64,000 bases of DNA from Thysanoteuthis rhombus. Lineage: Eukaryota > Mollusca > Cephalopoda > Oegopsida > Thysanoteuthidae. Shown here in pieces: positions 1 through 64,000 of this stretch (the first letter of the stretch is position 1; each line of letters opens with the position of its first letter). The translations under genes were made by a program, and so were the position numbers. The notes beneath the pieces are model-generated. The model had not been told where the DNA came from. It saw only the letters and a program-made list of their open reading frames with translations, and ran no database searches. The stretch covers positions 7,090,297 to 7,154,296 of the forward strand of contig OY735237.1 of assembly GCA_963457665.1 (NCBI GenBank), given 5' to 3'.

Positions 1-55
1 TCCAGGTTTCGCCACAATTCTCTATCATGGACGTCGCAGAGCCAATAATCGAATT
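1..55 (-). mobile_element. RTE-type LINE 3' fragment cut by the window start
   Basis: CGCCACAATTCTCTATCATG and GACGTCGCAGAGCCA match 44009-44050 of the longer LINE copy with few changes. The coding sense is minus. Confidence 0.5.
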
Positions 56-178
56 TGATATCATGTGTATAACGCCAAATATCTGAACATAGTTACTTTC
101 CAACACCTGTGAATGTATTGACGACGAGACATCATAAGATGATTTGAAGGACCGCTGGTATAGGAAATTATGAAAATT

Positions 179-183
<5 letters not shown>

Positions 184-217
<34 letters not shown>
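184..217. repeat. (TA)n microsatellite
   Basis: Uninterrupted TA run. Confidence 0.9.
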
Positions 218-220
<3 letters not shown>

Positions 221-570
221 GAGAAAGAGGTTTGTGAAACTGACGGTTAAAACACGGCCATTTCTGTCCGCTCCGTTTGATGTTTTCGAAAGACAGTTTG
301 ATGAGGATTTTAGTCTTTGAGCTTTAAATTTTTTTTTCGGGCATTTGTTTGAATCTGATCTCAAATGGCATTAGAAAAATCATGTTGACGTTCAAAGGGA
401 AAAAATGGACTTCATCATTCGATCCCAACAGTCTGATTTCTGATTTATAGAAAGTTTTGGTTTTAGCAAGATTTGTCAACGCAATATTTTTTTAATTTAT
501 TTTCTGCATTAACATCAAAGATTGCCTGTCAGAAATCATAGGCAGGTAAATGAACATTGAAGAGAGAAGG

Positions 571-572
<2 letters not shown>

Positions 573-621
<49 letters not shown>

Positions 622-1030
622 TACATACATACATACATACATATATAGATAGATAGAGAGATAGATAGAGACGGAGAGAGGGAAAAGAGGTAGAGAAAGG
701 GAAAGGTGTTGAAGAAGAGGGAGAGAGATGGAAAAAGAAATAGGGAGAGAGAGAGTGTGTGCGAGAAAACAGAGAGAAACGCGGGGAGAGAAAAGAAGGG
801 CTACAAAGGTTAAGAAAGAAGAGTCACAAAAAAGAGTCGGAGAGAGAGAGAGAGAGAGGGAGAGAGGGGGGGAGTAGAGAAAGAGGAGTAGAGAAAGGGA
901 GAGAGAAAGGGAGGCCGAAGGTGAGTGAGGAGAGGAATGAGAAGTGGAAAGAGGGTGTGAGGTATGTAGAGTTAAAAAGAAGGAGTGGGAGAGAAATAGA
1001 GTGAAGATGGGAGAGAGAGAGAGAGAGAAC
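573..1030. repeat. (TA)n followed by a purine-rich GA tract
   Basis: A TA run (573-610) passes through ACAT and GATA repeats into about 380 bases of almost pure A and G. The long ORFs here on both strands are products of the low complexity. Confidence 0.85.
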
Positions 1031-2868
1031 AGCAGAGGATCAGAATTCGACATATTCAGCTTTTCTTTATTTGTTGATAGAAATGAACTTTTATTTTATC
1101 AAAACACAATCATCTATGTTTGAATACGAAAAAAATAATCATGATTTTTTTTTTACAAATATGAAACAATTTTGCAATGACGTCACTGGTTCAAATCAAG
1201 CGAAACAATGAAAAAATAAATCATTAATTATTTCTCCATTGAATAATGAATTCAAAATAATAAACTTTGAACTTTCCTCTACTATAATGTCAAAAGACAC
1301 ACATACTTACGTTATATGAGTTTTTTTTTTATTTGCTGATTATCAACTGAGAGCTGCATGCTTATACTTACTACAGTGGAAGCAAATACCAACTAGAAAT
1401 AACTGTTAGCTCAAAGATTAAACATTAATTTCTAAAGACATATTTGCAGCTCGTTGTTTTAAAAGTGCAAGGGAAACTGTAACGATTCTACTCTATGCAG
1501 ACCACACACAAAAGACGTACAAACGTATCTGACAACTTGAAATGCATAGAAAAACCAACTCTGACAAAATACATGAAAAGAACGAACTATCTACGAGGCG
1601 TTAGTAAAAAAAAAACTTGAAGAACCATGAGGAACCAATGAACCCCAATTGTTAGTTAGTTAGTGCCTTTGCGCTGACTATGGCGTCGGACGTCCTTGTA
1701 AAAAAATCCACATGCCACAAGTTGTCTCGGCGCCGATTTGCAATATGGGAAGCAGACTTAGACGCTGCATGTAACCAAAATGCCAAGTTAACACCAATTG
1801 TTGTTAACCGCTCGGCCACTTTGTACATCCTTCACAGACTATCTAGTGTTAGTACAAATGTACTCTACAGTCAGTATTGTGGGGCATTTGAATGACTTGT
1901 ATTTCCAAAAGGCATTTATGTAAGAATGAAATCTGGTATGTACTGTAATAATACACCAAAAGTATGTCTATATTCTTGTCTGTATCAATCCAAGGGAAAT
2001 AACTCTCATATTTTCACGCAAGAGTTACTTCCCTTAAAAGATCATTTCATTATGAAGACGATTGTTCACAACAATGTTTGAATTCCGTGACGAATTGGAT
2101 TAGCCTCACACTCTATTTATGTAAACTTATGTAATTGCAATTTCAAAATTACTTGAATACTGCCGTCATTTCAAACGGCAATGGTAAATTAAGATAAAAT
2201 GAATACAAATTCACCAGTATTTACTTGAGCATGGAATCATTTAGATTTGTACCTCCGATGCTTTTTATGATAAAGTACATATAAAATCATTATGGTCATT
2301 GGGAAGTCACCGGCATTTTATGTGTTTCTTTCGCTCTGGTTAATGGATTTTCTGCAAATGACGAAATTTCAAAACAAGAGCTATCAAAATTTTCATGGAG
2401 GCCGATCGCCTTGGATCAGAGAAAGTGCTCCGTGGGACACATGGGGGCTTGATAAACCCTGGCTGCATTGCCAGAGCAAGGGTGTAGGACGTTGAAAGAT
2501 CCGAAACACCCAATAACCTCAGGAACGACTGTGACGATGTATCCCAGTGTATCTTGGTATGTGTCTCAAAACCAGATTAAAAAAAAATACTTTTGTACAA
2601 TGCAGAAGACACAAAAAACAGTTTATAAGATTCTTGTAAATCTTTCAATGATAAATAAATTCCTAAACATGTAAAAATCTCTCAGTTAAAAAAGCCCGAG
2701 GGCTAAAATGTTCTCGTCTCTCTCGTGATTCATGGTTCTTTTCTTGACAACAAAATGAATCTAAATTTCATACAACCACGGAAAAAAAAAATCAAAACAT
2801 TTAACCTTCTGAATGCTGAGAGGCAAAGATATCTGTCAGGTCTAAGAAACATTTTTATGCGTATTCAT
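1031..2868. other. No gene seen
   Basis: AT-rich DNA. Apart from the palindrome at 1992-2035 nothing was recognised; the ORFs near 1680 and 2292 lack any motif. Confidence 0.5.
1992..2035. repeat. Short palindrome AAGGGAAATAACTCT / AGAGTTACTTCCCTT
   Basis: Fifteen-base arms with one mismatch surround a 14-base loop. The motif recurs at 59432-59624 and in the array at 52040-53055, and the same kind of motif is frequent in mollusc genomes. Confidence 0.5.
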
Positions 2869-3000
2869 TAGAGTAATACCTCGGTTAACGCTCTTCCAAA
2901 AAAAAGAAAAAAAAAGAAAAAGAAATGCAGGGTTAAATGGCGTTATTTAGGATCATAACATGGCATAGATAGAGATTGTACCAACAATGATTTGAAAATA

Positions 3001-3202
3001 CAGTAAACCCTCGGTATAACGACCTTATTGGGAGACCTTACCTTACATCGGTCGATAAATAAGTTTATTAAGTTCACGCGTTGGCTGCATTCTTATGATC
3101 CGCACGTTTACAGCATTTACTTTGTTCTGTGAATCCAAAGTCAATTGGGGATTGATTCACGACGCCGTTAAAGACGAAATTCGTTGTGGTGAGGGTTTAC
3201 TG
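3001..3202. mobile_element. 202-bp TA-flanked MITE with CAGTAAACCCTC ends
   Basis: The ends are CAGTAAACCCTCGGTATAAC and the complement of GAGGGTTTACTG, each next to TA. The termini resemble pogo/Tigger ends. It lies nested inside the element of 2871-4210. Confidence 0.65.
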
Positions 3203-3318
3203 TATATGATGTCGTTGTTGAGCTCCAACAAGATGAAATGGATTTGTGTTGTGTATCTTATCTGATAGCTATTTTCCGTAGCTAGTAAAACATTGGTATA
3301 TAATAACTTTTTGAGTAT

Positions 3319-3351
3319 ATATATATATATATATTATATATATATATATAA
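3319..3351. repeat. (TA)n microsatellite
   Basis: TA run with one phase change. Confidence 0.85.
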
Positions 3352-3464
3352 AGTGAGGTAACTCATCCACTGTAAGCTTATGCAATGCTCTTCCATAGGA
3401 ATAGAGCACTCTGGTGGAAGAGGGATATCTGTGTAAACAAATATATCGCTTAAATTCTACCTTA

Positions 3465-3624
3465 CTGACTGTCCAGTTCCGCAGTTCAGAGGTAGGATAT
3501 CGGCCTGCGGGTCTGAAGTTAAGATTTCAATCCAGCCTCGTGGTACTGGATGGGACAATGGAAAGTCTATAGCCACACTGAAGAGATGTAATACATCGAA
3601 ACAGCTGTCTGTGGATGACACAAT

Positions 3625-3661
<37 letters not shown>
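3465..3661 (+). mobile_element. tRNA-derived SINE carrying a hammerhead ribozyme, copy 1
   Basis: From 5' to 3' this copy has a TCCAGT (3472-3477), an A-box-like GCAGTTCAGAGGTAGGATA, a B-box-like GATTTCAATCC (3523-3533) and the partner ACTGGA (3545-3550). A 20-odd base linker, a complete hammerhead motif (3573-3614) and a tail ATGACACAATTAC running into (TA)n follow. The A and B boxes suggest RNA polymerase III transcription from a tRNA-like head. The same order is seen at 38541-38705 and 50283-50418 on the other strand. It encodes no protein. It lies inside the pogo-like element of 2871-4210. Confidence 0.7.
3573..3614 (+). ncRNA. Hammerhead ribozyme, type I with short stem III
   Basis: Stem I is CCACA (3573-3577) with UGUGG (3610-3614). 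The core CUGAAGA (3578-3584) fits CUGANGA. Stem II is GAUGU/ACAUC around AAU, then GAA and A15.1. Stem III is only A-U and C-G around the loop AGCU, and U16.1 C17 gives a GUC cleavage site after 3609. Every invariant core base is present. Such two-base-pair stem III hammerheads are known from Penelope-like elements and animal retrozymes, where they act best as dimers. Confidence 0.75.
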
Positions 3662-3664
<3 letters not shown>

Positions 3665-3754
3665 TTTATTCTCATACAATCAGCACATAGATCAAATTGT
3701 ACAGTATACAGTTATTCTAGGGACTTCCATGGTGTTGTGCTTTATCAATTATCT

Positions 3755-3862
3755 CGGTAATTCGGAAAACTGATCCAATTATAAAAAAAAGAATGTCACA
3801 ATGATCACGAGATCTTGTTGGATAATCCGAAGTTCGGATTATCGAGGTTTCTCTGTATACAG
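3755..3862. mobile_element. pogo-like end fragment
   Basis: CCGAAGTTCGGATTATCGAG, then GTTTCTCTGTA, resembles a pogo/Tigger terminus. No matching left end is clear. A TCTCGGTAATTCGG block lies 80 bases upstream. Confidence 0.35.
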
Positions 3863-4212
3863 TTACTTTAGGAGGATTATCTATGATGCTGTCTTTTATT
3901 GATCACTGCTACTTACAACTGAACGGTTCAATCACTGTTGCTGGGTTTAACTTATTCATATGATCTGACATTCATATGCGTATATATGTATTTTGTCATT
4001 CGAACCACACTGGTAGTATTTTCATCGAGGTGACTCAATTTTACCACCACCTGCACTTAGTTTACGAGGTGAAAAACAGTCGCAGGGATCCATAATTTCC
4101 CTTGGAATGCTAAGTTTATTTTCATGATTTATTACAGGAACTTATTAATTTATTATCAAAAATATTTGAAAAAATGCGAAGGTGGAGTAGCGCTAAGCGG
4201 GGTATTACTGTA

Positions 4213-6039
4213 TTCAGAAGGTTGACTATTAACAATTAAAATCACAAACCAACTACATAATTTGTACGGAAGCAACGCTGAACAAAACAAAGACAATCAA
4301 ATGCAAATTATCAAAGAGCAAGGATAAAAAGTTGCTCGTTAGTTGCTTGAACGAGAAGACCTTGACGCGCCAAGCAGTCATTCGACACTCACATGCAATT
4401 GACTTGGTGTATAGCATCCTATAGAAGCCGAGGGCTTTTCATTTAGCTTACCTTCCATTAGAGAGAGAGTCATACCTAACAAGATAAAATAAAGCATTAA
4501 GAATTTTCAAAGAAAATTACAAATAACTTACAGAATTTGGACTAAATATACAATCCACACCCCCAAATTGATTCTACTCAAAAGCGAAAGATTCCAGATT
4601 ACACTGTGATCATAATTTAAATTGAATTCATAAAAACAAGGCTGATATGTAACTATTTCTTTACAATAAGCTTTTATGTTATTGAGGTATGAATTTTACA
4701 TTTCATCCTTGTTTTCACTAAATTAAATTGGATTTTGATTACGGTGTAATATGAGAATTTGCACTTACGTGTTGAATCAATGTTGGGGTGTGGATTGTAC
4801 ATTTGATCCCCTTTTGTTTATTCATTTTCCAATCTTTCATTTGAAAGAATATTTTCGGAATGGATCAAGAGGTGTTGTTAAATATTTGTTTCATTAGTGT
4901 TTCCCAGTCTTTTCCAGACCACGGCCCGCTCTTAGACCGTGAGTTTCATCCGCAATACCATAGAGTCGATCAAAAATGATACATTGAAAAATCAGATTTT
5001 AACATTTTATTTTCTTAAATTCGAAGATTTTATAACTAAAAATCTGATTTGTACATAAGTATCTGAAAGTATGGTAGATTAAAATGAAAATAATATCAGG
5101 CAAATAACATTATGCGTTCAAAGTATCAATTTGTAATTTTTGCCCTTCGCTCCATTCATCACCTAAGTGGTGATGAATGAACGCCCTCTACCGCCCACTT
5201 TGGTAATCTCTGGCTGAGATCATTTTAGCTAGCTCGTGCACTTACGCTCGTTACGTTATCAACCACTCCTACCTGGGCTTACCATATCACAAGTTTCTCC
5301 TGTCTTGGCTTGCGATATGTGAAATAGGATTGGGGACAATGAGAGCCCGAGATGGCGTCACTCACGTCATCATTCTTGCTTACAGTACCCCGTATTCCCA
5401 GGTGGTCACCCATCTTGGTGTTTCGTCGCACAAGAACGCATATATCCAAGTATATTTCGCAATATGCCCTTTCGATCATTTTATGGATAAAAATCCAGTT
5501 CCAGGTTCACTTGGGTTTTAACTACCATGTTCCATTATACGGGCATCCATATTTATATCCATTATGCAGATTCGTATTTATCTCCCTTGATCGGCCTGCA
5601 ACTACCTGGAGCAAATATTTGAATATCTTTCAGCCATTGATAGATTAATGCTTTCTTTTTGATGTCGATACATTTGATTATTACATAATTTACGAAGCTT
5701 TCGGACGATCAAATTAACTTTTAATTCACCTTAGATAATGTATGTACTTTTTGGAATATGATTCATTCATTTTTTAGGAAATGTGTTGACTCTTCCTTGC
5801 ATATCCATAATGTTTGTAAACAAACGTAAGATATTTACCACATCAGTATTTACTAAAACCTGAGGACACATCGTATTTTACAGAATATAAGACGCTCTTT
5901 CTATCTAGTTGTCTCAGGAGAAAAACGCTTTATCAGTTATTAGCTAAAGTTATCACACTACGTAAATACTGTAAACACAGCCAGCCATTATGGGGAGTTT
6001 ATATAGATTTGAATAGATAAGAGCAAAATAGAATAACCC
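4213..6039. other. No gene seen
   Basis: AT-rich. Overlapping ORFs at 5279-5648 on both strands have no recognisable domain and no matched splice sites. Confidence 0.45.
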
Positions 6040-6337
6040 GTTAGTGTTGAGGGCTATAAAGATCAGAGGAAAAAGAGGATATTTTTCATTAATTTGTTCG
6101 AGAGTATGCCAGCAAAAATTGAGATGTGTCTCATATGGTAGAAAATACAGTTGTAAAAAACTACATTCACAGACAGCCACTGAGCTGAGAAATAATCTCT
6201 TCTTCACTCGAGTGACCAAACCATGGAATGCTCTCAGTGAAGAAACTTTTTCCACCAGATCGATCAATACTTTCAAAAACAACTTGATGAAGGATATCGG
6301 AAACTCAAAGTTCGACAATAAATTTTCGTATTAGCGC
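6040..6337 (+). pseudogene. Jockey/CR1/L2-type LINE, end of reverse-transcriptase ORF
   Basis: The open frame 6044-6334 ends with RNNLFFTRVTKPWNALSEE and SINTFKNNLM. This is the usual C-terminal signature (FFxxRVxxxWNxLPxx...SVNxFKxxLD) of Jockey, CR1 and L2 group non-LTR retrotransposons. Only about 95 codons remain and the 5' part is gone, so it is a 5'-truncated insertion. A stop follows the signature as in full elements. Confidence 0.7.
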
Positions 6338-6576
6338 AATCCTACCTTGTGTGCCAGACCGAGCAAGATTGTTTGGTAGACTGTGTGAGGTTTCGTGACG
6401 CAATCCACCCGTCATTAAAACCTATTTGAAGGTATTGAGAGTATAAACAACTTCAAAAGGAAGAATCCTCATTGGGGTTCATCTAACCCTTTCAAAATTA
6501 ACTTATTAAGGTGCTTAATGCTTGAATTTTCAAAATGGTATAATCTTCAATTCTATTCTCTATACTACTAACTGTT

Positions 6577-6631
6577 CGTGTGTGTGCGTGTACGTGTGTG
6601 GGTCTGTATACGTGTGTGTGTACGCACGTGC

Positions 6632-6681
<50 letters not shown>

Positions 6682-6712
6682 ATGTGCATACGGGTGCGCA
6701 TGTGTGTTAGAT
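6577..6712. repeat. (TG)n microsatellite
   Basis: An imperfect TG-rich start leads to a pure TG run at about 6636-6680. Confidence 0.9.
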
Positions 6713-7689
6713 TCCTCGCACTCCAGCAGATGGATAAAATGTCTTTCTGAATTTATGGCTGTGAAACTTTATAGAAGAAGACCTATTTACGTAAGTTGGG
6801 CGTGTCTAAATTTGCTCTCCAACTTCCACCTCAGGATTTATCAAACCTTTCCGGATTTTGCATCCCCGCCCCGGCCCCGTCTGTTGGTCTGAAATAATAC
6901 GTTGAAAATTGAATTTCAATAAAATTGGTATTTTTCAATTGAAGTATTTATTTCAAAACCGAATTGTATAAAAGTATCTAATTGTGCTTAATTAATTGGT
7001 ATGAAATTGATCGCTGTGAGGGGTGGGCCTGATAAAATTGATATTCTTTGCTCCCTTGCCCCCTTCCCTACGCTTTGTCTTCCAATGCTCACTGTCCCTT
7101 TGTCTTCTAGTGCCCGTTTGAGTCTTTCAGCGTCCCTAAGGGGTGGTGACGCTCACTTTGGGAATCACTTTTCCAGCTTTAAGAAAGAGCGTTCCATTCG
7201 GTCTTGAAATTATACTACACCTCCATTCAAGTTTAGTTGTAAATCTGGCCCCCTCAGCATCTGTTAAAAACCAACGTCTTATCGGCTTTTTAGGCTTCAG
7301 TTCTCTCACGGAATTCTATTAGTGGAGGCTTGCAGATAATTTTTATCGCCCAAATAACCCATTTCGCACAATCCTTATTTCCTTTGAAGACGTTAAAATG
7401 AAATGGATTTAATACCATTCTCCGCCTTGCCTCTTAGGGCAATCGTTAATAATTGAGATATGAAATCTCTGAAGTCTTCCGATTTGTTTATTCATTAATT
7501 CAGATTGTCCACACCCAGCTTTTTGGTGCGTTATCGATGATCAAACGGAGATCTTTGATGCCCAGGATGATTATAGACTCCAGGTCACCAAAGCCTCTCA
7601 TAATGTTTAGAAAAACCTATTAACTACGGAAGGTGTAAGAGATATCCATTGCAAGGGGCGGTACTTTAAGAAAATATTATTGCCACCCA

Positions 7690-7925
7690 CTGCCAAACGA
7701 TAATGAAAGATTTCAATGCAAAAACAATCTCTGCCACATCTTAATGAAAGATTTCGATGCAAAAACAATCTCTGTCACTTTTTAGTATTATTAGTTCTCG
7801 ATCATAAACAAACTTTCTGCCACTCCCTGCCACACTTCAATCAAATATTTCGATACAAAATCTATCCCTGCCACACGTTAATGAAATATTTCATGCATCT
7901 GCCAGGGAATGGCAGGGAGAATGTC
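7690..7925 (+). repeat. 41-bp minisatellite, about five diverged units
   Basis: The unit is CTGCCACATCTTAATGAAAG followed by ATTTCGATGCAAAAACAAT. Units differ by insertions. An ORF across it is a shadow. Confidence 0.55.
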
Positions 7926-8021
7926 AGGTATAGTTTTAAACTCTGGGTCACAAACCCTCTAATTATATTTTGGTTAAACGCAGAAGGTGGCAGGTGTAAT
8001 GGTATCCAGTCGCATCACATT

Positions 8022-8225
8022 TGACAGACCGGTCCTCGTATGATTACCGAAGCTAAGCAACGTCGAGCCAGGTCAGTCGATAAGTGACCAATTGGTTATA
8101 CCAGGTGCTGCATGTCTCCCGTGGCGATTCGTCAATCATCCTAAGGAGAACACCGATCTCGAGACTACGCCCAGTAACCCACCCATTGAATCCTTTAAAT
8201 GGCCAGGCTGCGAACGACAAGAAAT
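8022..8225 (+). mobile_element. 5S-rRNA-derived SINE, copy A
   Basis: The head (about 8030-8110) matches the 3' two thirds of 5S rRNA: ACCGAAGCTAAGCAACGTC, GAGCCAGGTCAG and ATACCAGGTGCTG. The body contains CGTGGCGATTCG and GGAGAACACCGATCTCGAGA and ends GGCCAGGCTGCGAACGAC before an A-rich tail. The first 40 or so bases of 5S are missing, so it is not a working rRNA gene, though 5S internal promoter blocks remain. The body recurs in the other copies. Confidence 0.7.
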
Positions 8226-8504
8226 GAACGAACGAATCTATTGCAAGATTAAAAAAGAACCCTTCCATTGCAAGATAAGCCATTGTAAGATAAAAGGCCT
8301 GACTCAAAGATAGAACTGAGTTGCCACCAACCATAATGAAAACTATAGAAATTCTATTGAATTAGCCATAGAACTGTAATGGCGGAAATTTCCGTCAATC
8401 ATTGTTAATGGGTTAATGCCAAGAGCAGGTAAAGAATCAATGAACACTATAGATCGCGTTTGCCTGATGAAATCAAAGAATACTTTGGAATCAATCAAGG
8501 GGAG

Positions 8505-8640
8505 ATCATTCAGAGAGCCCTCCCATGCAGATCCCTTTTGATCCTTCTGGAAGAAGACCAATCTTTACAACACCGAGTAACACAAGCCATAGGGTGAAAG
8601 CTCCCATCCACTTCCACCCAGAACCCTTTCATTAATCCAG
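8505..8640 (+). mobile_element. 5S-SINE body fragment
   Basis: GAAGAAGACCAATCTTTACA and GTAACACAAGCCATAGG match the body of the 5S-headed SINE (compare 16560-16620 and 49820-49870). No 5S head precedes it, so it is a 5'-truncated copy. Confidence 0.45.
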
Positions 8641-9294
8641 CTGTTTTATCAGAATGACAATATATGAATGAAAAAAAATGAGCCAAAAGAAGTTGTTTAA
8701 TATTTATTCCAATCACTATTCAGACAAAATACTCATGAAAATCTAATTTCAACTTCCCCTGGCTTTTATCGACAATTAATACTTAATGCCACGGTGTATC
8801 AACTGATTTTTACTGGGGGTGCTGGCCCTCAATTTGCTGACCAAATAAGGGAAGAAATCGGTATTGCCAAGTACGCTTTATTATTTATAGCTACAACTGA
8901 GATTTTCTAAAATGGCTAAGATTGGCCCAGTCTATACATATAAATGCCGTGCATGTTTGATTGTATATTTTCCCCTGGTTTCTTCTGTTCGGGTTCTGTT
9001 ATAAACTATAAGTCATAATGGACTGGACCACGTGAAATAGATACTAACAAGGGTAACAAATAAAATTATAGGGTTGTAATAAAATGAGGCTGTTCTGACA
9101 TAGCAATGAAAAATACTTTACAGAATCGTTGGTTGTTTGGAACTAAAATATTATAAAAATAAGTGTGTGAAAGCGAATAAAGGAAATGTTAAATATAGAG
9201 TTGAGACTTGAATTATTAAAAATAAATCACCTATCAAATTAGCTTTGATTTAGTGACGGTCCATACATAAATAACTGCGTCATTTTTACTGTTT

Positions 9295-9460
9295 ATCAAT
9301 TAACATAACTATCTACTAAGGCTCCTGGACAAATTTTATTTCAACATTCACGTTTGATAAATTCACCAGATTTAATCAGCTATAGTCAATATGTATCGCC
9401 ATATTGGGAAAAAAATCAGCCTGATCTAACAGAAATATGGGCAATTTGACAACTCTGGTA
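9295..9460. repeat. Dispersed repeat shared with 31285-31400
   Basis: TTCACCAGATTTAATCAGCT, AATCAGCCTGATCT and GGGCAATTTGACAACTCTGG have counterparts in the same order at 31285-31400. The end resembles CAGGGTTGCCAAA-type termini on the minus strand. Confidence 0.45.
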
Positions 9461-9680
9461 GACACTTGCCAACAGGAAGGGCATTGGGGGAGCAGTACCC
9501 CATGGGGGTGGGGGCTTGGAACTTCCGAAAGAAATGTCGAAATATCCAGGCATTAAGTGGATAAAAAATTTGATTATTATCATTTATATATGCTTCTTTA
9601 GAATTCACAACTATACTCAAGCTGGTTCCCTTTTGGTAGTTTGTAAATATTTAAACTGCCATCGTTGGAATAAAAACTAA

Positions 9681-9741
9681 GCTCCCGATGAGACTTGAAC
9701 TCACTACCCCCTACTGTTCTTGTCGTCTGAGCTACGGGAAC
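9681..9741 (-). pseudogene. tRNA-like sequence with intact acceptor stem, shortened middle
   Basis: On the minus strand GTTCCCG pairs with CGGGAGC over seven positions (one G-T). TAGCTCAGACGACAAGA fits the A box and GAGTTCAAGTCTC the B box. It is only 61 bases, about 11 short, with the loss in the anticodon region. It is a tRNA pseudogene or SINE head. Confidence 0.5.
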
Positions 9742-10928
9742 TCGTGGCAAAAAAGTAAGTATAAGCACGAAAAATGATAATAATGATTTACCGTAGCTCA
9801 TCTAATAAAAATAAATAAAAATAAATATATTACCATTCAACAATCAAATACTAATAGTATGCTACAAGCAGAAAACGTGAAAATTCCACGGGGGTTGACA
9901 ACTAAGATTATCCATTATCTCATTCCTCTGTTCTCCCCTCTTGCTTTTTTATTATCATTTTCTCCCTTATCCCTTATCTTCGTTGCCTGTCAGTGTTTTT
10001 TTAAAGGTCTAAATGTTATGGAAATATTGGTTTCACGAGCGAAATTCTATCCACCATTTAGTAAACTGCCCTTTCCCTCTGTACCCTCTTATTGAACTAC
10101 CTAACTCTCTATTTCTATCCTCTCTCTTCCTACCCCCTGATTAGATTACCAAACTTTCCCCTTTTCGTTATTACTTAACGTAACATTCGATCACAGGTGG
10201 GAACACGCAGAATGGTAGTATAGACATGCTGAGTACTGATTGTAGATCAATATTTGAAACCGTCAGCTTAGACTGTCACCAAAACTATCAACATAGGTTT
10301 CTTCATTTTGAAGTCGGTTTGGTTGACTATGTATGTATACATCACGTGTTAAAATCTCATCAATAGAGATATAGGGTTGAAAATGTCAACATTTGTTACT
10401 TATTATGTCGAGAAAAAAACGGTTTTTGTTCTTGAAAATTCTCTCCTGAACAGGTATTTTATGGGGGTTTAATTTGAAATTCAATTCTATGTTGAATCAA
10501 TCCCTCAGATCATGCCCGGGGACCCGCACTTGTTTTTTTGTTATTTTTGAAAATTCAGCTTTTTTAGTAATAACTGCTCAACAAAATGCAAGAAAGTATC
10601 ATATTTATCATCCCTATTTTTTAATCGATCACCTCCAACTCTACATGCTAGCAAAAGCCGTTGGTCAAGCAACGTTTTCTATTCAGTGACTAACCAGACA
10701 CGTTCAGAGTGTTAGGCTCACGAGCTATTTCTAATGATTTCCGTCTTTAGTGAGCGCTGCATTAAGCAAGCTTTGTGTTGAAGCCTTCTTTATTAGACAA
10801 ATATCCAATGTGCTGGTGACTGCTAAATTCATAGAACAGACGAATGTTTTAATGCTTTTAGTCATGAATAAATCTTGTTTTATTCAAAGTTTGACTCCGA
10901 AATTAGTAATTTACTTTCAGTGCCATCA

Positions 10929-11475
10929 TCATCATCATCATCAGCCTTTTATCGTCCGTCGTCCGACATAGACCTTCTCCAAGATTCGCCAGACCTCTCA
11001 GTCACGGGTGACACAGAGCCAATACTTCCTGAATTTGTTCAACTCTGTTGGCCACAATTACGCATATGATCTCTGGGGATCCTCATTGTGAGTCATAATG
11101 TCCTACAGTTATCTGACATTCTTGCAACATAATCAGCCAATTACAATTTGAGATTTCTAATGGCTCTAATGATATCTCTGACGCTTGTCTTTTCTGCAAT
11201 ATACTGTGCTGTCCTGTGATCTCTCCATGTGATGTTGAGCAGGATTCTTCCTTGAACATATTGCACGGTTCTCAGTTTAAGGGTCAGTCTCTTAGTTAGG
11301 TTCCATGTTTCAGTTCCATAGGTGAGTATCGAAAGGATGCTTTGGTTGTGTATCCTTCTTTTATAAGACTAGAGGTATTTTCTTGTTCATGAAAGTTGAG
11401 CTTGCTCAACCGAAAGTTCGCTAACCTACTGTATGATTCTCCGCTTGATTTCTTCTTTTGATTCTTTCATGGAGA
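10929..11475 (-). mobile_element. RTE-like LINE 3' end, decayed
   Basis: This is a diverged copy of the element at 43955-44505. Both begin on the plus strand with (ATC)n and CAGxCTTTTATCGTCCG, which is the LINE tail (GAT)n, and continue through the C-terminal part of the reverse-transcriptase ORF (TTAGGTTCCATGTTTCAG shared). Frameshifts break the frame. Confidence 0.6.
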
Positions 11476-11617
11476 TGTGTGATCTGCAGTAAATGTTATG
11501 GTCCACTTTATTGGATTTCGCTTTTGATTCGTTTTCGCTTTTAATCGTTGTGTCTTCGTTGTCAACATATTTGTTGTGCACGGTGTTTGTGAAAAAAGTC
11601 AACCTGCCCACATTTCG

Positions 11618-11974
11618 GACAATGGAATCCTTTCTTCCTATTTTCGATGTTATCAACACAATGTGTCGGCCAATTCATTCTACGGCCTTCTTCAGTGATG
11701 CACTTTGCACTACCAAGAGGAAAAAAGCGAAAAACTTTTCTTACGGATATTACATATCGTAGAATGTTGTGGAATGAATCGTCAACACAATGTTTCGGCC
11801 AGACAGTTCAACGACGGTCTTGTTATGTAAAATCTGCAAGGAAAAACAGCTGTTCTTTCCTGTCTTTTTCTCCATTAATGCAAAGGGCATTACACCCGAA
11901 GAAGGCCGTAGAATGGATCAACCAAAGCGCTGTGTTGACAACATCAAAGATGGTAAGAAGGGAATTTGATTGTC
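11618..11974. mobile_element. Inverted pair of hammerhead-like repeats
   Basis: The left arm (11618-11756) and right arm (11826-11974) are inverted, diverged copies that share GTTATCAACACAATGT and TTCTACGGCCTTCTTC blocks. On the minus strand the left arm reads CUGAAGA, an extra A, GGCC, a loop, GGCC and GACAC. The 70-base loop holds another half motif (GGCCGAAACATTGTGTTGAC on the minus strand). The family resembles the repeats at 48196-48411 and 22185-22300. There is no coding capacity. Confidence 0.45.
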
Positions 11975-14565
11975 AGAACAGGTCTGGTTATTCACTCGAT
12001 AGAAACCGTCACTCTGCCAACATCTTTTTTTAGCATATCGTGTTGGGGAAATCAATTAGAAAAAGTGGAAAAAGGGGATGATCGATGAATGAGTTTCTTC
12101 CCTCCCCTTTTGTTGGGCAGTGATCGCTAAAAAGCCTGAATTCTAAAAAAAACAAGTAGACACCAATTAAGGGAGCATTTAGCATAAGCTTGCATACAAA
12201 AAAGTATGGGGTTGATTTTGGAAAAAAAAAACAAAAAAACAAAAAAAACCGAAACGAACCCAAGAGAAAAACAAAGGTTTTTTTTCTAGATATAACAAAG
12301 AGTGATTATTGATGCTGCCTGTATAATTGAGACATACGTACACAGCCAACCAGACTAAAAAACTGAAAGAAACCTATGGTAACAGTTTTGGTGATGGTTT
12401 ATGACAAAAGTTGGAATGTTAGCGACTCTTCTCAAAGTTATTAACAAACCGCAGTCCTATTTTGCATTAAATTATCGCACTTCGTTTTTTAAATTTCCGA
12501 AGCAATCGGGAATTCTCTCAAATTCGACTCATTTAGATTGACCTGCGCACTTAATATATAACTGAAGGGGACACGATAACGACAAAGAACTAGCCACAAA
12601 CATGACAACTACAGGATGCTATAGTTCTTTCAATACACACTTACGTCTGACATTCGTAGAAACCTGCTGGAAATGAGAGATAAAGCAGAGACTTTGAAAT
12701 ATCACTTGAAAAGACGACCACGTAACATGCAAGGGAGATAAAAAGGGAATCAAACAAATAAGCATCACACGAAGAAGAAAGAAAAAAAAACAACATAATT
12801 TAAAGCAAAGGGAGACAAATGCAAAGAATAAAGTCGACATAAAATAATAAACTGAAATCAAATCAAACCAAAAATAAAATCATTATATAAAAAACAGTGC
12901 TGTATTTAGGGTTCAATCTCTCACTCGCTTTCTTATGATTAAAACGGTTATTTGATAAATGAATATTGACATCAAAATAGCTTAATTACCCTTTATTTCT
13001 TTTTTCTAACATTTTGCTAACCTTAATAGGGAAGCTTTGTCGGATTTTATCTCATTTTTGCTTCTTTCTCAACGTATTTCAGCCCCCTTCTTTGTACCCG
13101 TTTATCTTCACGCTCTTCGATTTCGTTATCAACCGTCCACCTGTGAGTCAATTTTTAATTATTTGGTCTTTTTTCCCCACTCGAGAAAAAATGTTCCCCA
13201 TAAGCTTGTTTTTATCAAATCTACCGTAATCTTGGTTCACCCTTTCAGCCCACATCAGGCCCGCTCACATAGGCCCGAATCTCCAAAAACTCACTTATTC
13301 TGCAGTACAGTTCTCTTTCAACACTCGAAGTAGTGGCAATTATCCGATGGGATATCTCTTGACATTCTTTTGAACGCTGAGTAGCACCCTTAGTTGACCA
13401 ATCGCCTTCCATAGCTTATGGCTGCTATTCGATACATCTCGTTTTTATTTTTTGAAAATCAAATATATTCAAAGGATGTGTGATTTGCTTTCAATCTAAA
13501 ACGGCTCAAAGTTCACTGTATCTTATATAATTACTCTTGAATTACATTTAGAAAATTATTGGCCAGACAATGAATATTAAGGATGTATGAAAAGTACTTT
13601 TCCACTGATCTTTACCACAGAACTTATTTTACATATAGAGGCTGATTCAACTATCAACACCAATCAGCAGTAGTTTTTGTTTTAGATATTGGAGGCGGAT
13701 ACGAGTTTTGAGATTCTGGTAATTTTGAGGCATTATTTTGAACTGAGCCTTGAAGTCACTGAAACTGCTTTCAGAATTCGGGAAATGTAACAAAGTCTGA
13801 CCATGCTAACCAAAACGGGTTCAAGCATTTCAAGGGTGGTAACTTATCCCTTGGAATAAATACCAGAAGTGACGATAATCAGTCGGCGATTGTGATGGTT
13901 TAAAAAGTATGGTGGGAGAGAAACCGATACTAACGCTCTTAAACTATCAGAGAGCCATCAAAATATACCGTGTATAGAACCAATGACGTGTGGTGCTTTG
14001 TATCTTGGTAGTGCTATATACTACGGATGCACAAAAATGCAAAATTATTTCAGGTGTCGGCAAAAAAGCGACGAGCATTAAAAGCCTCTTTGGTACGATC
14101 TGGGGAAGGAAGTACCCCTGCCTCCCCCAAATTGTCAAGTTTAACAAACTCGCTCATTCGATGTTACGAATGATAAAAAAACAAATAGAAAGAAATAAGA
14201 GAATTTGTGAAAGAAAAAAAAACAAATATTGTATTGGACATTGAAAGGCTTCAACTGTGCATTGTTGTTTACGGGCACTAAAATATCGACACGACGTTTT
14301 TATGCATCCGTAGCACACAGCACACCCAAAAAAAAACAAAAAAACAACGTACGTCACTATATGAAACATCAAATAGGCATAAAAAATACTGGAGCTCTCG
14401 AATAATTAAAAAAGAAAATACTTTTGGCACAGCCCAAGACTAAACACTTATTTTCCTTAAGCCACTCCTTAATTAGGAAAAAAACAAACAAACAGGAAAC
14501 AACACTAGAACCAAGAACGGGCCATTAAAATGATCTGAAAGTTTGAAAAATTATCCCGATGTATA
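11975..14565. other. No gene seen
   Basis: AT-rich DNA with T-runs and A-runs. Phe-rich ORFs near 12030 and 13037 come from homopolymer-rich sequence. Confidence 0.45.
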
Positions 14566-15079
14566 AGGTGTTCCCAAAAATGTACACACGCTTTTGAAAA
14601 GAATTAGGCTCTTTGAGATTTGAGGTGAGGTAAGTGATACGAATACAATTTTCTTCCCGATATAAAATAACAAACTAATTGTATCTCAACAGAAGCTATG
14701 TATTAGAATTTTAGCTGAAAGAGGAAGGGTTGTATTTGATCAAAACAGCTAGGAAGCCATGTTAATATAATTGTTTTTAAATCGCAGAAACTATTACATG
14801 ATAAATAACTGATGATCCCAACAAGAAAGATTCACGCATAGTACCATATCAAATTCTGTAGAAACATAAAAAAAGCACTGAATAAAATTACATCAACAGA
14901 TATTAGGAAATAATTGACTGAAATGACATAAATTTGTGGAAAAAAGTGAAGCTGTAAAGCTTTCAAGAACATATATGTTTGTGTGTTCCTTTTCTGAAAA
15001 AAATTGTGACTTATCACTTCTTACATTTCAAGGAGCTTAAATCTTTATTAAAGTATGTGTACATTTTATGAGACGCCTT
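14566..15079. mobile_element. Tc1/mariner-like MITE, 514 bp
   Basis: The left end AGGTGTTCCCAAAAATGTAC and the complement of the right end AAGGCGTCTCATAAAATGTA are inverted repeats continuing through ACACxxxCTT. The interior is AT-rich and non-coding. Confidence 0.55.
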
Positions 15080-16231
15080 GTGTCAATTATACTTGATGCT
15101 AATTGGTTGATTGACCTATTAGGAAAATCTGTAGGTTTTCTTATAAATTTCGATTGGGAGTAATTGGAAAAAATAGGGGTTAATTTTTTGTAATCCTCAA
15201 AACGTTTGGTCAGAATTACAAAATAACAAAACTGTTGGAAAAAAAACTTAGATACCTAGAACCCGTTCTATTTTAATAAAATACAGGAAATAATTGAAAA
15301 AATAAAAACAGTTCTTGGACAAACAAAAATAACGTAAAGGTTGTCCTGAAAAATAAGGTTTAACTGTGCAGCATGCAACAATGCAAAAATAAAATAGACA
15401 AAATAAAAGATTTCAAAATATTATAGAATCTTTCTCTTTGTTGATTTAAAACCCTCAAGAAATCTTTTGTAGCAGTATTAAAAGAAGCGAAAGAAAGGTA
15501 TTGCTTCTTTTCGACTTATATTATTTATTACTATAAAAATCTAAATTATTAATAATCCTATTCTTCGTGTGACATATGGTACAAAATAAAATCACAGCAA
15601 AACCTTTATTCATTCAAATTTACAAAAGAAAGCTGCGTTTTTGTCTGTACCCCAAGGTAGGCCGTAGGGTTTAACAGTCAAAACGTCTTGTAAAAAAGAA
15701 GAACCAAGATAAGGACAACGGACCTGAAAGATCTTTGAAATCGAACTGTGTGTCAGCGATTAAATAATGGGGGAAATACATATTCAGATAAGAAAAGCAG
15801 CCCAACGTATTTGTTTGATGAGAAAATAAAACTGTTCAAGTGTTTCTGTTCTCCAATATCTTAGTTGTTCTGTTCTACCTGTCGTTTTGGCAGGGATTAT
15901 CCCCACCTCTATGTTCTTCAAGATGGCTCCCCAGGAAGTCAGCATATTTCAATAACACCGTGAGACTGGAATAACCTTTCTAACCCTTCCAAAATAGGTA
16001 TCATTAGGAACTACTTACCCCGATAAGAAACAAACAGGATGTTTGATTTGACAAGAAATTTGGAATTTATGTAATTTTCTCATTCGGGCATTCGATTTTT
16101 CTACAAAGTCTGTATTATATCCATCAAGCAATCAGAATCTTAGGCCGCACTGAGAAATGTAAATTCTCAATTGACTAATAGATAAACACAACATAAAGAC
16201 AACACACAACGTTCCAGCCAAATAGTATGGG
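15080..16231. other. No gene seen
   Basis: AT-rich. A GTAGGCCGTAGGG plus CAAAACGTC block at about 15655-15690 may be one more hammerhead-like relic. Confidence 0.35.
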
Positions 16232-16418
16232 ATGCACTGGTTCTTGGGGGGGGGGGTCACCGAAGCCAAGCAACGCCGAGTCTAGTCATTACCTAGATGG
16301 GTGATCATCTAGGAACACCAGGTGCTGTTAGCAAATTCGGATCATGTAAGTTAATCTAATCTTCCTGAGAAGATCAATTTCTACTCAACGCTCAATAATA
16401 CAATCCAAAACCTCCTCT
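16232..16418 (+). mobile_element. 5S-rRNA-derived SINE, copy B (first unit of a dimer)
   Basis: The head ACCGAAGCCAAGCAACGCC, AGATGGGTGATCATCTAGG and ACACCAGGTGCTG is clearly 5S-like. A G-run interrupts its start. The body runs into a second 5S head at about 16419 without the usual GGCTGCAAACGAC end, giving a head-to-tail dimer. Confidence 0.65.
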
Positions 16419-16675
16419 CTTCTCGTACGGTGGCTGATGTTAAGCAACGTCAATCCTAGTCAGTGTTTAGATGGGTCACTTTCTGGCAACACTAGGTGCC
16501 GTAACTATCCGGAGATCATGTAGAGAGAATTCTACGGTAATCCTGTAGATCCCTCCCCCACCCCCGAGGAGGAGACCAACCTTGACCCAACGCACAATAA
16601 CACAAATCAAAGACACCCTCCCTCGAACCTACAGCCAGGCCTGGTTGCAAACGACAAAAAAAAAAAAAAGGAAAA
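16419..16675 (+). mobile_element. 5S-rRNA-derived SINE, copy C (second unit of a dimer)
   Basis: The 5S-like head has GCTGATGTTAAGCAACGTC, TTAGATGGGTCACTTTCTGG and ACACTAGGTGCCG. The body has GGAGATCATGTAG, GGAGACCAACCTTGACCC and AACACAAATCAAAG, and the end is GGCCTGGTTGCAAACGAC followed by an A-rich tail. This is the most complete copy and defines the 3' end of the family. Confidence 0.7.
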
Positions 16676-17131
16676 AAAAGAGCAACATACAATAATGCAT
16701 GATTCGAATGAAGTTTAGTTTATCAAAACCTTAAAAAGGAGCAAAAATATAAAATAATATAAAAACTGAAACAAAAAATTTAAATTTGATCACATATGCG
16801 CTTCCATACATACATGAAACATAAAAGGTGAGGTTATTATTAATTTCAATAATGCGTTAAATATTGAATGCATGAGAATCCCCGAAGAACATAGAATAAC
16901 CTAATTTATGGTATGGTATACATCATTTTGCTAAAATTTAAAATAGTGTTGTATGTGTATCTATATTTATTGTTTCCTTTGTATGTGCATTCATACACGG
17001 ATTAAATATGCTACAAATGATTATAAACAGTACTACATGAATTATTCAAATACAAAGCACTTAGATATATCAACGATAGATTCATGGTTAAATATATTCA
17101 GCGTTAACATTAAAAAATATTTCATATATTA

Positions 17132-17300
17132 ACCGTATATTTCGGTAGATGGCGACCCTTGAAGCACCCCAAAACATCCCAGAAATTGGGGTCATCCCAT
17201 AAGACAGATACTAAAAGAGTAAGCTAAAAACCATAAAATGCACACCGAAATTGGGGTCTCGTCTTATCTGAAGGTCACCTTATCTGCCGAAATATACGGT
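17132..17300. mobile_element. 169-bp MITE with ACCGTATATTTCGG ends
   Basis: ACCGTATATTTCGGTAGATG at the left is mirrored by CTGCCGAAATATACGGT at the right. The inverted repeat continues into GGCGACCCT/AGGTCACC, and GGGGTC blocks recur inside. Superfamily not assigned. Confidence 0.6.
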
Positions 17301-17473
17301 ATATATATGTACTCACGCATATATACATCCCGACATATTTTTACATACAGAATAACGTCTATACAAGTGAAGAAGACAACATCTATTTTGCTATATACAC
17401 AGAGATGACGACAGTTATAATTCTATGCAAGGTTTAGGCACAATATGCACACAGGCAGAATATGTATTACGAC

Positions 17474-17619
17474 CAGTGATGGAAATGGCGTATACCAACT
17501 AAACAATTTCCAGGTTTTTTTGTATTTTCACTGTCTTTTAATGGAGACATCACTGCATATCTAGTTCCCAATCACCAAACCTTACCGTATACCTAGTTCC
17601 CGAAACGCATTTCCATCAC
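17474..17619. mobile_element. Short MITE with GTGATGGAAATG ends
   Basis: CAGTGATGGAAATGGCGTAT is mirrored by ACGCATTTCCATCAC. About 146 bp in all, with the repeated CCGTATACCTAGTTCCC / GCATATCTAGTTCCC blocks inside. Confidence 0.5.
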
Positions 17620-17775
17620 ATATTGCTACAGACATAATTTCAAGTCTTTCGAAGTTTTCACACTAATAAGGCTTGAACCAGATCTATAAACGCTCTTTGC
17701 ATCACAATGTCTGAATTACAAATAACGGTTATACGGCAATCTTTGGATTGACGCATTTTCTTGTATTTCTTGAAT

Positions 17776-18040
17776 GACCATTTTGAATTGCTAAAAGTGG
17801 CTAGATTTGAGAAATATGACAATTTAGATAGCTAAAATCGCAATATTTAGAGAAAACCACCATTTTACATGACTAATAGTTGCTAACATTTTAAAGTGGT
17901 TTGATTGAGGAGGTTGGCCATTTTGAATTGCTAAAGATTGGTAGAATTAGACAGGATGACTACCAGTGAATCACTGAAAGTTGCTACATTCAATGAGAAT
18001 GACTGTTTTGGATAGCTATAAGTTCCTTGATTTAATTTCC
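17776..18040 (+). repeat. 42-bp minisatellite, six diverged units
   Basis: Units of 40-43 bp (one 57) follow GACCATTTTGAATTGCTAAA plus AGTTGCTAGATTTGAG. Similar single units occur at 19640-19675 and, inverted, at 19930-19960. Confidence 0.5.
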
Positions 18041-18224
18041 ATTTCCAGGTAACACTATGGCTAAAAATGTTATATATGCTCCAAAAACTTTATTTCAATC
18101 CTTCAGATGAATACGTTGTGTAGAACCACAAGTGTTGTGACCGATGGCTGGAGAGCTCACCAACGGTATCTCGAACAATGGTTTGATCCATTAATTTATC
18201 CATATGTTCTAAAATTATACGATA

Positions 18225-18226
<2 letters not shown>

Positions 18227-18320
<94 letters not shown>
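18227..18320. repeat. (TA)n(TG)n compound microsatellite
   Basis: A TA run to 18291 followed by a TG run to 18319. Confidence 0.9.
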
Positions 18321-18321
<1 letters not shown>

Positions 18322-18469
18322 CGAAACACTGTATATTTATACTCTTTGGAGCCTTTGTATGAGTTTTTGGAGCATACACTGGCCATTCAGAATAGTCGAT
18401 TCAAAATTATCGTTCAAGAAATTCAAATGCATTAGTCAAAGGATTGAACGTTTACATAAGTATGAAATA

Positions 18470-18795
18470 AAAAAATATGAGGAAGAAAGAAAAAGGAAGA
18501 AAGGAGAGAGATGATGTAGGGACAGGAGGGAAGGGGGGAGGGCAGAGACAGAAAGACTGGTGAAGGAAAGATGAGAGATAGAGAGGGACATAGAGAGGAG
18601 GAGCAGAGGGAGAAAGAGAAAAGTGAGAGAGGGAGAGAGTAAAGGGGAAAGAAAAGGATGGGAGAGTAGAGAGAGAAGGAGAAAGAGGGGTGGGACGAGA
18701 GAAAAAACGAGGAACGAAAAAAAGAAAAGTTGGGGGAAGGGAGGAAAGAAGAAGGAGAAAGATAGTGAGAGAGGGGAGAGAGAGAGAGAGGGATG
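18470..18795. repeat. Purine-rich GA/GGA tract
   Basis: More than 300 bases of almost only A and G. The minus-strand Ser/Leu/Phe-rich ORF is an artefact. Confidence 0.85.
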
Positions 18796-19269
18796 TGTGT
18801 AACGCAGCATCACTTTACCGGATGACCAGAGGAATGAAAGTGATGGCGAGTGCTATTTAAATCACTTTTAAAGCTTGCAGTTGGATTGTATGCTTGGTCA
18901 CGTGGGAGAGTGTACAAGTTTTCTCTCTACAGTAGTGTTAGTATTACAAAGAAGACTAGGAGTAACTGCTGTTTTCTGCTCTGTGATTAGTTATTTGCAC
19001 GTTTCTGGCACATAGGAAGGTTGGAACTACTTGGTAGTGCTATTTGCAGAAGTGTTGCTCCCCTTACCTGCAATGATACGCGAAAGAGTTACCACAAAGC
19101 TGTCGAGATCGGTATAAGAGTTTCCAGATCATCTGGACTAGTGCAGGATTTAACTGTTGAAAAAGAGAACAGGAAGTGTTTTTTCTTTACTTTGTGATGA
19201 TCAGTTCTAAGCGAGATCGTTTGTCACGTGGGAGTTTGCAACCGGAGAGGAGGAGGGATTACAGAACAT

Positions 19270-19702
19270 TCATCGCCAACAATTTATCCCCAACAATTCA
19301 TAGCCATAGAAAATTCATTTCCAACAATTCATCCACTTATAAGAAATGTTGATACTAGCTGTAATTCTGTCGTTCATGATATCGCTTATCTATCTTTTTA
19401 ATTTTTTCAGTATTATTGGACCTGTGACATTCTAAATAGGGGCTAGCGCGGATCTGCCCGGGAGTGTGAAAAATTTAGACCCGCACATGCTCTTGTTCAG
19501 AATTTATTGAATACCTTAAGAAGGGGGAAAATTATGTTGAAATTCACTCTTCTGGACGCACACTTTGCGAAAAAGTTCATAAAGATTATTATAAACATCA
19601 AATTTAGGAAATCTTGGAAATGACATATTTTCTTGGATCTCTATTTGAATAGCTAAAAGTGGCCAGATTTGAGCCACACAAAGGCTTAAAAAGGATAATT
19701 AT

Positions 19703-19753
<51 letters not shown>

Positions 19754-20605
19754 GACGATATCCTTACATAGAAAATAATAACGTTATTTAATGATCAGAT
19801 TTTTAGATCGATAATAACGATCCCATCAATGTATTGTACATACTTTTTTTGGCTTCAGTTTTCAATTTTTAGAGCATATACTATTACCAGGAAGTGAAAT
19901 ACCAAATTTCAGCCAAATTTTAACAAATATAGCTACTTTTAGCCATTCAAAATAGTCGATTGAAAATATACGGAAATATATAGGAAAATGTGCTAATCCA
20001 AAGATTGCCTGAATTTGTTTCAACCACTGTTAACTCTCGAATTCATAAAACCGTATGGAATTGACAGAGGAACTTTTCAATGAACAGCATAGAAATAGTG
20101 GAACTATTCTGTGAAATGAACGAAGAAAACTTTAGAATTCATCAAATGGCCAAAGGGAGATTATTTCAATCAGAAATGATTTCCCTTGAAATTGACTTTT
20201 TTTTTCTTCTTATGAATTCAAGAATTATCATCGAATTTGATTTAACCTGTTTATGTCTAGAGTCAGATATTGGTACAAATAGAAGATGGAGTAATGAAAG
20301 TCTATTAGTGTTGTGATGGGAATTTATCAGTTGAAAAAACCAAAAGCATGTTTTTCACCATCTTGAGGAATTTTCATTTGGAATTCGATCTGCTTTTTTC
20401 ATAAGTATATTTTCTATGATAATTCCAAGGCGGACTAAATATATAGGCCTATAGACATATATGGGTAAAATTTTAGTTCAGTTTACTGATTTTTCTAGCT
20501 TTATTTTGCTGGGATAAATAATTGTTGATAATGGATCACCTATGGCTATGAATTGTTGGCTATGAATTGTTGGCTATGAATCATTGGCGATGGATAGTTG
20601 GCAAT
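19270..20605. repeat. Inverted pair of CAACAATTCATAGCCA repeats 1.2 kb apart
   Basis: 19273-19335 has several CCAACAATTCATxxCCA units. 20525-20600 has the complementary GGCTATGAATTGTTGG units. They may be subterminal repeats of one non-autonomous element. Between them lie a (TA)n tract (19706-19751) and unassigned AT-rich DNA; the ORF at 20080-20316 is not convincing. Confidence 0.35.
19706..19751. repeat. (TA)n microsatellite
   Basis: Uninterrupted TA run. Confidence 0.9.
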
Positions 20606-21056
20606 GAACCAGCCGGCACCCGAGAAAGGATGTGTCCGTGTGTATTAAAAGGAAGAAGAAAAGTGATTTATTAATGGTTAATGTTATTTGCCTACCTGCC
20701 TTACGACTGGCAACAGGGAATTAAGCAGCATTTTGGTTTGACCAGTGGTTCCTTTATATTTATCTTGCCGAGTTCTGGGGGTACTGAATCACAGAGGACA
20801 AGACATCAAATATCAACCACATTAGATTTGTTTATATAAAAAAAACATAACGTACGTATCACAGAACATGATACACATTCATAACAAAAAAGTATTGAGA
20901 CTAAAATCTCTGCCACCTTTTATTTTACTTCGTTTATTTGATACTTTTAATGTTATTTGTTCTTATTAAACTCCAGTTGAGTGTTGACTTTATTTTCCTC
21001 ACTTAACATCAATGACAATTTCAGACTTCCGATTAGAACTAAAAAGTGATAAGTTT

Positions 21057-21060
<4 letters not shown>

Positions 21061-21121
<61 letters not shown>
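21061..21121. repeat. (AG)n microsatellite
   Basis: About 30 perfect AG units. Confidence 0.9.
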
Positions 21122-21125
<4 letters not shown>

Positions 21126-21619
21126 CGTGGGGGGGAGATTCTTATTTCTACAATTATCTAGTTTTTAAAGCAATTTATCCAGAAAAATATCTAGATACTA
21201 TTTCATACAGTCCCCTTCCACGGCCATGTTTTTCAGCTAAAGAAAAAATGTTTTTTTTACAAGATTTTTCAAAAAGATCTATGAGCTTCTCTCAGAGTGG
21301 TATTCAACCATGAAGCAGCCAGGCTTGTTTACGCTCATACCCTCTACTGTTCCGTTTTCTACGAGACCACTGATGAAACAGGAAACCTGGTCTTATAATT
21401 ACATCAGGGAAGTATAAGAAGTAAAGTACTGCTAGGAAAAAGATCTTCGTATTAGCAGCTGTGTCCCAGGAATGTTATTTACAAAGATCTTTGTTGAAAG
21501 CACTGAAATTGTTGATACACGAGAGAGTGGAATAGAGAATGAATTTTTGCTCATGCATTCATAATTTTTATGGGATGAAACATATTGGATTCCTGTAGTG
21601 GGTCAGTTTGTTCAAATAG

Positions 21620-21945
21620 TTTTGCAATTCGTGATAAAAACCAATGATTTGGTACACTCATAGCCAAAGGCATTAAAAAATTAGATATTAAGCCACCATG
21701 AATTTTCAATACGTCATCTATGGCAGCTATTTCAAAATTCATTCAATTATGTCCCAAATATATTATATACATACATCGCTGATACAAAAATTGATCTAAA
21801 AACAATTACCGCTGACATCAATTTTGAAATAGCTCCCATGATCGACATATCGAAAATTCATGACGGCTCAAAATACAATTCTTAATGCTTTCACGTATAA
21901 TAAGTCTACAAAATGATATGCTTTTATCACAAAATGTACTATTGG
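21620..21945. mobile_element. Fold-back repeat, two arms of about 125 bp
   Basis: The left arm 21620-21740 and right arm 21812-21945 are inverted diverged copies. Shared blocks are CGTGATAAAAACCAATGATT, CCATGAATTTTCAATACGTC and GCAGCTATTTCAAAATTCAT. A minus-strand ORF over the left arm is explained by this repeat. Confidence 0.5.
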
Positions 21946-22184
21946 CCTGAAATTTTCAGCTGAGCGGTTCTACTATTGTGAATTTATTGATTTGATTAGG
22001 TTATCATGCAATTTTTTGTGTGAGGTATTTAAAACGTTTCAGCTTTTGTGAATATGTCTGAAACATTGATCTTTCTCATAAAACAAAGATCAACTTTTGA
22101 CTGGAGTCTAATTGTGAGACAAAGAGCTACGAAGAATCGTCTTAATTTTGGAAGGACAACCATTCAGATCACACCAAAATTGAT

Positions 22185-22300
22185 TCGAACGATTAGATCC
22201 CTTCTTTTCATCCTCGATGTAGTCACAACTTTTCGGCCGATTAATTTTTACGGCTCTCCTCGGGTGTAAATTGTGATATCTGTAAGATACTCGGATACAA
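22185..22300 (-). repeat. Single-arm relic of the GGCC hammerhead-like repeat
   Basis: The blocks TCCTCGATGTAGTCACAAC, TTTCGGCCGA and ACGGCTCTCCTCGGGTGTAA line up with the left arm at 11618-11756. The core CUGANGA is damaged. It is a fragment. Confidence 0.4.
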
Positions 22301-22914
22301 CAGTTCATCAGTTGAGCTTCGCTAATCCAAGCTAGAACAAAGATGGGTGACAATTGGGGACATTATAATTTACAACTGAAGAGGGTGGTAGAGATAAATT
22401 GGCCTGAACGTTGGGTGCACATCGAAGGTGAAAAGAAGAGGCTAAATTGTCTGAAACAAAGATGGTGTATTAATGACTCCTCTCAAAGTCATAGACAAAT
22501 ATTCAACGCAACAAAATGAGCACATCTTCTGCTCAGTGCCTCAAGGAAGAAACATTGTCTTGCGCTTAGTCTATTTATATCAACATGGAATGGATGATGT
22601 GCATCAAAGACAATAAGCGAAATGCCACAAGACGCACACGTGCGCCGTGTAGTAGATAACGTGTTCCTAGTTTCAAACTGGAAAATCAAAAAATAATTTG
22701 GTTGGTTGGATTACGAAAGAGAACAGCTTTTTCTGGCAATTATTCATTCAGGACCGATCACCTTCTGTCACCACGATTTGGTGGTTCAATCCACCGCCTA
22801 GTCATACAAAAGACTTTAAAATAGTACTCAATGCCTCTCCAGTAGGTGCTCAGCACAAGGAGTAGAATTGAGGAACCTCTCCTCAAGACTAAGAACTTAC
22901 GGTCAAGTTCACGC

Positions 22915-23105
22915 TGGGTTCATCAGTTCTCGTAAGATCGCTGGGGTTAAGCAACGAGGGGCCTGGTCAGTACCAGGACGGGTGACCATTGGGGAACATC
23001 AGGTGCCATAAGCAGAACAAAGCTCCGACCAGCCTGGCAAGTCGGAAGTGGATCTCACTAACAATTGCCCGTGTGTACCAAAGCCCGCAACACCTTCGAT
23101 AAGGC
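22915..23105 (+). mobile_element. 5S-rRNA-derived SINE with a different body, copy D
   Basis: The head TCTCGTAAGATCGCTGGGG, TTAAGCAACGAGGGGCCTGG and GACGGGTGACCATTGGGGAA is the most 5S-like of all. The following body (GACCAGCCTGGCAAGTCGG, GCCCGTGTGTACCAAAGCC) does not match copies A, C and E, so it may be a second subfamily or a separate 5S pseudogene. Confidence 0.6.
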
Positions 23106-25000
23106 TATAAGCGGGATAACGATTATTAATACATTCACATGCATTCAGGCTATTCATTTTAGCACACAACAATTGATGGTACGAACAGGACCACTAGAGA
23201 TTCTAAACTGATTTCCGAACATCATGAGAACTAAACGCACAACATCAATGCTAGAATGACATCAGAAGTTACAATCAGAAGAGACCTTTAGAACGATAGG
23301 CATACGACAAATAAGGCAACGATATATGACACCATTAGAAATAGAATTCATGCACTGGAGATTAAAAAAAAATTACGATTATTGATGAAATCTGACATCA
23401 TTTTTTAATCAAAACTTAAAGACCCCTTCTATAAAGGAAATATTCTGTCGGACCCCTTTTTCCGGAATTTAGCTTTAGACTATTTAATGAACTGCAAGAA
23501 AAATCAATTTTTGACTTTTAAAAATCATATTTTTTTAAAATGGATTAGATTCATCCGAATTCTTATATATGGTTCAGTTCTGTATAGAATGATTGTAGTT
23601 TTTGAATGTTGTGCAATGGATAATATTGTTTCTTCACTGCAAGATTCGCAATTGCAGGTTTAGAAGGAATATTACTGCGGACATCTGAGCATTGATTGAC
23701 CGACTCCGGTTTCGAAACTGATTATTTGTGATGTATGAGACTTTTCTGCGAACGTTCAAAAGAGCTTTAAATTAAACAGGGGTCTTCTTTATATCAATCT
23801 ACTAAAATTCATATTTAGTGACGTTCACAAGAAAATTATCAACTATTCAAAGGATTACAAAGATTTCTGATTTAAAATCTCTCAAAAGAAAGATTTTGAC
23901 ACTGGCCAGATTAAACTAAGCAATTGAAAATATACATTATGAAATTGGAGGCAGTTTCTTTTTTTTGCTTCAGTGTTCTTCGATATTCATTCTAAAAATT
24001 ATCATTAAAATTTTAAAATACTTTAATCAATTGAAAATTCGTTTTATTTGTTGGTGTATTTATGTATTCTAGAGCTCCTGGTCATATTGTTTTGTCTACA
24101 GACTTAAAAATTGGCACCACTACTTCACAAGACCCTTTTTAAAATTGCTCTTTAAAAAAAAAAAGATTTAAATTTTTTTTTTGGGGGGGGGGCTTATTTT
24201 GACGGGTTCATTAACAACATCAAGATTCTCCACAATCAAGATACTTTTCGATGTTTTTTTTTTTTTTTTTTTTTTTTTAAACGACTCTATTTTAGATGTT
24301 TCCCAATGGAAAACGCAAGAGATATCATAAATAGAATTTGTTCTGACCATATTTATCCTTCAATAGAATCTTTTTACATAACTTCTAATTTTGACACAAC
24401 GGTCGTTCAATTATTAACTGTGATGGCGAGTAATTCTTAAAACTATTGACTCTTACTTATACTGTTATCAAGTATCATTAATTGCAGTATTTCATAATTC
24501 TCTGGGAGAAAAACAATCAATTAGTTTTTGCTCGATGACAGATTCCATCAATAAAAAGAATAAGAAAAAAAAATGTTGATTTTTACGCACAGCTTTGTTT
24601 CGCACAATGTGTCTAACTTTGGCCAAAAAGCACAACACCGTACACGACAATACTTACGTATAACAACGACTGGTGTTTATGTATCCACTACAATACAACA
24701 TGGCACTTGTGTTTATCAAATATCAGGTATGTTATAATATCAAAATGGAGGTTCACAGTTTATCAAATTTAGATAAAACATTTAGTATGAATACAAAGCA
24801 TCTAGGCAGAAAACGGAGAAACATTCACGTGACGAACATACACAGTGTGGGTGACCATGTATGCATCAAGTCAGAAATAAAAGACATACATAACACTGTG
24901 CAATTTTCTTTTTGTTCCTTGTTTTATAAGTGTCGTTTTCTGGTTGATTATGTATAAAAAGTATAGAAAATGCCATTCTTTCCCTTCACAGTTTGCTTTT
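23106..25000. other. No gene seen
   Basis: AT-rich intergenic DNA with T-runs and a G-run near 24170-24280. The ORF at 24673 has no motif. Confidence 0.45.
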
Positions 25001-25290
25001 GTGACCAGGACAGTGATAATCGCACGAAGTAAGGAAATATGATGAGCACCTGGAAACGATATATCTGGCGATAATTCTGAATAATTGGCGTTTGCAGCTC
25101 ATGCGTTATGATATTACGACACATTGTTACTTGAAATTAAGTCATGTGACCAGGACTGTGATAATCACACAAAGTAAGAAAAAATGATGGGCACATGGAA
25201 ACGATGTATCTGGTAATAATTCTAAATACTTTGTGTTTGCAGCTCATGCGTTATGATATTGAGAGACATTGTTACTTGAAATGAAGTCAT
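25001..25290 (+). repeat. Tandem duplication, 145-bp period, two units
   Basis: Units start at 25001 and 25146 with GTGACCAGGACxGTGATAAT and end with ACTTGAAATxAAGTCAT. A flank AAAAGTATAGAAAATG links it to the dispersed repeat at 55925 and 61490. Confidence 0.65.
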
Positions 25291-25551
25291 CAGAAAGTTA
25301 TCATAAAGATTATCAACTGAAGATACACCAAACAGACGTGTCAGGGCTTGGCATTTAAGGTGTGAGTATATAAGAAATGTTAATATTTGTGTGATAAGCT
25401 AATTTCTTTTTAACATGTTAATAAAAATAGCATTTACTGCTTCTTCTGATAAGGAGTTTCAATATGATAGGGATGTTGCTGTCATAAATCTGTCTCTAAC
25501 ACTGGAATGGTGATATATTTGGTATTTCAATATTGTTTGATTTGAAATAGT

Positions 25552-25589
25552 CACTTTGATAAAAGCCGAAAGGCGAAACATGTTAGTAG
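25552..25589 (+). repeat. Hammerhead-like relic with GCC-GAAA-GGC stem
   Basis: CACUUUGAUAA is followed by AAGCCGAAAGGCGAAAC, then AU and GUU before AGUAG. A three-pair stem I (ACU/AGU) and a short stem III can form. Two core bases differ from CUGAUGA and extra A residues precede stem II, so it is likely inactive. Confidence 0.35.
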
Positions 25590-25979
25590 AATAGATTTAA
25601 TTTTAATACAACTATTTTTCTTTATTGCCAACTTAATACGCAGAGAAAACAACTTCCAATGAATATTACTATCCTGGCCTCAAAAGCAACGTTTGAAGGG
25701 AGTAATAGGCATTTTCCATACATTTTACACCTAAGCAAATAGAAAATAAGATACACTCTCCAGAAACAAAGATTGCATCGCATGGTGTATTCAAGGTGTA
25801 TGTGTTGACATGCCGTGTGTGTCTTTCATGTGAACATATGCAGTGGTGTAGTGCTAAGAAAAAGAAGTGCAGGAATGCAGAGCTGCCTGCTTTAGCGAGT
25901 GTAACGAACTAGTTGGCGAAGCAAACCACGACAGCTGCCTATTTTAGGGGAGGGGCACATTTTAGGGGTACTTCTATTC

Positions 25980-26029
25980 AATATATATATATATATATAT
26001 ATATACATACATATATATATATATATATA
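25980..26029. repeat. (TA)n microsatellite with ACAT interruption
   Basis: Two TA runs split by ACATACAT. Confidence 0.85.
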
Positions 26030-26319
26030 GCTACAATTCACAGTTCCAGCTAATTTGAGGGTACAGAGATGAACAAAATGAGAATCTTACTAGTATATAC
26101 ATAGTGAGGGAATGCCATTCGCCCTCCCAAACAGAGGAAAGGGATGCCGTTCTCACGCGTTCCCACAACACTACACCACTGTACATATGTAGAAATTGAT
26201 GACAGAATGTCATAGGTAAATGATTTAAATGTATATCTATCGTAGATGTAGAACCAAAATAATGAACTGGACATCTGCAACATTTAACTTCAACTTTATT
26301 AAACGAAATTTCTCCTCAG

Positions 26320-26375
26320 TATGTTTCGACAACAGATATATTTTGGCTTGTAAGGCCATTTTCAACACCCAACCG
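26320..26375 (-). repeat. Weak hammerhead-like relic
   Basis: The minus strand reads UUGAAAAU, GGCCUUACAAGCC, then AAAAUAU and AUCUGUU, an order similar to the other relics but with several core changes. A plus-strand ORF over the same DNA is not convincing as a gene. Confidence 0.2.
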
Positions 26376-28669
26376 ACAGATTTTACGCGAATTCTGAGTA
26401 AGCATCCAGATTTCAGAAAGAAGAATGTATATCGACTAGAAAACATTTTGAAACTTTTGAATAGCAATCAAAGCTGCCTTGATTGAAGGCTATCTCACAA
26501 CGTACTTTCGAATCTCCGGAAGGCAAATGCCCAACCAAAGTTATTCATTTATATATTAAATAAAAAATATCGCTATGGGCATCTCCATGAACGATTTACA
26601 CAAGAAATATGTATCCAACATCAAAATATACATTAATTCAAGTGATAAAAAAACGTATGCAACTTGAAAAGATGTATAAGATACCAGGCAATTATAAAAA
26701 AATCCTTAAATTCTCCTATAAATTTCACCTGATAACTCCAAAATTTGACCTATTAATTTATTTTTCATCTCACAGAGTCTAAATCCATTCAATTTGTTCT
26801 TAAATTTATTTATATTGGTACTATTTCTTTTCACATAATATGCTAAACTATTTCAGTATTTCGAAATTCTTAGAAAGAAAAAAATCGATCTCTTTTTGCG
26901 ACTTTGTTTTTGTAATAGACCTGGCAAGTAAATTTCCCCAAAGATCTATATGCACCCCAGAAGAGTCTATCGGAAGTATGATGGTATAAAAAATATTCAT
27001 CGTGCGGTGCCAGTTACACGAGTAATCAATAAAACAAGGATTTATTATTCGAGATGAAGTATTGTTAAACATTATTAATTTTGACTAGAATTTACCTTAA
27101 CCGTGATTTCAGCGGATTTTTCTTGTTCGCAACTCAACCCAGACAGTGAATATACGGCAGTGAGTGTATAGCGTGGATTGAAAATGAACAATAAGCCTTT
27201 GGTGAGACTCGAACTTACGTCCTTCCAGCCAAAGAGAAGCAAGGTTTAACAATCTGCTGCTTAATCAACTAAGCCATGAGGGCTTCAGTGACTCGGAAGA
27301 GTCCAAGTCCAAGCTTTAAACATATTCTCTATTCCGATATTCCTGTGTCATATTTGCTTTGTTGTCTGAACTGGTTGTATCAGTATCAGTAAAGCAACTA
27401 TTTTATTCTAAACCTTTTCTTCTATTAAATGAACTATTGTAAAAGATTATCAATTTTTGACTACTATTTTACTTAGGGTCCTAAATTCAAAACCATGTAA
27501 CCCTGTAGGAACATATGGGGAAAAGGTGTTATGCAGCATATTCAGAAAGTTAAATATCTCCCAACTATGAATCTAATTTATAACAATGAAATAAGCATCC
27601 CAGTTTTTTTAATGATTTTTTTAAAAAACAATATGGCCGACAGTGTTACTCACTCACCTTAATTAAACTGATAGTTTAGTTTTTTTGATGTGGGATTGTA
27701 TGGGATACTTATATTAGATATTTTCACCGATTTATCGTACCATTAGACAGCCCTTACTTTCCGTTGGCACCAGCCGTATAACTTCCGTATTCCTACGCAT
27801 ACTGGGCACTGTATCAATCCGCGGCAGCACTTCCTGACCCTAGCAGCTTATCTGGAGCGTAATACTAATGGCAACGTAAAGTAGAAAAAAAGTTCTAAAT
27901 ATAGCGTACACTACGACTGATATTAGTTTTTTTACGTGGATCTTTTTATGTGGGTAAAAACTACGTTTTTTTTTTACCTTCATCTTGACTTTTTAGGTGC
28001 TTTTCAATCACTACTAATCTCAGGTCTCGCTCCAGAAACAGAGTAATTAAAAAAACTAGTTCCTTTAATCAGAAATGAAGTAATAATTTCTACTTGGAAT
28101 CAATTTCATTGCAACAACTTCAACTGTTCTAAATGAATTAATAGGATTACTGCTTTAAATTGGGTCTAGAGTAATTGGAGTATGGGTTAAGGAAATTAAT
28201 TTGTCTTACTAAAAAAATCATCTTGGAGTTGTGCTGGCACATATTTTCATGTGTATGTGTATTTAATTCAGATATATGACTCATTTAACCTTTCTATGTA
28301 TAACTTGCATGCAGTAAACGGACCTTGTAAATTTTCTGAGTTGCTGTGTATTTAAATTTTTGTGTGAGTGCAAGTCCAATTCCAGCCCAGCATACAATAC
28401 TATCGTTAACTAATTATATATGAAACCATATGAAAGAATTAGCGAGTGAAAATGCTCAGAATCGTGCGTGTATTTCGCTTCTAGTGAAGTTATTTATTCA
28501 AAAGCTTTTTCAATATATCATGTGTACATCGTATCTATTCTTGAATATTTTTTTTTACTGTTTTCGTTATTAGTATATTTGGTTTGTGCTGTACTAGAGA
28601 GTCTCATTATTCTTCAAGAAAAGAAGTTTTTCTTGTGTTATTTTTTGCAGAGCACTTAATACATTCTGT
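26376..28669. other. No gene seen apart from a tRNA-like head
   Basis: AT-rich. A 70-base block (about 28145-28190) with ACTGCTTTAAATTGGGTCTA recurs at about 34412-34455. Confidence 0.4.
27190..27283 (-). mobile_element. tRNA-like SINE head
   Basis: The minus strand has ATGGCTTAGTTGATTAAGCA (A box) and AAGTTCGAGTCTCACC (B box). Box spacing is long and no closed cloverleaf is evident. Confidence 0.45.
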
Positions 28670-28940
28670 CAGTTTTTTTTATTCATTGTAAAGAACTTTT
28701 TTCATGGATGTTATCTATGCCTTTTATTGTTTTGAATGCTTGAAGTGAGTCTCGCTTAATTCTACTTTCCTTTGGTGTAGTTAGTTTTTGTTATTGGAGC
28801 CTGTTTTCAGGAGGACGTTTTCTAAGTTCTGGGACCATTTACATTGCCCATTATACGTTTTTTAGTTCTATAATATCTTTTTTCAAGTTGTATCTTCCAG
28901 ACTTGGACTGCATATTTTAAGTGTGGTCTGAATTATTTGC
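28670..28940 (-). pseudogene. CR1/L2-type LINE reverse-transcriptase fragment, frameshifted
   Basis: Minus-strand pieces in different frames read YAVQVW, LEK, QMVPELRKRPPENRL and RIKRDSLQAFKTIKGIDNI. These follow the order of a CR1/L2 type C-terminus (AVQxWSPxLKKDI, LExVQRRATK, RRxRGDLIETFKILKGxxNI). Stops and frame changes show decay. Confidence 0.5.
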
Positions 28941-29061
28941 ACTATTACAACTAAATTTCATGCAATAAAGAAATTAAAGAGAATTCAGTAAGTACCTGAA
29001 ATGTTCATGTATCAGTACGTGTTTTTGTGATTTTTACGAATGATTTGTTCCTTCATAGATA

Positions 29062-29067
29062 TTTATT
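29062..29067 (-). promoter_or_regulatory. Possible poly(A) signal AATAAA
   Basis: AATAAA on the minus strand lies 22 bases beyond the stop of the candidate tail exon. The position suits a very short 3' untranslated region. The hexamer is common by chance in AT-rich DNA, so it is only supporting evidence. Confidence 0.3.
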
Positions 29068-29088
29068 CACTCAAGATGAGTAGTACAA

Positions 29089-29254
29089 TCAAAAGAGAGA
29101 TTTTTTAGTGTTCGGAGATATATGAGATGCTGTTCTTTTTGTCACATGATACGGTGGAGATCGGGACATTATGAGAAATGGACCACGGTGATACAACTCC
29201 ATTTTTCTCAAAAATTGTCGCCTGGAAAATGCTGCTATCTTGAGGAAAGAAAGG
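29089..29254 (-). CDS. Candidate terminal exon: short basic cytoplasmic tail
   Basis: The preceding exon ends in phase 2. An acceptor ATGTACCATTACACAG at 29270-29255 opens an exon whose first base completes that codon. It then reads 54 codons to a TGA at 29091-29089. The tail would be basic and rich in Ser, Phe and Arg, with SRRQF, SRSPPYH and TKKSLF segments and no recognised signalling domain. AATAAA follows 22 bases past the stop. Two points weaken the call: the pyrimidine tract is poor, and a second frame (29302-29105) is also open over most of the same DNA. An alternative acceptor at about 29304 would give a tail ending after about 20 residues. The last exon could also lie elsewhere or outside the window. 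Confidence 0.35.
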
Positions 29255-29259
29255 CTGTG

Positions 29260-30150
29260 TAATGGTACATATGGAGGCAAGATAGCAATATTTTCCTGCC
29301 AACAGTTTTTGAGAAGACGGGGTTTTTCACTGTACTCCATATCTCAATCTGTCACTGTGCTCCACATTGTTAAATTTGTTTGTTTGTTTTTTTTTTGATA
29401 GAAAAGGGGGCATCAGTTTTTTTCGAACGGTCGAGTTGGGACATGAAATGGGAAAGATTAAGAATCACTGAGCTAAAGAGTTCAAGAAACAGATAACAAA
29501 TGATTCGGGCAATTTATCGTAAACCTGCATGGATTGTAGTCCGGAGTATTGATCTCAGAAGAGTGACCGCCAGATGGCAGTACAAATTGTGCAAGATAAG
29601 CAACGATAGAATCAATATCGGATTGTAAATCAGTTGGGAGGAACTTGATCCGAAAGTCGATTCTCGTGGTGATAGGAGTGCGGTCAGAATTATTGGAGAC
29701 ATGTTTCACTCGCAATCAACCAGCCTTTCAGAAGATGATTGTTGCTCTGATAATTGTTCAAACGAGGTTCGCAACAGAAAAAAAAGGGAGATAACTACCC
29801 TAGAAGCTGTACGCATATAAAGTGTAAATAACGCAGACAATTCGGTACAAAAAGGAGACCGTCATCTATTTATTTACATGAGTTTGCCAAGGCCAGATAT
29901 TCTTGCTAATGTCAGATTTAGAGATGGACTATATCACAAGTGAGTAGTACTTTTACACTGGCTACGGCTTCAGCTGTCCCTGTCTGGTCCTCATATATTA
30001 CATTACTACTTTTCACCGTTTGCGATATTTGAATCGACTCTGAGGCAAGATCCAACCAATGTGACGACACTCACACTACAACATTTCACCTATAGCGAAT
30101 GGGGAGAGATGGATTCATGACCCTCCAAAAAGCAATAGTGGGAAAGTGAG
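29260..30150. other. No clear gene; hAT-like end at about 29465
   Basis: CAGTGATTCTTAATCTTTCC on the minus strand at 29474 resembles a hAT-like terminus. The minus ORF 29715-29482 has an orderly composition but no splice sites fitting the membrane-protein gene. Confidence 0.3.
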
Positions 30151-30154
30151 TACA

Positions 30155-30236
30155 GACTGTCCAAGCCGAGGTTTGAACTCGACTCTTCTAGTTCATACTC
30201 AGTGCTGTTACCAGCTCAGTCACTCTGCACCGCCAC
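30155..30236 (-). mobile_element. tRNA-like SINE head
   Basis: The minus strand has GTGACTGAGCTGGTAACAGC (A box) and GAGTTCAAACCTC (B box) in tRNA-like order. It is not a functional tRNA because the acceptor arms do not pair. Confidence 0.45.
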
Positions 30237-30499
30237 TAAACTACAATGCTAAAAAATTTCGAAATTTCAAAATATCTCTCCCAAAATCAGTGTGGCCAAG
30301 TATTGTTTGCTACTTGTAGATAAAACTGTCTTATTAAATGGTTGAAATCAGCTAAGGATTATGTGTTTTTAGTATCGTATTTGTAGGATCATTTATCCAT
30401 TTCTTAATAATATAAGAAAATGAATAGAGCAAATATAGACCAGGAATAAACAAAAATGAGAATTCGGAGCTAAAATAGTCATTTGAACCTTTGAATTAC

Positions 30500-30672
30500 T
30501 GGCAAATGTTTAGCTCAATGATAAGAGCAACGCTACGTTGAAACGACTACCCTGTCGGTCACAGGTTCGATTCCTGCAGCGGCCCCATTTTCTTTTATTG
30601 TTTATTCTATTTATGTTACATTCACCGTGTGATAACGGAAAACCATTTCTAATCGAGTTTCATATATATATA
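30500..30672 (+). mobile_element. tRNA-derived SINE, copy 1
   Basis: TTAGCTCAATGATAAGAGC is a good A box and GGTTCGATTCC a perfect B box, followed by TGCAGCGGCCCC. The body TTCTTTTATTGTTTATTCTA, ACGGAAAACCATTTC and GTTTCATATATAT is shared with 37735-37905. Confidence 0.65.
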
Positions 30673-31284
30673 TAACGCAATTAATAACCAATACTATACA
30701 TAAAAATACAGCATAGTAAATTTAAAAAAACAACGGGATAATTTACGTATCGATGAATAATACAAAAATATATTTTTGTATTTATTCAAAACAAAATGGA
30801 GATTGTATTTTTAAAAGTCAAATTAGAATGAAAAAACTTTAATAGAATCGAAGAGGAGAGAAAAATTGATGAATCTGTCTGAGATGCTGTTGAGAGAAAT
30901 GGATTTGTGCTTCTTGTTTTAAACAAAAAAATCTGTATCAACTATTCACTGAGTTGCTAGCGTAGTGGCAGTTGGGGGTTGGTTGTAAAATCAAAGGTGA
31001 CATAAGGTTACAGACGGTAGGATATTGGGTGGGGAATATCGGAACGCAGCCGTATTGTTCGTCTTTATCGTTTATTTCCTCTTTCTTTCAGATGTAAAAA
31101 AAATACATCATGGCTTAATGAAATCACTCTCCCCTTTTCCCTTGACTGGACTGATAAACTAACAAACCAATAAATTTGATTTAGGCTTTTATATAATAAG
31201 ATATACTCATTTAAATCCCACTTATCAAATAGAATTATCATTCATCAAGACTTCTCAACAGATTATAATTAAAAATTGAACACT

Positions 31285-31400
31285 TGATTTTATTACACTC
31301 ACCAGATTTAATCTGCTATCGTATATTTTTATCAGCTAAATTGAAAATTATCAGCCAGATCTTGGTTGAAAATGGCTAATTTGGCAACCCTGCCCGAAAC
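31285..31400. repeat. Dispersed repeat shared with 9295-9460
   Basis: CTCACCAGATTTAATCTGCT, TATCAGCCAGATCT and GGCTAATTTGGCAACCCTG pair with the copy at 9295-9460. Confidence 0.45.
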
Positions 31401-31783
31401 TATTTTTATCCAGAGTATGGAAGTACACCCACGCAGTAACCAATCGTCTCATGGTGCAATTAAATTGTTGTAATGTATCGATACTAAACGTTATTGATTT
31501 TTTTCATTAGCTTCTTCCACCCTTCTCTTTTATTAATTGACTTCGTTCAATAAACCCGATTATCTCCCTTTTACGGTCTTTATTCCCTCAAATATTCATG
31601 AATAAAAAATAAAAAAGAAGAGCCCCACATTAATGGTTTCAAACTCAATTAATTTGCATTACAATTCCGTTCTCAACTGTATAATTGGTAAACTTGTAAG
31701 TTCACGGTTTGGTTTCCTTGACTGTGTGTTGGGTATTGTTCTTACCAACAGGACCATGCCAAGTGCTGGGTCATTAGTGTTAG

Positions 31784-32072
31784 CAGTGTTGCCGATTTAG
31801 CGCTTTTCGAGCTAAATTTCGAGCCATTCTTGGTACCTTTCTTTTAACACCTCTCTTGTTTCAACTCTTATCGCTATTTTTTAGCCATATTTATAGCTAT
31901 TTTCAATTTTGATCAATTTTTAGCGACCATCCTGCTATTTCTGATATAATCAGCAATCTTCAACAATTAAAAATGGCCATAAGGTGGTTAATAGTACTAT
32001 TAGTGCGTTTTAGCATTTTTGACTATTTTTGAGGTTGATCTTGCACGAAACTATTTTGAGTTGGCACTGGTG
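31784..32072. mobile_element. CAGTGTTGCC-family MITE, copy 1
   Basis: The left end is CAGTGTTGCCGATTTAGCGC. The interior has GCTATTTTTTAGCC-like blocks and the right end is TTGAGTTGGCACTGGTG. Copies with the same order are at 35921-36169 and 40380-40625. The TIR resembles many hAT MITEs. Confidence 0.5.
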
Positions 32073-32487
32073 GCAGTAGGTGAGGTTTGTCTTGCAGAAC
32101 GATTCCACTTTGCAGGGCGGTTTTGTTTCTGGATTCTGAGTATAGTTCTTAGCTGCACGCATGTGCGCGCACACATACGTTTTGAAACCAGCGCACAAAG
32201 GAAATCAATGTGAATACAAAATATTTCCACTTCAGTAGACAGGTAGACAGTTTACTGAGTTTTCATTGAGCAAATATTGATTCATTATGTCAAATTCAAA
32301 AGTGCGCACATACTTTTGTGACAGGAAAATATTTGCACATTTTTCTTACTTTAGTTTTTTATATACCTCCACCAGAATCTTCTTTCTCGAAGAATCTAAA
32401 GATATAATAGCCGTATATGCGAATATATTTTCTGTCTGTTGGTGCATTGATTTAATTGGTCAATTGAACTTCCTATTATGACATCGA

Positions 32488-32503
32488 CCCTAACCCTAAC
32501 CCT
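32488..32503. repeat. Short interstitial telomere-like run
   Basis: CCCTAACCCTAACCCT, under three units of the animal telomere repeat. Confidence 0.5.
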
Positions 32504-33481
32504 TTAAACCAGCTTGAGTTGATTTGAAACTTGAAATTAAGATACTTCCTTAAATAAAATAGCTTTAGGCTCCTTAGTGCTGATCCATGTATAGATAACC
32601 CTGTCATTTCGTATTGGTATATTCTAGTCTTACAATAATTCACCAAATGTCTGTCAGTCTGTCATCGTGTAGCTGAAAGATGGTTAGAGATTAGGTCACC
32701 AAATTTCCTGTGGTTATTCATGGGACCCCAGGGCAGATTTAAAAAAAATGGAATAATAATAATACTTTGGGATCTGAATTCAGGTTCACACCGATAATAA
32801 TGATCTGATTTCTATTTATACATCTTGATATAATTCACGTATCTTTTGTGAAATCTTCACCGGATATTTAAATCAAATGTGACCCAAGAGTTCATGATAG
32901 CAATGGTTTTCAAGCGAGGTATGACTCAATAAAAACCCAGTTCAGATCCATGCACTCTTATTGGTGCCAATTTATACCTTCCGAAAAAACCTGCACGTCA
33001 GGCAGGTTTTCAGCTAGTTGGTGCTAATTTCTAAATTCAATGGGAGCACAATAGGGTGGAGCGAAATAAGCCGGACAGTTTGTCTTCGGTGTAATTTAGT
33101 AACGATACGTAATAAATGAATTAACTAAACTATGAATAAAATATTTGTTCTGAAAATTTAAAAAAAAAACCAAAACATTTCATAAGAAAAATCGTATCGG
33201 CCAAATGACCAATCCTTGTTCTTTCCATGACATTTATCAGAGTTTCAATGGGTCTATCTCGTATCGAAGGTTCAATTTTAGGGACCTCTTTGATAATGGG
33301 CTTATTTGCAAACTCAAGAAATGTACTTAATTTATAACGTGATTTGGGTAAAGTTTAGTGAATACAAAAAATAAAAAAATAAATGGGAAAGTGTTGTGTA
33401 GTGGTGGAAGGAGATCAATGCAAACTGTTGGGAGGAAAAAGGTGAAGAATGAAATCATCAAAATGCTGGGAAAATGCTCAC

Positions 33482-33590
33482 CTGTTAAAACGCCGTGTGA
33501 GTAACATGATAATCAAGGCCACTCCTATGAAGACCACAATGGCCACTACACTAACAATTAATGCCAGCAATACAGGTCCTTGGAAGATGG
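33482..33590 (-). CDS. Transmembrane exon of the CUB-LDLa protein
   Basis: The acceptor TTTCTTTTCGTGCTTTTCAG and donor GTGAGCATT are both good. The exon starts in phase 1, giving Ser225 with the LDLa exon, and ends in phase 2. Residues 231-255 are an unbroken run of Val, Ile, Leu, Ala, Gly and Phe, long enough for one membrane helix. They are followed by TRRFN, a basic stop-transfer sequence that puts the C-terminus in the cytosol. The open frame extends upstream into the intron, but the sequence there is low-complexity (Cys- and Tyr-rich from a CCT/ATA-like repeat) and is not coding. The phase-2 donor means a further tail exon must lie at lower coordinates. Confidence 0.8.
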
Positions 33591-33740
33591 CTGAAAAGCA
33601 CGAAAAGAAAACAATAATTGACTGAAATAGAAAATGACGATGATAATAATAATAACAACAACAACAATAACCCCCGACAACCCCCCTACCCAAAATGGTG
33701 GTGGAGGCACGAACCACAGCACTGTTATGATAGGTGACGG

Positions 33741-33945
33741 CGATATGAGAGGAGGGCTGAAGACCTGAGGAGACTTACTGTCACTCAGCCTTTAGCGATA
33801 ATCACCAGATACTTAGTGTGAAACTGTAAACAGGACCGCTCTGGACTGTGTGAGTATGGTGAGAAGAGCTGGAGACATGAGGAGATTTGCTGTCACTCAG
33901 TCTCTAGCTTTGACCACCAGGCAATTGGTGTGAAAATGCATAATA
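33741..33945 (+). repeat. Direct repeat of about 90 bp upstream of the transmembrane exon
   Basis: 33741-33830 and 33858-33945 share GAGGAGACTTACTGTCACTC and TTAGTGTGAAA blocks. An AAT/AAC simple repeat lies between the exon and the pair (about 33640-33675). Confidence 0.45.
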
Positions 33946-34714
33946 ATAATAATAATATGATCGATAACGTTTTGCTTGTTAAAATTTTGAAAGAAAAAGA
34001 AAAAGAAGATTGTTTTGAATTGATAAAAAATACGATGTGATAAATCTGACAAAAGAAAACTGAAAATTATCAATATATTGTATATCTTCTTCAGTCAAAA
34101 TTCAAACGTAAAAACAAATTTGAAAACGTTAATTCGAACTTTGATGTGCCTCTTGGCAGAACGTACCATTAACGTCTTCACATTTGTAATCGGTCACGTT
34201 TTTGCTTAATTTATTTAAATTTTATTTTAAATGACTTGCTGGTGGATATGTGTAGATACATATATGTCTTTTCCAAGGGAACTAGTGCAAAGTAAATGCG
34301 AACTGTCTCAGCTGGAGTTTTAACTAAAACATAATATAATCTAATGGTTAAAGATATTTTGGGAATTCATTTTATTGTAATGCTTTCCTTTGTTTTAAAA
34401 TATCAATAACATTACTGCTTTTAAATCGGGTCTACTGTAATTGGAGTATAGGTTACGAAAATAAAGCAATATTACTAGCTCTGCAAGAGGGACCGCATAT
34501 CTTATTTATTTTCCACCTTTATTCATCGTAAATATTTTCAATTTTATGCTATTTTCACATTCTTGAAAGTTGTTAGAAATAGTGCTCGTTGAATCAGGTA
34601 TTTTCAATGTCTGTGTACGAGAAACACACCCAACCTAAAACGCCCGGTTCCCAAAACAGTGTGACCAACTCAAAAATATTTTCGCACAAGATAGACTGAC
34701 AAAAAGCTGAAGTG

Positions 34715-35920
34715 TCCCGGGTCCCCAGGGTCTAAATCCGACCCAGACTAGTCTCATTCAAAAACTCAAACTATCTTCAATATTCCTTTCACTACAGCAT
34801 CCCATTTATTTTGAACGCTCTCATTCTGCAATCACCATGACACCCCAGTCACTCTATGAGCCTATTTAAACTCACATTTATATTTTTATGTGTTGGGTTG
34901 AAGGTAAAAAAGATGAATTTAATAACTTCTATAGCTTGCGTGTCTCTGCTGGTATTTTTTGGTGATAAGTAAAAGTATCAACAAGGTTTCATAACTTTTT
35001 TGGTGTGATATTCTGGTATCAACATGGTTTTATAACTTTTTTGTGTGATGTACTAGTGTTAACTTGGTTTCATAACGTTTATAGCTTGCGTGTCTCAGCT
35101 GGTATTTTTTTAAATAGCTTGCGTGTCTCTGTTGGTATTTTTTTGGTACGATATACTGGTATCAACGTAGTTTCATAACTTTTTGAGTGCGATACACTTG
35201 TATCAACTTGTTTTATAACTTTTTTGGTGCAATATACTGGTACCAACATACCAGTGTTGTCAGGTAGCTGGAGATATTTCTGGCCATTGAAATACGTAGA
35301 AAAATGGTCAGAAACTCGGCTCAGGGGTCCCATCCTTTGTGCTATTAATTGCTCGGCTACGTCGCATCTCGTGAAGTACTGTAACCTCATGCAATAATTT
35401 CCTATGAAGAAAATACCACTTCACTTACATCCATGTAATGATAACATTACTTATAAGAAATGAAGGAAATCCTACATTCTTCTAGTAATGTATTTACTTC
35501 AATGTACAAACGTATAGAAAGTGTACTTGATAAGGACGCCATTTTGTCCATTTTATAGCAACATTTGACAATTTCGGCCACTTTGAAGAGCAAATGGCTA
35601 TTAACTTCTCAATTATTGTTTTTGGCGATTTTTGACCATTTTCTATGTTTTTCTGACTGGAAATGTCTCCAGCTGTCTGGCAACCCTTGTTCGTTGATAC
35701 CAGTATATCAGACCTAGAAATACCAACAGAGACATGCAAGTCATGAAATTCATTCTTTTTTTACCCTAACCCCAACACGAGGCTCGTAGAGAGTTTAGAA
35801 TATTATGGTGATTGTGGTGTGTGAGTATTCAGAATCAATGAGATCTTATAGTGAAGGAATGTTGACGATTGGTTGAGTCAATAAATGAGACTATTCTGGG
35901 TCGGTTTCAGACCTTGGGGA
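34715..35920. mobile_element. Long inverted-repeat (fold-back) element with tandem 50-bp units in the left arm
   Basis: The left arm (about 34715-35320) and right arm (about 35615-35920) are inverted copies. Matched blocks from outside to centre are GACCCAGACTAGTCTCATT, CAATCACCAT, TTGCGTGTCTCTG, ATACTGGTATCAAC and AGCTGGAGATATTTC. The left arm is longer because a unit of about 50 bp (TATCAACxTGGTTTCATAAC, TTTTTTGGTGTGATATACTGG) is repeated about five times. No protein is encoded. Confidence 0.6.
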
Positions 35921-36169
35921 CAGTGTTGCCAATTCAGCGCTTTTCGCGTCAAATTCAGTGCGTTTCTTATATTGGCAGTGCAAAAAGTGCTAAATTAGCG
36001 CTATTTTCGGCTATTTTTGTGTTTTTCTTTACCATTTTAACATCATTTTGATGCGTTTTGCCATTTTTGACTTTTTTGGCTTTTTATTTAAAAAAAAATT
36101 AGAGTGTTTTAGCAGTTTTTTGACAGTCAAGCTAATGCTAAAAAAATATTATTTGAGCTGGCAACACTG
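35921..36169. mobile_element. CAGTGTTGCC-family MITE, copy 2
   Basis: The ends CAGTGTTGCCAATTCAGCGC and TTGAGCTGGCAACACTG are an 11-base perfect inverted repeat. The interior repeats TTxGCGCTATTTTxGGC and TTTTTGxCxTTTTxGGC blocks. It abuts the fold-back element of 34715-35920. Confidence 0.6.
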
Positions 36170-37734
36170 TTAAATATCAATTTAAAAAGAACAATTCAAG
36201 GCTTTATAATCGCATAATTCATCAACTGTCTGTCCGTCCTTATGTGACAGCTCACTGTAAAAACTACCAGACACAACACCATGAAATATTTTGTGTGTAC
36301 TCTTGTGGGACCTTGGCAGGTTTGTAGTCGGTTAGATTTTAAAAAGCATCCCCCAAAACGTTTTTTTGTTAGAGTTGGTTGATCGATTCACAATTGAAAA
36401 TTTTTATTGAGACGGACACACTTTTTGTGATCGATAACAGGTAAATTTCAGTGATTGAAGTTTTTTCAGTTGGGGTCAAAGAGCAGGGAGTTGTTTTTTT
36501 CGTTTTTACAAAGGTTGTGAGAGTAAGTGCAAGAATCTAGGTTAATTTGGAGAGATTTTCTCTTATCCCCCCCCAAATGTTGCCTGCATAGAAATTTTCC
36601 TTCTCTCACTATACCCCTCTCAAAGGACATTGGTTCTTACTCTCCTCCCATAAAACTATGAAAGCTGTGTATCTTCATTTTTATTTTGCTGTCAAAATAA
36701 TAGCAATTTCTGCTCTAGATGGGAGTTTCTTCAAGAAAAAAACGTTACATTAGAAGCATACAAAAATATAAGAAACGGGAACTGTTAATGAGAATAAAGA
36801 TTTAAAGAAGAAAATTAAGAAGAAATGATTGAATGAATACATTAGAACACAAAAATCTTACGAATATTTTAATATTAATATTACTTTGGATTTTAAAAGT
36901 GACCTATGAAGTGCTTAATGGTCACATTTTTTAAAATGTTCCGCAGAATTTTTTAATCAAATTTTTTCCAAAATTACAATGTACGTAAATTATTTTTGAT
37001 AAATCTTATCCCTAAAAAGTTCAATCTATTTATTCTCTGTTTTCAATTTCAGAAATAACCAATTGTAAAGTTTTCCCCACGTTCACTCAATTTAAAAAAA
37101 AACAAACAAAAACAGCGCACAATTAATAAAAACTAAAATAATCTATTCCAAACAATTATATTTTTTTCATTAGGTAGAGTATGGTAAAGAATTATTGTTA
37201 ATGTTTTTTGCTACAATTTACTTTCATCTTAATTTTTGTTGCTTTTTATCGCAATTAGACCCAGGCTGGGTCCTCTTGGCCTGTAACTTATACTTTATCC
37301 CGATTCACGCTGGTAATTTATTTACTCATTCATACTGAGGTGAGTTGCAACAAAAAGCAACAACAATTAAATAAATAGTAGAAACAGATTTAAGAGTAAT
37401 GATTTGCCAAACTTATCACATAAAATAAATCAAAATGAAATACAATAAAATTGTTTTTTTTTAATAAATGAAATTGTTACTTTTATTTAGAAAATTGAAT
37501 GCCATCTAATTTCCATCTCTCTACCATAAATTCCTTTTTTGGACATCAATTTACTCCACCCGTCAAGGAGAGTTATCAATCTAGTAAAATGAATTCCCAA
37601 ATGAATTCCAAGCTGCAAATATTGATTTATATCCTATTAATGAAACTAATTTTTTTGTTATCATATTTTTGTATGGAGAGGACCAGAAGAATTGCCCGGG
37701 TTGTCCCTACCCCCATAAATCTGGCACTCATGGG
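36170..37734. other. Intron DNA, nothing recognised
   Basis: This is intron between the transmembrane and LDLa exons. AT-rich; no repeat matched elsewhere in the window. Confidence 0.45.
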
Positions 37735-37905
37735 AAAAGAAACGCTACGTTGAAGCGGCTGCTTTATCGGTCGCAGGTTAAATTCCTGCAGTAGCCCCCA
37801 TTTCTCTTTATTTTTTTTACTATTTACGTTGTCTAGGCCAAGTGTCCCATTCTCCATTTAATAACGGGAGGTCATTTCAAGTGGAGTTTCGAATCATTTA
37901 ACGCA
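37735..37905 (+). mobile_element. tRNA-derived SINE, copy 2
   Basis: AACGCTACGTTGAAGCGGCT, GGTCGCAGGTTAAATTCC and TGCAGTAGCCCCC match 30520-30590, and the body (ACGGGAGGTCATTTC, GTTTCGAATCA) matches too. The A box is decayed. Confidence 0.55.
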
Positions 37906-38017
37906 TTCATAAACCTAAAAACATGCATACATACATGGTCAGAGACACAGCCAAACAGCCAGCTGGACCAACTTGAAAACTGAAGAAAACTATGTTGATG
38001 TGTGACCGACAACTTAC

Positions 38018-38182
38018 ACTTCGATTTCTGTGCCTCCGCGTAGTATCGACATTTGCCCTCATCACTTCCGTCCTTGGTTCCACAGTTCTGGTAGCCGTCA
38101 CAGGCCAAACTTGAACGGATGCAGATCCTCGAGATAGAGCAGTGGAAGTAACCATCCAGGCATTTTCGTCGGGCCATCTCCT
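38018..38182 (-). CDS. LDL-receptor class A repeat exon
   Basis: The acceptor GTGTGATTTGCAG precedes the exon and the donor GTAAGTTG follows it. It is a symmetrical 1-1 phase exon of 55 codons, the usual arrangement for a shuffled LDLa module. Residues 170-224 hold six cysteines (177, 184, 190, 197, 203, 214) with LDLa spacing. The calcium-binding acidic motif is complete: CDG at 197-199 and DGSDE at 207-211. The repeat folds outside the cell around one calcium ion and typically binds basic partners. Two extra residues (TK) sit between Cys203-Gly204 and the DGSDE motif. A short linker rich in Lys and Tyr leads to the membrane exon. Overlapping open frames here are shadows. Confidence 0.9.
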
Positions 38183-38467
38183 CTGCAAATCACACAACGC
38201 AGAAAAAACAAACGTTAGTCAGTCAGTTGCTTTAGAACGGAGGTCTTTGAACTTTAATTACTCGGGGAACTTTTCAATGATTGGATTTTCTGGGGAATCC
38301 CTTCAAAAAATAACTTCCCCTTCAACATACGTATATATATGTATCACACAACTCAAATCAGGGATGCAATAGGATATAATGCAATGCAATGTCCGATGTA
38401 TGATAGGTTTATTTCATAAAATGCTCGATACATTCAACATTAAATATTAAGGTGATCAAGAGTAGAG

Positions 38468-38469
<2 letters not shown>

Positions 38470-38525
<56 letters not shown>

Positions 38526-38538
38526 TATATATATATAT
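38470..38538. repeat. (TA)n, tail of SINE-hammerhead copy 2
   Basis: A TA run with one ACAC interruption next to the 3' end of the minus-strand SINE. Confidence 0.85.
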
Positions 38539-38540
38539 CA

Positions 38541-38705
38541 TTGTGTCATCCACAGACAGCTGTTTCGTTGTATTACAACTCTTCAGAGTGGCTATAGACT
38601 ATCTTTTATCTCATCCAGTACCACGAAGCAGGATCGAAACCTTAGCTTCAGACCCGGAGACTGGTATCCTCCTCTACCCCACGGAACTGGACGGTCAGAG
38701 AGGTT
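38541..38705 (-). mobile_element. tRNA-derived SINE carrying a hammerhead ribozyme, copy 2
   Basis: On the minus strand this copy has TCCAGT (38691-38686), an A-box-like region (38684-38665), a B box GGTTTCGATCC (38641-38631), ACTGGA (38619-38614) and a hammerhead (38591-38550). It ends in TGACACAATGA and a long (TA)n tract at 38538-38470. It matches the copy at 3465 over its whole length with scattered substitutions. It lies in the intron between the LDLa and CUB exons of the membrane-protein gene. Confidence 0.7.
38550..38591 (-). ncRNA. Hammerhead ribozyme, second copy
   Basis: The core CUGAAGA, stem II GUUGU/ACAAC around AAU, GAAA, the two-pair stem III with loop AGCU and the GUC site are all intact. 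Stem I is CCACU against UGUGG, so the pair next to the core is a U-U mismatch. Relative to the copy at 3573, stem II differs at both partners of one pair (A-U there, U-A here), which keeps the helix. Confidence 0.7.
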
Positions 38706-39065
38706 GATTCTGCACGTGTTTCATGGTTTATCCATTTTTCAAAAGTGGTTAAAAATATTTTGCATTAGACCAATAAAAAACAGTTTTGGTCGATGGTTAC
38801 TGATAAAGGTGTCTAAAAGATGACTTTCGAATCACCGTGGTCCCCAAAAATTGGCTGACCAACCAGTCAAGAGGCCTACAGATTCCTCTCTCTTTGCACA
38901 TCTGTATGACTGTGTGTCTTTGGTACTCCTGATAAAATTGTTTTGGGCTACAACCATGAAATTGTGCTTGAGTACACCATGAGACATCTCCTGAAAACGT
39001 TTTTCCCCCCAAAAAGTGCTTTTTAGGGTCATATTGGACCAACGATACCCAAATTTTGTGCTGGT

Positions 39066-39300
39066 ATTTTTTTCAAAGATAATTGTAGACAAAAGATCTT
39101 TTTTCAAAGAGAATTGTTGACAAATAATCTTTTTTCAAAGAGAATTGTTGACAAATAATCTTTTTTCAAAGAGAATTGTTGACAAAAGACCTTTTTTTAG
39201 ATATAATTTTAGACAAAGGACCTTTTCTTAAAGGTGATTTTAGACAAAAGATCTTTTTTCAAAGATAATTTCAGATAAAAGATCTTTTTTTTTAAAAGAT
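39066..39300 (+). repeat. 31-bp minisatellite, about eight units
   Basis: The unit is CTTTTTTCAAAGAGAATTGT plus TGACAAATAAT. Central units are nearly identical; outer units are diverged. Confidence 0.65.
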
Positions 39301-39423
39301 GCTTTTAGATGATTTTCAGACAATTATTTCTGGTACATGCGTGGGCTACGGTGATATCATTTATGTTAGCTATACATTCCCTCATCATTTTTCTCTTCAG
39401 ATTTCTATCCAATCTCAGTGATA

Positions 39424-39815
39424 TTGAGTTGTAATAAAAAGCAAGTGAAAGTCAGGATAAGAGTAAAAACTAGACAAAATTATCAATTATGTTGCAATAC
39501 TTCACTTAAGAATAAAATCTGAAAAAAATTGTTGTATCAAAAAAGACAGCCAGGTGTCAATTGTAAACATTAACAGCAAGTAATATCGGTTATATGGAGT
39601 TAGGTTCAAGTATAATCAGCTTTCGTTTAACTGAATGATTAAAATCGTCCAGACGTATACTAGACTGCCTCAGACTAGAGGGTGTGGTCTCGATTCTCTC
39701 TGTCTTTAGTTTTCAATTACGCTTTTTAATCGTTGTGATAAAAAGCAATTGAAGGTTAGGATAAGAATAAAAACTACTCAAAATTAACAATTATGATAGT
39801 TCAATGTCTGAGATA
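39424..39815 (+). repeat. Direct repeat of about 85 bp
   Basis: 39424-39510 and 39730-39815 share GTAATAAAAAGCAAGTGAAA, GGATAAGAGTAAAAACTA and AAAATTATCAATTATG. The 220 bases between are unique. Confidence 0.5.
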
Positions 39816-40374
39816 TTTTTCGATATTCAAGTTCTTCATCTATCCCTATTGCGATGTCGTTAATGTTAGAACTGAGGTGCGAAACTGCAGCCTGGCAAAG
39901 GTTAGCTAATTCTTATCACAGGGCTACATCAATAGCTAAGTTAAACAGATCAAAAGGCACGAATCAAAGATTGTTGTGTAAACGTCCAAGTTGGAATGTT
40001 TGCTGATGTTGGGAATGCCTGTATCAATCTTTGGCCCAACTGAAGTGCTACGGAGATGGTGGCTCACATGAAAAAGTAATTCTCATTAGAACTTGGTAAA
40101 ATTAGAATTTGAAAATTTCTCAGACATTTTAGTTCATCAACACTGAGTTTTGCAGTTTTGATTTCTTTCTTTCTTTTTAAAAATTTTTTATTAGGACCTA
40201 TAAGTTAAACAATGCTCCCATCATCCATATATGTGATTTCTGATTTTAAGGGATTCTAAATGAAGTAGTAGTAGCATTACTAGTTGCGGTAGTAGTACCA
40301 AGAGGAGGACGAGGAAGGGGAGAGATATGACGGTTTATACAAAATTCTAGTTATCAAAAAAGCCATAAGTAAGT

Positions 40375-40625
40375 AAGAAGCGTACAATTTTATCAATATA
40401 GCGCGTTTCTTGTTATGGAAGCGCAAAAGTGCTGAATTAGCGCTGACGTGCTTAAACAATCTGATCATTTTTTGGTGTTTTTTTTGCCATATTAAGCATC
40501 TTTTTGGCGTGTTTTGACAATTTTTGGTGTTTTTTTTTCTATTTAAATTCAGTACTGTCTAGGACTTTTGGCTGTCAGATTAGCGCGAAAAATATTTTTT
40601 GTGTTAGCATCACAGCTTGTTGCCA
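40375..40625. mobile_element. CAGTGTTGCC-family MITE, copy 3, without clear left end
   Basis: AGTGCTGAATTAGCGCTGAC, GGCGTGTTTTGACAATTTTT and GATTAGCGCGAAAAATATTT match the other copies. The terminal repeats are eroded. It lies between the LDLa and second CUB exons. Confidence 0.45.
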
Positions 40626-40823
40626 CAACAACACAGCCAGGTCAGTTGCAAGGATGGGGATAAGATCAAAGAGTCCGAGGGTGGGGTTCAAAGGATTTGG
40701 GTGGTGGTGGTTGTTAGCATCCTATGGCCCCATGGCTTGAGTTGTTTAGATGAAAATGATGAAGTTTCATACGTGGAAGGTTTTTTGGTGTTTGCTGAAA
40801 CCAACAAATAAAAATGTATTTAC

Positions 40824-41023
40824 TTATGAAGGGTGTTAGCAAAAGCTTGAAACCAGGAGCTTCCACGGTGGGTCTGCCAAAATAGTTCAGTTCCAGTTCA
40901 TTGTAAGACGAATTGTAATCTTGCACCCCACGTGACCTTTCTCCTGGGTAGATTCCATAGGCACCATGCCGGGGAGTCAGCAGCAATGTCTTCCCATTTG
41001 GAACGTTGTCGAAGATTTGTAAT
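40824..41023 (-). CDS. CUB domain exon, C-terminal half
   Basis: The acceptor is TTTCTATTTTCGGTTCCAG and the donor GTAAATAC. The exon enters in phase 2, completing an Arg codon with the previous exon, and leaves in phase 1. Residues 103-169 continue the CUB fold: RLQIFD matches the usual DxLxIxD strand, NELELNYF the S-x-x-L-x-L-x-F strand, and APGFKLLL the closing G-F-x-x strand. Asn140 lies in an NSS sequon. The second CUB cysteine pair is missing: the stretch around RHGAYGIYP, where a CG dipeptide is expected, has no cysteine. Such two-cysteine CUB domains are known, so this does not argue against the call. An overlapping open frame in the same exon is a shadow. Confidence 0.8.
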
Positions 41024-41404
41024 CTGGAACCGAAAATAGAAAAAATACAAGTTATTAAACAGGTGCATTTCCATATTGCGATTCTGATGCATCCCATATT
41101 GCAACCTGGGTGCATTTCATATTGCAATCTGGTGCATTTTATATCGTGATTGGAGTGTATCTCATATTGCAATACTCTTGCAATTCAAAATAAAATCAGT
41201 TCGAATAGAAAAAAACAAAAACAAGTGAAAAGTTAGATATACAGTCAAGAGTTTGAATGCTTTAAAAAAATATAAAATCGCATCACATCTATTTGAACTG
41301 TTTTAATATCTTATAAAGAAATAAAGTCGGATTTGTTGATGGAAGTCAATATTTTATCAATTTAACAATAAAATGAGTTTCAAAATATGCCTTTTAGGAC
41401 TGTT

Positions 41405-41475
41405 GTCCTCATTCCAGTTTATCTTTTGAACACTAGGTTTCGGCTGTTGTAGCCTTCGGCCTTCTTCATGTGGAT
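41405..41475 (-). repeat. Hammerhead-like relic
   Basis: The minus strand has AUGAAGA, AGGC, a loop, GCC and GAAAC in hammerhead order. The first core C is changed to A and the stem III/cleavage region is poor. A second relic in plus orientation (GGCCGGAGGG, then GGTCGAAACGTTG) lies at about 41775-41815, making a loose inverted pair. Confidence 0.35.
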
Positions 41476-41769
41476 GTCACAGGTAGTGATGTTTCGGGAA
41501 GCTTAGACAGGAAATTGTTGAGATCGAAACCTGACGATGGAATATCCCCATTTTTCTGTCTTATTTTGAGTGGACGCAGTTGTTAGGTCAGGACAATGTT
41601 GTTGACTGTTTTTCCAGCCTTACATATGTTGGTGCCCGAGGTTGCTGCTACAGAAACGTTTTTTCGAAAAGTCTCTTTTGGGACTTTCTGTCCTCAGGCT
41701 TTGACGGTGGCAAGCCCCTCCCCCACCGTCTTAGCTTCTCAAAACATCATCAGCCACAACGCCCATCCG

Positions 41770-41815
41770 GAATAGGCCGGAGGGTACAACGGTCGAAACG
41801 TTGTTTTCAGAAATG
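41770..41815 (+). repeat. Hammerhead-like relic
   Basis: GGCCGGAGGGTACAACGGTC forms a stem-II-like hairpin and is followed directly by GAAACGTTGTT. The CUGANGA core upstream is lost. Confidence 0.35.
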
Positions 41816-41961
41816 AACTGAGATAACAGTTCGAAAACACTTGTATTTGATGATAATACTTCATCTAAAACATCAGACGGAAAAAAATGAGCTTCATTCG
41901 AGATGAAGTCAGGGTTGAATTAAGTTAATACTTGAACATTGGGATGATGATTCAATTAGAA

Positions 41962-42410
41962 CAGAGGTTCTCAATCTGCGTGCCGCCGCACAATTATCAT
42001 CATCGTCGTTATCATGGTCATCAGGTCTTCAACTTGTGTAATTCGTCGCATCACCTCATTTTTTTCCACCCTCAATTTTGCATACAATCTTGAAGGGTCC
42101 AAATTATGAGTCGCAATGTTTAGCATGACCAGCCCATTGCCATTTTAGTTTTTTAATGGATTCTATGATATTTTTTATCCCTATTTTTTTTCTCCAATAT
42201 ACTTTGCAATCTAGTGATCTCTCATTGTGATATCAAGAATGATACTTTATTGTGCACATTGCATGGTTCTCAGTTTGAGAGCTGGTCTATTTTCTAGGTT
42301 ACATGTTCCAGCTCCAGAGGTGACAATTGGTTGTCACAACTATCACTCAAGTGTGCTGCGTAAATTTATCCAAAGACACGGCATGCTATTGTGTCACAGC
42401 AGAGGGGTTT
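41962..42410. mobile_element. hAT-like repeat split by a LINE fragment
   Basis: CAGAGGTTCTCAATCTGCG and TGCCGCCGCAC at the left and GTGTGCTGCGTAAATTTATC at about 42350 match, in order, the minus strand of 48560-48470. The LINE at 41990-42340 lies between them, so the hAT-like repeat is older. Confidence 0.45.
41990..42340 (-). mobile_element. RTE-like LINE 3' fragment inserted in a hAT-like element
   Basis: ATCATCATCG at the left, then AGCATGACCAGCCCATTGCC, TTTAATGGATTCTATGAT, TTGCATGGTTCTCAGTTT and GTTACATGTTCCAGCTCC follow the LINE at 43955-44505 in order with many changes and gaps. It splits a hAT-like repeat whose flanks are at 41962-41989 and about 42345-42410. Confidence 0.55.
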
Positions 42411-42540
42411 TGAAATATTGATGTAGATACTCATGCAAATTAAAAAAATAAAAACAAAAACAAACCTAAACCAACAATATTTACAAAGAGTTAGATGAGA
42501 AAAAAAGAACAGCTAATGCAACTGTTTTCTATTTACTTAC

Positions 42541-42772
42541 CTGTCTGGGGTGCCATGTGTATCTGTGATCCTCAGTTCAAAAAACTGCAACAAGATGTGT
42601 TTGGTTGAAGTAACACGGACCTTCAACTTGCAGTGTTCGTACACTGCTTCTTTACGAGAGACAATCACATTGTTGCTAAGTTCCAGAATGAGGCTGTCGT
42701 TTAGATACAAAATCGGGATGTGTTCTTTGCAGTAATTCAGCATATATCTTGTGGGTGTCATGGCGCTACCCT
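42541..42772 (-). CDS. CUB domain exon, N-terminal half
   Basis: The acceptor CCTTTCAGTTTCTGTTGCAG lies just upstream and the donor GTAAGTAAATAG just downstream. The exon starts in phase 1, matching the signal-peptide exon, and ends in phase 2. It encodes residues 26-103. Cys40 and Cys73 are in the place of the first conserved CUB cysteine pair, and the stretch after Cys73 alternates hydrophobic residues (KVRV, ILLQFFEL) as in the CUB strands that end before the acidic DRL motif. There is an N-glycosylation sequon at Asn50 (NDS). CUB domains are extracellular beta-sandwiches used for protein-protein binding in receptors and developmental proteases. I infer a CUB domain from the pattern across this exon and the next; no profile search was possible. 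Confidence 0.8.
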
Positions 42773-43379
42773 CTGCAACAGAAACTGAAAGGTGAATGGT
42801 GCATACAAAATAATCGAAATCTAAATATACTAAAACATCTCTTCTAGCCACTTATTATCCATAGGCGTGCGAGCCTGCGATGCTAATGCCCCTCCCCCAA
42901 AATTGGGCAAAACAGTGTTGGACTTTGGGTAAATCAATGTGACTCGAGCAAAATCGTGTGCAATTTCGCGCAATTATAGCCCTAATGACTCTTAACTCAT
43001 TCAGGCAGGGATCGTACGTAAACGCGCTTTGAATTTTGCGGTAATTTTGGAGGCCATTTTGAGGCCATCTAATAAGGTCACATGACCATTATATTCGTAT
43101 AATTCTGCCATAAATGAAATCCATATCTTACAACCTTCAAAATGATACGTGACTCAACAGGGTTTCTTTGAAAATGAAGAAACTTAGATCCACATGTCCT
43201 TGCTTTGTAAGCCTTAAAAATCCCCAGGCCTGAATGAATTAACGAAAGAGTTCCCAAACACCCTCGTTTATATTTGGGTCATAAACATATAAAAAAAACG
43301 GTAAAAACTGGAAATTTTACATTTTATAAGTATTCTTATTACTGTTCAGATGCACGAAGATGTAGATTTTCATAACACT

Positions 43380-43830
43380 GTTACATTATATTGAAAATTC
43401 GTTATTCACTGTCCAACTCCTAGAGTTGACTTTAATATAGTGAATACATTAGACACTGGAATTTAAGAATTTTGAATTTAAAATATGAATAAAAAAGAAA
43501 AGGAAAACGAAAAAGTGCTTTTATGACGTTTGACATTGAATTTCTGTTATGAAGTATATTCTCCTACTACTGAGTTTTGATTTTATTTTTATTTGTCACA
43601 AAATGACAATGATCTCACCAAAAAACAGTGACCTCATGACAGCATGAATAAGAGTTGCATACGCAAAAAACGATGACGAATTAACTTTTTAAACTTGTTT
43701 TATTACTGGAACTACTAATGAAGGGGCTACGTATTTTGTGATACGTATTTTCGGAATGAAATTGTGAGGAGAAATGAATTCTGTTTTGTTCACCTTTTAG
43801 AATATCATGGAGCAAGCTAAGCTTCTTCAT
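43380..43830. mobile_element. Partial copy of the 53.2-kb hAT-like element
   Basis: GGAATTTAAGAATTTTGAAT, CAATGATCTCACC, GTTGCATACGCAAAAA, GATGACGAATTAAC and GGAGAAATGAATTCTGTTTT follow the same order as in 53540-54160. Terminal repeats are not seen. Confidence 0.5.
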
Positions 43831-43954
43831 TTATCTATTAACTGCTCAAAAGAAAGCTGGTCGAGATTTCAAGTACGACAATGCATGCGGTAACTGAATA
43901 GGTTGAAATACATTCAGGTCGCCTGCCGTAGAGTGATGGCTCGCAAGTTAGTAT

Positions 43955-44505
43955 CATCATCATCATCAGTCTTTTAGCGTCCGTTGTTGGACATAGACCT
44001 TCCCCAGGATTTGCCACACTTCTCTATCATGGGCGTCGCGGAGCCAGTACTTCCTGAACTTGTCTAGCTCGTCTCTCCATCTAATATTCTGCCAGCCTCG
44101 GTTGCACGTGATCTCGGGGGATCCAATGTCGTGAGTCGTGATGTCCATCGGTTGTCTGCCATTCTTGCAACATGGCCAGCCCACCGCCATTTGAGATTTT
44201 TAATGGATTCTATGATGTCCCTAACTCTTGTCTTTTCTCGGATGTACTGTGCTGTCTTGTGGTCTCTCCATGTTAGGCCCAGCATAATTCTTTCATGTGC
44301 GCGTTGCATGGTTCTCAATTTACGGGTCTGTCTCTTGGTTAGGTTCCATGTTTCAGCTCCATAAGTGACTATTGGGAGGATGCGTTGGTTATACACCCTT
44401 CTCTTGAGGATTAATGGGATCTTGGTATTTTTGAAGGTTGAGCTTGCTCTGCCAAAGGCTTGCCATCCTAGTGTGATTCTTCACTTGATTTCTTCTACAT
44501 TTCAT
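43955..44505 (-). pseudogene. RTE-like LINE, C-terminal part of ORF2
   Basis: The minus strand encodes YGAETWNLTKRQ, RAHERIMLGLTWRD, IREKTRVRDII and LKWRWAGHVARM-DNRWTSR in order. After a frameshift near 44190 it continues through QNIRWRDELDKF to the end. The RWAGHVARM and YGAETW motifs are characteristic of RTE-type and related non-LTR retrotransposons, downstream of the reverse-transcriptase core. The 3' end is a (GAT)n run, a simple-repeat tail as in RTE elements. The element is 5' truncated and broken, so it is dead. Fragments of the same family are at 1-55, 10929-11475 and 41990-42340. Confidence 0.75.
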
Positions 44506-45779
44506 AAGCCCTACATAATGAGTAACGTCTACAATAGCTGATTCAATATCGTGGCCTTCTGTCAAACTAAATCGGGCTTAGGAAATATAATATATAATTT
44601 GTATATAATTACAATATTTTATGAAAACAGGAATTATTTCTTCTTATCCTTTTTTGAAATTCCAAAAATTAAGAATAAAAACTCTCGAAAACATCCAAAT
44701 TCTGACAAACTTTAGCGAAACTTGTATATTGTCATTATCGATGGATACCTTCGATGTGCATGTTACGGTCTTTTTGACCATTTTAAACATCCCAATTATC
44801 AAACCGTCAATCTCCAGTAAGCTTTTCAAAGCCCGGGCCAACTTACACTAATTTACCTTTGATTGGTAGGAACAAGCACTGCTAGAAGCAACAAAATCTC
44901 ATCTTTTATAGAAGCTTAGTCGGGCGATACAGCTTAAACATAAAAAAATGCTTTTAATTACATTATCATATTATAAGAGATGTGTTCATTTGACTGTAAA
45001 ATCAAAACATTATCAGACAATAACTTTCAGCTTGGATGAATTTGCTAATGATACTTGTGGAATATGATTACGATTTTTTTGTCTAAAATCAGTGTCACGT
45101 GACAGATTTTCGAGAAAAAATATTAAAGTCTTAAAACGCCGGATAATAAGAATAGACACCCCTGGTTGCTGTTTGGTCAAACTGCAACCCTGCTTCTATT
45201 CTGACGGAAGATGAGAACCTATATATTGTATATACAATAAAATGAAATGGTAGATGTATAAGACTTGACGGTTTATGTCGGTCACTAAGAGAGCTGTCAT
45301 CCAATAACACGGCCGTGATTTCAATTTTGAAGGGAAATGTTAATTTTATACACATAGGTTTGGTTTATCGTGACGCGATAGACAAGCAAAAGCAATTATA
45401 TCTATTTATAAGATAGGAATTCAAGCGATACGAGAAACAAGATTGAGGTGTAAGCGTATCCCAAATCCTAAAAGACCCTATATCTTAAACTCTCCTATTC
45501 GCAGGCATTCAGGATAAAGGCACTGAACCTGTAAAAAATGAGGTTTAGAGTTCTACCTCTGAACTATCACTCAAAATTGCCATTTAAATTTTATGCCAAT
45601 GAAGAACCGCACACCATTGGCAGATATTAATGATATTAACGTTGCTACATTTGCCAAGAAAACGAGATTGTTTTGCCAAAACAAAGAGGCTACTTTTTAA
45701 TAATGCATACAGATTGGTCCGTACCATACTTTTAGTAAAATACACATCGCTCTTACGGTATAGGTTTTAGAGATGTATA
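44506..45779. other. Intron DNA, nothing recognised
   Basis: This part of the long first coding intron is AT-rich with no convincing ORF. Confidence 0.45.
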
Positions 45780-46045
45780 TTTACATATATGTGTGTGTAT
45801 GCGTACGTGTATATGTGTATGGGTATGTTTGGATGGATGTGTTCGGATGCTTATCTGAGTGTGTCTAAGTGTGTTTCTGCGTGTGTATCTAGATGCTTGT
45901 TTGAATATGTGTATTATATACTATAGTAGTATTGTGTTCATGCATGTGTGTGTTTGAGTGTGTGTATTTTTGAGCGTGGTTGTGGATGCGTGTTTTTGTG
46001 TGCCAGCATGTATGTGTTCATGTATGCGTTGGCCTGTGTATGATC
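45780..46045. repeat. Degenerate TG-rich tract
   Basis: TGTGTATG, TGTGTTTG and GGATG variants repeat for about 260 bases up to the mariner end. Confidence 0.7.
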
Positions 46046-46061
46046 GTGAGTAAATTTTGGG

Positions 46062-46636
46062 TCGTTCGGGAAATAATGACTGATTTTTGTTAATGGTTTT
46101 CGTTCACGTGGAACCTACTTATCGAGCTTTTTTACTTGACTGATTCGCCCTCAGAGGGTCCCTTATTTGGCACAATGCCAGCATCCAGTATCTGTGACAT
46201 TTCTCTGACAGTTTAGCGTGGGTTTTTGTTCGACCAACATCGTCAGTTGTTCATTTTCAATCGCAGATGGACATTCTCTGCCCTCTCTTTTGAGACCCAA
46301 ATCTCCACAACGAAACTTTTGAAACTAACACCGCACTGGGGGTGGTTCATTCACCCCATGTTGGGTCAATATTGAAAGCTGTTTGAGACGCATTGCGACT
46401 GAGCTCATACTCGCACAAGAGGATTGTGCACAACACTCCTTTTAAAAAGATTTTTGCATTCAAGAGTCTACATTGTCTGCGAATAACTCTTTAGACAAAG
46501 AGTGAATATTAGTGTGAAGAGCACATTCTAATCATAAAAACGAGTTATATATATTGGTACAATATACAATAGCGATTTCGTAGGACACCACTAAAAGTTG
46601 GTATCTAAAATGGGCCATTATTTCCCGAACAACCTG
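46062..46636 (-). pseudogene. mariner transposon with internally deleted transposase
   Basis: The terminal inverted repeats are GTTCGGGAAATAATG at 46064 and its complement at 46616-46630. On the minus strand a decayed N-terminal helix-turn-helix region is seen: SAIENEQLTMLVEQ, followed in another frame by TVREMSQILDAGI. It jumps to the later motif VKKLDK, a stop in place of Trp, then VPRE. In intact mariner transposases that motif lies about 80 residues further on, and the DDD catalytic region follows; here the catalytic domain is gone. The element is about 575 bp and cannot encode an active enzyme. The flanking TA duplication is not clear. Confidence 0.7.
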
Positions 46637-46934
46637 CTACATTTACGAGTCTGCTCGAGTGATTTATGTGTTATCATAAAGTTTCCAACCATCATTTAAA
46701 ATCCAAACGAGTTCAAAACTAACGCCATATAACAATGGCATAAAACAAGCCTGATTGCTGCAGGGTCGAATTTCACGTTTACTCATACCGACTGAAGATG
46801 ATTACGGCAACCTTTTCTTATTGTACATACAATAAATGGAAGAATATTAAAAGAAAAAAAATAGTATAAATGTATTTATTTGTCTGAAATAAGCCCTTGT
46901 GTATTTCCAACATAAATTTTCGGGGGAAGGTATG

Positions 46935-47210
46935 GCTTGTCAGTTGGCTTAGTCGGTGAGACAACTGCCTCTCAATCGTTTTGTCGTGATTTCAAATCAC
47001 AGAGGGGAAATAATAATTTTACGTATCAGTTCGATTTGACGTTACGGGACGGACGGAGAGTGGAGAGTTTACTCTGCCAAATTAGGTGGGGATTGCTGTT
47101 GTTGTTGTTACGGGGTAAAACAAAGTCGACTCCAACGTCCGACTTTGATTGGAGTTTGACAATATTTCTTTTCTTCCTCAGTGGGCAAAATTCTGTATTA
47201 GAAAAAGGTA
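46935..47210 (+). mobile_element. tRNA-like SINE
   Basis: CAGTTGGCTTAGTCGGTGAG (A box) and TGATTTCAAATCAC (B box) start the element. The body is unusually GC-rich (GACGTTACGGGACGGACGG) with a GTT-repeat. The ORF across it is an artefact. Confidence 0.45.
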
Positions 47211-47337
47211 TAATCCGTGTCTGATATTGACTGGATAAACATGAGAGAGAAGGATTATCTTGTTACATCAATTTAATCACGTCCTAATGTTAATCGCTTT
47301 TGTTGCAAATTAATTCTCTTTCTGTCTGTCTCTTTCT

Positions 47338-47406
47338 TTATATATATATATATATGTTTGTGTGTGTGTGTGTATAAGAGAGCAATAATGAATATTCAAC
47401 AAGCGG

Positions 47407-47464
<58 letters not shown>

Positions 47465-47560
47465 CAAAAAGTGCTCAATACCATCAGTAGGAAGGTTTCA
47501 TTTCAAGATATTTTCCAAGGGAAACAGAATGCACAATCAATGAAAAAATTATTTTTTTTA

Positions 47561-47611
<51 letters not shown>
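47338..47611. repeat. Three (TA)n tracts
   Basis: TA runs at about 47338-47356, 47410-47461 and 47563-47610, with a short TG run after the first. Confidence 0.85.
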
Positions 47612-47612
<1 letters not shown>

Positions 47613-48195
47613 TAATCCATGGTAAATTGCTTCTCTCACCAATTACAAATATATCGTTTGAACCAAACTGAGAATTATTACATCTCTACGAAAATGAATG
47701 TCACAAATACACATGTTACGCCGACTCAATAAAAGTGCCTATCTAGTAAAATCTATTATTCTTTTCTTTATAAAAAGGGTTTTATTTCACTTTGATTACA
47801 TAAACTTCTGATCGTAAAACATAATTTTTCTATATCCTTGTTTTGATTCAATAAACTTTTGATCAAATCAAAACTCTGTATTTATGGTAAACTGCTTCTC
47901 TCGGCAATTTTCGTTTTGGAAACGTTTGATTAGCTTGAATTCTCAAACAAAATAAAGAAACGATGATGTAGCGGCTGAATATAAACTTTGCTTAGCTTTT
48001 TTCCCGATTTGTATCGACCAAACATAAGATTAAACATAATTTACATTACTTTTCGGAATACGAAACTCACACTGTGTACAAAAAGACGGAGATATGTGTT
48101 TTCACAACCTTACAACAAGCTCGCTGCTAGAATAAGCTCACGCATTAAGACATACACGTAATAGTTGCTTATTTGAAACAAATCCATGCTATTTA

Positions 48196-48411
48196 ATTTC
48201 TACTATTATTCGGACTATCCTCATCTTGGTTGTTTTTCATACAACGTTTCGGCCGTTGTACACTACGGCCTTCATCAGGTATCATCTAGTAGGTGTGGGG
48301 AAGTAACGAACCGAACCTTTTATTTAACCGACAGGGTATATTTTTTTACAACGGCCGAAACGTTGTATGAAAAACAACCAAGATGAAGATAGTCCGAATA
48401 ATAATAGAAAT
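48196..48411. mobile_element. Palindromic hammerhead-like repeat (Penelope-like terminal repeat pair)
   Basis: Two 64-base arms, 48196-48259 and 48348-48411, are inverted copies with only two mismatches. Each contains ACAACGGCCGAAACGTTGT. On the minus strand the left arm continues upstream into CCTGATGAAGGCCGTAG (48279 leftward), giving a CUGAUGA core, a GGCCGU/ACGGCC stem II, GAAAC and a short stem III ending in GUA. One extra A separates the core from stem II, so activity is uncertain. The right arm lacks its core half. Inverted partial copies of this kind are typical of Penelope-like elements; no Penelope protein is visible. Confidence 0.5.
48240..48279 (-). ncRNA. Hammerhead-like motif with GGCC stem II
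   Basis: The order is CUGAUGA, one extra A, GGCCGU, an eight-base loop, ACGGCC, GAAAC, GUU, GUA. The fold is hammerhead-like, but the extra A and an unpaired stem I make it a relic or a variant rather than a canonical ribozyme. Confidence 0.45.
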
Positions 48412-48469
48412 AATAATAATACCTCATCTCAAAAATTCAGAGAAACAAATAAATGCCACACCCTCGGGA

Positions 48470-48560
48470 GATAAATGCTGGATGCTATCGTGTCGTAGCA
48501 CTTTTGGGGCATAGTTACGGCACACTAGTGTCCGGCGGCACATAATTTGAGAACCGCTGG
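48470..48560 (-). mobile_element. hAT-like end fragment (CAGCGGTTCTCAA)
   Basis: On the minus strand CAGCGGTTCTCAAATTATGT, GCCGCCGGACACTAGTGTGC and CGACACGATAGCATCCAGCA form a Charlie-like hAT terminus related to 41962. Confidence 0.45.
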
Positions 48561-49225
48561 TTAAGTGAACGTAAACAGCCTATGAGTGAGGAAACTGGAA
48601 AGATCAAACAATAGATATTTCAAGTACCACCTACTCGTCTAAAACAATGGTTATTTTATGAAGCCCATTATTATAAGGAGGACCGGTAGTGTAAATTAAT
48701 TATTTGACGAGAACTCGTTTTGAAGGTGCAAACAATAGGAGCCGACATCCTAAGTGGATTAAAAACAAAGTAAATATTGATGGTTGGTTACCACCGTATT
48801 CCCAATTCATTCAATAAACAATTTATGGAAGACACTAATCGTAAAGACGAAAAAGGGGAAACAATAAAGAAGATCCATAAAGTAGTTTGACGTAAAAGTG
48901 TTAGTTACCATCAACTGAAAATGTCTGCATCGGTTCCGTCTATTCTAAGTAATTATACCGGGCTATTTATCTAAATGGTTGCATATTCGAGAAAGGAAAA
49001 ACGCGGCGCCCTTGGGATATGGTTGAGGCACACTACTGTGCCAAGGCAAAGACAACTGGTTCAAACAAACAGAAACGAAGAAACTAGATGTTAAAAATAA
49101 AAGTTGGTGTTCGACCATCTTGTAAACTGATTCTGAGTGAATCTGATCTCACCAAATCTGAGGAGGAAAATAGATTATTTTTGCCCTGAACGATTGCCAT
49201 TTTGAATAGTGATTGGCAGTGGAAA

Positions 49226-49320
49226 GCAGTCGGATAGTGTGATGGTTAGCAGGTCTGCCTCATGTGCAGAAGGTACTGCGTTCGATTCTCGTTATGAGTG
49301 AAGAGGGTGGAAAACGCTTC
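49226..49320 (+). mobile_element. tRNA-like SINE head
   Basis: GATAGTGTGATGGTTAGCAG (A box) and GCGTTCGATTCTCG (B box) with normal spacing. The body beyond GAAGAGGGTGG was not matched elsewhere in the window. Confidence 0.5.
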
Positions 49321-49681
49321 ATTGAGAAAAATTTCTTCTTGCACTCAACAGAGTAGTCTCCAAGATGTAGAATAAGGGGGGGGGAGGCATGCTTCCGATG
49401 GATTTGCATCTTGCCAAAGAGAAGGCCATAAAAAAATTGTAGGAATGAGTCCTGGTCTCGACCAGATTTGCTAACTTCACTAAGCAGACACATGTCATGG
49501 AAACTAGGATTTCGTCACAGGCTTTATTAGGACTTTTTTTCAGATTTAATTCACACGTATCTATGAATGAGGTGTAGGTGATTGCAATGTCGAGCTTCAT
49601 CGGCAATCATAGAAAAAGAAGGGGGAAAAGGAAGAAAGAAAATGAACTGTTGAAACCAAATTGCGTTTGATATAAAGGTTT

Positions 49682-49915
49682 TGGTATAATCTGCGGAGTA
49701 AAGCAGCGTCGAGCCTGGCCAACTTCTACATAGGGGACCAACTGGACACACCAAGTGCTGTAAGTAGCTGGGAATCATGTATAAAGCTTCACGTGGTGAT
49801 CCAGTTAATCCTGCAAGGGAGAAAACGATCTTCACACTCACGCCAAATAACGTAAGCCAAAGGCCTCTCCCCTTGAACAATCTGTCTGGCCTGACTGCGA
49901 GAGTGATTGAAACTG
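49682..49915 (+). mobile_element. 5S-rRNA-derived SINE, copy E
   Basis: A diverged 5S head (GCAGCGTCGAGCCTGGCC, GGGGACCAACTGG, ACACCAAGTGCTG) is followed by the shared body: ATCATGTATAAAGC, CACGTGGTGATCC, AACGATCTTCACACTCACG and CAAATAACGTAAGCC. It ends GGCCTGACTGCGAGAGTG. The minus-strand ORF over it is a shadow. Confidence 0.65.
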
Positions 49916-50006
49916 TAGAGAAGGGGTATGCAACGATAGAAGAAAATAGAGAAGGCAATTTGTTGAGATTGGGACAGAATGATCAGCAGAGGAGGTTAAG
50001 ACAAAA

Positions 50007-50007
<1 letters not shown>

Positions 50008-50088
<81 letters not shown>
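50008..50088. repeat. (TA)n microsatellite, about 40 units
   Basis: The longest TA run in the window; it follows the 5S SINE copy E. Confidence 0.9.
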
Positions 50089-50091
<3 letters not shown>

Positions 50092-50282
50092 CGCAAAAGT
50101 ATCAACAGGGGAGGTTAGGACTAAAGCATATATATACATGTAGGTTCAACGCCTCCTATATCACATTTAGAGAGAGAGAATGAATCTAGAAAGTTTTACA
50201 GCTTTAAATACTATAAATAAATAAAAAATTCCAAAAATTTCTCCCTCTCTCCTTATATACATAATAATGATAATAATATTAA

Positions 50283-50418
50283 TAACTGTCATCCACATCA
50301 ACTGTTTCGTTGTATTACAGACTCTCCAACATCCAATACCACGAGGTAGGATCGGAAACTTCGCTTTAAACCCAGAGGCAGACATTTTACCCCTGCTCTA
50401 CGGGGAACTGGACGATCG
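50283..50418 (-). mobile_element. tRNA-derived SINE with decayed hammerhead, copy 3
   Basis: The order is the same as in the other two copies, on the minus strand: TCCAGT near 50412, an A-box-like TAGAGCAGGGGTAAAATG, a B-box-like GTTTCCGATCC and ATTGGA near 50332. A damaged hammerhead follows in which GAAAC and part of stem II survive but CUGANGA has become GGAGAGU. An AT-rich tail follows on the left. A 26-base inverted repeat (50143-50168 with 50655-50680) flanks the copy at a distance. Confidence 0.55.
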
Positions 50419-50554
50419 GTGGGATGAAACTATTCATATTTACTATTCAGAGTTGGAAGATCATTGCATTTGTATATATGTGTGTGTGAGTATATCAATT
50501 ACATTAACAATTACTGCGAAATTTTAGTGAGTAAAGCTATAAAGCTTTCTAGAT

Positions 50555-50557
<3 letters not shown>

Positions 50558-50614
<57 letters not shown>
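50558..50614. repeat. (TA)n microsatellite
   Basis: Uninterrupted TA run. Confidence 0.9.
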
Positions 50615-50615
<1 letters not shown>

Positions 50616-50683
50616 GAGATAGAGAATGAGAATATGAATGCAGATCCTCTTACCAAATGTGATATGGGAGGCGTTGAACCATT

Positions 50684-50890
50684 TTCTATCTCAGGTGGGT
50701 TGGCCATGTCATCAGAAATGTCTAGAATGTAGGCAGACCGCTGTTGCGTTTCAAAGACAAGCTTGAAGACAAATTCAAAGCTATCAATGTCCCACTTATA
50801 TCTGTTAAAACTATTGCCACAGACCGCATAGAGTGGAGAACTGACTGCCGTAAAGTTATTGTCAACTTTGAAATATCTCACATCCACCCT
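50684..50890 (+). pseudogene. LINE ORF2 C-terminal fragment (LRWVGHV type)
   Basis: The plus strand encodes LRWVGHVIRN, then, after a stop and frame change, GRPLLRFKDKLEDKFKAI and ATDRIEWRTDCRK. RWVGHV and the ATDRxxWR motif mark the C-terminus of endonuclease/reverse-transcriptase LINE proteins. It differs in sequence from the element at 43955-44505, so it is another family. Confidence 0.6.
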
Positions 50891-51095
50891 CTAAGGATGA
50901 ACATAAATCTAGATCTCATACACCAGCTGCTTCATCTAATCACTTAGTCATTTTTACAGACAGTGGACTTTGTGAAACAAACGCAATTCTAGGGTCTCAC
51001 AAGAGACATAAATATAAGAACTGAAAAAAGATCCTAACTGAACTGTTTGTTTGGCCTTGTTAGGTGGAAATGACGAGAAAGTCTGTCATTATCAT

Positions 51096-51121
51096 TATAT
51101 ATATATATATATATATATATA
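51096..51121. repeat. (TA)n microsatellite
   Basis: Short TA run. Confidence 0.85.
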
Positions 51122-51298
51122 CTTTTTTGAAAATGATTTATTCCACAAATGAAAGTAGTGTGATTAAATCTTACTAATCAAGTATTCATAGAAAAAACTG
51201 CTCAATGTATTTGATGAGTTTTCAAAGCAATGTTATAATTACAGAAAAACCAGAGAGATAGAATTTACACATATTTCATGGTTTACACATTGATCAAG

Positions 51299-51299
51299 A

Positions 51300-51372
<73 letters not shown>

Positions 51373-51421
51373 CAAATTTATTTTGAGAAAGTTTTTTTTA
51401 ATATTTTGTGCTTTAAGCAGT

Positions 51422-51495
<74 letters not shown>
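51299..51495. repeat. (TA)n tracts ending in (GA)n
   Basis: TA runs at 51299-51368 and 51427-51467, then a GA run to 51495. Both long ORFs here are low-complexity artefacts. Confidence 0.9.
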
Positions 51496-51498
<3 letters not shown>

Positions 51499-52039
51499 GG
51501 ATTTATACAAAAGGTAAGAGACGTATGCATGGGGAAAACGTGATGGGGGATGAAAAAAATTGTGAGAAGGAAAAATGGAAACAGAGAAAGAGAGCAAGAG
51601 AGAAGGGGGGGGGGTAAAGAACAAAACTGGCTGCTTCAACATCAAACTGCTCTCTAACTGATCTCATAAGTTTTAAAAATATTTCAATTCAAGTTGCCAA
51701 AATTTGGAGATCATTTTCTCAAAACCACATTTTTATTGATTCGCCCGTCCTACAGTAATCGTCTCAATTTTAAAACTTTTAAGTTGACTCCTGTCTAAAA
51801 GTTTGAAAATGTTTTCCCCCAAACTTTTTGTTTTACTCCCGCCCCCGAAGTCCATTGAGTGGCTATGCCGAATTTGATTGGCTTAACATTTCGCACATAC
51901 ATATTCAAAGTTACTAGTTTACACTGGCCATAAAGAATGATGGCAATATTTAAGTTGTTGAACAAAGGTTAATACGCAAAACTCAAAATATAAAGAGGCA
52001 GCGTGAAACTAATTCGATTGAGGATTTGCTACAGAATCA

Positions 52040-53055
52040 AAAAAATTATTGTGTACACTCATCTTTCTCTTACAAATAACGAACTAATGAAATAGTCTCC
52101 TAATGGAAGTAACTGCATGAAAATATGAAAGTTATATCCCTTGGGATGTTACAGACAAAACTGAATATAGTCATACGTTTGGCGTATTAGCTCAGTACAT
52201 AAGGGAATCAACTCTCAAGAAAGATATAAAAGTTATCTCCCTCCAGGTGTTACAGACAAAAAATAAATGTAGCCATAAACATGGCTTATTGTTGACTTTC
52301 ATCGAAGTGTGGATATTCGAGAGGAACTGAATTTCGGCCCAAGAAAACATCATTTTCCTTTGGGGGTGCAACACACCAAAAATAAAGACATCCATGCACT
52401 TAAATTATTATTATTGAATATGATGAGAGGAAAATGAAATTTTGGAACACTAAAAACTGCTATTAGCAGCCCAAGAGACGAAATCCAGAATAAGAGCTTG
52501 TGTACAATCATCTCCCTCTTACAAATAACGAAATGATGAAAAAGTCCTCTGAGGAAAGTAACTCTTGACTAAAATACAAAAGTTATAACCTTTGAGGTGT
52601 CACAGACAAACAAATAGACCCATAGATGAAAAATATTAAATGTTAGGACACTTACCAGAAGTCGTACCTTCATAAACAACCTGAGACACGAATAATAAAA
52701 TAGACTTCCAAGGGAAGTAACTCTTGAGTAAAATACAAAATTTATTTCCCTTAATGTGTTACAGACAAAAAATAAATATAAACATGAAAAAATAAAATGC
52801 TTGGACACTTACCAGAAGTCCTAAGCTGTAAAGGACACTAAGTTTGTAAATAGAGATTATTTACAATCATCTTTCTCTTACAAATAACGAAATTATGAAA
52901 CAGTTTTCTAAAGGGAAGTAACTCTTGAGTTGAATACAAAAGTTATTCCCCTTGAGGTGTCACAGACAAAAAATAAATATACCTACGAAAAAATCAAATA
53001 CTAGGACACTTACCAGAAGTCCTACCTCCATAAGCAGCCCGGGACACTAAGGTTA
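52040..53055 (+). repeat. Modular array with AAGGGAAGTAACTCTTGAG units
   Basis: Five copies of a roughly 75-bp module begin near 52103, 52201, 52552, 52711 and 52913. Each has a (G)GGAAGTAACTCTTGAGTAAA-like start, AAAGTTAT and TGTTACAGACAAAAAATAAA. A second module (TCTTTCTCTTACAAATAACG) precedes copies near 52065, 52510 and 52868, and GGACACTTACCAGAAGTCCT follows three of them. The small ORFs on the minus strand come from this array. Confidence 0.6.
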
Positions 53056-53235
53056 GAAATAGAGAAAAGGAGAAGCGAAAGGTTGAAAGACAGAGAGTGA
53101 ATTTAACAAAGACTCTTTCTCAAAACAGAAGACACGAGTTCTGTTTATTCAGCAAGGAAACAGCAATATCAGACGTTCACAAAAGGACCAGCATTAGGAA
53201 ATTTAAAAAAGAAAAAAAAATTGCAGCAATAATTT

Positions 53236-54440
53236 ACATTGTAAACGAGGGGTCGCCAAATTTTTTTTAGACCATCGACCCCTTCCAAGGAATCTTCCAG
53301 TCTACCAAAACAAAGACATAAAACGTATCAATACCACATCCTCAGTTGTAACAAATCTCCCGGAAACGTAACAAATCCTTTGGGTAATTAACAAGAAATC
53401 AATATTAAAGTATTATGACTTTTAGAAAAAATAATTCTGTACGATACGCCACTGTGGCTTCATTAGTAATAAAGTTGAAAAAAGTTTGAAAAATTGCGAT
53501 TTACAATATCATAGTCAAACTCATGGAGATAAATTTATTATCGTGAATCTTGAATTCGTCAGACTTCGGAATTTAAGACTTTTGAATTTAAGATATGAAT
53601 GATCGTGTCGGCTCGCCTTTGCCAGTTCTCTGCAGGTTTTTGTAAACTTTGAATTTCTGCCAAGAAAAATATTGTCAAACTCCTGTTATTTGACTTTTTA
53701 TTTTATTATTGTGTCACAACGATGACAATGACATCACTAAAAACAGTGACGTAAGGACAGCTGAAATAAGAGTTGCGTACGCAAAAACTGATGACGAATT
53801 CACTTTTTAATTTTATTACAGGAACTACTTTTAAAGGAGAAAGAGAGAAAATGAAAGAGCAATGCAGCATATCGTGTCAACTCTCGTTTGCGAGATCTCG
53901 GTATCTATTTTGTAAACTTCATTGTCAAACGTCTGCTATCCGAGGTTTGATTTTTTTCGCTTGTCACGACGATGGCAATGAACTCACAAAAGACCAGTGA
54001 CGTCATGACAACCCGAATGAGAATTGCATACGCAAGAACTGATGACGAATTCATTCTCTTGGCTCGTTTTATACCAGGGTTACTAATAAAGGTGTTGAAA
54101 TGGGACACATTATTTTTGAATCATATTGTATGGAGAAATGAATTCTGCTCACCTTTTAGATTTTAAAGAAGCAACGAAGATTGGCCCTAGCGCAGCCAAG
54201 CTTGTCTCTGATGAAGTCATGATGACGTAATATGTAAAATAAATTTTCCTGAGAGTCATAATACTTTAATATTGTCAGATTCTATATCTAAACAATACAC
54301 AGGAAATCAATAATAGAATACAAAGTAAACAAGGATATATGTCAAGAGAAGTAAAACGTATACAGATATTCAATACACTCCGCCCGGTGTTTATTGACCC
54401 CCCGGGGGTCGATATCAAATATTTTGGCGATCCCCGTTGT
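53236..54440. mobile_element. hAT-like non-autonomous element with duplicated interior
   Basis: The ends GGGGTCGCCAAATTTTTTTT and ACCATCGACCCCTTCC are mirrored at the right by GGGGGTCGATATCAAATATT and TTGGCGATCCCC. Two diverged interior units (about 53640-53840 and 53915-54150) share GATGACAATGAC, CAGTGACGT, GCATACGCAA and CTGATGACGAATTCA blocks. No transposase is recognisable. A related partial unit is at 43430-43830. Confidence 0.55.
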
Positions 54441-54929
54441 AAACCCACGTCTACTCGTGTCTCAGTTTGCATTTTCTCTCACTCGAATCAAAATGCATCT
54501 AAAATGAAATTATAACTCAGTGGTAGAGCTTAGGATAAATAATCAAGGTTACATTATCAGGCGATAACATATTCTAAAAAAGATTGACATAATGGGAATT
54601 TCCGTAATTTGAAGTTCTACGGCCAACTTAACAAAAAATCAATTCTATCGCAGTTGTTGGCTACTCAGATCTATTTTTACTTCTTGGGTGTGGTCTCACA
54701 ATGGGTACCTTACTCTGGATTGACTTGTGATGGACAAAGGGTTTTATTTTACAATGGATAACTAATTCTTTTCTCCACCTTCTGCAGTAGTGGATCAACA
54801 CACCGAAAGAAAAATATTTGATTCGAAGGGGGGGAAAAAAAAGGAAGATTATATTGTTGAGCGGTCGGTCTTTGATACCCCAGAGACAATAATTGCACAC
54901 AAGAAGCCCTTTTTCAGAATTATAGTAAA

Positions 54930-55330
54930 TCCTTGGTATAACCAAATAATTGTAAAGGAGATGGTAATCGTTAAAGCCGGAATTTTCGTTATTCTGAATG
55001 GTTGCCCCACGTTCGGTAAACGAGGCATAAGTTCGGTAGTTCATCGCTTTTGACAAACATCGTTCGATAAATCAAAAAGTAGTTCAGTTGCTCTTGGTTT
55101 TATTTTTGACCTTACCACTTCACGCAAATGACTAATGTTATGTACAGTTCGATAAGATATCAAATACAATCAATTCATCGTTTGGTGTAAAATAATGAAA
55201 ATCGTTATGGTCCACCTGTTCATCGCTTTTATCGAAATTCAATCGATAAATAAGAAGTCAGTTCGGATTGATACCTGTGTTCGTTATAACCGAAGTTCGT
55301 TTTACCGAGTTTTGCTACAACGGCGGTTTA
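54930..55330. mobile_element. pogo-like non-autonomous element
   Basis: ATAGTAAATCCTTGGTATAA at the left and CGTTATAACCGAAGTTCG, then TTTTACCGAGTTTTGC, at the right are diverged pogo-type ends. The interior has repeated TCATCGCTTTT and CGATAAATxAxAAGT blocks. No transposase is visible. Confidence 0.45.
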
Positions 55331-55924
55331 ATGCACATTTAAAATGACTTGAAATCATGATTCAGAGTTAGGAATTCTTGCGGACTCAAAAGCAAAAGTT
55401 GGACTAAAGCAATCCCGCTAAACTTTGACTCAATACACTGCAAACAGAAAATATGGTAAACATGGAGATCAAAACCGTCGAAATGGAATCAATAGAATTG
55501 AACTGATTTCGACATTTCGCCGTCTTTTTCAAATTCTGGATTGTTCTCTTCCTTTCGTGAATTTATTCTTTAATTTCTTTTTATTTATGAAAATTTATTT
55601 GTGAAAACTTCACCCTCGCACATACTTATGCAAAAAATGGCGCTGAAAATTTGCAATTTTATAAATTACCATATGTATAAGAAGTTTAGGAACTGCTGTT
55701 ATGGTCTAAAGGCGTAAGTATACAAACAAGATTCCATTCTGATTTTTATTCGTATTTTTTCCAGTTTCCATTTCTTGAAATTGAATCCTAAATCTGATTT
55801 TCAGTTGTTCAATCGAATCGGCTCTTTCGAAAACAATTATCTTCAAGGAAGATAGTGTTCACTCATACAAAACTATTTTGGGCGATACTTCGATGAAATA
55901 TGTAAATTACACCGTGCAACACAA

Positions 55925-56400
55925 TTATTGTTACCGGGTAGTGAGTGAATTTTTATTGCTTCAGTGCGAAAAGTATAGAAAATGGTTACATCAAACTTTG
56001 TTATTGAGGTCTGGATAGCGATATTCATCTATGTGTTTTCTTACTTTATGGGATCAAAAATGTGCAAATTTGCCCATTTGTCCAGTTGGAAATTATAACT
56101 TATTGGTCCGAGCGGAGAAATTCAAATCGTCAACGTCGGTAGTTGCTGATCTCAAGCTTAGAAAAAGTGTATAGTTCATAGATGTAAGACGTTCTCTCGA
56201 GCTTCTCAGTCACAATGTTGAATGTAGACCTGATCTATCGCTAGGAATAAGTAAATTCCAAATTATCACTGTCTTGGCGACAACAACAAAGATTGAAGGA
56301 AATGATTTACATTTTTAAAACCTTTTTTTGGACATGATCAATAAAAAATAGCACTTATTACCCAGGAACAAAAAAAGTAGAAAAAAAGCTGTGCTGTGTT
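55925..56400 (+). repeat. Dispersed repeat, AAAAGTATAGAAAATG family, copy 1
   Basis: TTGCTTCAGTGCGAAAAGTA, AAAAATGTGCAAATTTGCCC and CAAATTATCACTGTC are found in the same order at 61905-62245. Confidence 0.45.
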
Positions 56401-56939
56401 ATAAACTATGAACATAATTGGAATTTAAAATGGATATTGAATAGTTCAGAGAACTCAACGCCCATTTCCATCGTTCATATTTTATGTCGTGTCCCTTCGA
56501 AAGGAAGTGCTGGTAGGGAATGAACAGTGGGTTAGAGAATCTGTTACGATTAGATAGCTGAGGTGGAGGGCGGAGAAAGATGCATTGCACGGATTGGAGT
56601 TGCACATGGGAAGTAAAAACGTACAGTGCCGAGGAGAAAATTCGTTTTTTTTTCGGAGAGAAAGTAAACTAAAAATTTTCTCTGTGGTATGAAATTTCAA
56701 ATTGCTGAAAGTAAGGGATATAATTAAACTTTCTTAACACAATAGGTTCAAGCAAGTAATCCCCCTTTCATTTTTTATAATAGTTTTCTTTTGATGGGAA
56801 AATTTTGACAAATCTGTAATTGTCCCCGGTAGTCAACTATTAGGCATCTGAGAGCTGGGAGGGACTCTGAAAAAGCAATTAAGGGAGGGGGGTCTAATAG
56901 GAGCTGTTTAAAACAAGATAAAATGTGCTTGATTAGGCA

Positions 56940-57060
56940 CCTTACAGGGACGGAATTGAGAGCTCGATCCCCGGTTGAGACGGTTTGCGTTCAATTAGCA
57001 CTATTGCCCTTTGGAAAGGCATGTATCCTTCACTCTCGCTAAAAAACACATCATGGATCA
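56940..57060 (+). mobile_element. Possible SINE fragment
   Basis: GAGCTCGATCCCCGGTTGAG resembles a B box and its flank. GCCCTTTGGAAAGGCATG follows. There is no A box and no second copy here. Confidence 0.25.
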
Positions 57061-57634
57061 ACGTGGTGAGATAAGGTCCCTAAACTGCTCATATCTTACT
57101 CTAAACAAAAAACAATAACGAAACAAAAAAAGCAAACAACCTTGAAAAACACTCATAGATAATTTTTCTGATCACATCAATGATTTTTAGAAGTAGCGTA
57201 AAAAAATATTTAACTGAAGATATCTTTTCCAATGTGGTTACATACTTTATCCTTCACGGATCAAATGTGGAATCAGGATCCCAGAATCAATTCAAGTAAG
57301 AAGCGCAAATTTTCAGATTACATCATGATCAGAATTCGGATTATTAATCTGTACCTTACATAAATGAACCACCGCAGCCCGTGCGTGAACCATAACTGAT
57401 TATGTAAAAAATATCTTTTAACTAAAACTATCTAAAAAAAAAAAATGTTCTATTTAAAGTTATCTAAAAAATGTCTGCACAAGATTTGGGCATTGTTGGT
57501 CCCAAATGCTATCATAGAATCCCCCCCCCCCGCAACAAACAGGCAGACAAACTATTTTTAGATGATGCCTAACGATATGGTCATGCATTTTTTCAAGGTA
57601 ATAGCCAAAAAAATGTGACCAAGAGCGACCGGAC

Positions 57635-57650
57635 ACACACACACACACAC
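57635..57650. repeat. Short (CA)n
   Basis: Eight CA units. Confidence 0.8.
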
Positions 57651-58255
57651 GGACACTCAGGGAGAGAAAAATCTGTAGCCCACTTGGCTGGTCGGTTGGG
57701 TTGGCCATTTGTGGGGCTACAGGGTATGGATTGATAATTCTTTCAAATTCTGTAATACTATTTCTTTTATGTAGTTAAACGAATCTGGGTTCTACAAGTC
57801 AACCTTGTTTTGATTAATCTAAATTGAATGTTGAATATGGTGTTCAATGAAAGTAAATTTGGGGTCCAGATTCTACATTCAATCCGATTTCATTGACTGC
57901 AAATCAGAAAGATTGGTCACCCGATAAACTGTAGGCCCCTTAGTTCCCTGTTCTACCACTGAGCTTTGTCCACAAGTATTTGAGGGTGTACAATTATACA
58001 CATGTTTACATAAGAGAGAACACTCACGATGAAGGATCATAATGTTCTAAGATTGTATCAACTGCCATTTCAAATTATTCTGAGATTCCCATTGCATTAG
58101 TATTGATTACTGTTAACCTTCATAACCTTTTTATAAAAATTAAATTCCAGTCCAAGTCGTACAACGGAGTTGACTCCACCGTACCAAGAACAATCCTCAA
58201 ATATTTAAAATCTTTGTTCTTTGTCTGCCCGGTGACGTTAAACCAATCGGATATA

Positions 58256-58336
58256 TAAAAACAATTCCCCTACCGTAATTCGAAAACATAACCAAATGAT
58301 CAGTAGGTAGCTCTTTTACTGACTGAGCCAAACTGA
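58256..58336 (-). mobile_element. tRNA-like sequence
   Basis: The minus strand has GTTTGGCTCAGTCAGTAAAA (A box, then GAGC) and TTTTCGAATTACGG (weak B box). Confidence 0.4.
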
Positions 58337-59033
58337 AAAATCTTGCATATCTATTAAAATGTATTTTAGAAATATGCAAGGACTTATTTAATTCTATTGA
58401 ATAAATACATTCATATTAGAAAATATTTATCTATTACATAAGTTGCAGTAATCGTCTAAAATAGAAGTAGAATTTGACATCTGCTAGGCTTGTTTTAGTT
58501 TCTTTTAGAACAACTGGACACAAGCCGTCACTCTACAGCAGTGCCGATCATAAATACGGAGTGACGGCATGAGTTGAGTTGAGTTAAAACAGCTAATGAT
58601 GCGATGACGGTAAACAGTAATCAAAAGTAATACAATGGGTTACAATACTTCATTTAATTTCAAAAATAAATAAAAAAATAAACTGAGATTATACGAAATG
58701 TTCGTAAAAGCGCACACGTTTGGAAGAGGAATAAGTCTTTGAATTTTTTTTCCGATTGCCTGCCTCAATTTTCACAGCCATCTGATAGGCTAATACGCTT
58801 AGCTGTATTATCAGCAGCAACTAAATAGTTCTATTTTAAAGAGTTATTCCCTTCTCAAATGTTGCCTTTTTTAACGAGGACTCCGAATGTTATTGTTCCG
58901 CCACTCATTTTTAGAATCAACCATGGACGTTTTCAGTCTGCTTTGAAACTTTTGGTAAAATCTATAGAAGGTTTGTCAAATTTTGTAAGTACGATTGGGC
59001 AACGAAGTTTCCGTCTTATTCCATAATTCAAAG

Positions 59034-59394
59034 CAGTGGCTTTTGACCTTCTTCCAGATTGGCACTCCTACAAGATTTCAAAATCTATCTCGCACTTTTT
59101 AATCTTAAAGCCAAAAAATCAAATTAAAAACTAATTATATTTGGCAAATTTGATACTTAAAATACAGATAAAGATATGTTAAGATGTATCATAAGTCGAA
59201 ATTAAAAGTCTGTATTAAGATACTACTAATGAAACAATTTAATGTTGATTCTGGAAATGACGGAGAACGAACAAAAGTTGTTTACATCAGCAATAAAACG
59301 AAAAAAAGTTTGTTTGCTACCCTCTTTTTGCATCCCACCTGGGGTGTACGCATACCCAAGTAGTGGGTACTCCCCAGATTAAGAACCACTGATC
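59034..59394. mobile_element. Probable hAT-like MITE
   Basis: The right end (minus strand) CAGTGGTTCTTAATCTGGGG is a typical hAT-type terminus. The left end CAGTGGCTTTTGACCTTC is a weak partner. No flanking duplication was recognised. Confidence 0.4.
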
Positions 59395-59431
59395 CAGAGG
59401 CATTTCATTATAATTAATGTCTCAAAATATA

Positions 59432-59624
59432 GGATATCCCAAAAGTGAGATCCGATTTTTTTACTTGTAAGGGAAGTAACTTGCTTAATTTTAGTTTTGT
59501 TATTTTCTAAACATTAAACTCTATTGTTAATTTTTTACATTAGAATATTTGATAAACATGCAGGTAACGAGTTACTTCCCTTAGAACTATAAAATCAGGA
59601 CTTAGTTTTGGGACACCTTGTAGT
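59432..59624. mobile_element. 193-bp MITE with GGTGTCCCAAAA-type ends and inner AAGGGAAGTAACT arms
   Basis: The left end GGATATCCCAAAAGTGAGAT and the right end (complement) AGGTGTCCCAAAACTAAGTC are inverted. Just inside, AAGGGAAGTAACTTG and its complement GAGTTACTTCCCTT form a second inverted pair. Confidence 0.55.
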
Positions 59625-60369
59625 GTACGAATGTCCCAACCTTCGGTAACTAGTATTTTTCTTAGTCTGTTCATAAACAGGCGTCTTCAAGGAAATCTCA
59701 AAACTATGTGATCGAAATTCCTAGGTGTACATTCGCAAGGTAGATATTGCAGTGGTGAATTTGATATCTCGATAAAAAAAAATCTATTGCCTTCTAGGAA
59801 TGTGCGGTTTTGCATGGTTGGGAGCAAGGTCTTCAAGAAGGAGGTGCAACCGATGCATCGCATTGAGGCCCCGAAGAGTTAAGGTGACTAGAGCTGCTTA
59901 TGGGAACTTCTATGTCAAAACAATATGTACATTGATAGAATATCTCGATTCTGTTGTTTACCTGCGAGTTAAGATAGCATGGTATGCTGAAAGGTTTATA
60001 GATGAAAGAAGGGTGGCTGAAGAATAGGCTCGTTCGAGCAGTTTATGTGAAAGATGGGGCGGAAGCAGCTCTGAACCACCTAAAATAATTCCTCTCAGAG
60101 GCCCCGGTGAGGTGCATATGCATAAGAGAAAGTTTTGTGAATGCTTTCATGTAAGATAATTAAAATAACTATTAGAAAATAATTGAAAACAGAATATTGG
60201 CGCAATTTGACCAGCATCTCATCCAGGGAGAGATATCATAATCTGGAGCAATCGTAATTCTGTAGTCCTTTTCGAAATGTAGTTTCAGCTGACTGGCGAA
60301 GATATAAGTGAAGTATATGTTCTTCGAGGCCTTATGGCTTAGAAATTCGGGAAAGCACTGTCTGGATTT
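59625..60369. other. Unassigned intron DNA with one plus-strand ORF
   Basis: The ORF at 59800-60027 is Arg-rich without a domain I know. It may be mobile-element derived given the inverted repeat next to it. Confidence 0.35.
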
Positions 60370-61075
60370 AGGCCCAGGACCCTAACATAGGATCCGTTCT
60401 GTGATTGAGTCAAGTCAGCCTCAAGGTTCTCGTGGTATCAGTTGCAGGAACCAAGCAAATCCTTAGCAACGCCTGTGCACATGCGTGCAGAACCCCAATT
60501 GAACTTGACCTTCTGTCATATTTGCTGTCGTGGGAAAACGAACATATAAACAACTTTTTAGCTAAAACCAAAGCATGGCATCTCTTATCGGCTTAACATC
60601 AGATACCTCTCCGATGTTGTGTCAACAAAAGAAAACAATTTATTTTAAATGTAAAACGGTGTTATTTTTCTTGGCGTTAAGGACCCTGATCCACACCCTA
60701 GTCGATACGAGTCCATTCTTATATTTCAACGCGACAACGCAGTAAGTGTAAGAGTTAGAGTTAGGAACAAGTCTGCAATAACTGTGTTGATCTGTAAAAT
60801 ATCCTAGTCCACACATCGAGGACGTACCAGATATCAAGCTGATAAGAGCATCACTTTGCTCTTAGCTAAAAGGTCGAGTTTATTTATTTACATATCCACG
60901 ACAGCAAATGTGACACAAGGTTAGAACCCATGGTTAAGTTTTAGGTGGGGTCCTGCATGCAAACGTGCTGGCATAGGGTGCAAAAGACCAAAAATCTTCG
61001 ACTGATGTTATGAGAACATTGGGATAGGCTTGGTTTGGTCACAGGATGAACCCTGTGCGAGCTCTCAAGACCGAC
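60370..61075. repeat. Inverted repeat around the fibronectin-like ORF
   Basis: The left arm (about 60370-60540) and right arm (about 60890-61075) match in inverted order: CATATTTGCTGTCGTGG, GCATGCxxGxACCCC, AGGTTCTCGTGGTATCAGTT and GGATCCGTTCTGTGA blocks. Divergence is substantial. It lies in the first long intron of the membrane-protein gene. Confidence 0.45.
60640..60837 (-). CDS. Unassigned small ORF, fibronectin-III-like strand pattern, possible alternative exon
   Basis: The minus-strand frame contains YCRLVPNSNSYTYCVVALK followed by NGLVSTRVWIRVL. That resembles the F and G strands of a fibronectin type III or Ig-like domain. An acceptor-like ATATTTTACAG lies within it at about 60798. 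Using it, the frame would fit the phase-1 donor of the signal-peptide exon 430 bases upstream, giving a short secreted product ending at a TAA that overlaps an AATAAA. No phase-matched donor was seen that would lead on to the CUB exon. The ORF lies in the loop of a long inverted repeat (about 60370-61075), so it may instead belong to a mobile element. Confidence 0.25.
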   Translation of the reverse strand: MISGTSSMCGLGYFTDQHSYCRLVPNSNSYTYCVVALKYKNGLVSTRVWIRVLNAKKNNTVLHLK

Positions 61076-61229
61076 CCTGAGAATGCTGGAATCAGGACAA
61101 ATCTCGGGCCATGTTAATCGAACTTCTCAGAACGAAGGCTTCAAAACACAGATACTAGACTGTAAGACCGAGAAGTCACATTTTGAACAGGACCACAGAA
61201 ATACGATTGTGCCGATAATTCTTACTTAC

Positions 61230-61353
61230 CACACAGAATGAGCATAGTCAGAAATAGAGGCAAGAACATCATCTTTGGGATGAAAGGTAAAAATTGAAGC
61301 TGCATTGCTTTTCCTCGAACACCTTCCCTTGCGTAATTCCTGACTTCACGAAG
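61230..61353 (-). CDS. Exon with start codon and signal peptide of the CUB-LDLa membrane protein
   Basis: This exon begins after a pyrimidine-rich acceptor (CCCTTTGTCTTTCAG) and ends at a strong donor (GTAAGTAAG at 61229-61221). The chosen ATG is at 61305-61303; the 48 bases before it in the exon would be 5' untranslated. Residues 1-25 have a short polar start, a lysine at 11 and a hydrophobic core rich in Leu, Phe and Met ending in Cys, as in a cleavable signal peptide. Two further in-frame ATGs (codons 12 and 13) could also start a shorter signal. The frame is open back to the acceptor, so an upstream coding start in an earlier exon cannot be excluded. The exon ends in phase 1 with the G of codon 26, and the CUB exon at 42772 supplies the next two bases. 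Confidence 0.75.
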
Positions 61354-61904
61354 CTGAAAGACAAAGGGAAATGTTTGTATCAGAAGAAGAATTTTACTAA
61401 CATGGGCGTTCACTGCTACTTTTCAAGAAGGTGTGGTTGTGCTAAATAACACCAGGCAACGTGATCTTTGTTCCTGATTAGTGAGTGTGATTTTCTGATC
61501 GCTAATGTGCAAAAAGTATAGAAAATGGCATGATTCCCTTCAAAGTTGGCTTTTGTGGTCGGTTGTTAATAACACTCGCATAATATTTCCATATTGCAAT
61601 ATTTTACAAGTATGAGAAATAATCGACTCATAGGAAGATTATTTGCTCTTCTTCATCAACTGCCTTCTCCTCCTCTTGCTACTACTTCAATAGATGGTGG
61701 ACGAATCGTTGAACTTATGGTTCTTGCTCTATTTGCTACCAGCTGTGTTAACATGGGATATCATGAGTAGGATATATTAAAAAATACATTCAAACTTTCA
61801 TTCACTTTAATGATTACATACATAGTGACAGCAAATCGTAGCTATAGAAAAGCATTCAAACAATCATCACAATTGTATTTTAGTGATGTGCAATGTGATT
61901 TTTG

Positions 61905-62245
61905 GTCTTGGGGAGTGAGTGATATTTTTTTCAGTTGCTTATGTGTAAAAAGTATAGAGAATGATTACAACCCCGACGACTTTCCCTTTGAACAAAGCTA
62001 GTGATATCCGTATGTAATTGTTTTTTCTTATTTTATGTGTTTAAAAATGTGCCAGTCCGTCCATGGGCCAATTGATATTAAGTAAATTTCAAATCACCAA
62101 TGTCCCGGGCTCAAAAAACGTAGTTTGGAGGTAATCACTGACATTTTCTATACTTTTTTTTTTAGACACAATTAATCAGAAAATGATACTAAGAACAAAG
62201 AAAGTAAAAATAAAATTGTATAGTGTAATATATTCTGCGATGCAG
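61905..62245 (+). repeat. Dispersed repeat, AAAAGTATAGAAAATG family, copy 2
   Basis: TTGCTTATGTGTAAAAAGTA, AAAAATGTGCCAGTCCGTCC and AAATCACCAATGTC match copy 1. A partial copy lies at 61475-61600. Confidence 0.45.
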
Positions 62246-62608
62246 GGGATATAAAGATATATCTGATGTATGTCGCCAGGTAAGGGATTAAGGAGTTCTT
62301 AAACCATGACTTTTTCTAGGCTATCACTATTCATAGTGATCCCTTGATCCCCGGTCTCTATGATTTCCCAACTTCCAAATCTCCTCACCCTTGGTAAAAA
62401 GGACTGATCCAGGGTTAGGGGACACATACTCTATTTGCCCCTCCCTCCGCCAGCCTCCATTACGATCAACAACACGGTTCGCGATCAAAAATTAATCCTA
62501 CCCGAAATTATACATTGGAATCAGCAGATTCTATGCGATCTCTAAGACTCCTTGTTTTTCTAGCCATTTATTAGATAAAACGGCCAAAACGTCTTCAATG
62601 AATGAACC

Positions 62609-62642
62609 TTGATGAGGGACTAGAGTCCGGAAATAAAAATTC
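62609..62642 (+). repeat. Hammerhead-like relic with GGAC-UAGA-GUCC stem
   Basis: UUGAUGA (core C changed to U), a stem GGAC/GUCC around UAGA, GGAAA and an AU-AAAA-AU hairpin ending in a possible AUU site lie in standard register without the extra A. The closing stem II pair is a G-G mismatch and stem I is not evident. Confidence 0.4.
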
Positions 62643-62645
62643 ACA

Positions 62646-64000
62646 TAATGAGAATCGCTTTGTTCGTCCTGATGCAAACAAACTTAAATTTAGAAGTACC
62701 AACAACGAAGCATCTTTTTTTTCCCTTCAAAATAGATTTTTGTGACTGAGATTAAAACGCAGATCGAAGAAAAAAAATCGGGTCGCCTTGCCTTGATTGA
62801 CAGGACGTATAAATATAGCAGCCAACAGACAGACAGTTGCCCCCATAACCAATTCTGATCAATCCCTGATCAATGCTGTTACTGTACAACATTAGATTCA
62901 CAAGTTAGAAACCATCAACCAAATCTGTCAAAATAGTGATTCTATCTCGCTAGTCATTTATGTTTATGTCAAGTGTACAGGCTGACCCAAATAGAGGTAG
63001 AGGGCTGAAAATTTAGTCATTCACACCTTACGTTGAGGAGAAACTTTTATTCATGAAATCTTGTTAAAAAATTTTTTTTAGCAATGTGTGTCAATTTACA
63101 ATGTAAGATTATGCTAAACTGGTCTCTTAGTTTGTATCTGACTGCGTTCACGTTTTATTTTAAAGTTTCAATTTTTTTTAAAATTCATACTTTTTAGTGA
63201 CCTGAGAGAAATAATTCATTAATTGATCAGTCCAAACAAGACATATCATCTAAAGGCGCTGCTTACGTGACGGTTTCTATTGACTGACTAACCACTCCTG
63301 TACGTCTTTCATTTTTTTTGGTATTGCAAATCCTGGACCGTCATTCTACGGTCGTTAATGAGCAACACAGATGAGAGATGTATGTGCCAGAGAGAATCAA
63401 CTTCCCCATTTCATAGTTATATGTCCACACTACAGATCGCAAGAAAAAATTGACTATTTACACGATATCTCAAAAAGTTCTCAACGAATAACAATATACT
63501 TGGAGATGACATATCATTCTCTTCCCGCTAGCTATGAGTAAAATAACGAAGGGTTAATTGAGTGACGTCAATTCGGGTGCTTGTCGCCTCTCCATCTATT
63601 CCACACATCTCATTCGGACCGAGTAAGTTGCAATGTGATCTGTGGAGCTTAAGCAGGAACGACTGAAGCAGCACTTACTTCAAAATGAACGTACCTCTCA
63701 AGAGACAACTTTCGTCAGCTACGACAGTTAGCAAGATTGGCAATTTGATAAGTGTGGCACAGTCTGATATTGCATACGATTAAATAACCACTTATACATT
63801 CTTTGTAGGACTGCTAGCAGTTTTTCCTGAAAAAAAACCCCCAAAAAACCAAACCCTAGATGTTGAGCTCAGATAAATCAAGATACTGCACAACCCCCAT
63901 CCAGATAAAACAACCCAAAAAGGCAATTTTAAGATGAATTATTTTTTGTCAAACTCCTGAGTGGATTTTTTTCGGACCTAACAAAAATGACAAGTTCAGA
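62646..64000. other. No gene seen; expected place of an upstream 5' exon
   Basis: The membrane-protein gene must have a promoter and an untranslated exon to the right of 61354, here or beyond the window. I could not pick one from sequence alone. Confidence 0.35.

What the first reader, a model, noticed from the sequence alone, without database searches (positions are those of the whole stretch)
3465..3661. A tRNA-derived SINE that carries a complete hammerhead ribozyme at its 3' end
Three copies (3465-3661 plus; 38705-38541 and 50418-50283 minus) share the same order: TCCAGT, A-box-like, B-box-like, ACTGGA, hammerhead, short tail, TA-rich tract. The hammerhead at 3573-3614 satisfies CUGANGA, G10.1-C11.1, GAA, A15.1-U16.1 and a GUC site, with stem I CCACA/UGUGG and a two-pair stem III. 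Hammerheads in Schistosoma SINE-like repeats, Penelope-like elements and retrozymes are known; a pol III tRNA-type head joined to a minimal-stem-III hammerhead and a TA tail in this lineage may be a new family or a new variant of a known one.
Basis: partly seen in the sequence, partly recalled or inferred. Interest (0 to 1): 0.87.

Follow-up and report, generated by a model that had tools for sequence, protein, structure and literature searches.

The report
Hammerhead retrozyme family in cephalopod-like genome
A short jumping element present in tens of thousands of copies in this animal genome carries a self-cutting RNA motif, a worn tRNA-like stretch and sits in TA repeats; it looks like a new example of a known kind of ribozyme-bearing element, and the fixed position of its ends hints at what kind of enzyme moves it.

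Summary
The repeat and its hammerhead are real, but the anatomy differs from the description. Copy 1 spans 3350-3624 and belongs to a unit of about 313 nt that starts upstream of the tRNA-like part. Genome-wide the hammerhead (32-mer, up to 3 mismatches) occurs 35,766 times against 0 for the reversed pattern. A junction joining one unit's 3' end directly to the next unit occurs 2,523 times against 0. Tandem short units with a type I hammerhead whose palindromic stem III suggests dimer action fit the published metazoan non-LTR retrozymes; a tRNA-bearing precedent is in print (Schistosoma Sm-alpha).

Two of the three window copies keep a full hammerhead; copy 3 lacks its 5' half. The tRNA-like part is worn: no Rfam tRNA or default ARAGORN hit, modest similarity to tRNA-Arg. 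TA tracts flank both sides in 28 of 66 copies, so they look at least partly like target rather than tail.

82 of 84 matches end within 4 positions of one site, 15 nt past the predicted cut, not at it. This resembles internal initiation by Penelope-like elements, which are abundant here. No sequence link to the Penelope copies examined was found. Cleavage and circles are untested.

The parts
3350..3624 (+). Copy 1 of the retrozyme-like unit (5'-truncated, 275 of ~313 nt), subfamily 1
   Evidence: profile-HMM match, model 29-303 (same range); in the genome 39 other scored copies at 91-94% over 3465-3635
3316..3350 (.). TA microsatellite on the 5' side of copy 1 (likely target sequence)
   Evidence: TRF and sequence
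3472..3550 (+). tRNA-Arg-like stretch bounded by TCCAGT/ACTGGA, with an A-box-like and a worn B-box-like motif
   Evidence: sequence; no Rfam tRNA or default ARAGORN hit; relaxed ARAGORN and box scan above shuffles; alignment of the subfamily sequences to a remembered tRNA-Arg
3565..3567 (+). Outer stem I 5' strand GTC, pairs with GAC 3617-3619 across an internal loop
   Evidence: 96.0% of cells paired in the alignment
3573..3614 (+). Type I hammerhead: stem I CCACA/TGTGG, CTGAAGA, stem II GATGT/ACATC, GAAA, palindromic CAGCTG, GTC; predicted cut 3609/3610
3610..3624 (+). 15 nt from the predicted cut to the shared 3' terminus GACACAAT, proposed start of reverse transcription
   Evidence: 68 of 84 matches end exactly here and 82 of 84 within 4 positions
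3628..3661 (.). TA microsatellite on the 3' side of copy 1
   Evidence: TRF
38540..38711 (-). Copy 2, subfamily 2, 5'-truncated, complete hammerhead (stem II GTTGT/ACAAC)
50287..50477 (-). Copy 3, diverged, hammerhead 5' half (stem I strand and CUGANGA) missing
48202..48450 (.). Inverted pseudo-LTR pair of a Penelope-like element with its own minimal hammerhead: candidate class of autonomous partner, not part of the repeat
   Evidence: same kind of hammerhead at Penelope loci L073, L075, L078, L079, L080

Best explanation
It is a metazoan non-LTR retrozyme: a short retroelement unit of about 313 nt with a type I, dimer-type hammerhead and a degenerate tRNA-Arg-like module. Tandem copies are transcribed; hammerheads of adjacent units cut the multimer at GUC, using the palindromic CAGCUG to act as pairs; units are circularised by a host ligase or used as uncut multimers. 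A reverse transcriptase acting in trans, most likely of a Penelope-like element, starts internally at the AAT-rich site 15-22 nt past the cut, primed on nicked TA-rich DNA, and runs up to one turn or a little more, giving 5'-truncated monomers and partial tandems. Shown here: unit, tandem junctions, copy number, common 3' terminus, TA flanks, paired hammerhead. Inferred: transcription, cleavage, circles, ligase, Penelope partner. A working pol III promoter is possible but doubtful.
For: 35,766 motif places vs 0 control; 2,523 unit junctions vs 0; cut-to-cut 312-313 nt in 4 of 5 units; 82 of 84 matches end at 297-301 of a 301-position model, with 0-7 further nt matching the linker in 75 terminal copies. 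Stem cells paired 94.9% vs 91.9% shuffled, covariation 0.106 vs 0.066 (81 copies, 75 distinct). Stem II pair A-T in 32 of 34 subfamily-1 and T-A in 32 of 37 subfamily-2 copies when grouped outside the hammerhead, 11 more unassigned. A hammerhead-deleted form like that of L025 found at 8 places with a pattern of equal length and tolerance. TA tract >=8 nt within 30 nt in 67 of 82 3' flanks and 36 of 81 5' flanks vs 1.9% of 2,000 random window 30-mers. Penelope: 150 of 150 scored candidates (of 2,746) match; 5 of 8 fetched loci show a minimal hammerhead, and Penelope copies also end past their cut (47, 47, 49, 66, 78, 80 and 29 nt), as PMC11167929 (parts 1-2 of 4 and passages) reports in kind for an Anolis element.
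Against: The Penelope copies fetched share no sequence with the unit (nhmmer on L073-L080: one hit, E = 0.36); the flanks seen at their 3' ends are not TA repeats; their ends are less uniform than the repeat's. In Anolis the hammerhead was not needed for insertion in vitro (PMC11167929). Only one stem pair covaries strongly, and it is a fixed difference between two subfamilies. The isolated monomer prefers another fold (-15.6 vs -8.5 kcal/mol for the hammerhead). Circular folds of five units are not unusually stable (z +0.1 to -2.1). No target-site duplication signal: 4.44 vs 4.41 permuted (41 copies). Two units of one tandem are not clearly more alike than units of different loci. Conservation of the hammerhead is inflated because copies were picked by matching it.
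Confidence: 0.72

Rival explanations
1. An ordinary tRNA-derived SINE family mobilised by a LINE that shares its 3' end; the hammerhead-like sequence is a conserved recognition tail, and tandem copies arise by one copy inserting beside another.
For: The 3' end is constant; its last part varies less than the tRNA-like region, clearly in subfamily 1 (0.98 vs 0.85 major-letter frequency) and slightly in subfamily 2 (0.96 vs 0.94); a tRNA-Arg-like part exists; a TA-rich 3' tract without a 5' one in 27 of 66 copies; within-tandem identity is not clearly raised; nothing shows cleavage.
Against: The homologous part upstream of the tRNA-like stretch and the shared linker at 2,523 junctions fit a circular or tandem template; no TSD signal; the stem II pair is kept through a double change between subfamilies. 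Of the 30 tail loci fetched, 28 carry the tRNA-like head and 2 (L029, L032) do not; their flanks were not searched for LINE coding sequence, so a LINE sharing the tail is not excluded.
Confidence: 0.15
2. A retrozyme moved by a non-Penelope enzyme (for example an RTE-type LINE) using the same circular or multimeric RNA.
For: An RTE-like reverse transcriptase remnant lies in the window (44064-44480; label recalled); TA flanks differ from the flanks of the Penelope copies seen; no shared sequence with those Penelope copies.
Against: The RTE-like remnant is followed by a GAT repeat, not by the unit's 3' sequence; internal 3' ends past a hammerhead are described for a Penelope element (PMC11167929).
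Confidence: 0.1
3. A decaying, mostly inactive family: the hammerhead is a relic and today's copies are neutral fossils.
For: Only 47 of 81 copies keep all tested core and stem features; mean between-locus identity 0.847 over 1,909 sampled pairs; no expression data.
Against: Three loci besides the window's own are identical to copy 1 over 78 nt of the tail. This concerns present activity, not identity.
Confidence: 0.03

Closest known systems
Metazoan non-LTR retrozymes (Cervera & de la Pena 2020, PMC7229834, parts 1-3 of 6 and passages)
   Same: Type I hammerhead, units within ~170-400 nt, dimers and more in tandem, <50% G+C (0.44 here), Penelope elements with minimal hammerheads in the same genome.
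   Different: Here most fetched loci show 5'-truncated monomers or partial tandems beside TA repeats; a tRNA-like module is present; 3' ends cluster 15 nt past the cut. Circular RNA not tested.
Schistosoma Sm-alpha / Sj-alpha hammerhead repeats (PMC2770079 passages; PMC4918200 section 10 and passages)
   Same: Hammerhead plus tRNA-derived sequence in a short repeat with >10,000 copies; called SINE-like and treated among putative retrozymes.
   Different: tRNA-Gln in the text there; worn tRNA-Arg-like here. Sequences were not compared.
Newt/axolotl HHR_Amex1 retrozymes (PMC7229834)
   Same: Very weak helix III closed by a palindromic tetraloop; acts better as a dimer there.
   Different: 330-350 nt units; no tRNA module mentioned in the parts I read. 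Sequences were not compared.
Penelope-like elements with minimal hammerheads (PMC11167929, parts 1-2 of 4 and passages)
   Same: Hammerhead near the terminus, partial tandems, 3' ends past the cut, AT-rich targets.
   Different: They encode RT and endonuclease; their hammerhead in this genome (CTGACGA or CTGATGA ... GGCCGAAACGTT) has a different sequence.

Membership tests
Metazoan non-LTR retrozyme | Type I hammerhead core with intact stems | tested here: met
   (47 of 81 copies keep everything tested; Rfam score below the gathering threshold)
Metazoan non-LTR retrozyme | Tandem units of ~150-450 bp with one hammerhead each | tested here: met
   2,523 junctions; 312-313 nt in 4 of 5 units; two junction pairs 310 and 295 bp apart among the 100 places listed. 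Single-unit copies are nevertheless the majority of fetched loci
Metazoan non-LTR retrozyme | No coding sequence, no LTR/PBS/PPT, low G+C | tested here: inconclusive
   G+C 0.44; a 313-nt unit has no room for a retrotransposon protein (inference); PBS/PPT not searched
Metazoan non-LTR retrozyme | Self-cleavage and circular RNA in tissue | not testable with these tools
   no RNA data held
Metazoan non-LTR retrozyme | Highly self-paired circular fold | tested here: inconclusive
   53-65% paired, z +0.1 to -2.1 in five units; the published units exceed 70% paired (PMC4918200)
tRNA-derived SINE | tRNA-related head at the 5' end with A and B boxes | tested here: not met
   tRNA-like part is internal; no Rfam tRNA or default ARAGORN hit; neither subfamily sequence has an exact A box with a B box within 2 mismatches at tRNA spacing, subfamily 1 does within 3
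tRNA-derived SINE | Target-site duplications from LINE machinery | tested here: inconclusive
   no signal in 41 copies, but TA targets hide them
Penelope-like element | RT and GIY-YIG coding region | tested here: not met
   unit is 313 nt cut to cut; it could only be a passenger

The most novel reading that the evidence does not exclude
A retrozyme family whose autonomous partner can be read from its insertion ends: a Penelope-encoded enzyme moves it in trans by internal initiation past the ribozyme cut on TA-rich targets, and a captured tRNA-Arg module supplied a pol III promoter, answering for one lineage both open points in PMC7761336 (no promoter, no known partner).
Probability: 0.3. Interest if true: 0.75.

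Novelty: new member of a known kind. Interest (0 to 1): 0.5.

Why it matters
PMC7761336 (passages read) says metazoan retrozymes seem to lack promoters and show no motif that betrays the enzyme that moves them. This family offers tens of thousands of copies with one shared 3' end offset from the ribozyme cut, TA flanks, partial tandems and co-resident Penelope elements, so the partner question becomes testable by genome mapping and in vitro priming. Print: 'hammerhead ribozyme' with 'cephalopod' found no paper in the library held; 'octopus' + 'SINE' + 'hammerhead' gave eight, of which I opened two by passages, the giant squid genome (PMC6962438, which lists 235 Hammerhead_1 hits) and PMC10886601. 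That library lacks most subscription journals, and four papers I asked for were not held, so this is weak evidence of novelty.

Tried and rejected
Functional tRNA fold: no Rfam tRNA match at E<=10, ARAGORN 0 genes in the window and 0 in 60 of the 65 loci; at 75% threshold 38 of 82 copies vs 176 of 820 shuffled sequences (recount; one search printed 40 of 85 and 821 because it counted two subfamily sequences and a closing line). Absence of TTTT as a sign of pol III selection: not significant (P 0.67-0.75). Unusual circular stability: not supported. Target-site duplications: no signal above permutation. GIY-YIG profile as a route to Penelope elements: 7 matches, one looks like a host SLX1-type gene (recalled label), the others I looked at weak. 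RTE-like remnant in the window as partner: its 3' end differs. Pfam scan of six window frames: nothing at E<=0.01. The double-hammerhead energy could not be evaluated across two strands; with a 12-A linker it is -29.8 against an MFE of -37.2 kcal/mol, versus -8.5 against -15.6 for the monomer.

Unanswered: whether a real tRNA-Arg gene of this genome is the source, and whether copy 3's deletion type has multiplied; both genome searches did not complete.

Full report
Source. The window is G000:C42:7090297-7154296 of an unnamed 2.73 Gb genome in 514 contigs. I take it to be a cephalopod, probably a squid: an inference from size, large contigs (those listed are 36.8-94.6 Mb; numbers up to C48 occur) and 5S- and U2-like sequences in the window, which the giant squid paper also reports in high copy (PMC6962438, passages). 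It was not tested further.

Observation. The three copies were read directly and aligned. Copy 1 has the hammerhead at the stated place with the stated core. Rfam's type I hammerhead model scores it 23.4 bits, E = 0.00098 in the 176-nt stretch but under the curated threshold of 34; whole-window scans do not list it. Copy 2 also has an intact core. Copy 3 lacks the 5' strand of stem I and CUGANGA.

Extent. Searching with copy 1 gave 2,451 candidates, 40 scored, the window's own included; the tail alone gave 380 candidates and 41 matches; copy 2 gave 5,315 candidates, 40 scored. Only the best candidates are scored, so the fetched copies are a selected sample. In 65 loci plus the window there are 88 profile matches (L001, L009 and L039, which repeat window copies, were dropped). 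The rebuilt model has 301 positions and 84 matches over 60 bits. Homology extends more than 100 nt upstream of the reported start. Of the 84, 68 end at position 301 and 82 at 297-301; 5' starts are scattered, 18 of them at position 2.

Tandem structure. A strict text pattern finds the junction in 10 of the 65 loci (L002, L010, L017, L040, L042, L046, L052, L056, L067, L068); L063 shows a variant by eye. Genome-wide the junction 23-mer with up to 2 mismatches occurs 1,238 + 1,285 = 2,523 times, the reversed control 0. Among the 100 places listed, two pairs lie 310 and 295 bp apart, so arrays of more than two exist but are not the rule there. In 7 of 7 tandem pairs both units lean to the same subfamily, weakly for L017's second unit (17 vs 12) and L063's (11 vs 16); the loci were picked with subfamily-specific queries, so this is not independent. 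Within-locus identity is not clearly higher than between loci (mean 0.847), so origin of both units in one event is not shown.

Hammerhead. The 32-nt motif with free letters at one stem II pair and up to 3 mismatches occurs 35,766 times, control 0. By eye, 95 of the 100 listed have A-T or T-A at the free pair. Grouping copies by 31 diagnostic columns outside the hammerhead, the pair is A-T in 32 of 34 (subfamily 1) and T-A in 32 of 37 with 2 more T-G (subfamily 2); 11 copies were unassigned. On 81 aligned copies (copy 3 left out of the 82 available) 94.9% of stem cells pair. The subfamily sequences differ at 33 of 259 columns outside and 2 of 42 inside the hammerhead, but there the groups were defined by the stem II letters, so that comparison is partly circular; one search is the independent one. 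A pattern for the deletion seen in L025 finds 8 places, 2 of them within 1 mismatch, so that hammerhead-less form has not multiplied; copy 3's deletion type could not be counted.

Fold. Stem III is A15.1-U16.1 and C-G closed by the palindrome AGCU, the arrangement PMC7229834 describes for axolotl HHR_Amex1, which works better as a dimer. Computed energies agree with weak monomer folding. CAGCTG is exact in 65 of 81 copies.

tRNA-like part. No covariance or default ARAGORN match. At a relaxed threshold 38 of 82 copies match vs 176 of 820 shuffles, often as tRNA-Arg; an exact A box plus B box within 2 mismatches in 6 of 82 vs 0 of 820. The subfamily 2 sequence aligns with a remembered tRNA-Arg better than 1,000 of 1,000 shuffles, subfamily 1 better than 924. 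So tRNA ancestry is likely, a working promoter uncertain.

Flanks and ends. TA tracts of 8 nt or more lie within 30 nt in 67 of 82 3' flanks and 36 of 81 5' flanks, against 1.9% of 2,000 random 30-mers of the window. Of 66 terminal copies 28 have TA on both sides, 27 only 3', 6 only 5', 5 neither; the 3'-only class leaves room for a TA tail made during insertion. No TSD signal. The 3' terminus lies 15 nt past the predicted cut, with 0-7 further nt matching the linker in 75 terminal copies. An RNA ended by cleavage at the ribozyme site could not give this terminus unless religated.

Partner. A remembered Penelope RT consensus matched in 150 of 150 scored candidates out of 2,746, best E 1.3e-25, many with long open frames. 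L079 and L080 match RVT_1. Five of eight loci (L073, L075, L078, L079, L080) show a minimal hammerhead with full CTGANGA; L076 has its 3' part; none was seen in L074 and L077. Measured against the L079 frame start, Penelope copies end 47 nt (L079, window minus copy), 49 (L078), 66 (L073), 78 (window plus copy), 80 (L080) and 29 nt (L076) past the cut; L075 runs off the locus. PMC11167929 reports internal initiation at two sites, AT-rich targets, and that the hammerhead was not required. The likeness in kind is close, but the ends here are more varied and the sequences are unrelated, so the partner stays an inference.

Verdict. A metazoan non-LTR retrozyme with a worn tRNA-Arg-like module; a new member of a known kind, with Schistosoma Sm-alpha as tRNA-bearing precedent (PMC4918200 section 10; PMC2770079 passages). 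Its interest lies in the end offset, TA flanks and the testable Penelope link.

Noticed in passing
window 48202-48450: Head-to-head inverted pseudo-LTRs of a Penelope-like element with a minimal hammerhead; Rfam's permissive scan reported the stretch as MIR7533, probably because of the inverted repeat.
   Followed up: partly
window 8002-8116, 16211-16333, 22895-23014 (+): Three 5S rRNA-like sequences (41.3, 36.3 and 58 bits; the second just under the gathering score of 38), likely 5S-derived retroposons.
   Followed up: no
window 60720-60883 (-): U2 snRNA-like sequence (36.3 bits, below the gathering score of 46).
   Followed up: no
window 44064-44480 (-): RTE-like reverse transcriptase remnant (label recalled; no Pfam hit) followed by a GAT repeat.
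   Followed up: partly
L024, L044, L052, L063: These 3-kb loci hold copies of the repeat in both orientations; L037 holds three matches in one orientation.
   Followed up: no
G000:C29 47.6-50.6 Mb: Eight of the 150 listed Penelope RT matches lie within about 3 Mb.
   Followed up: no
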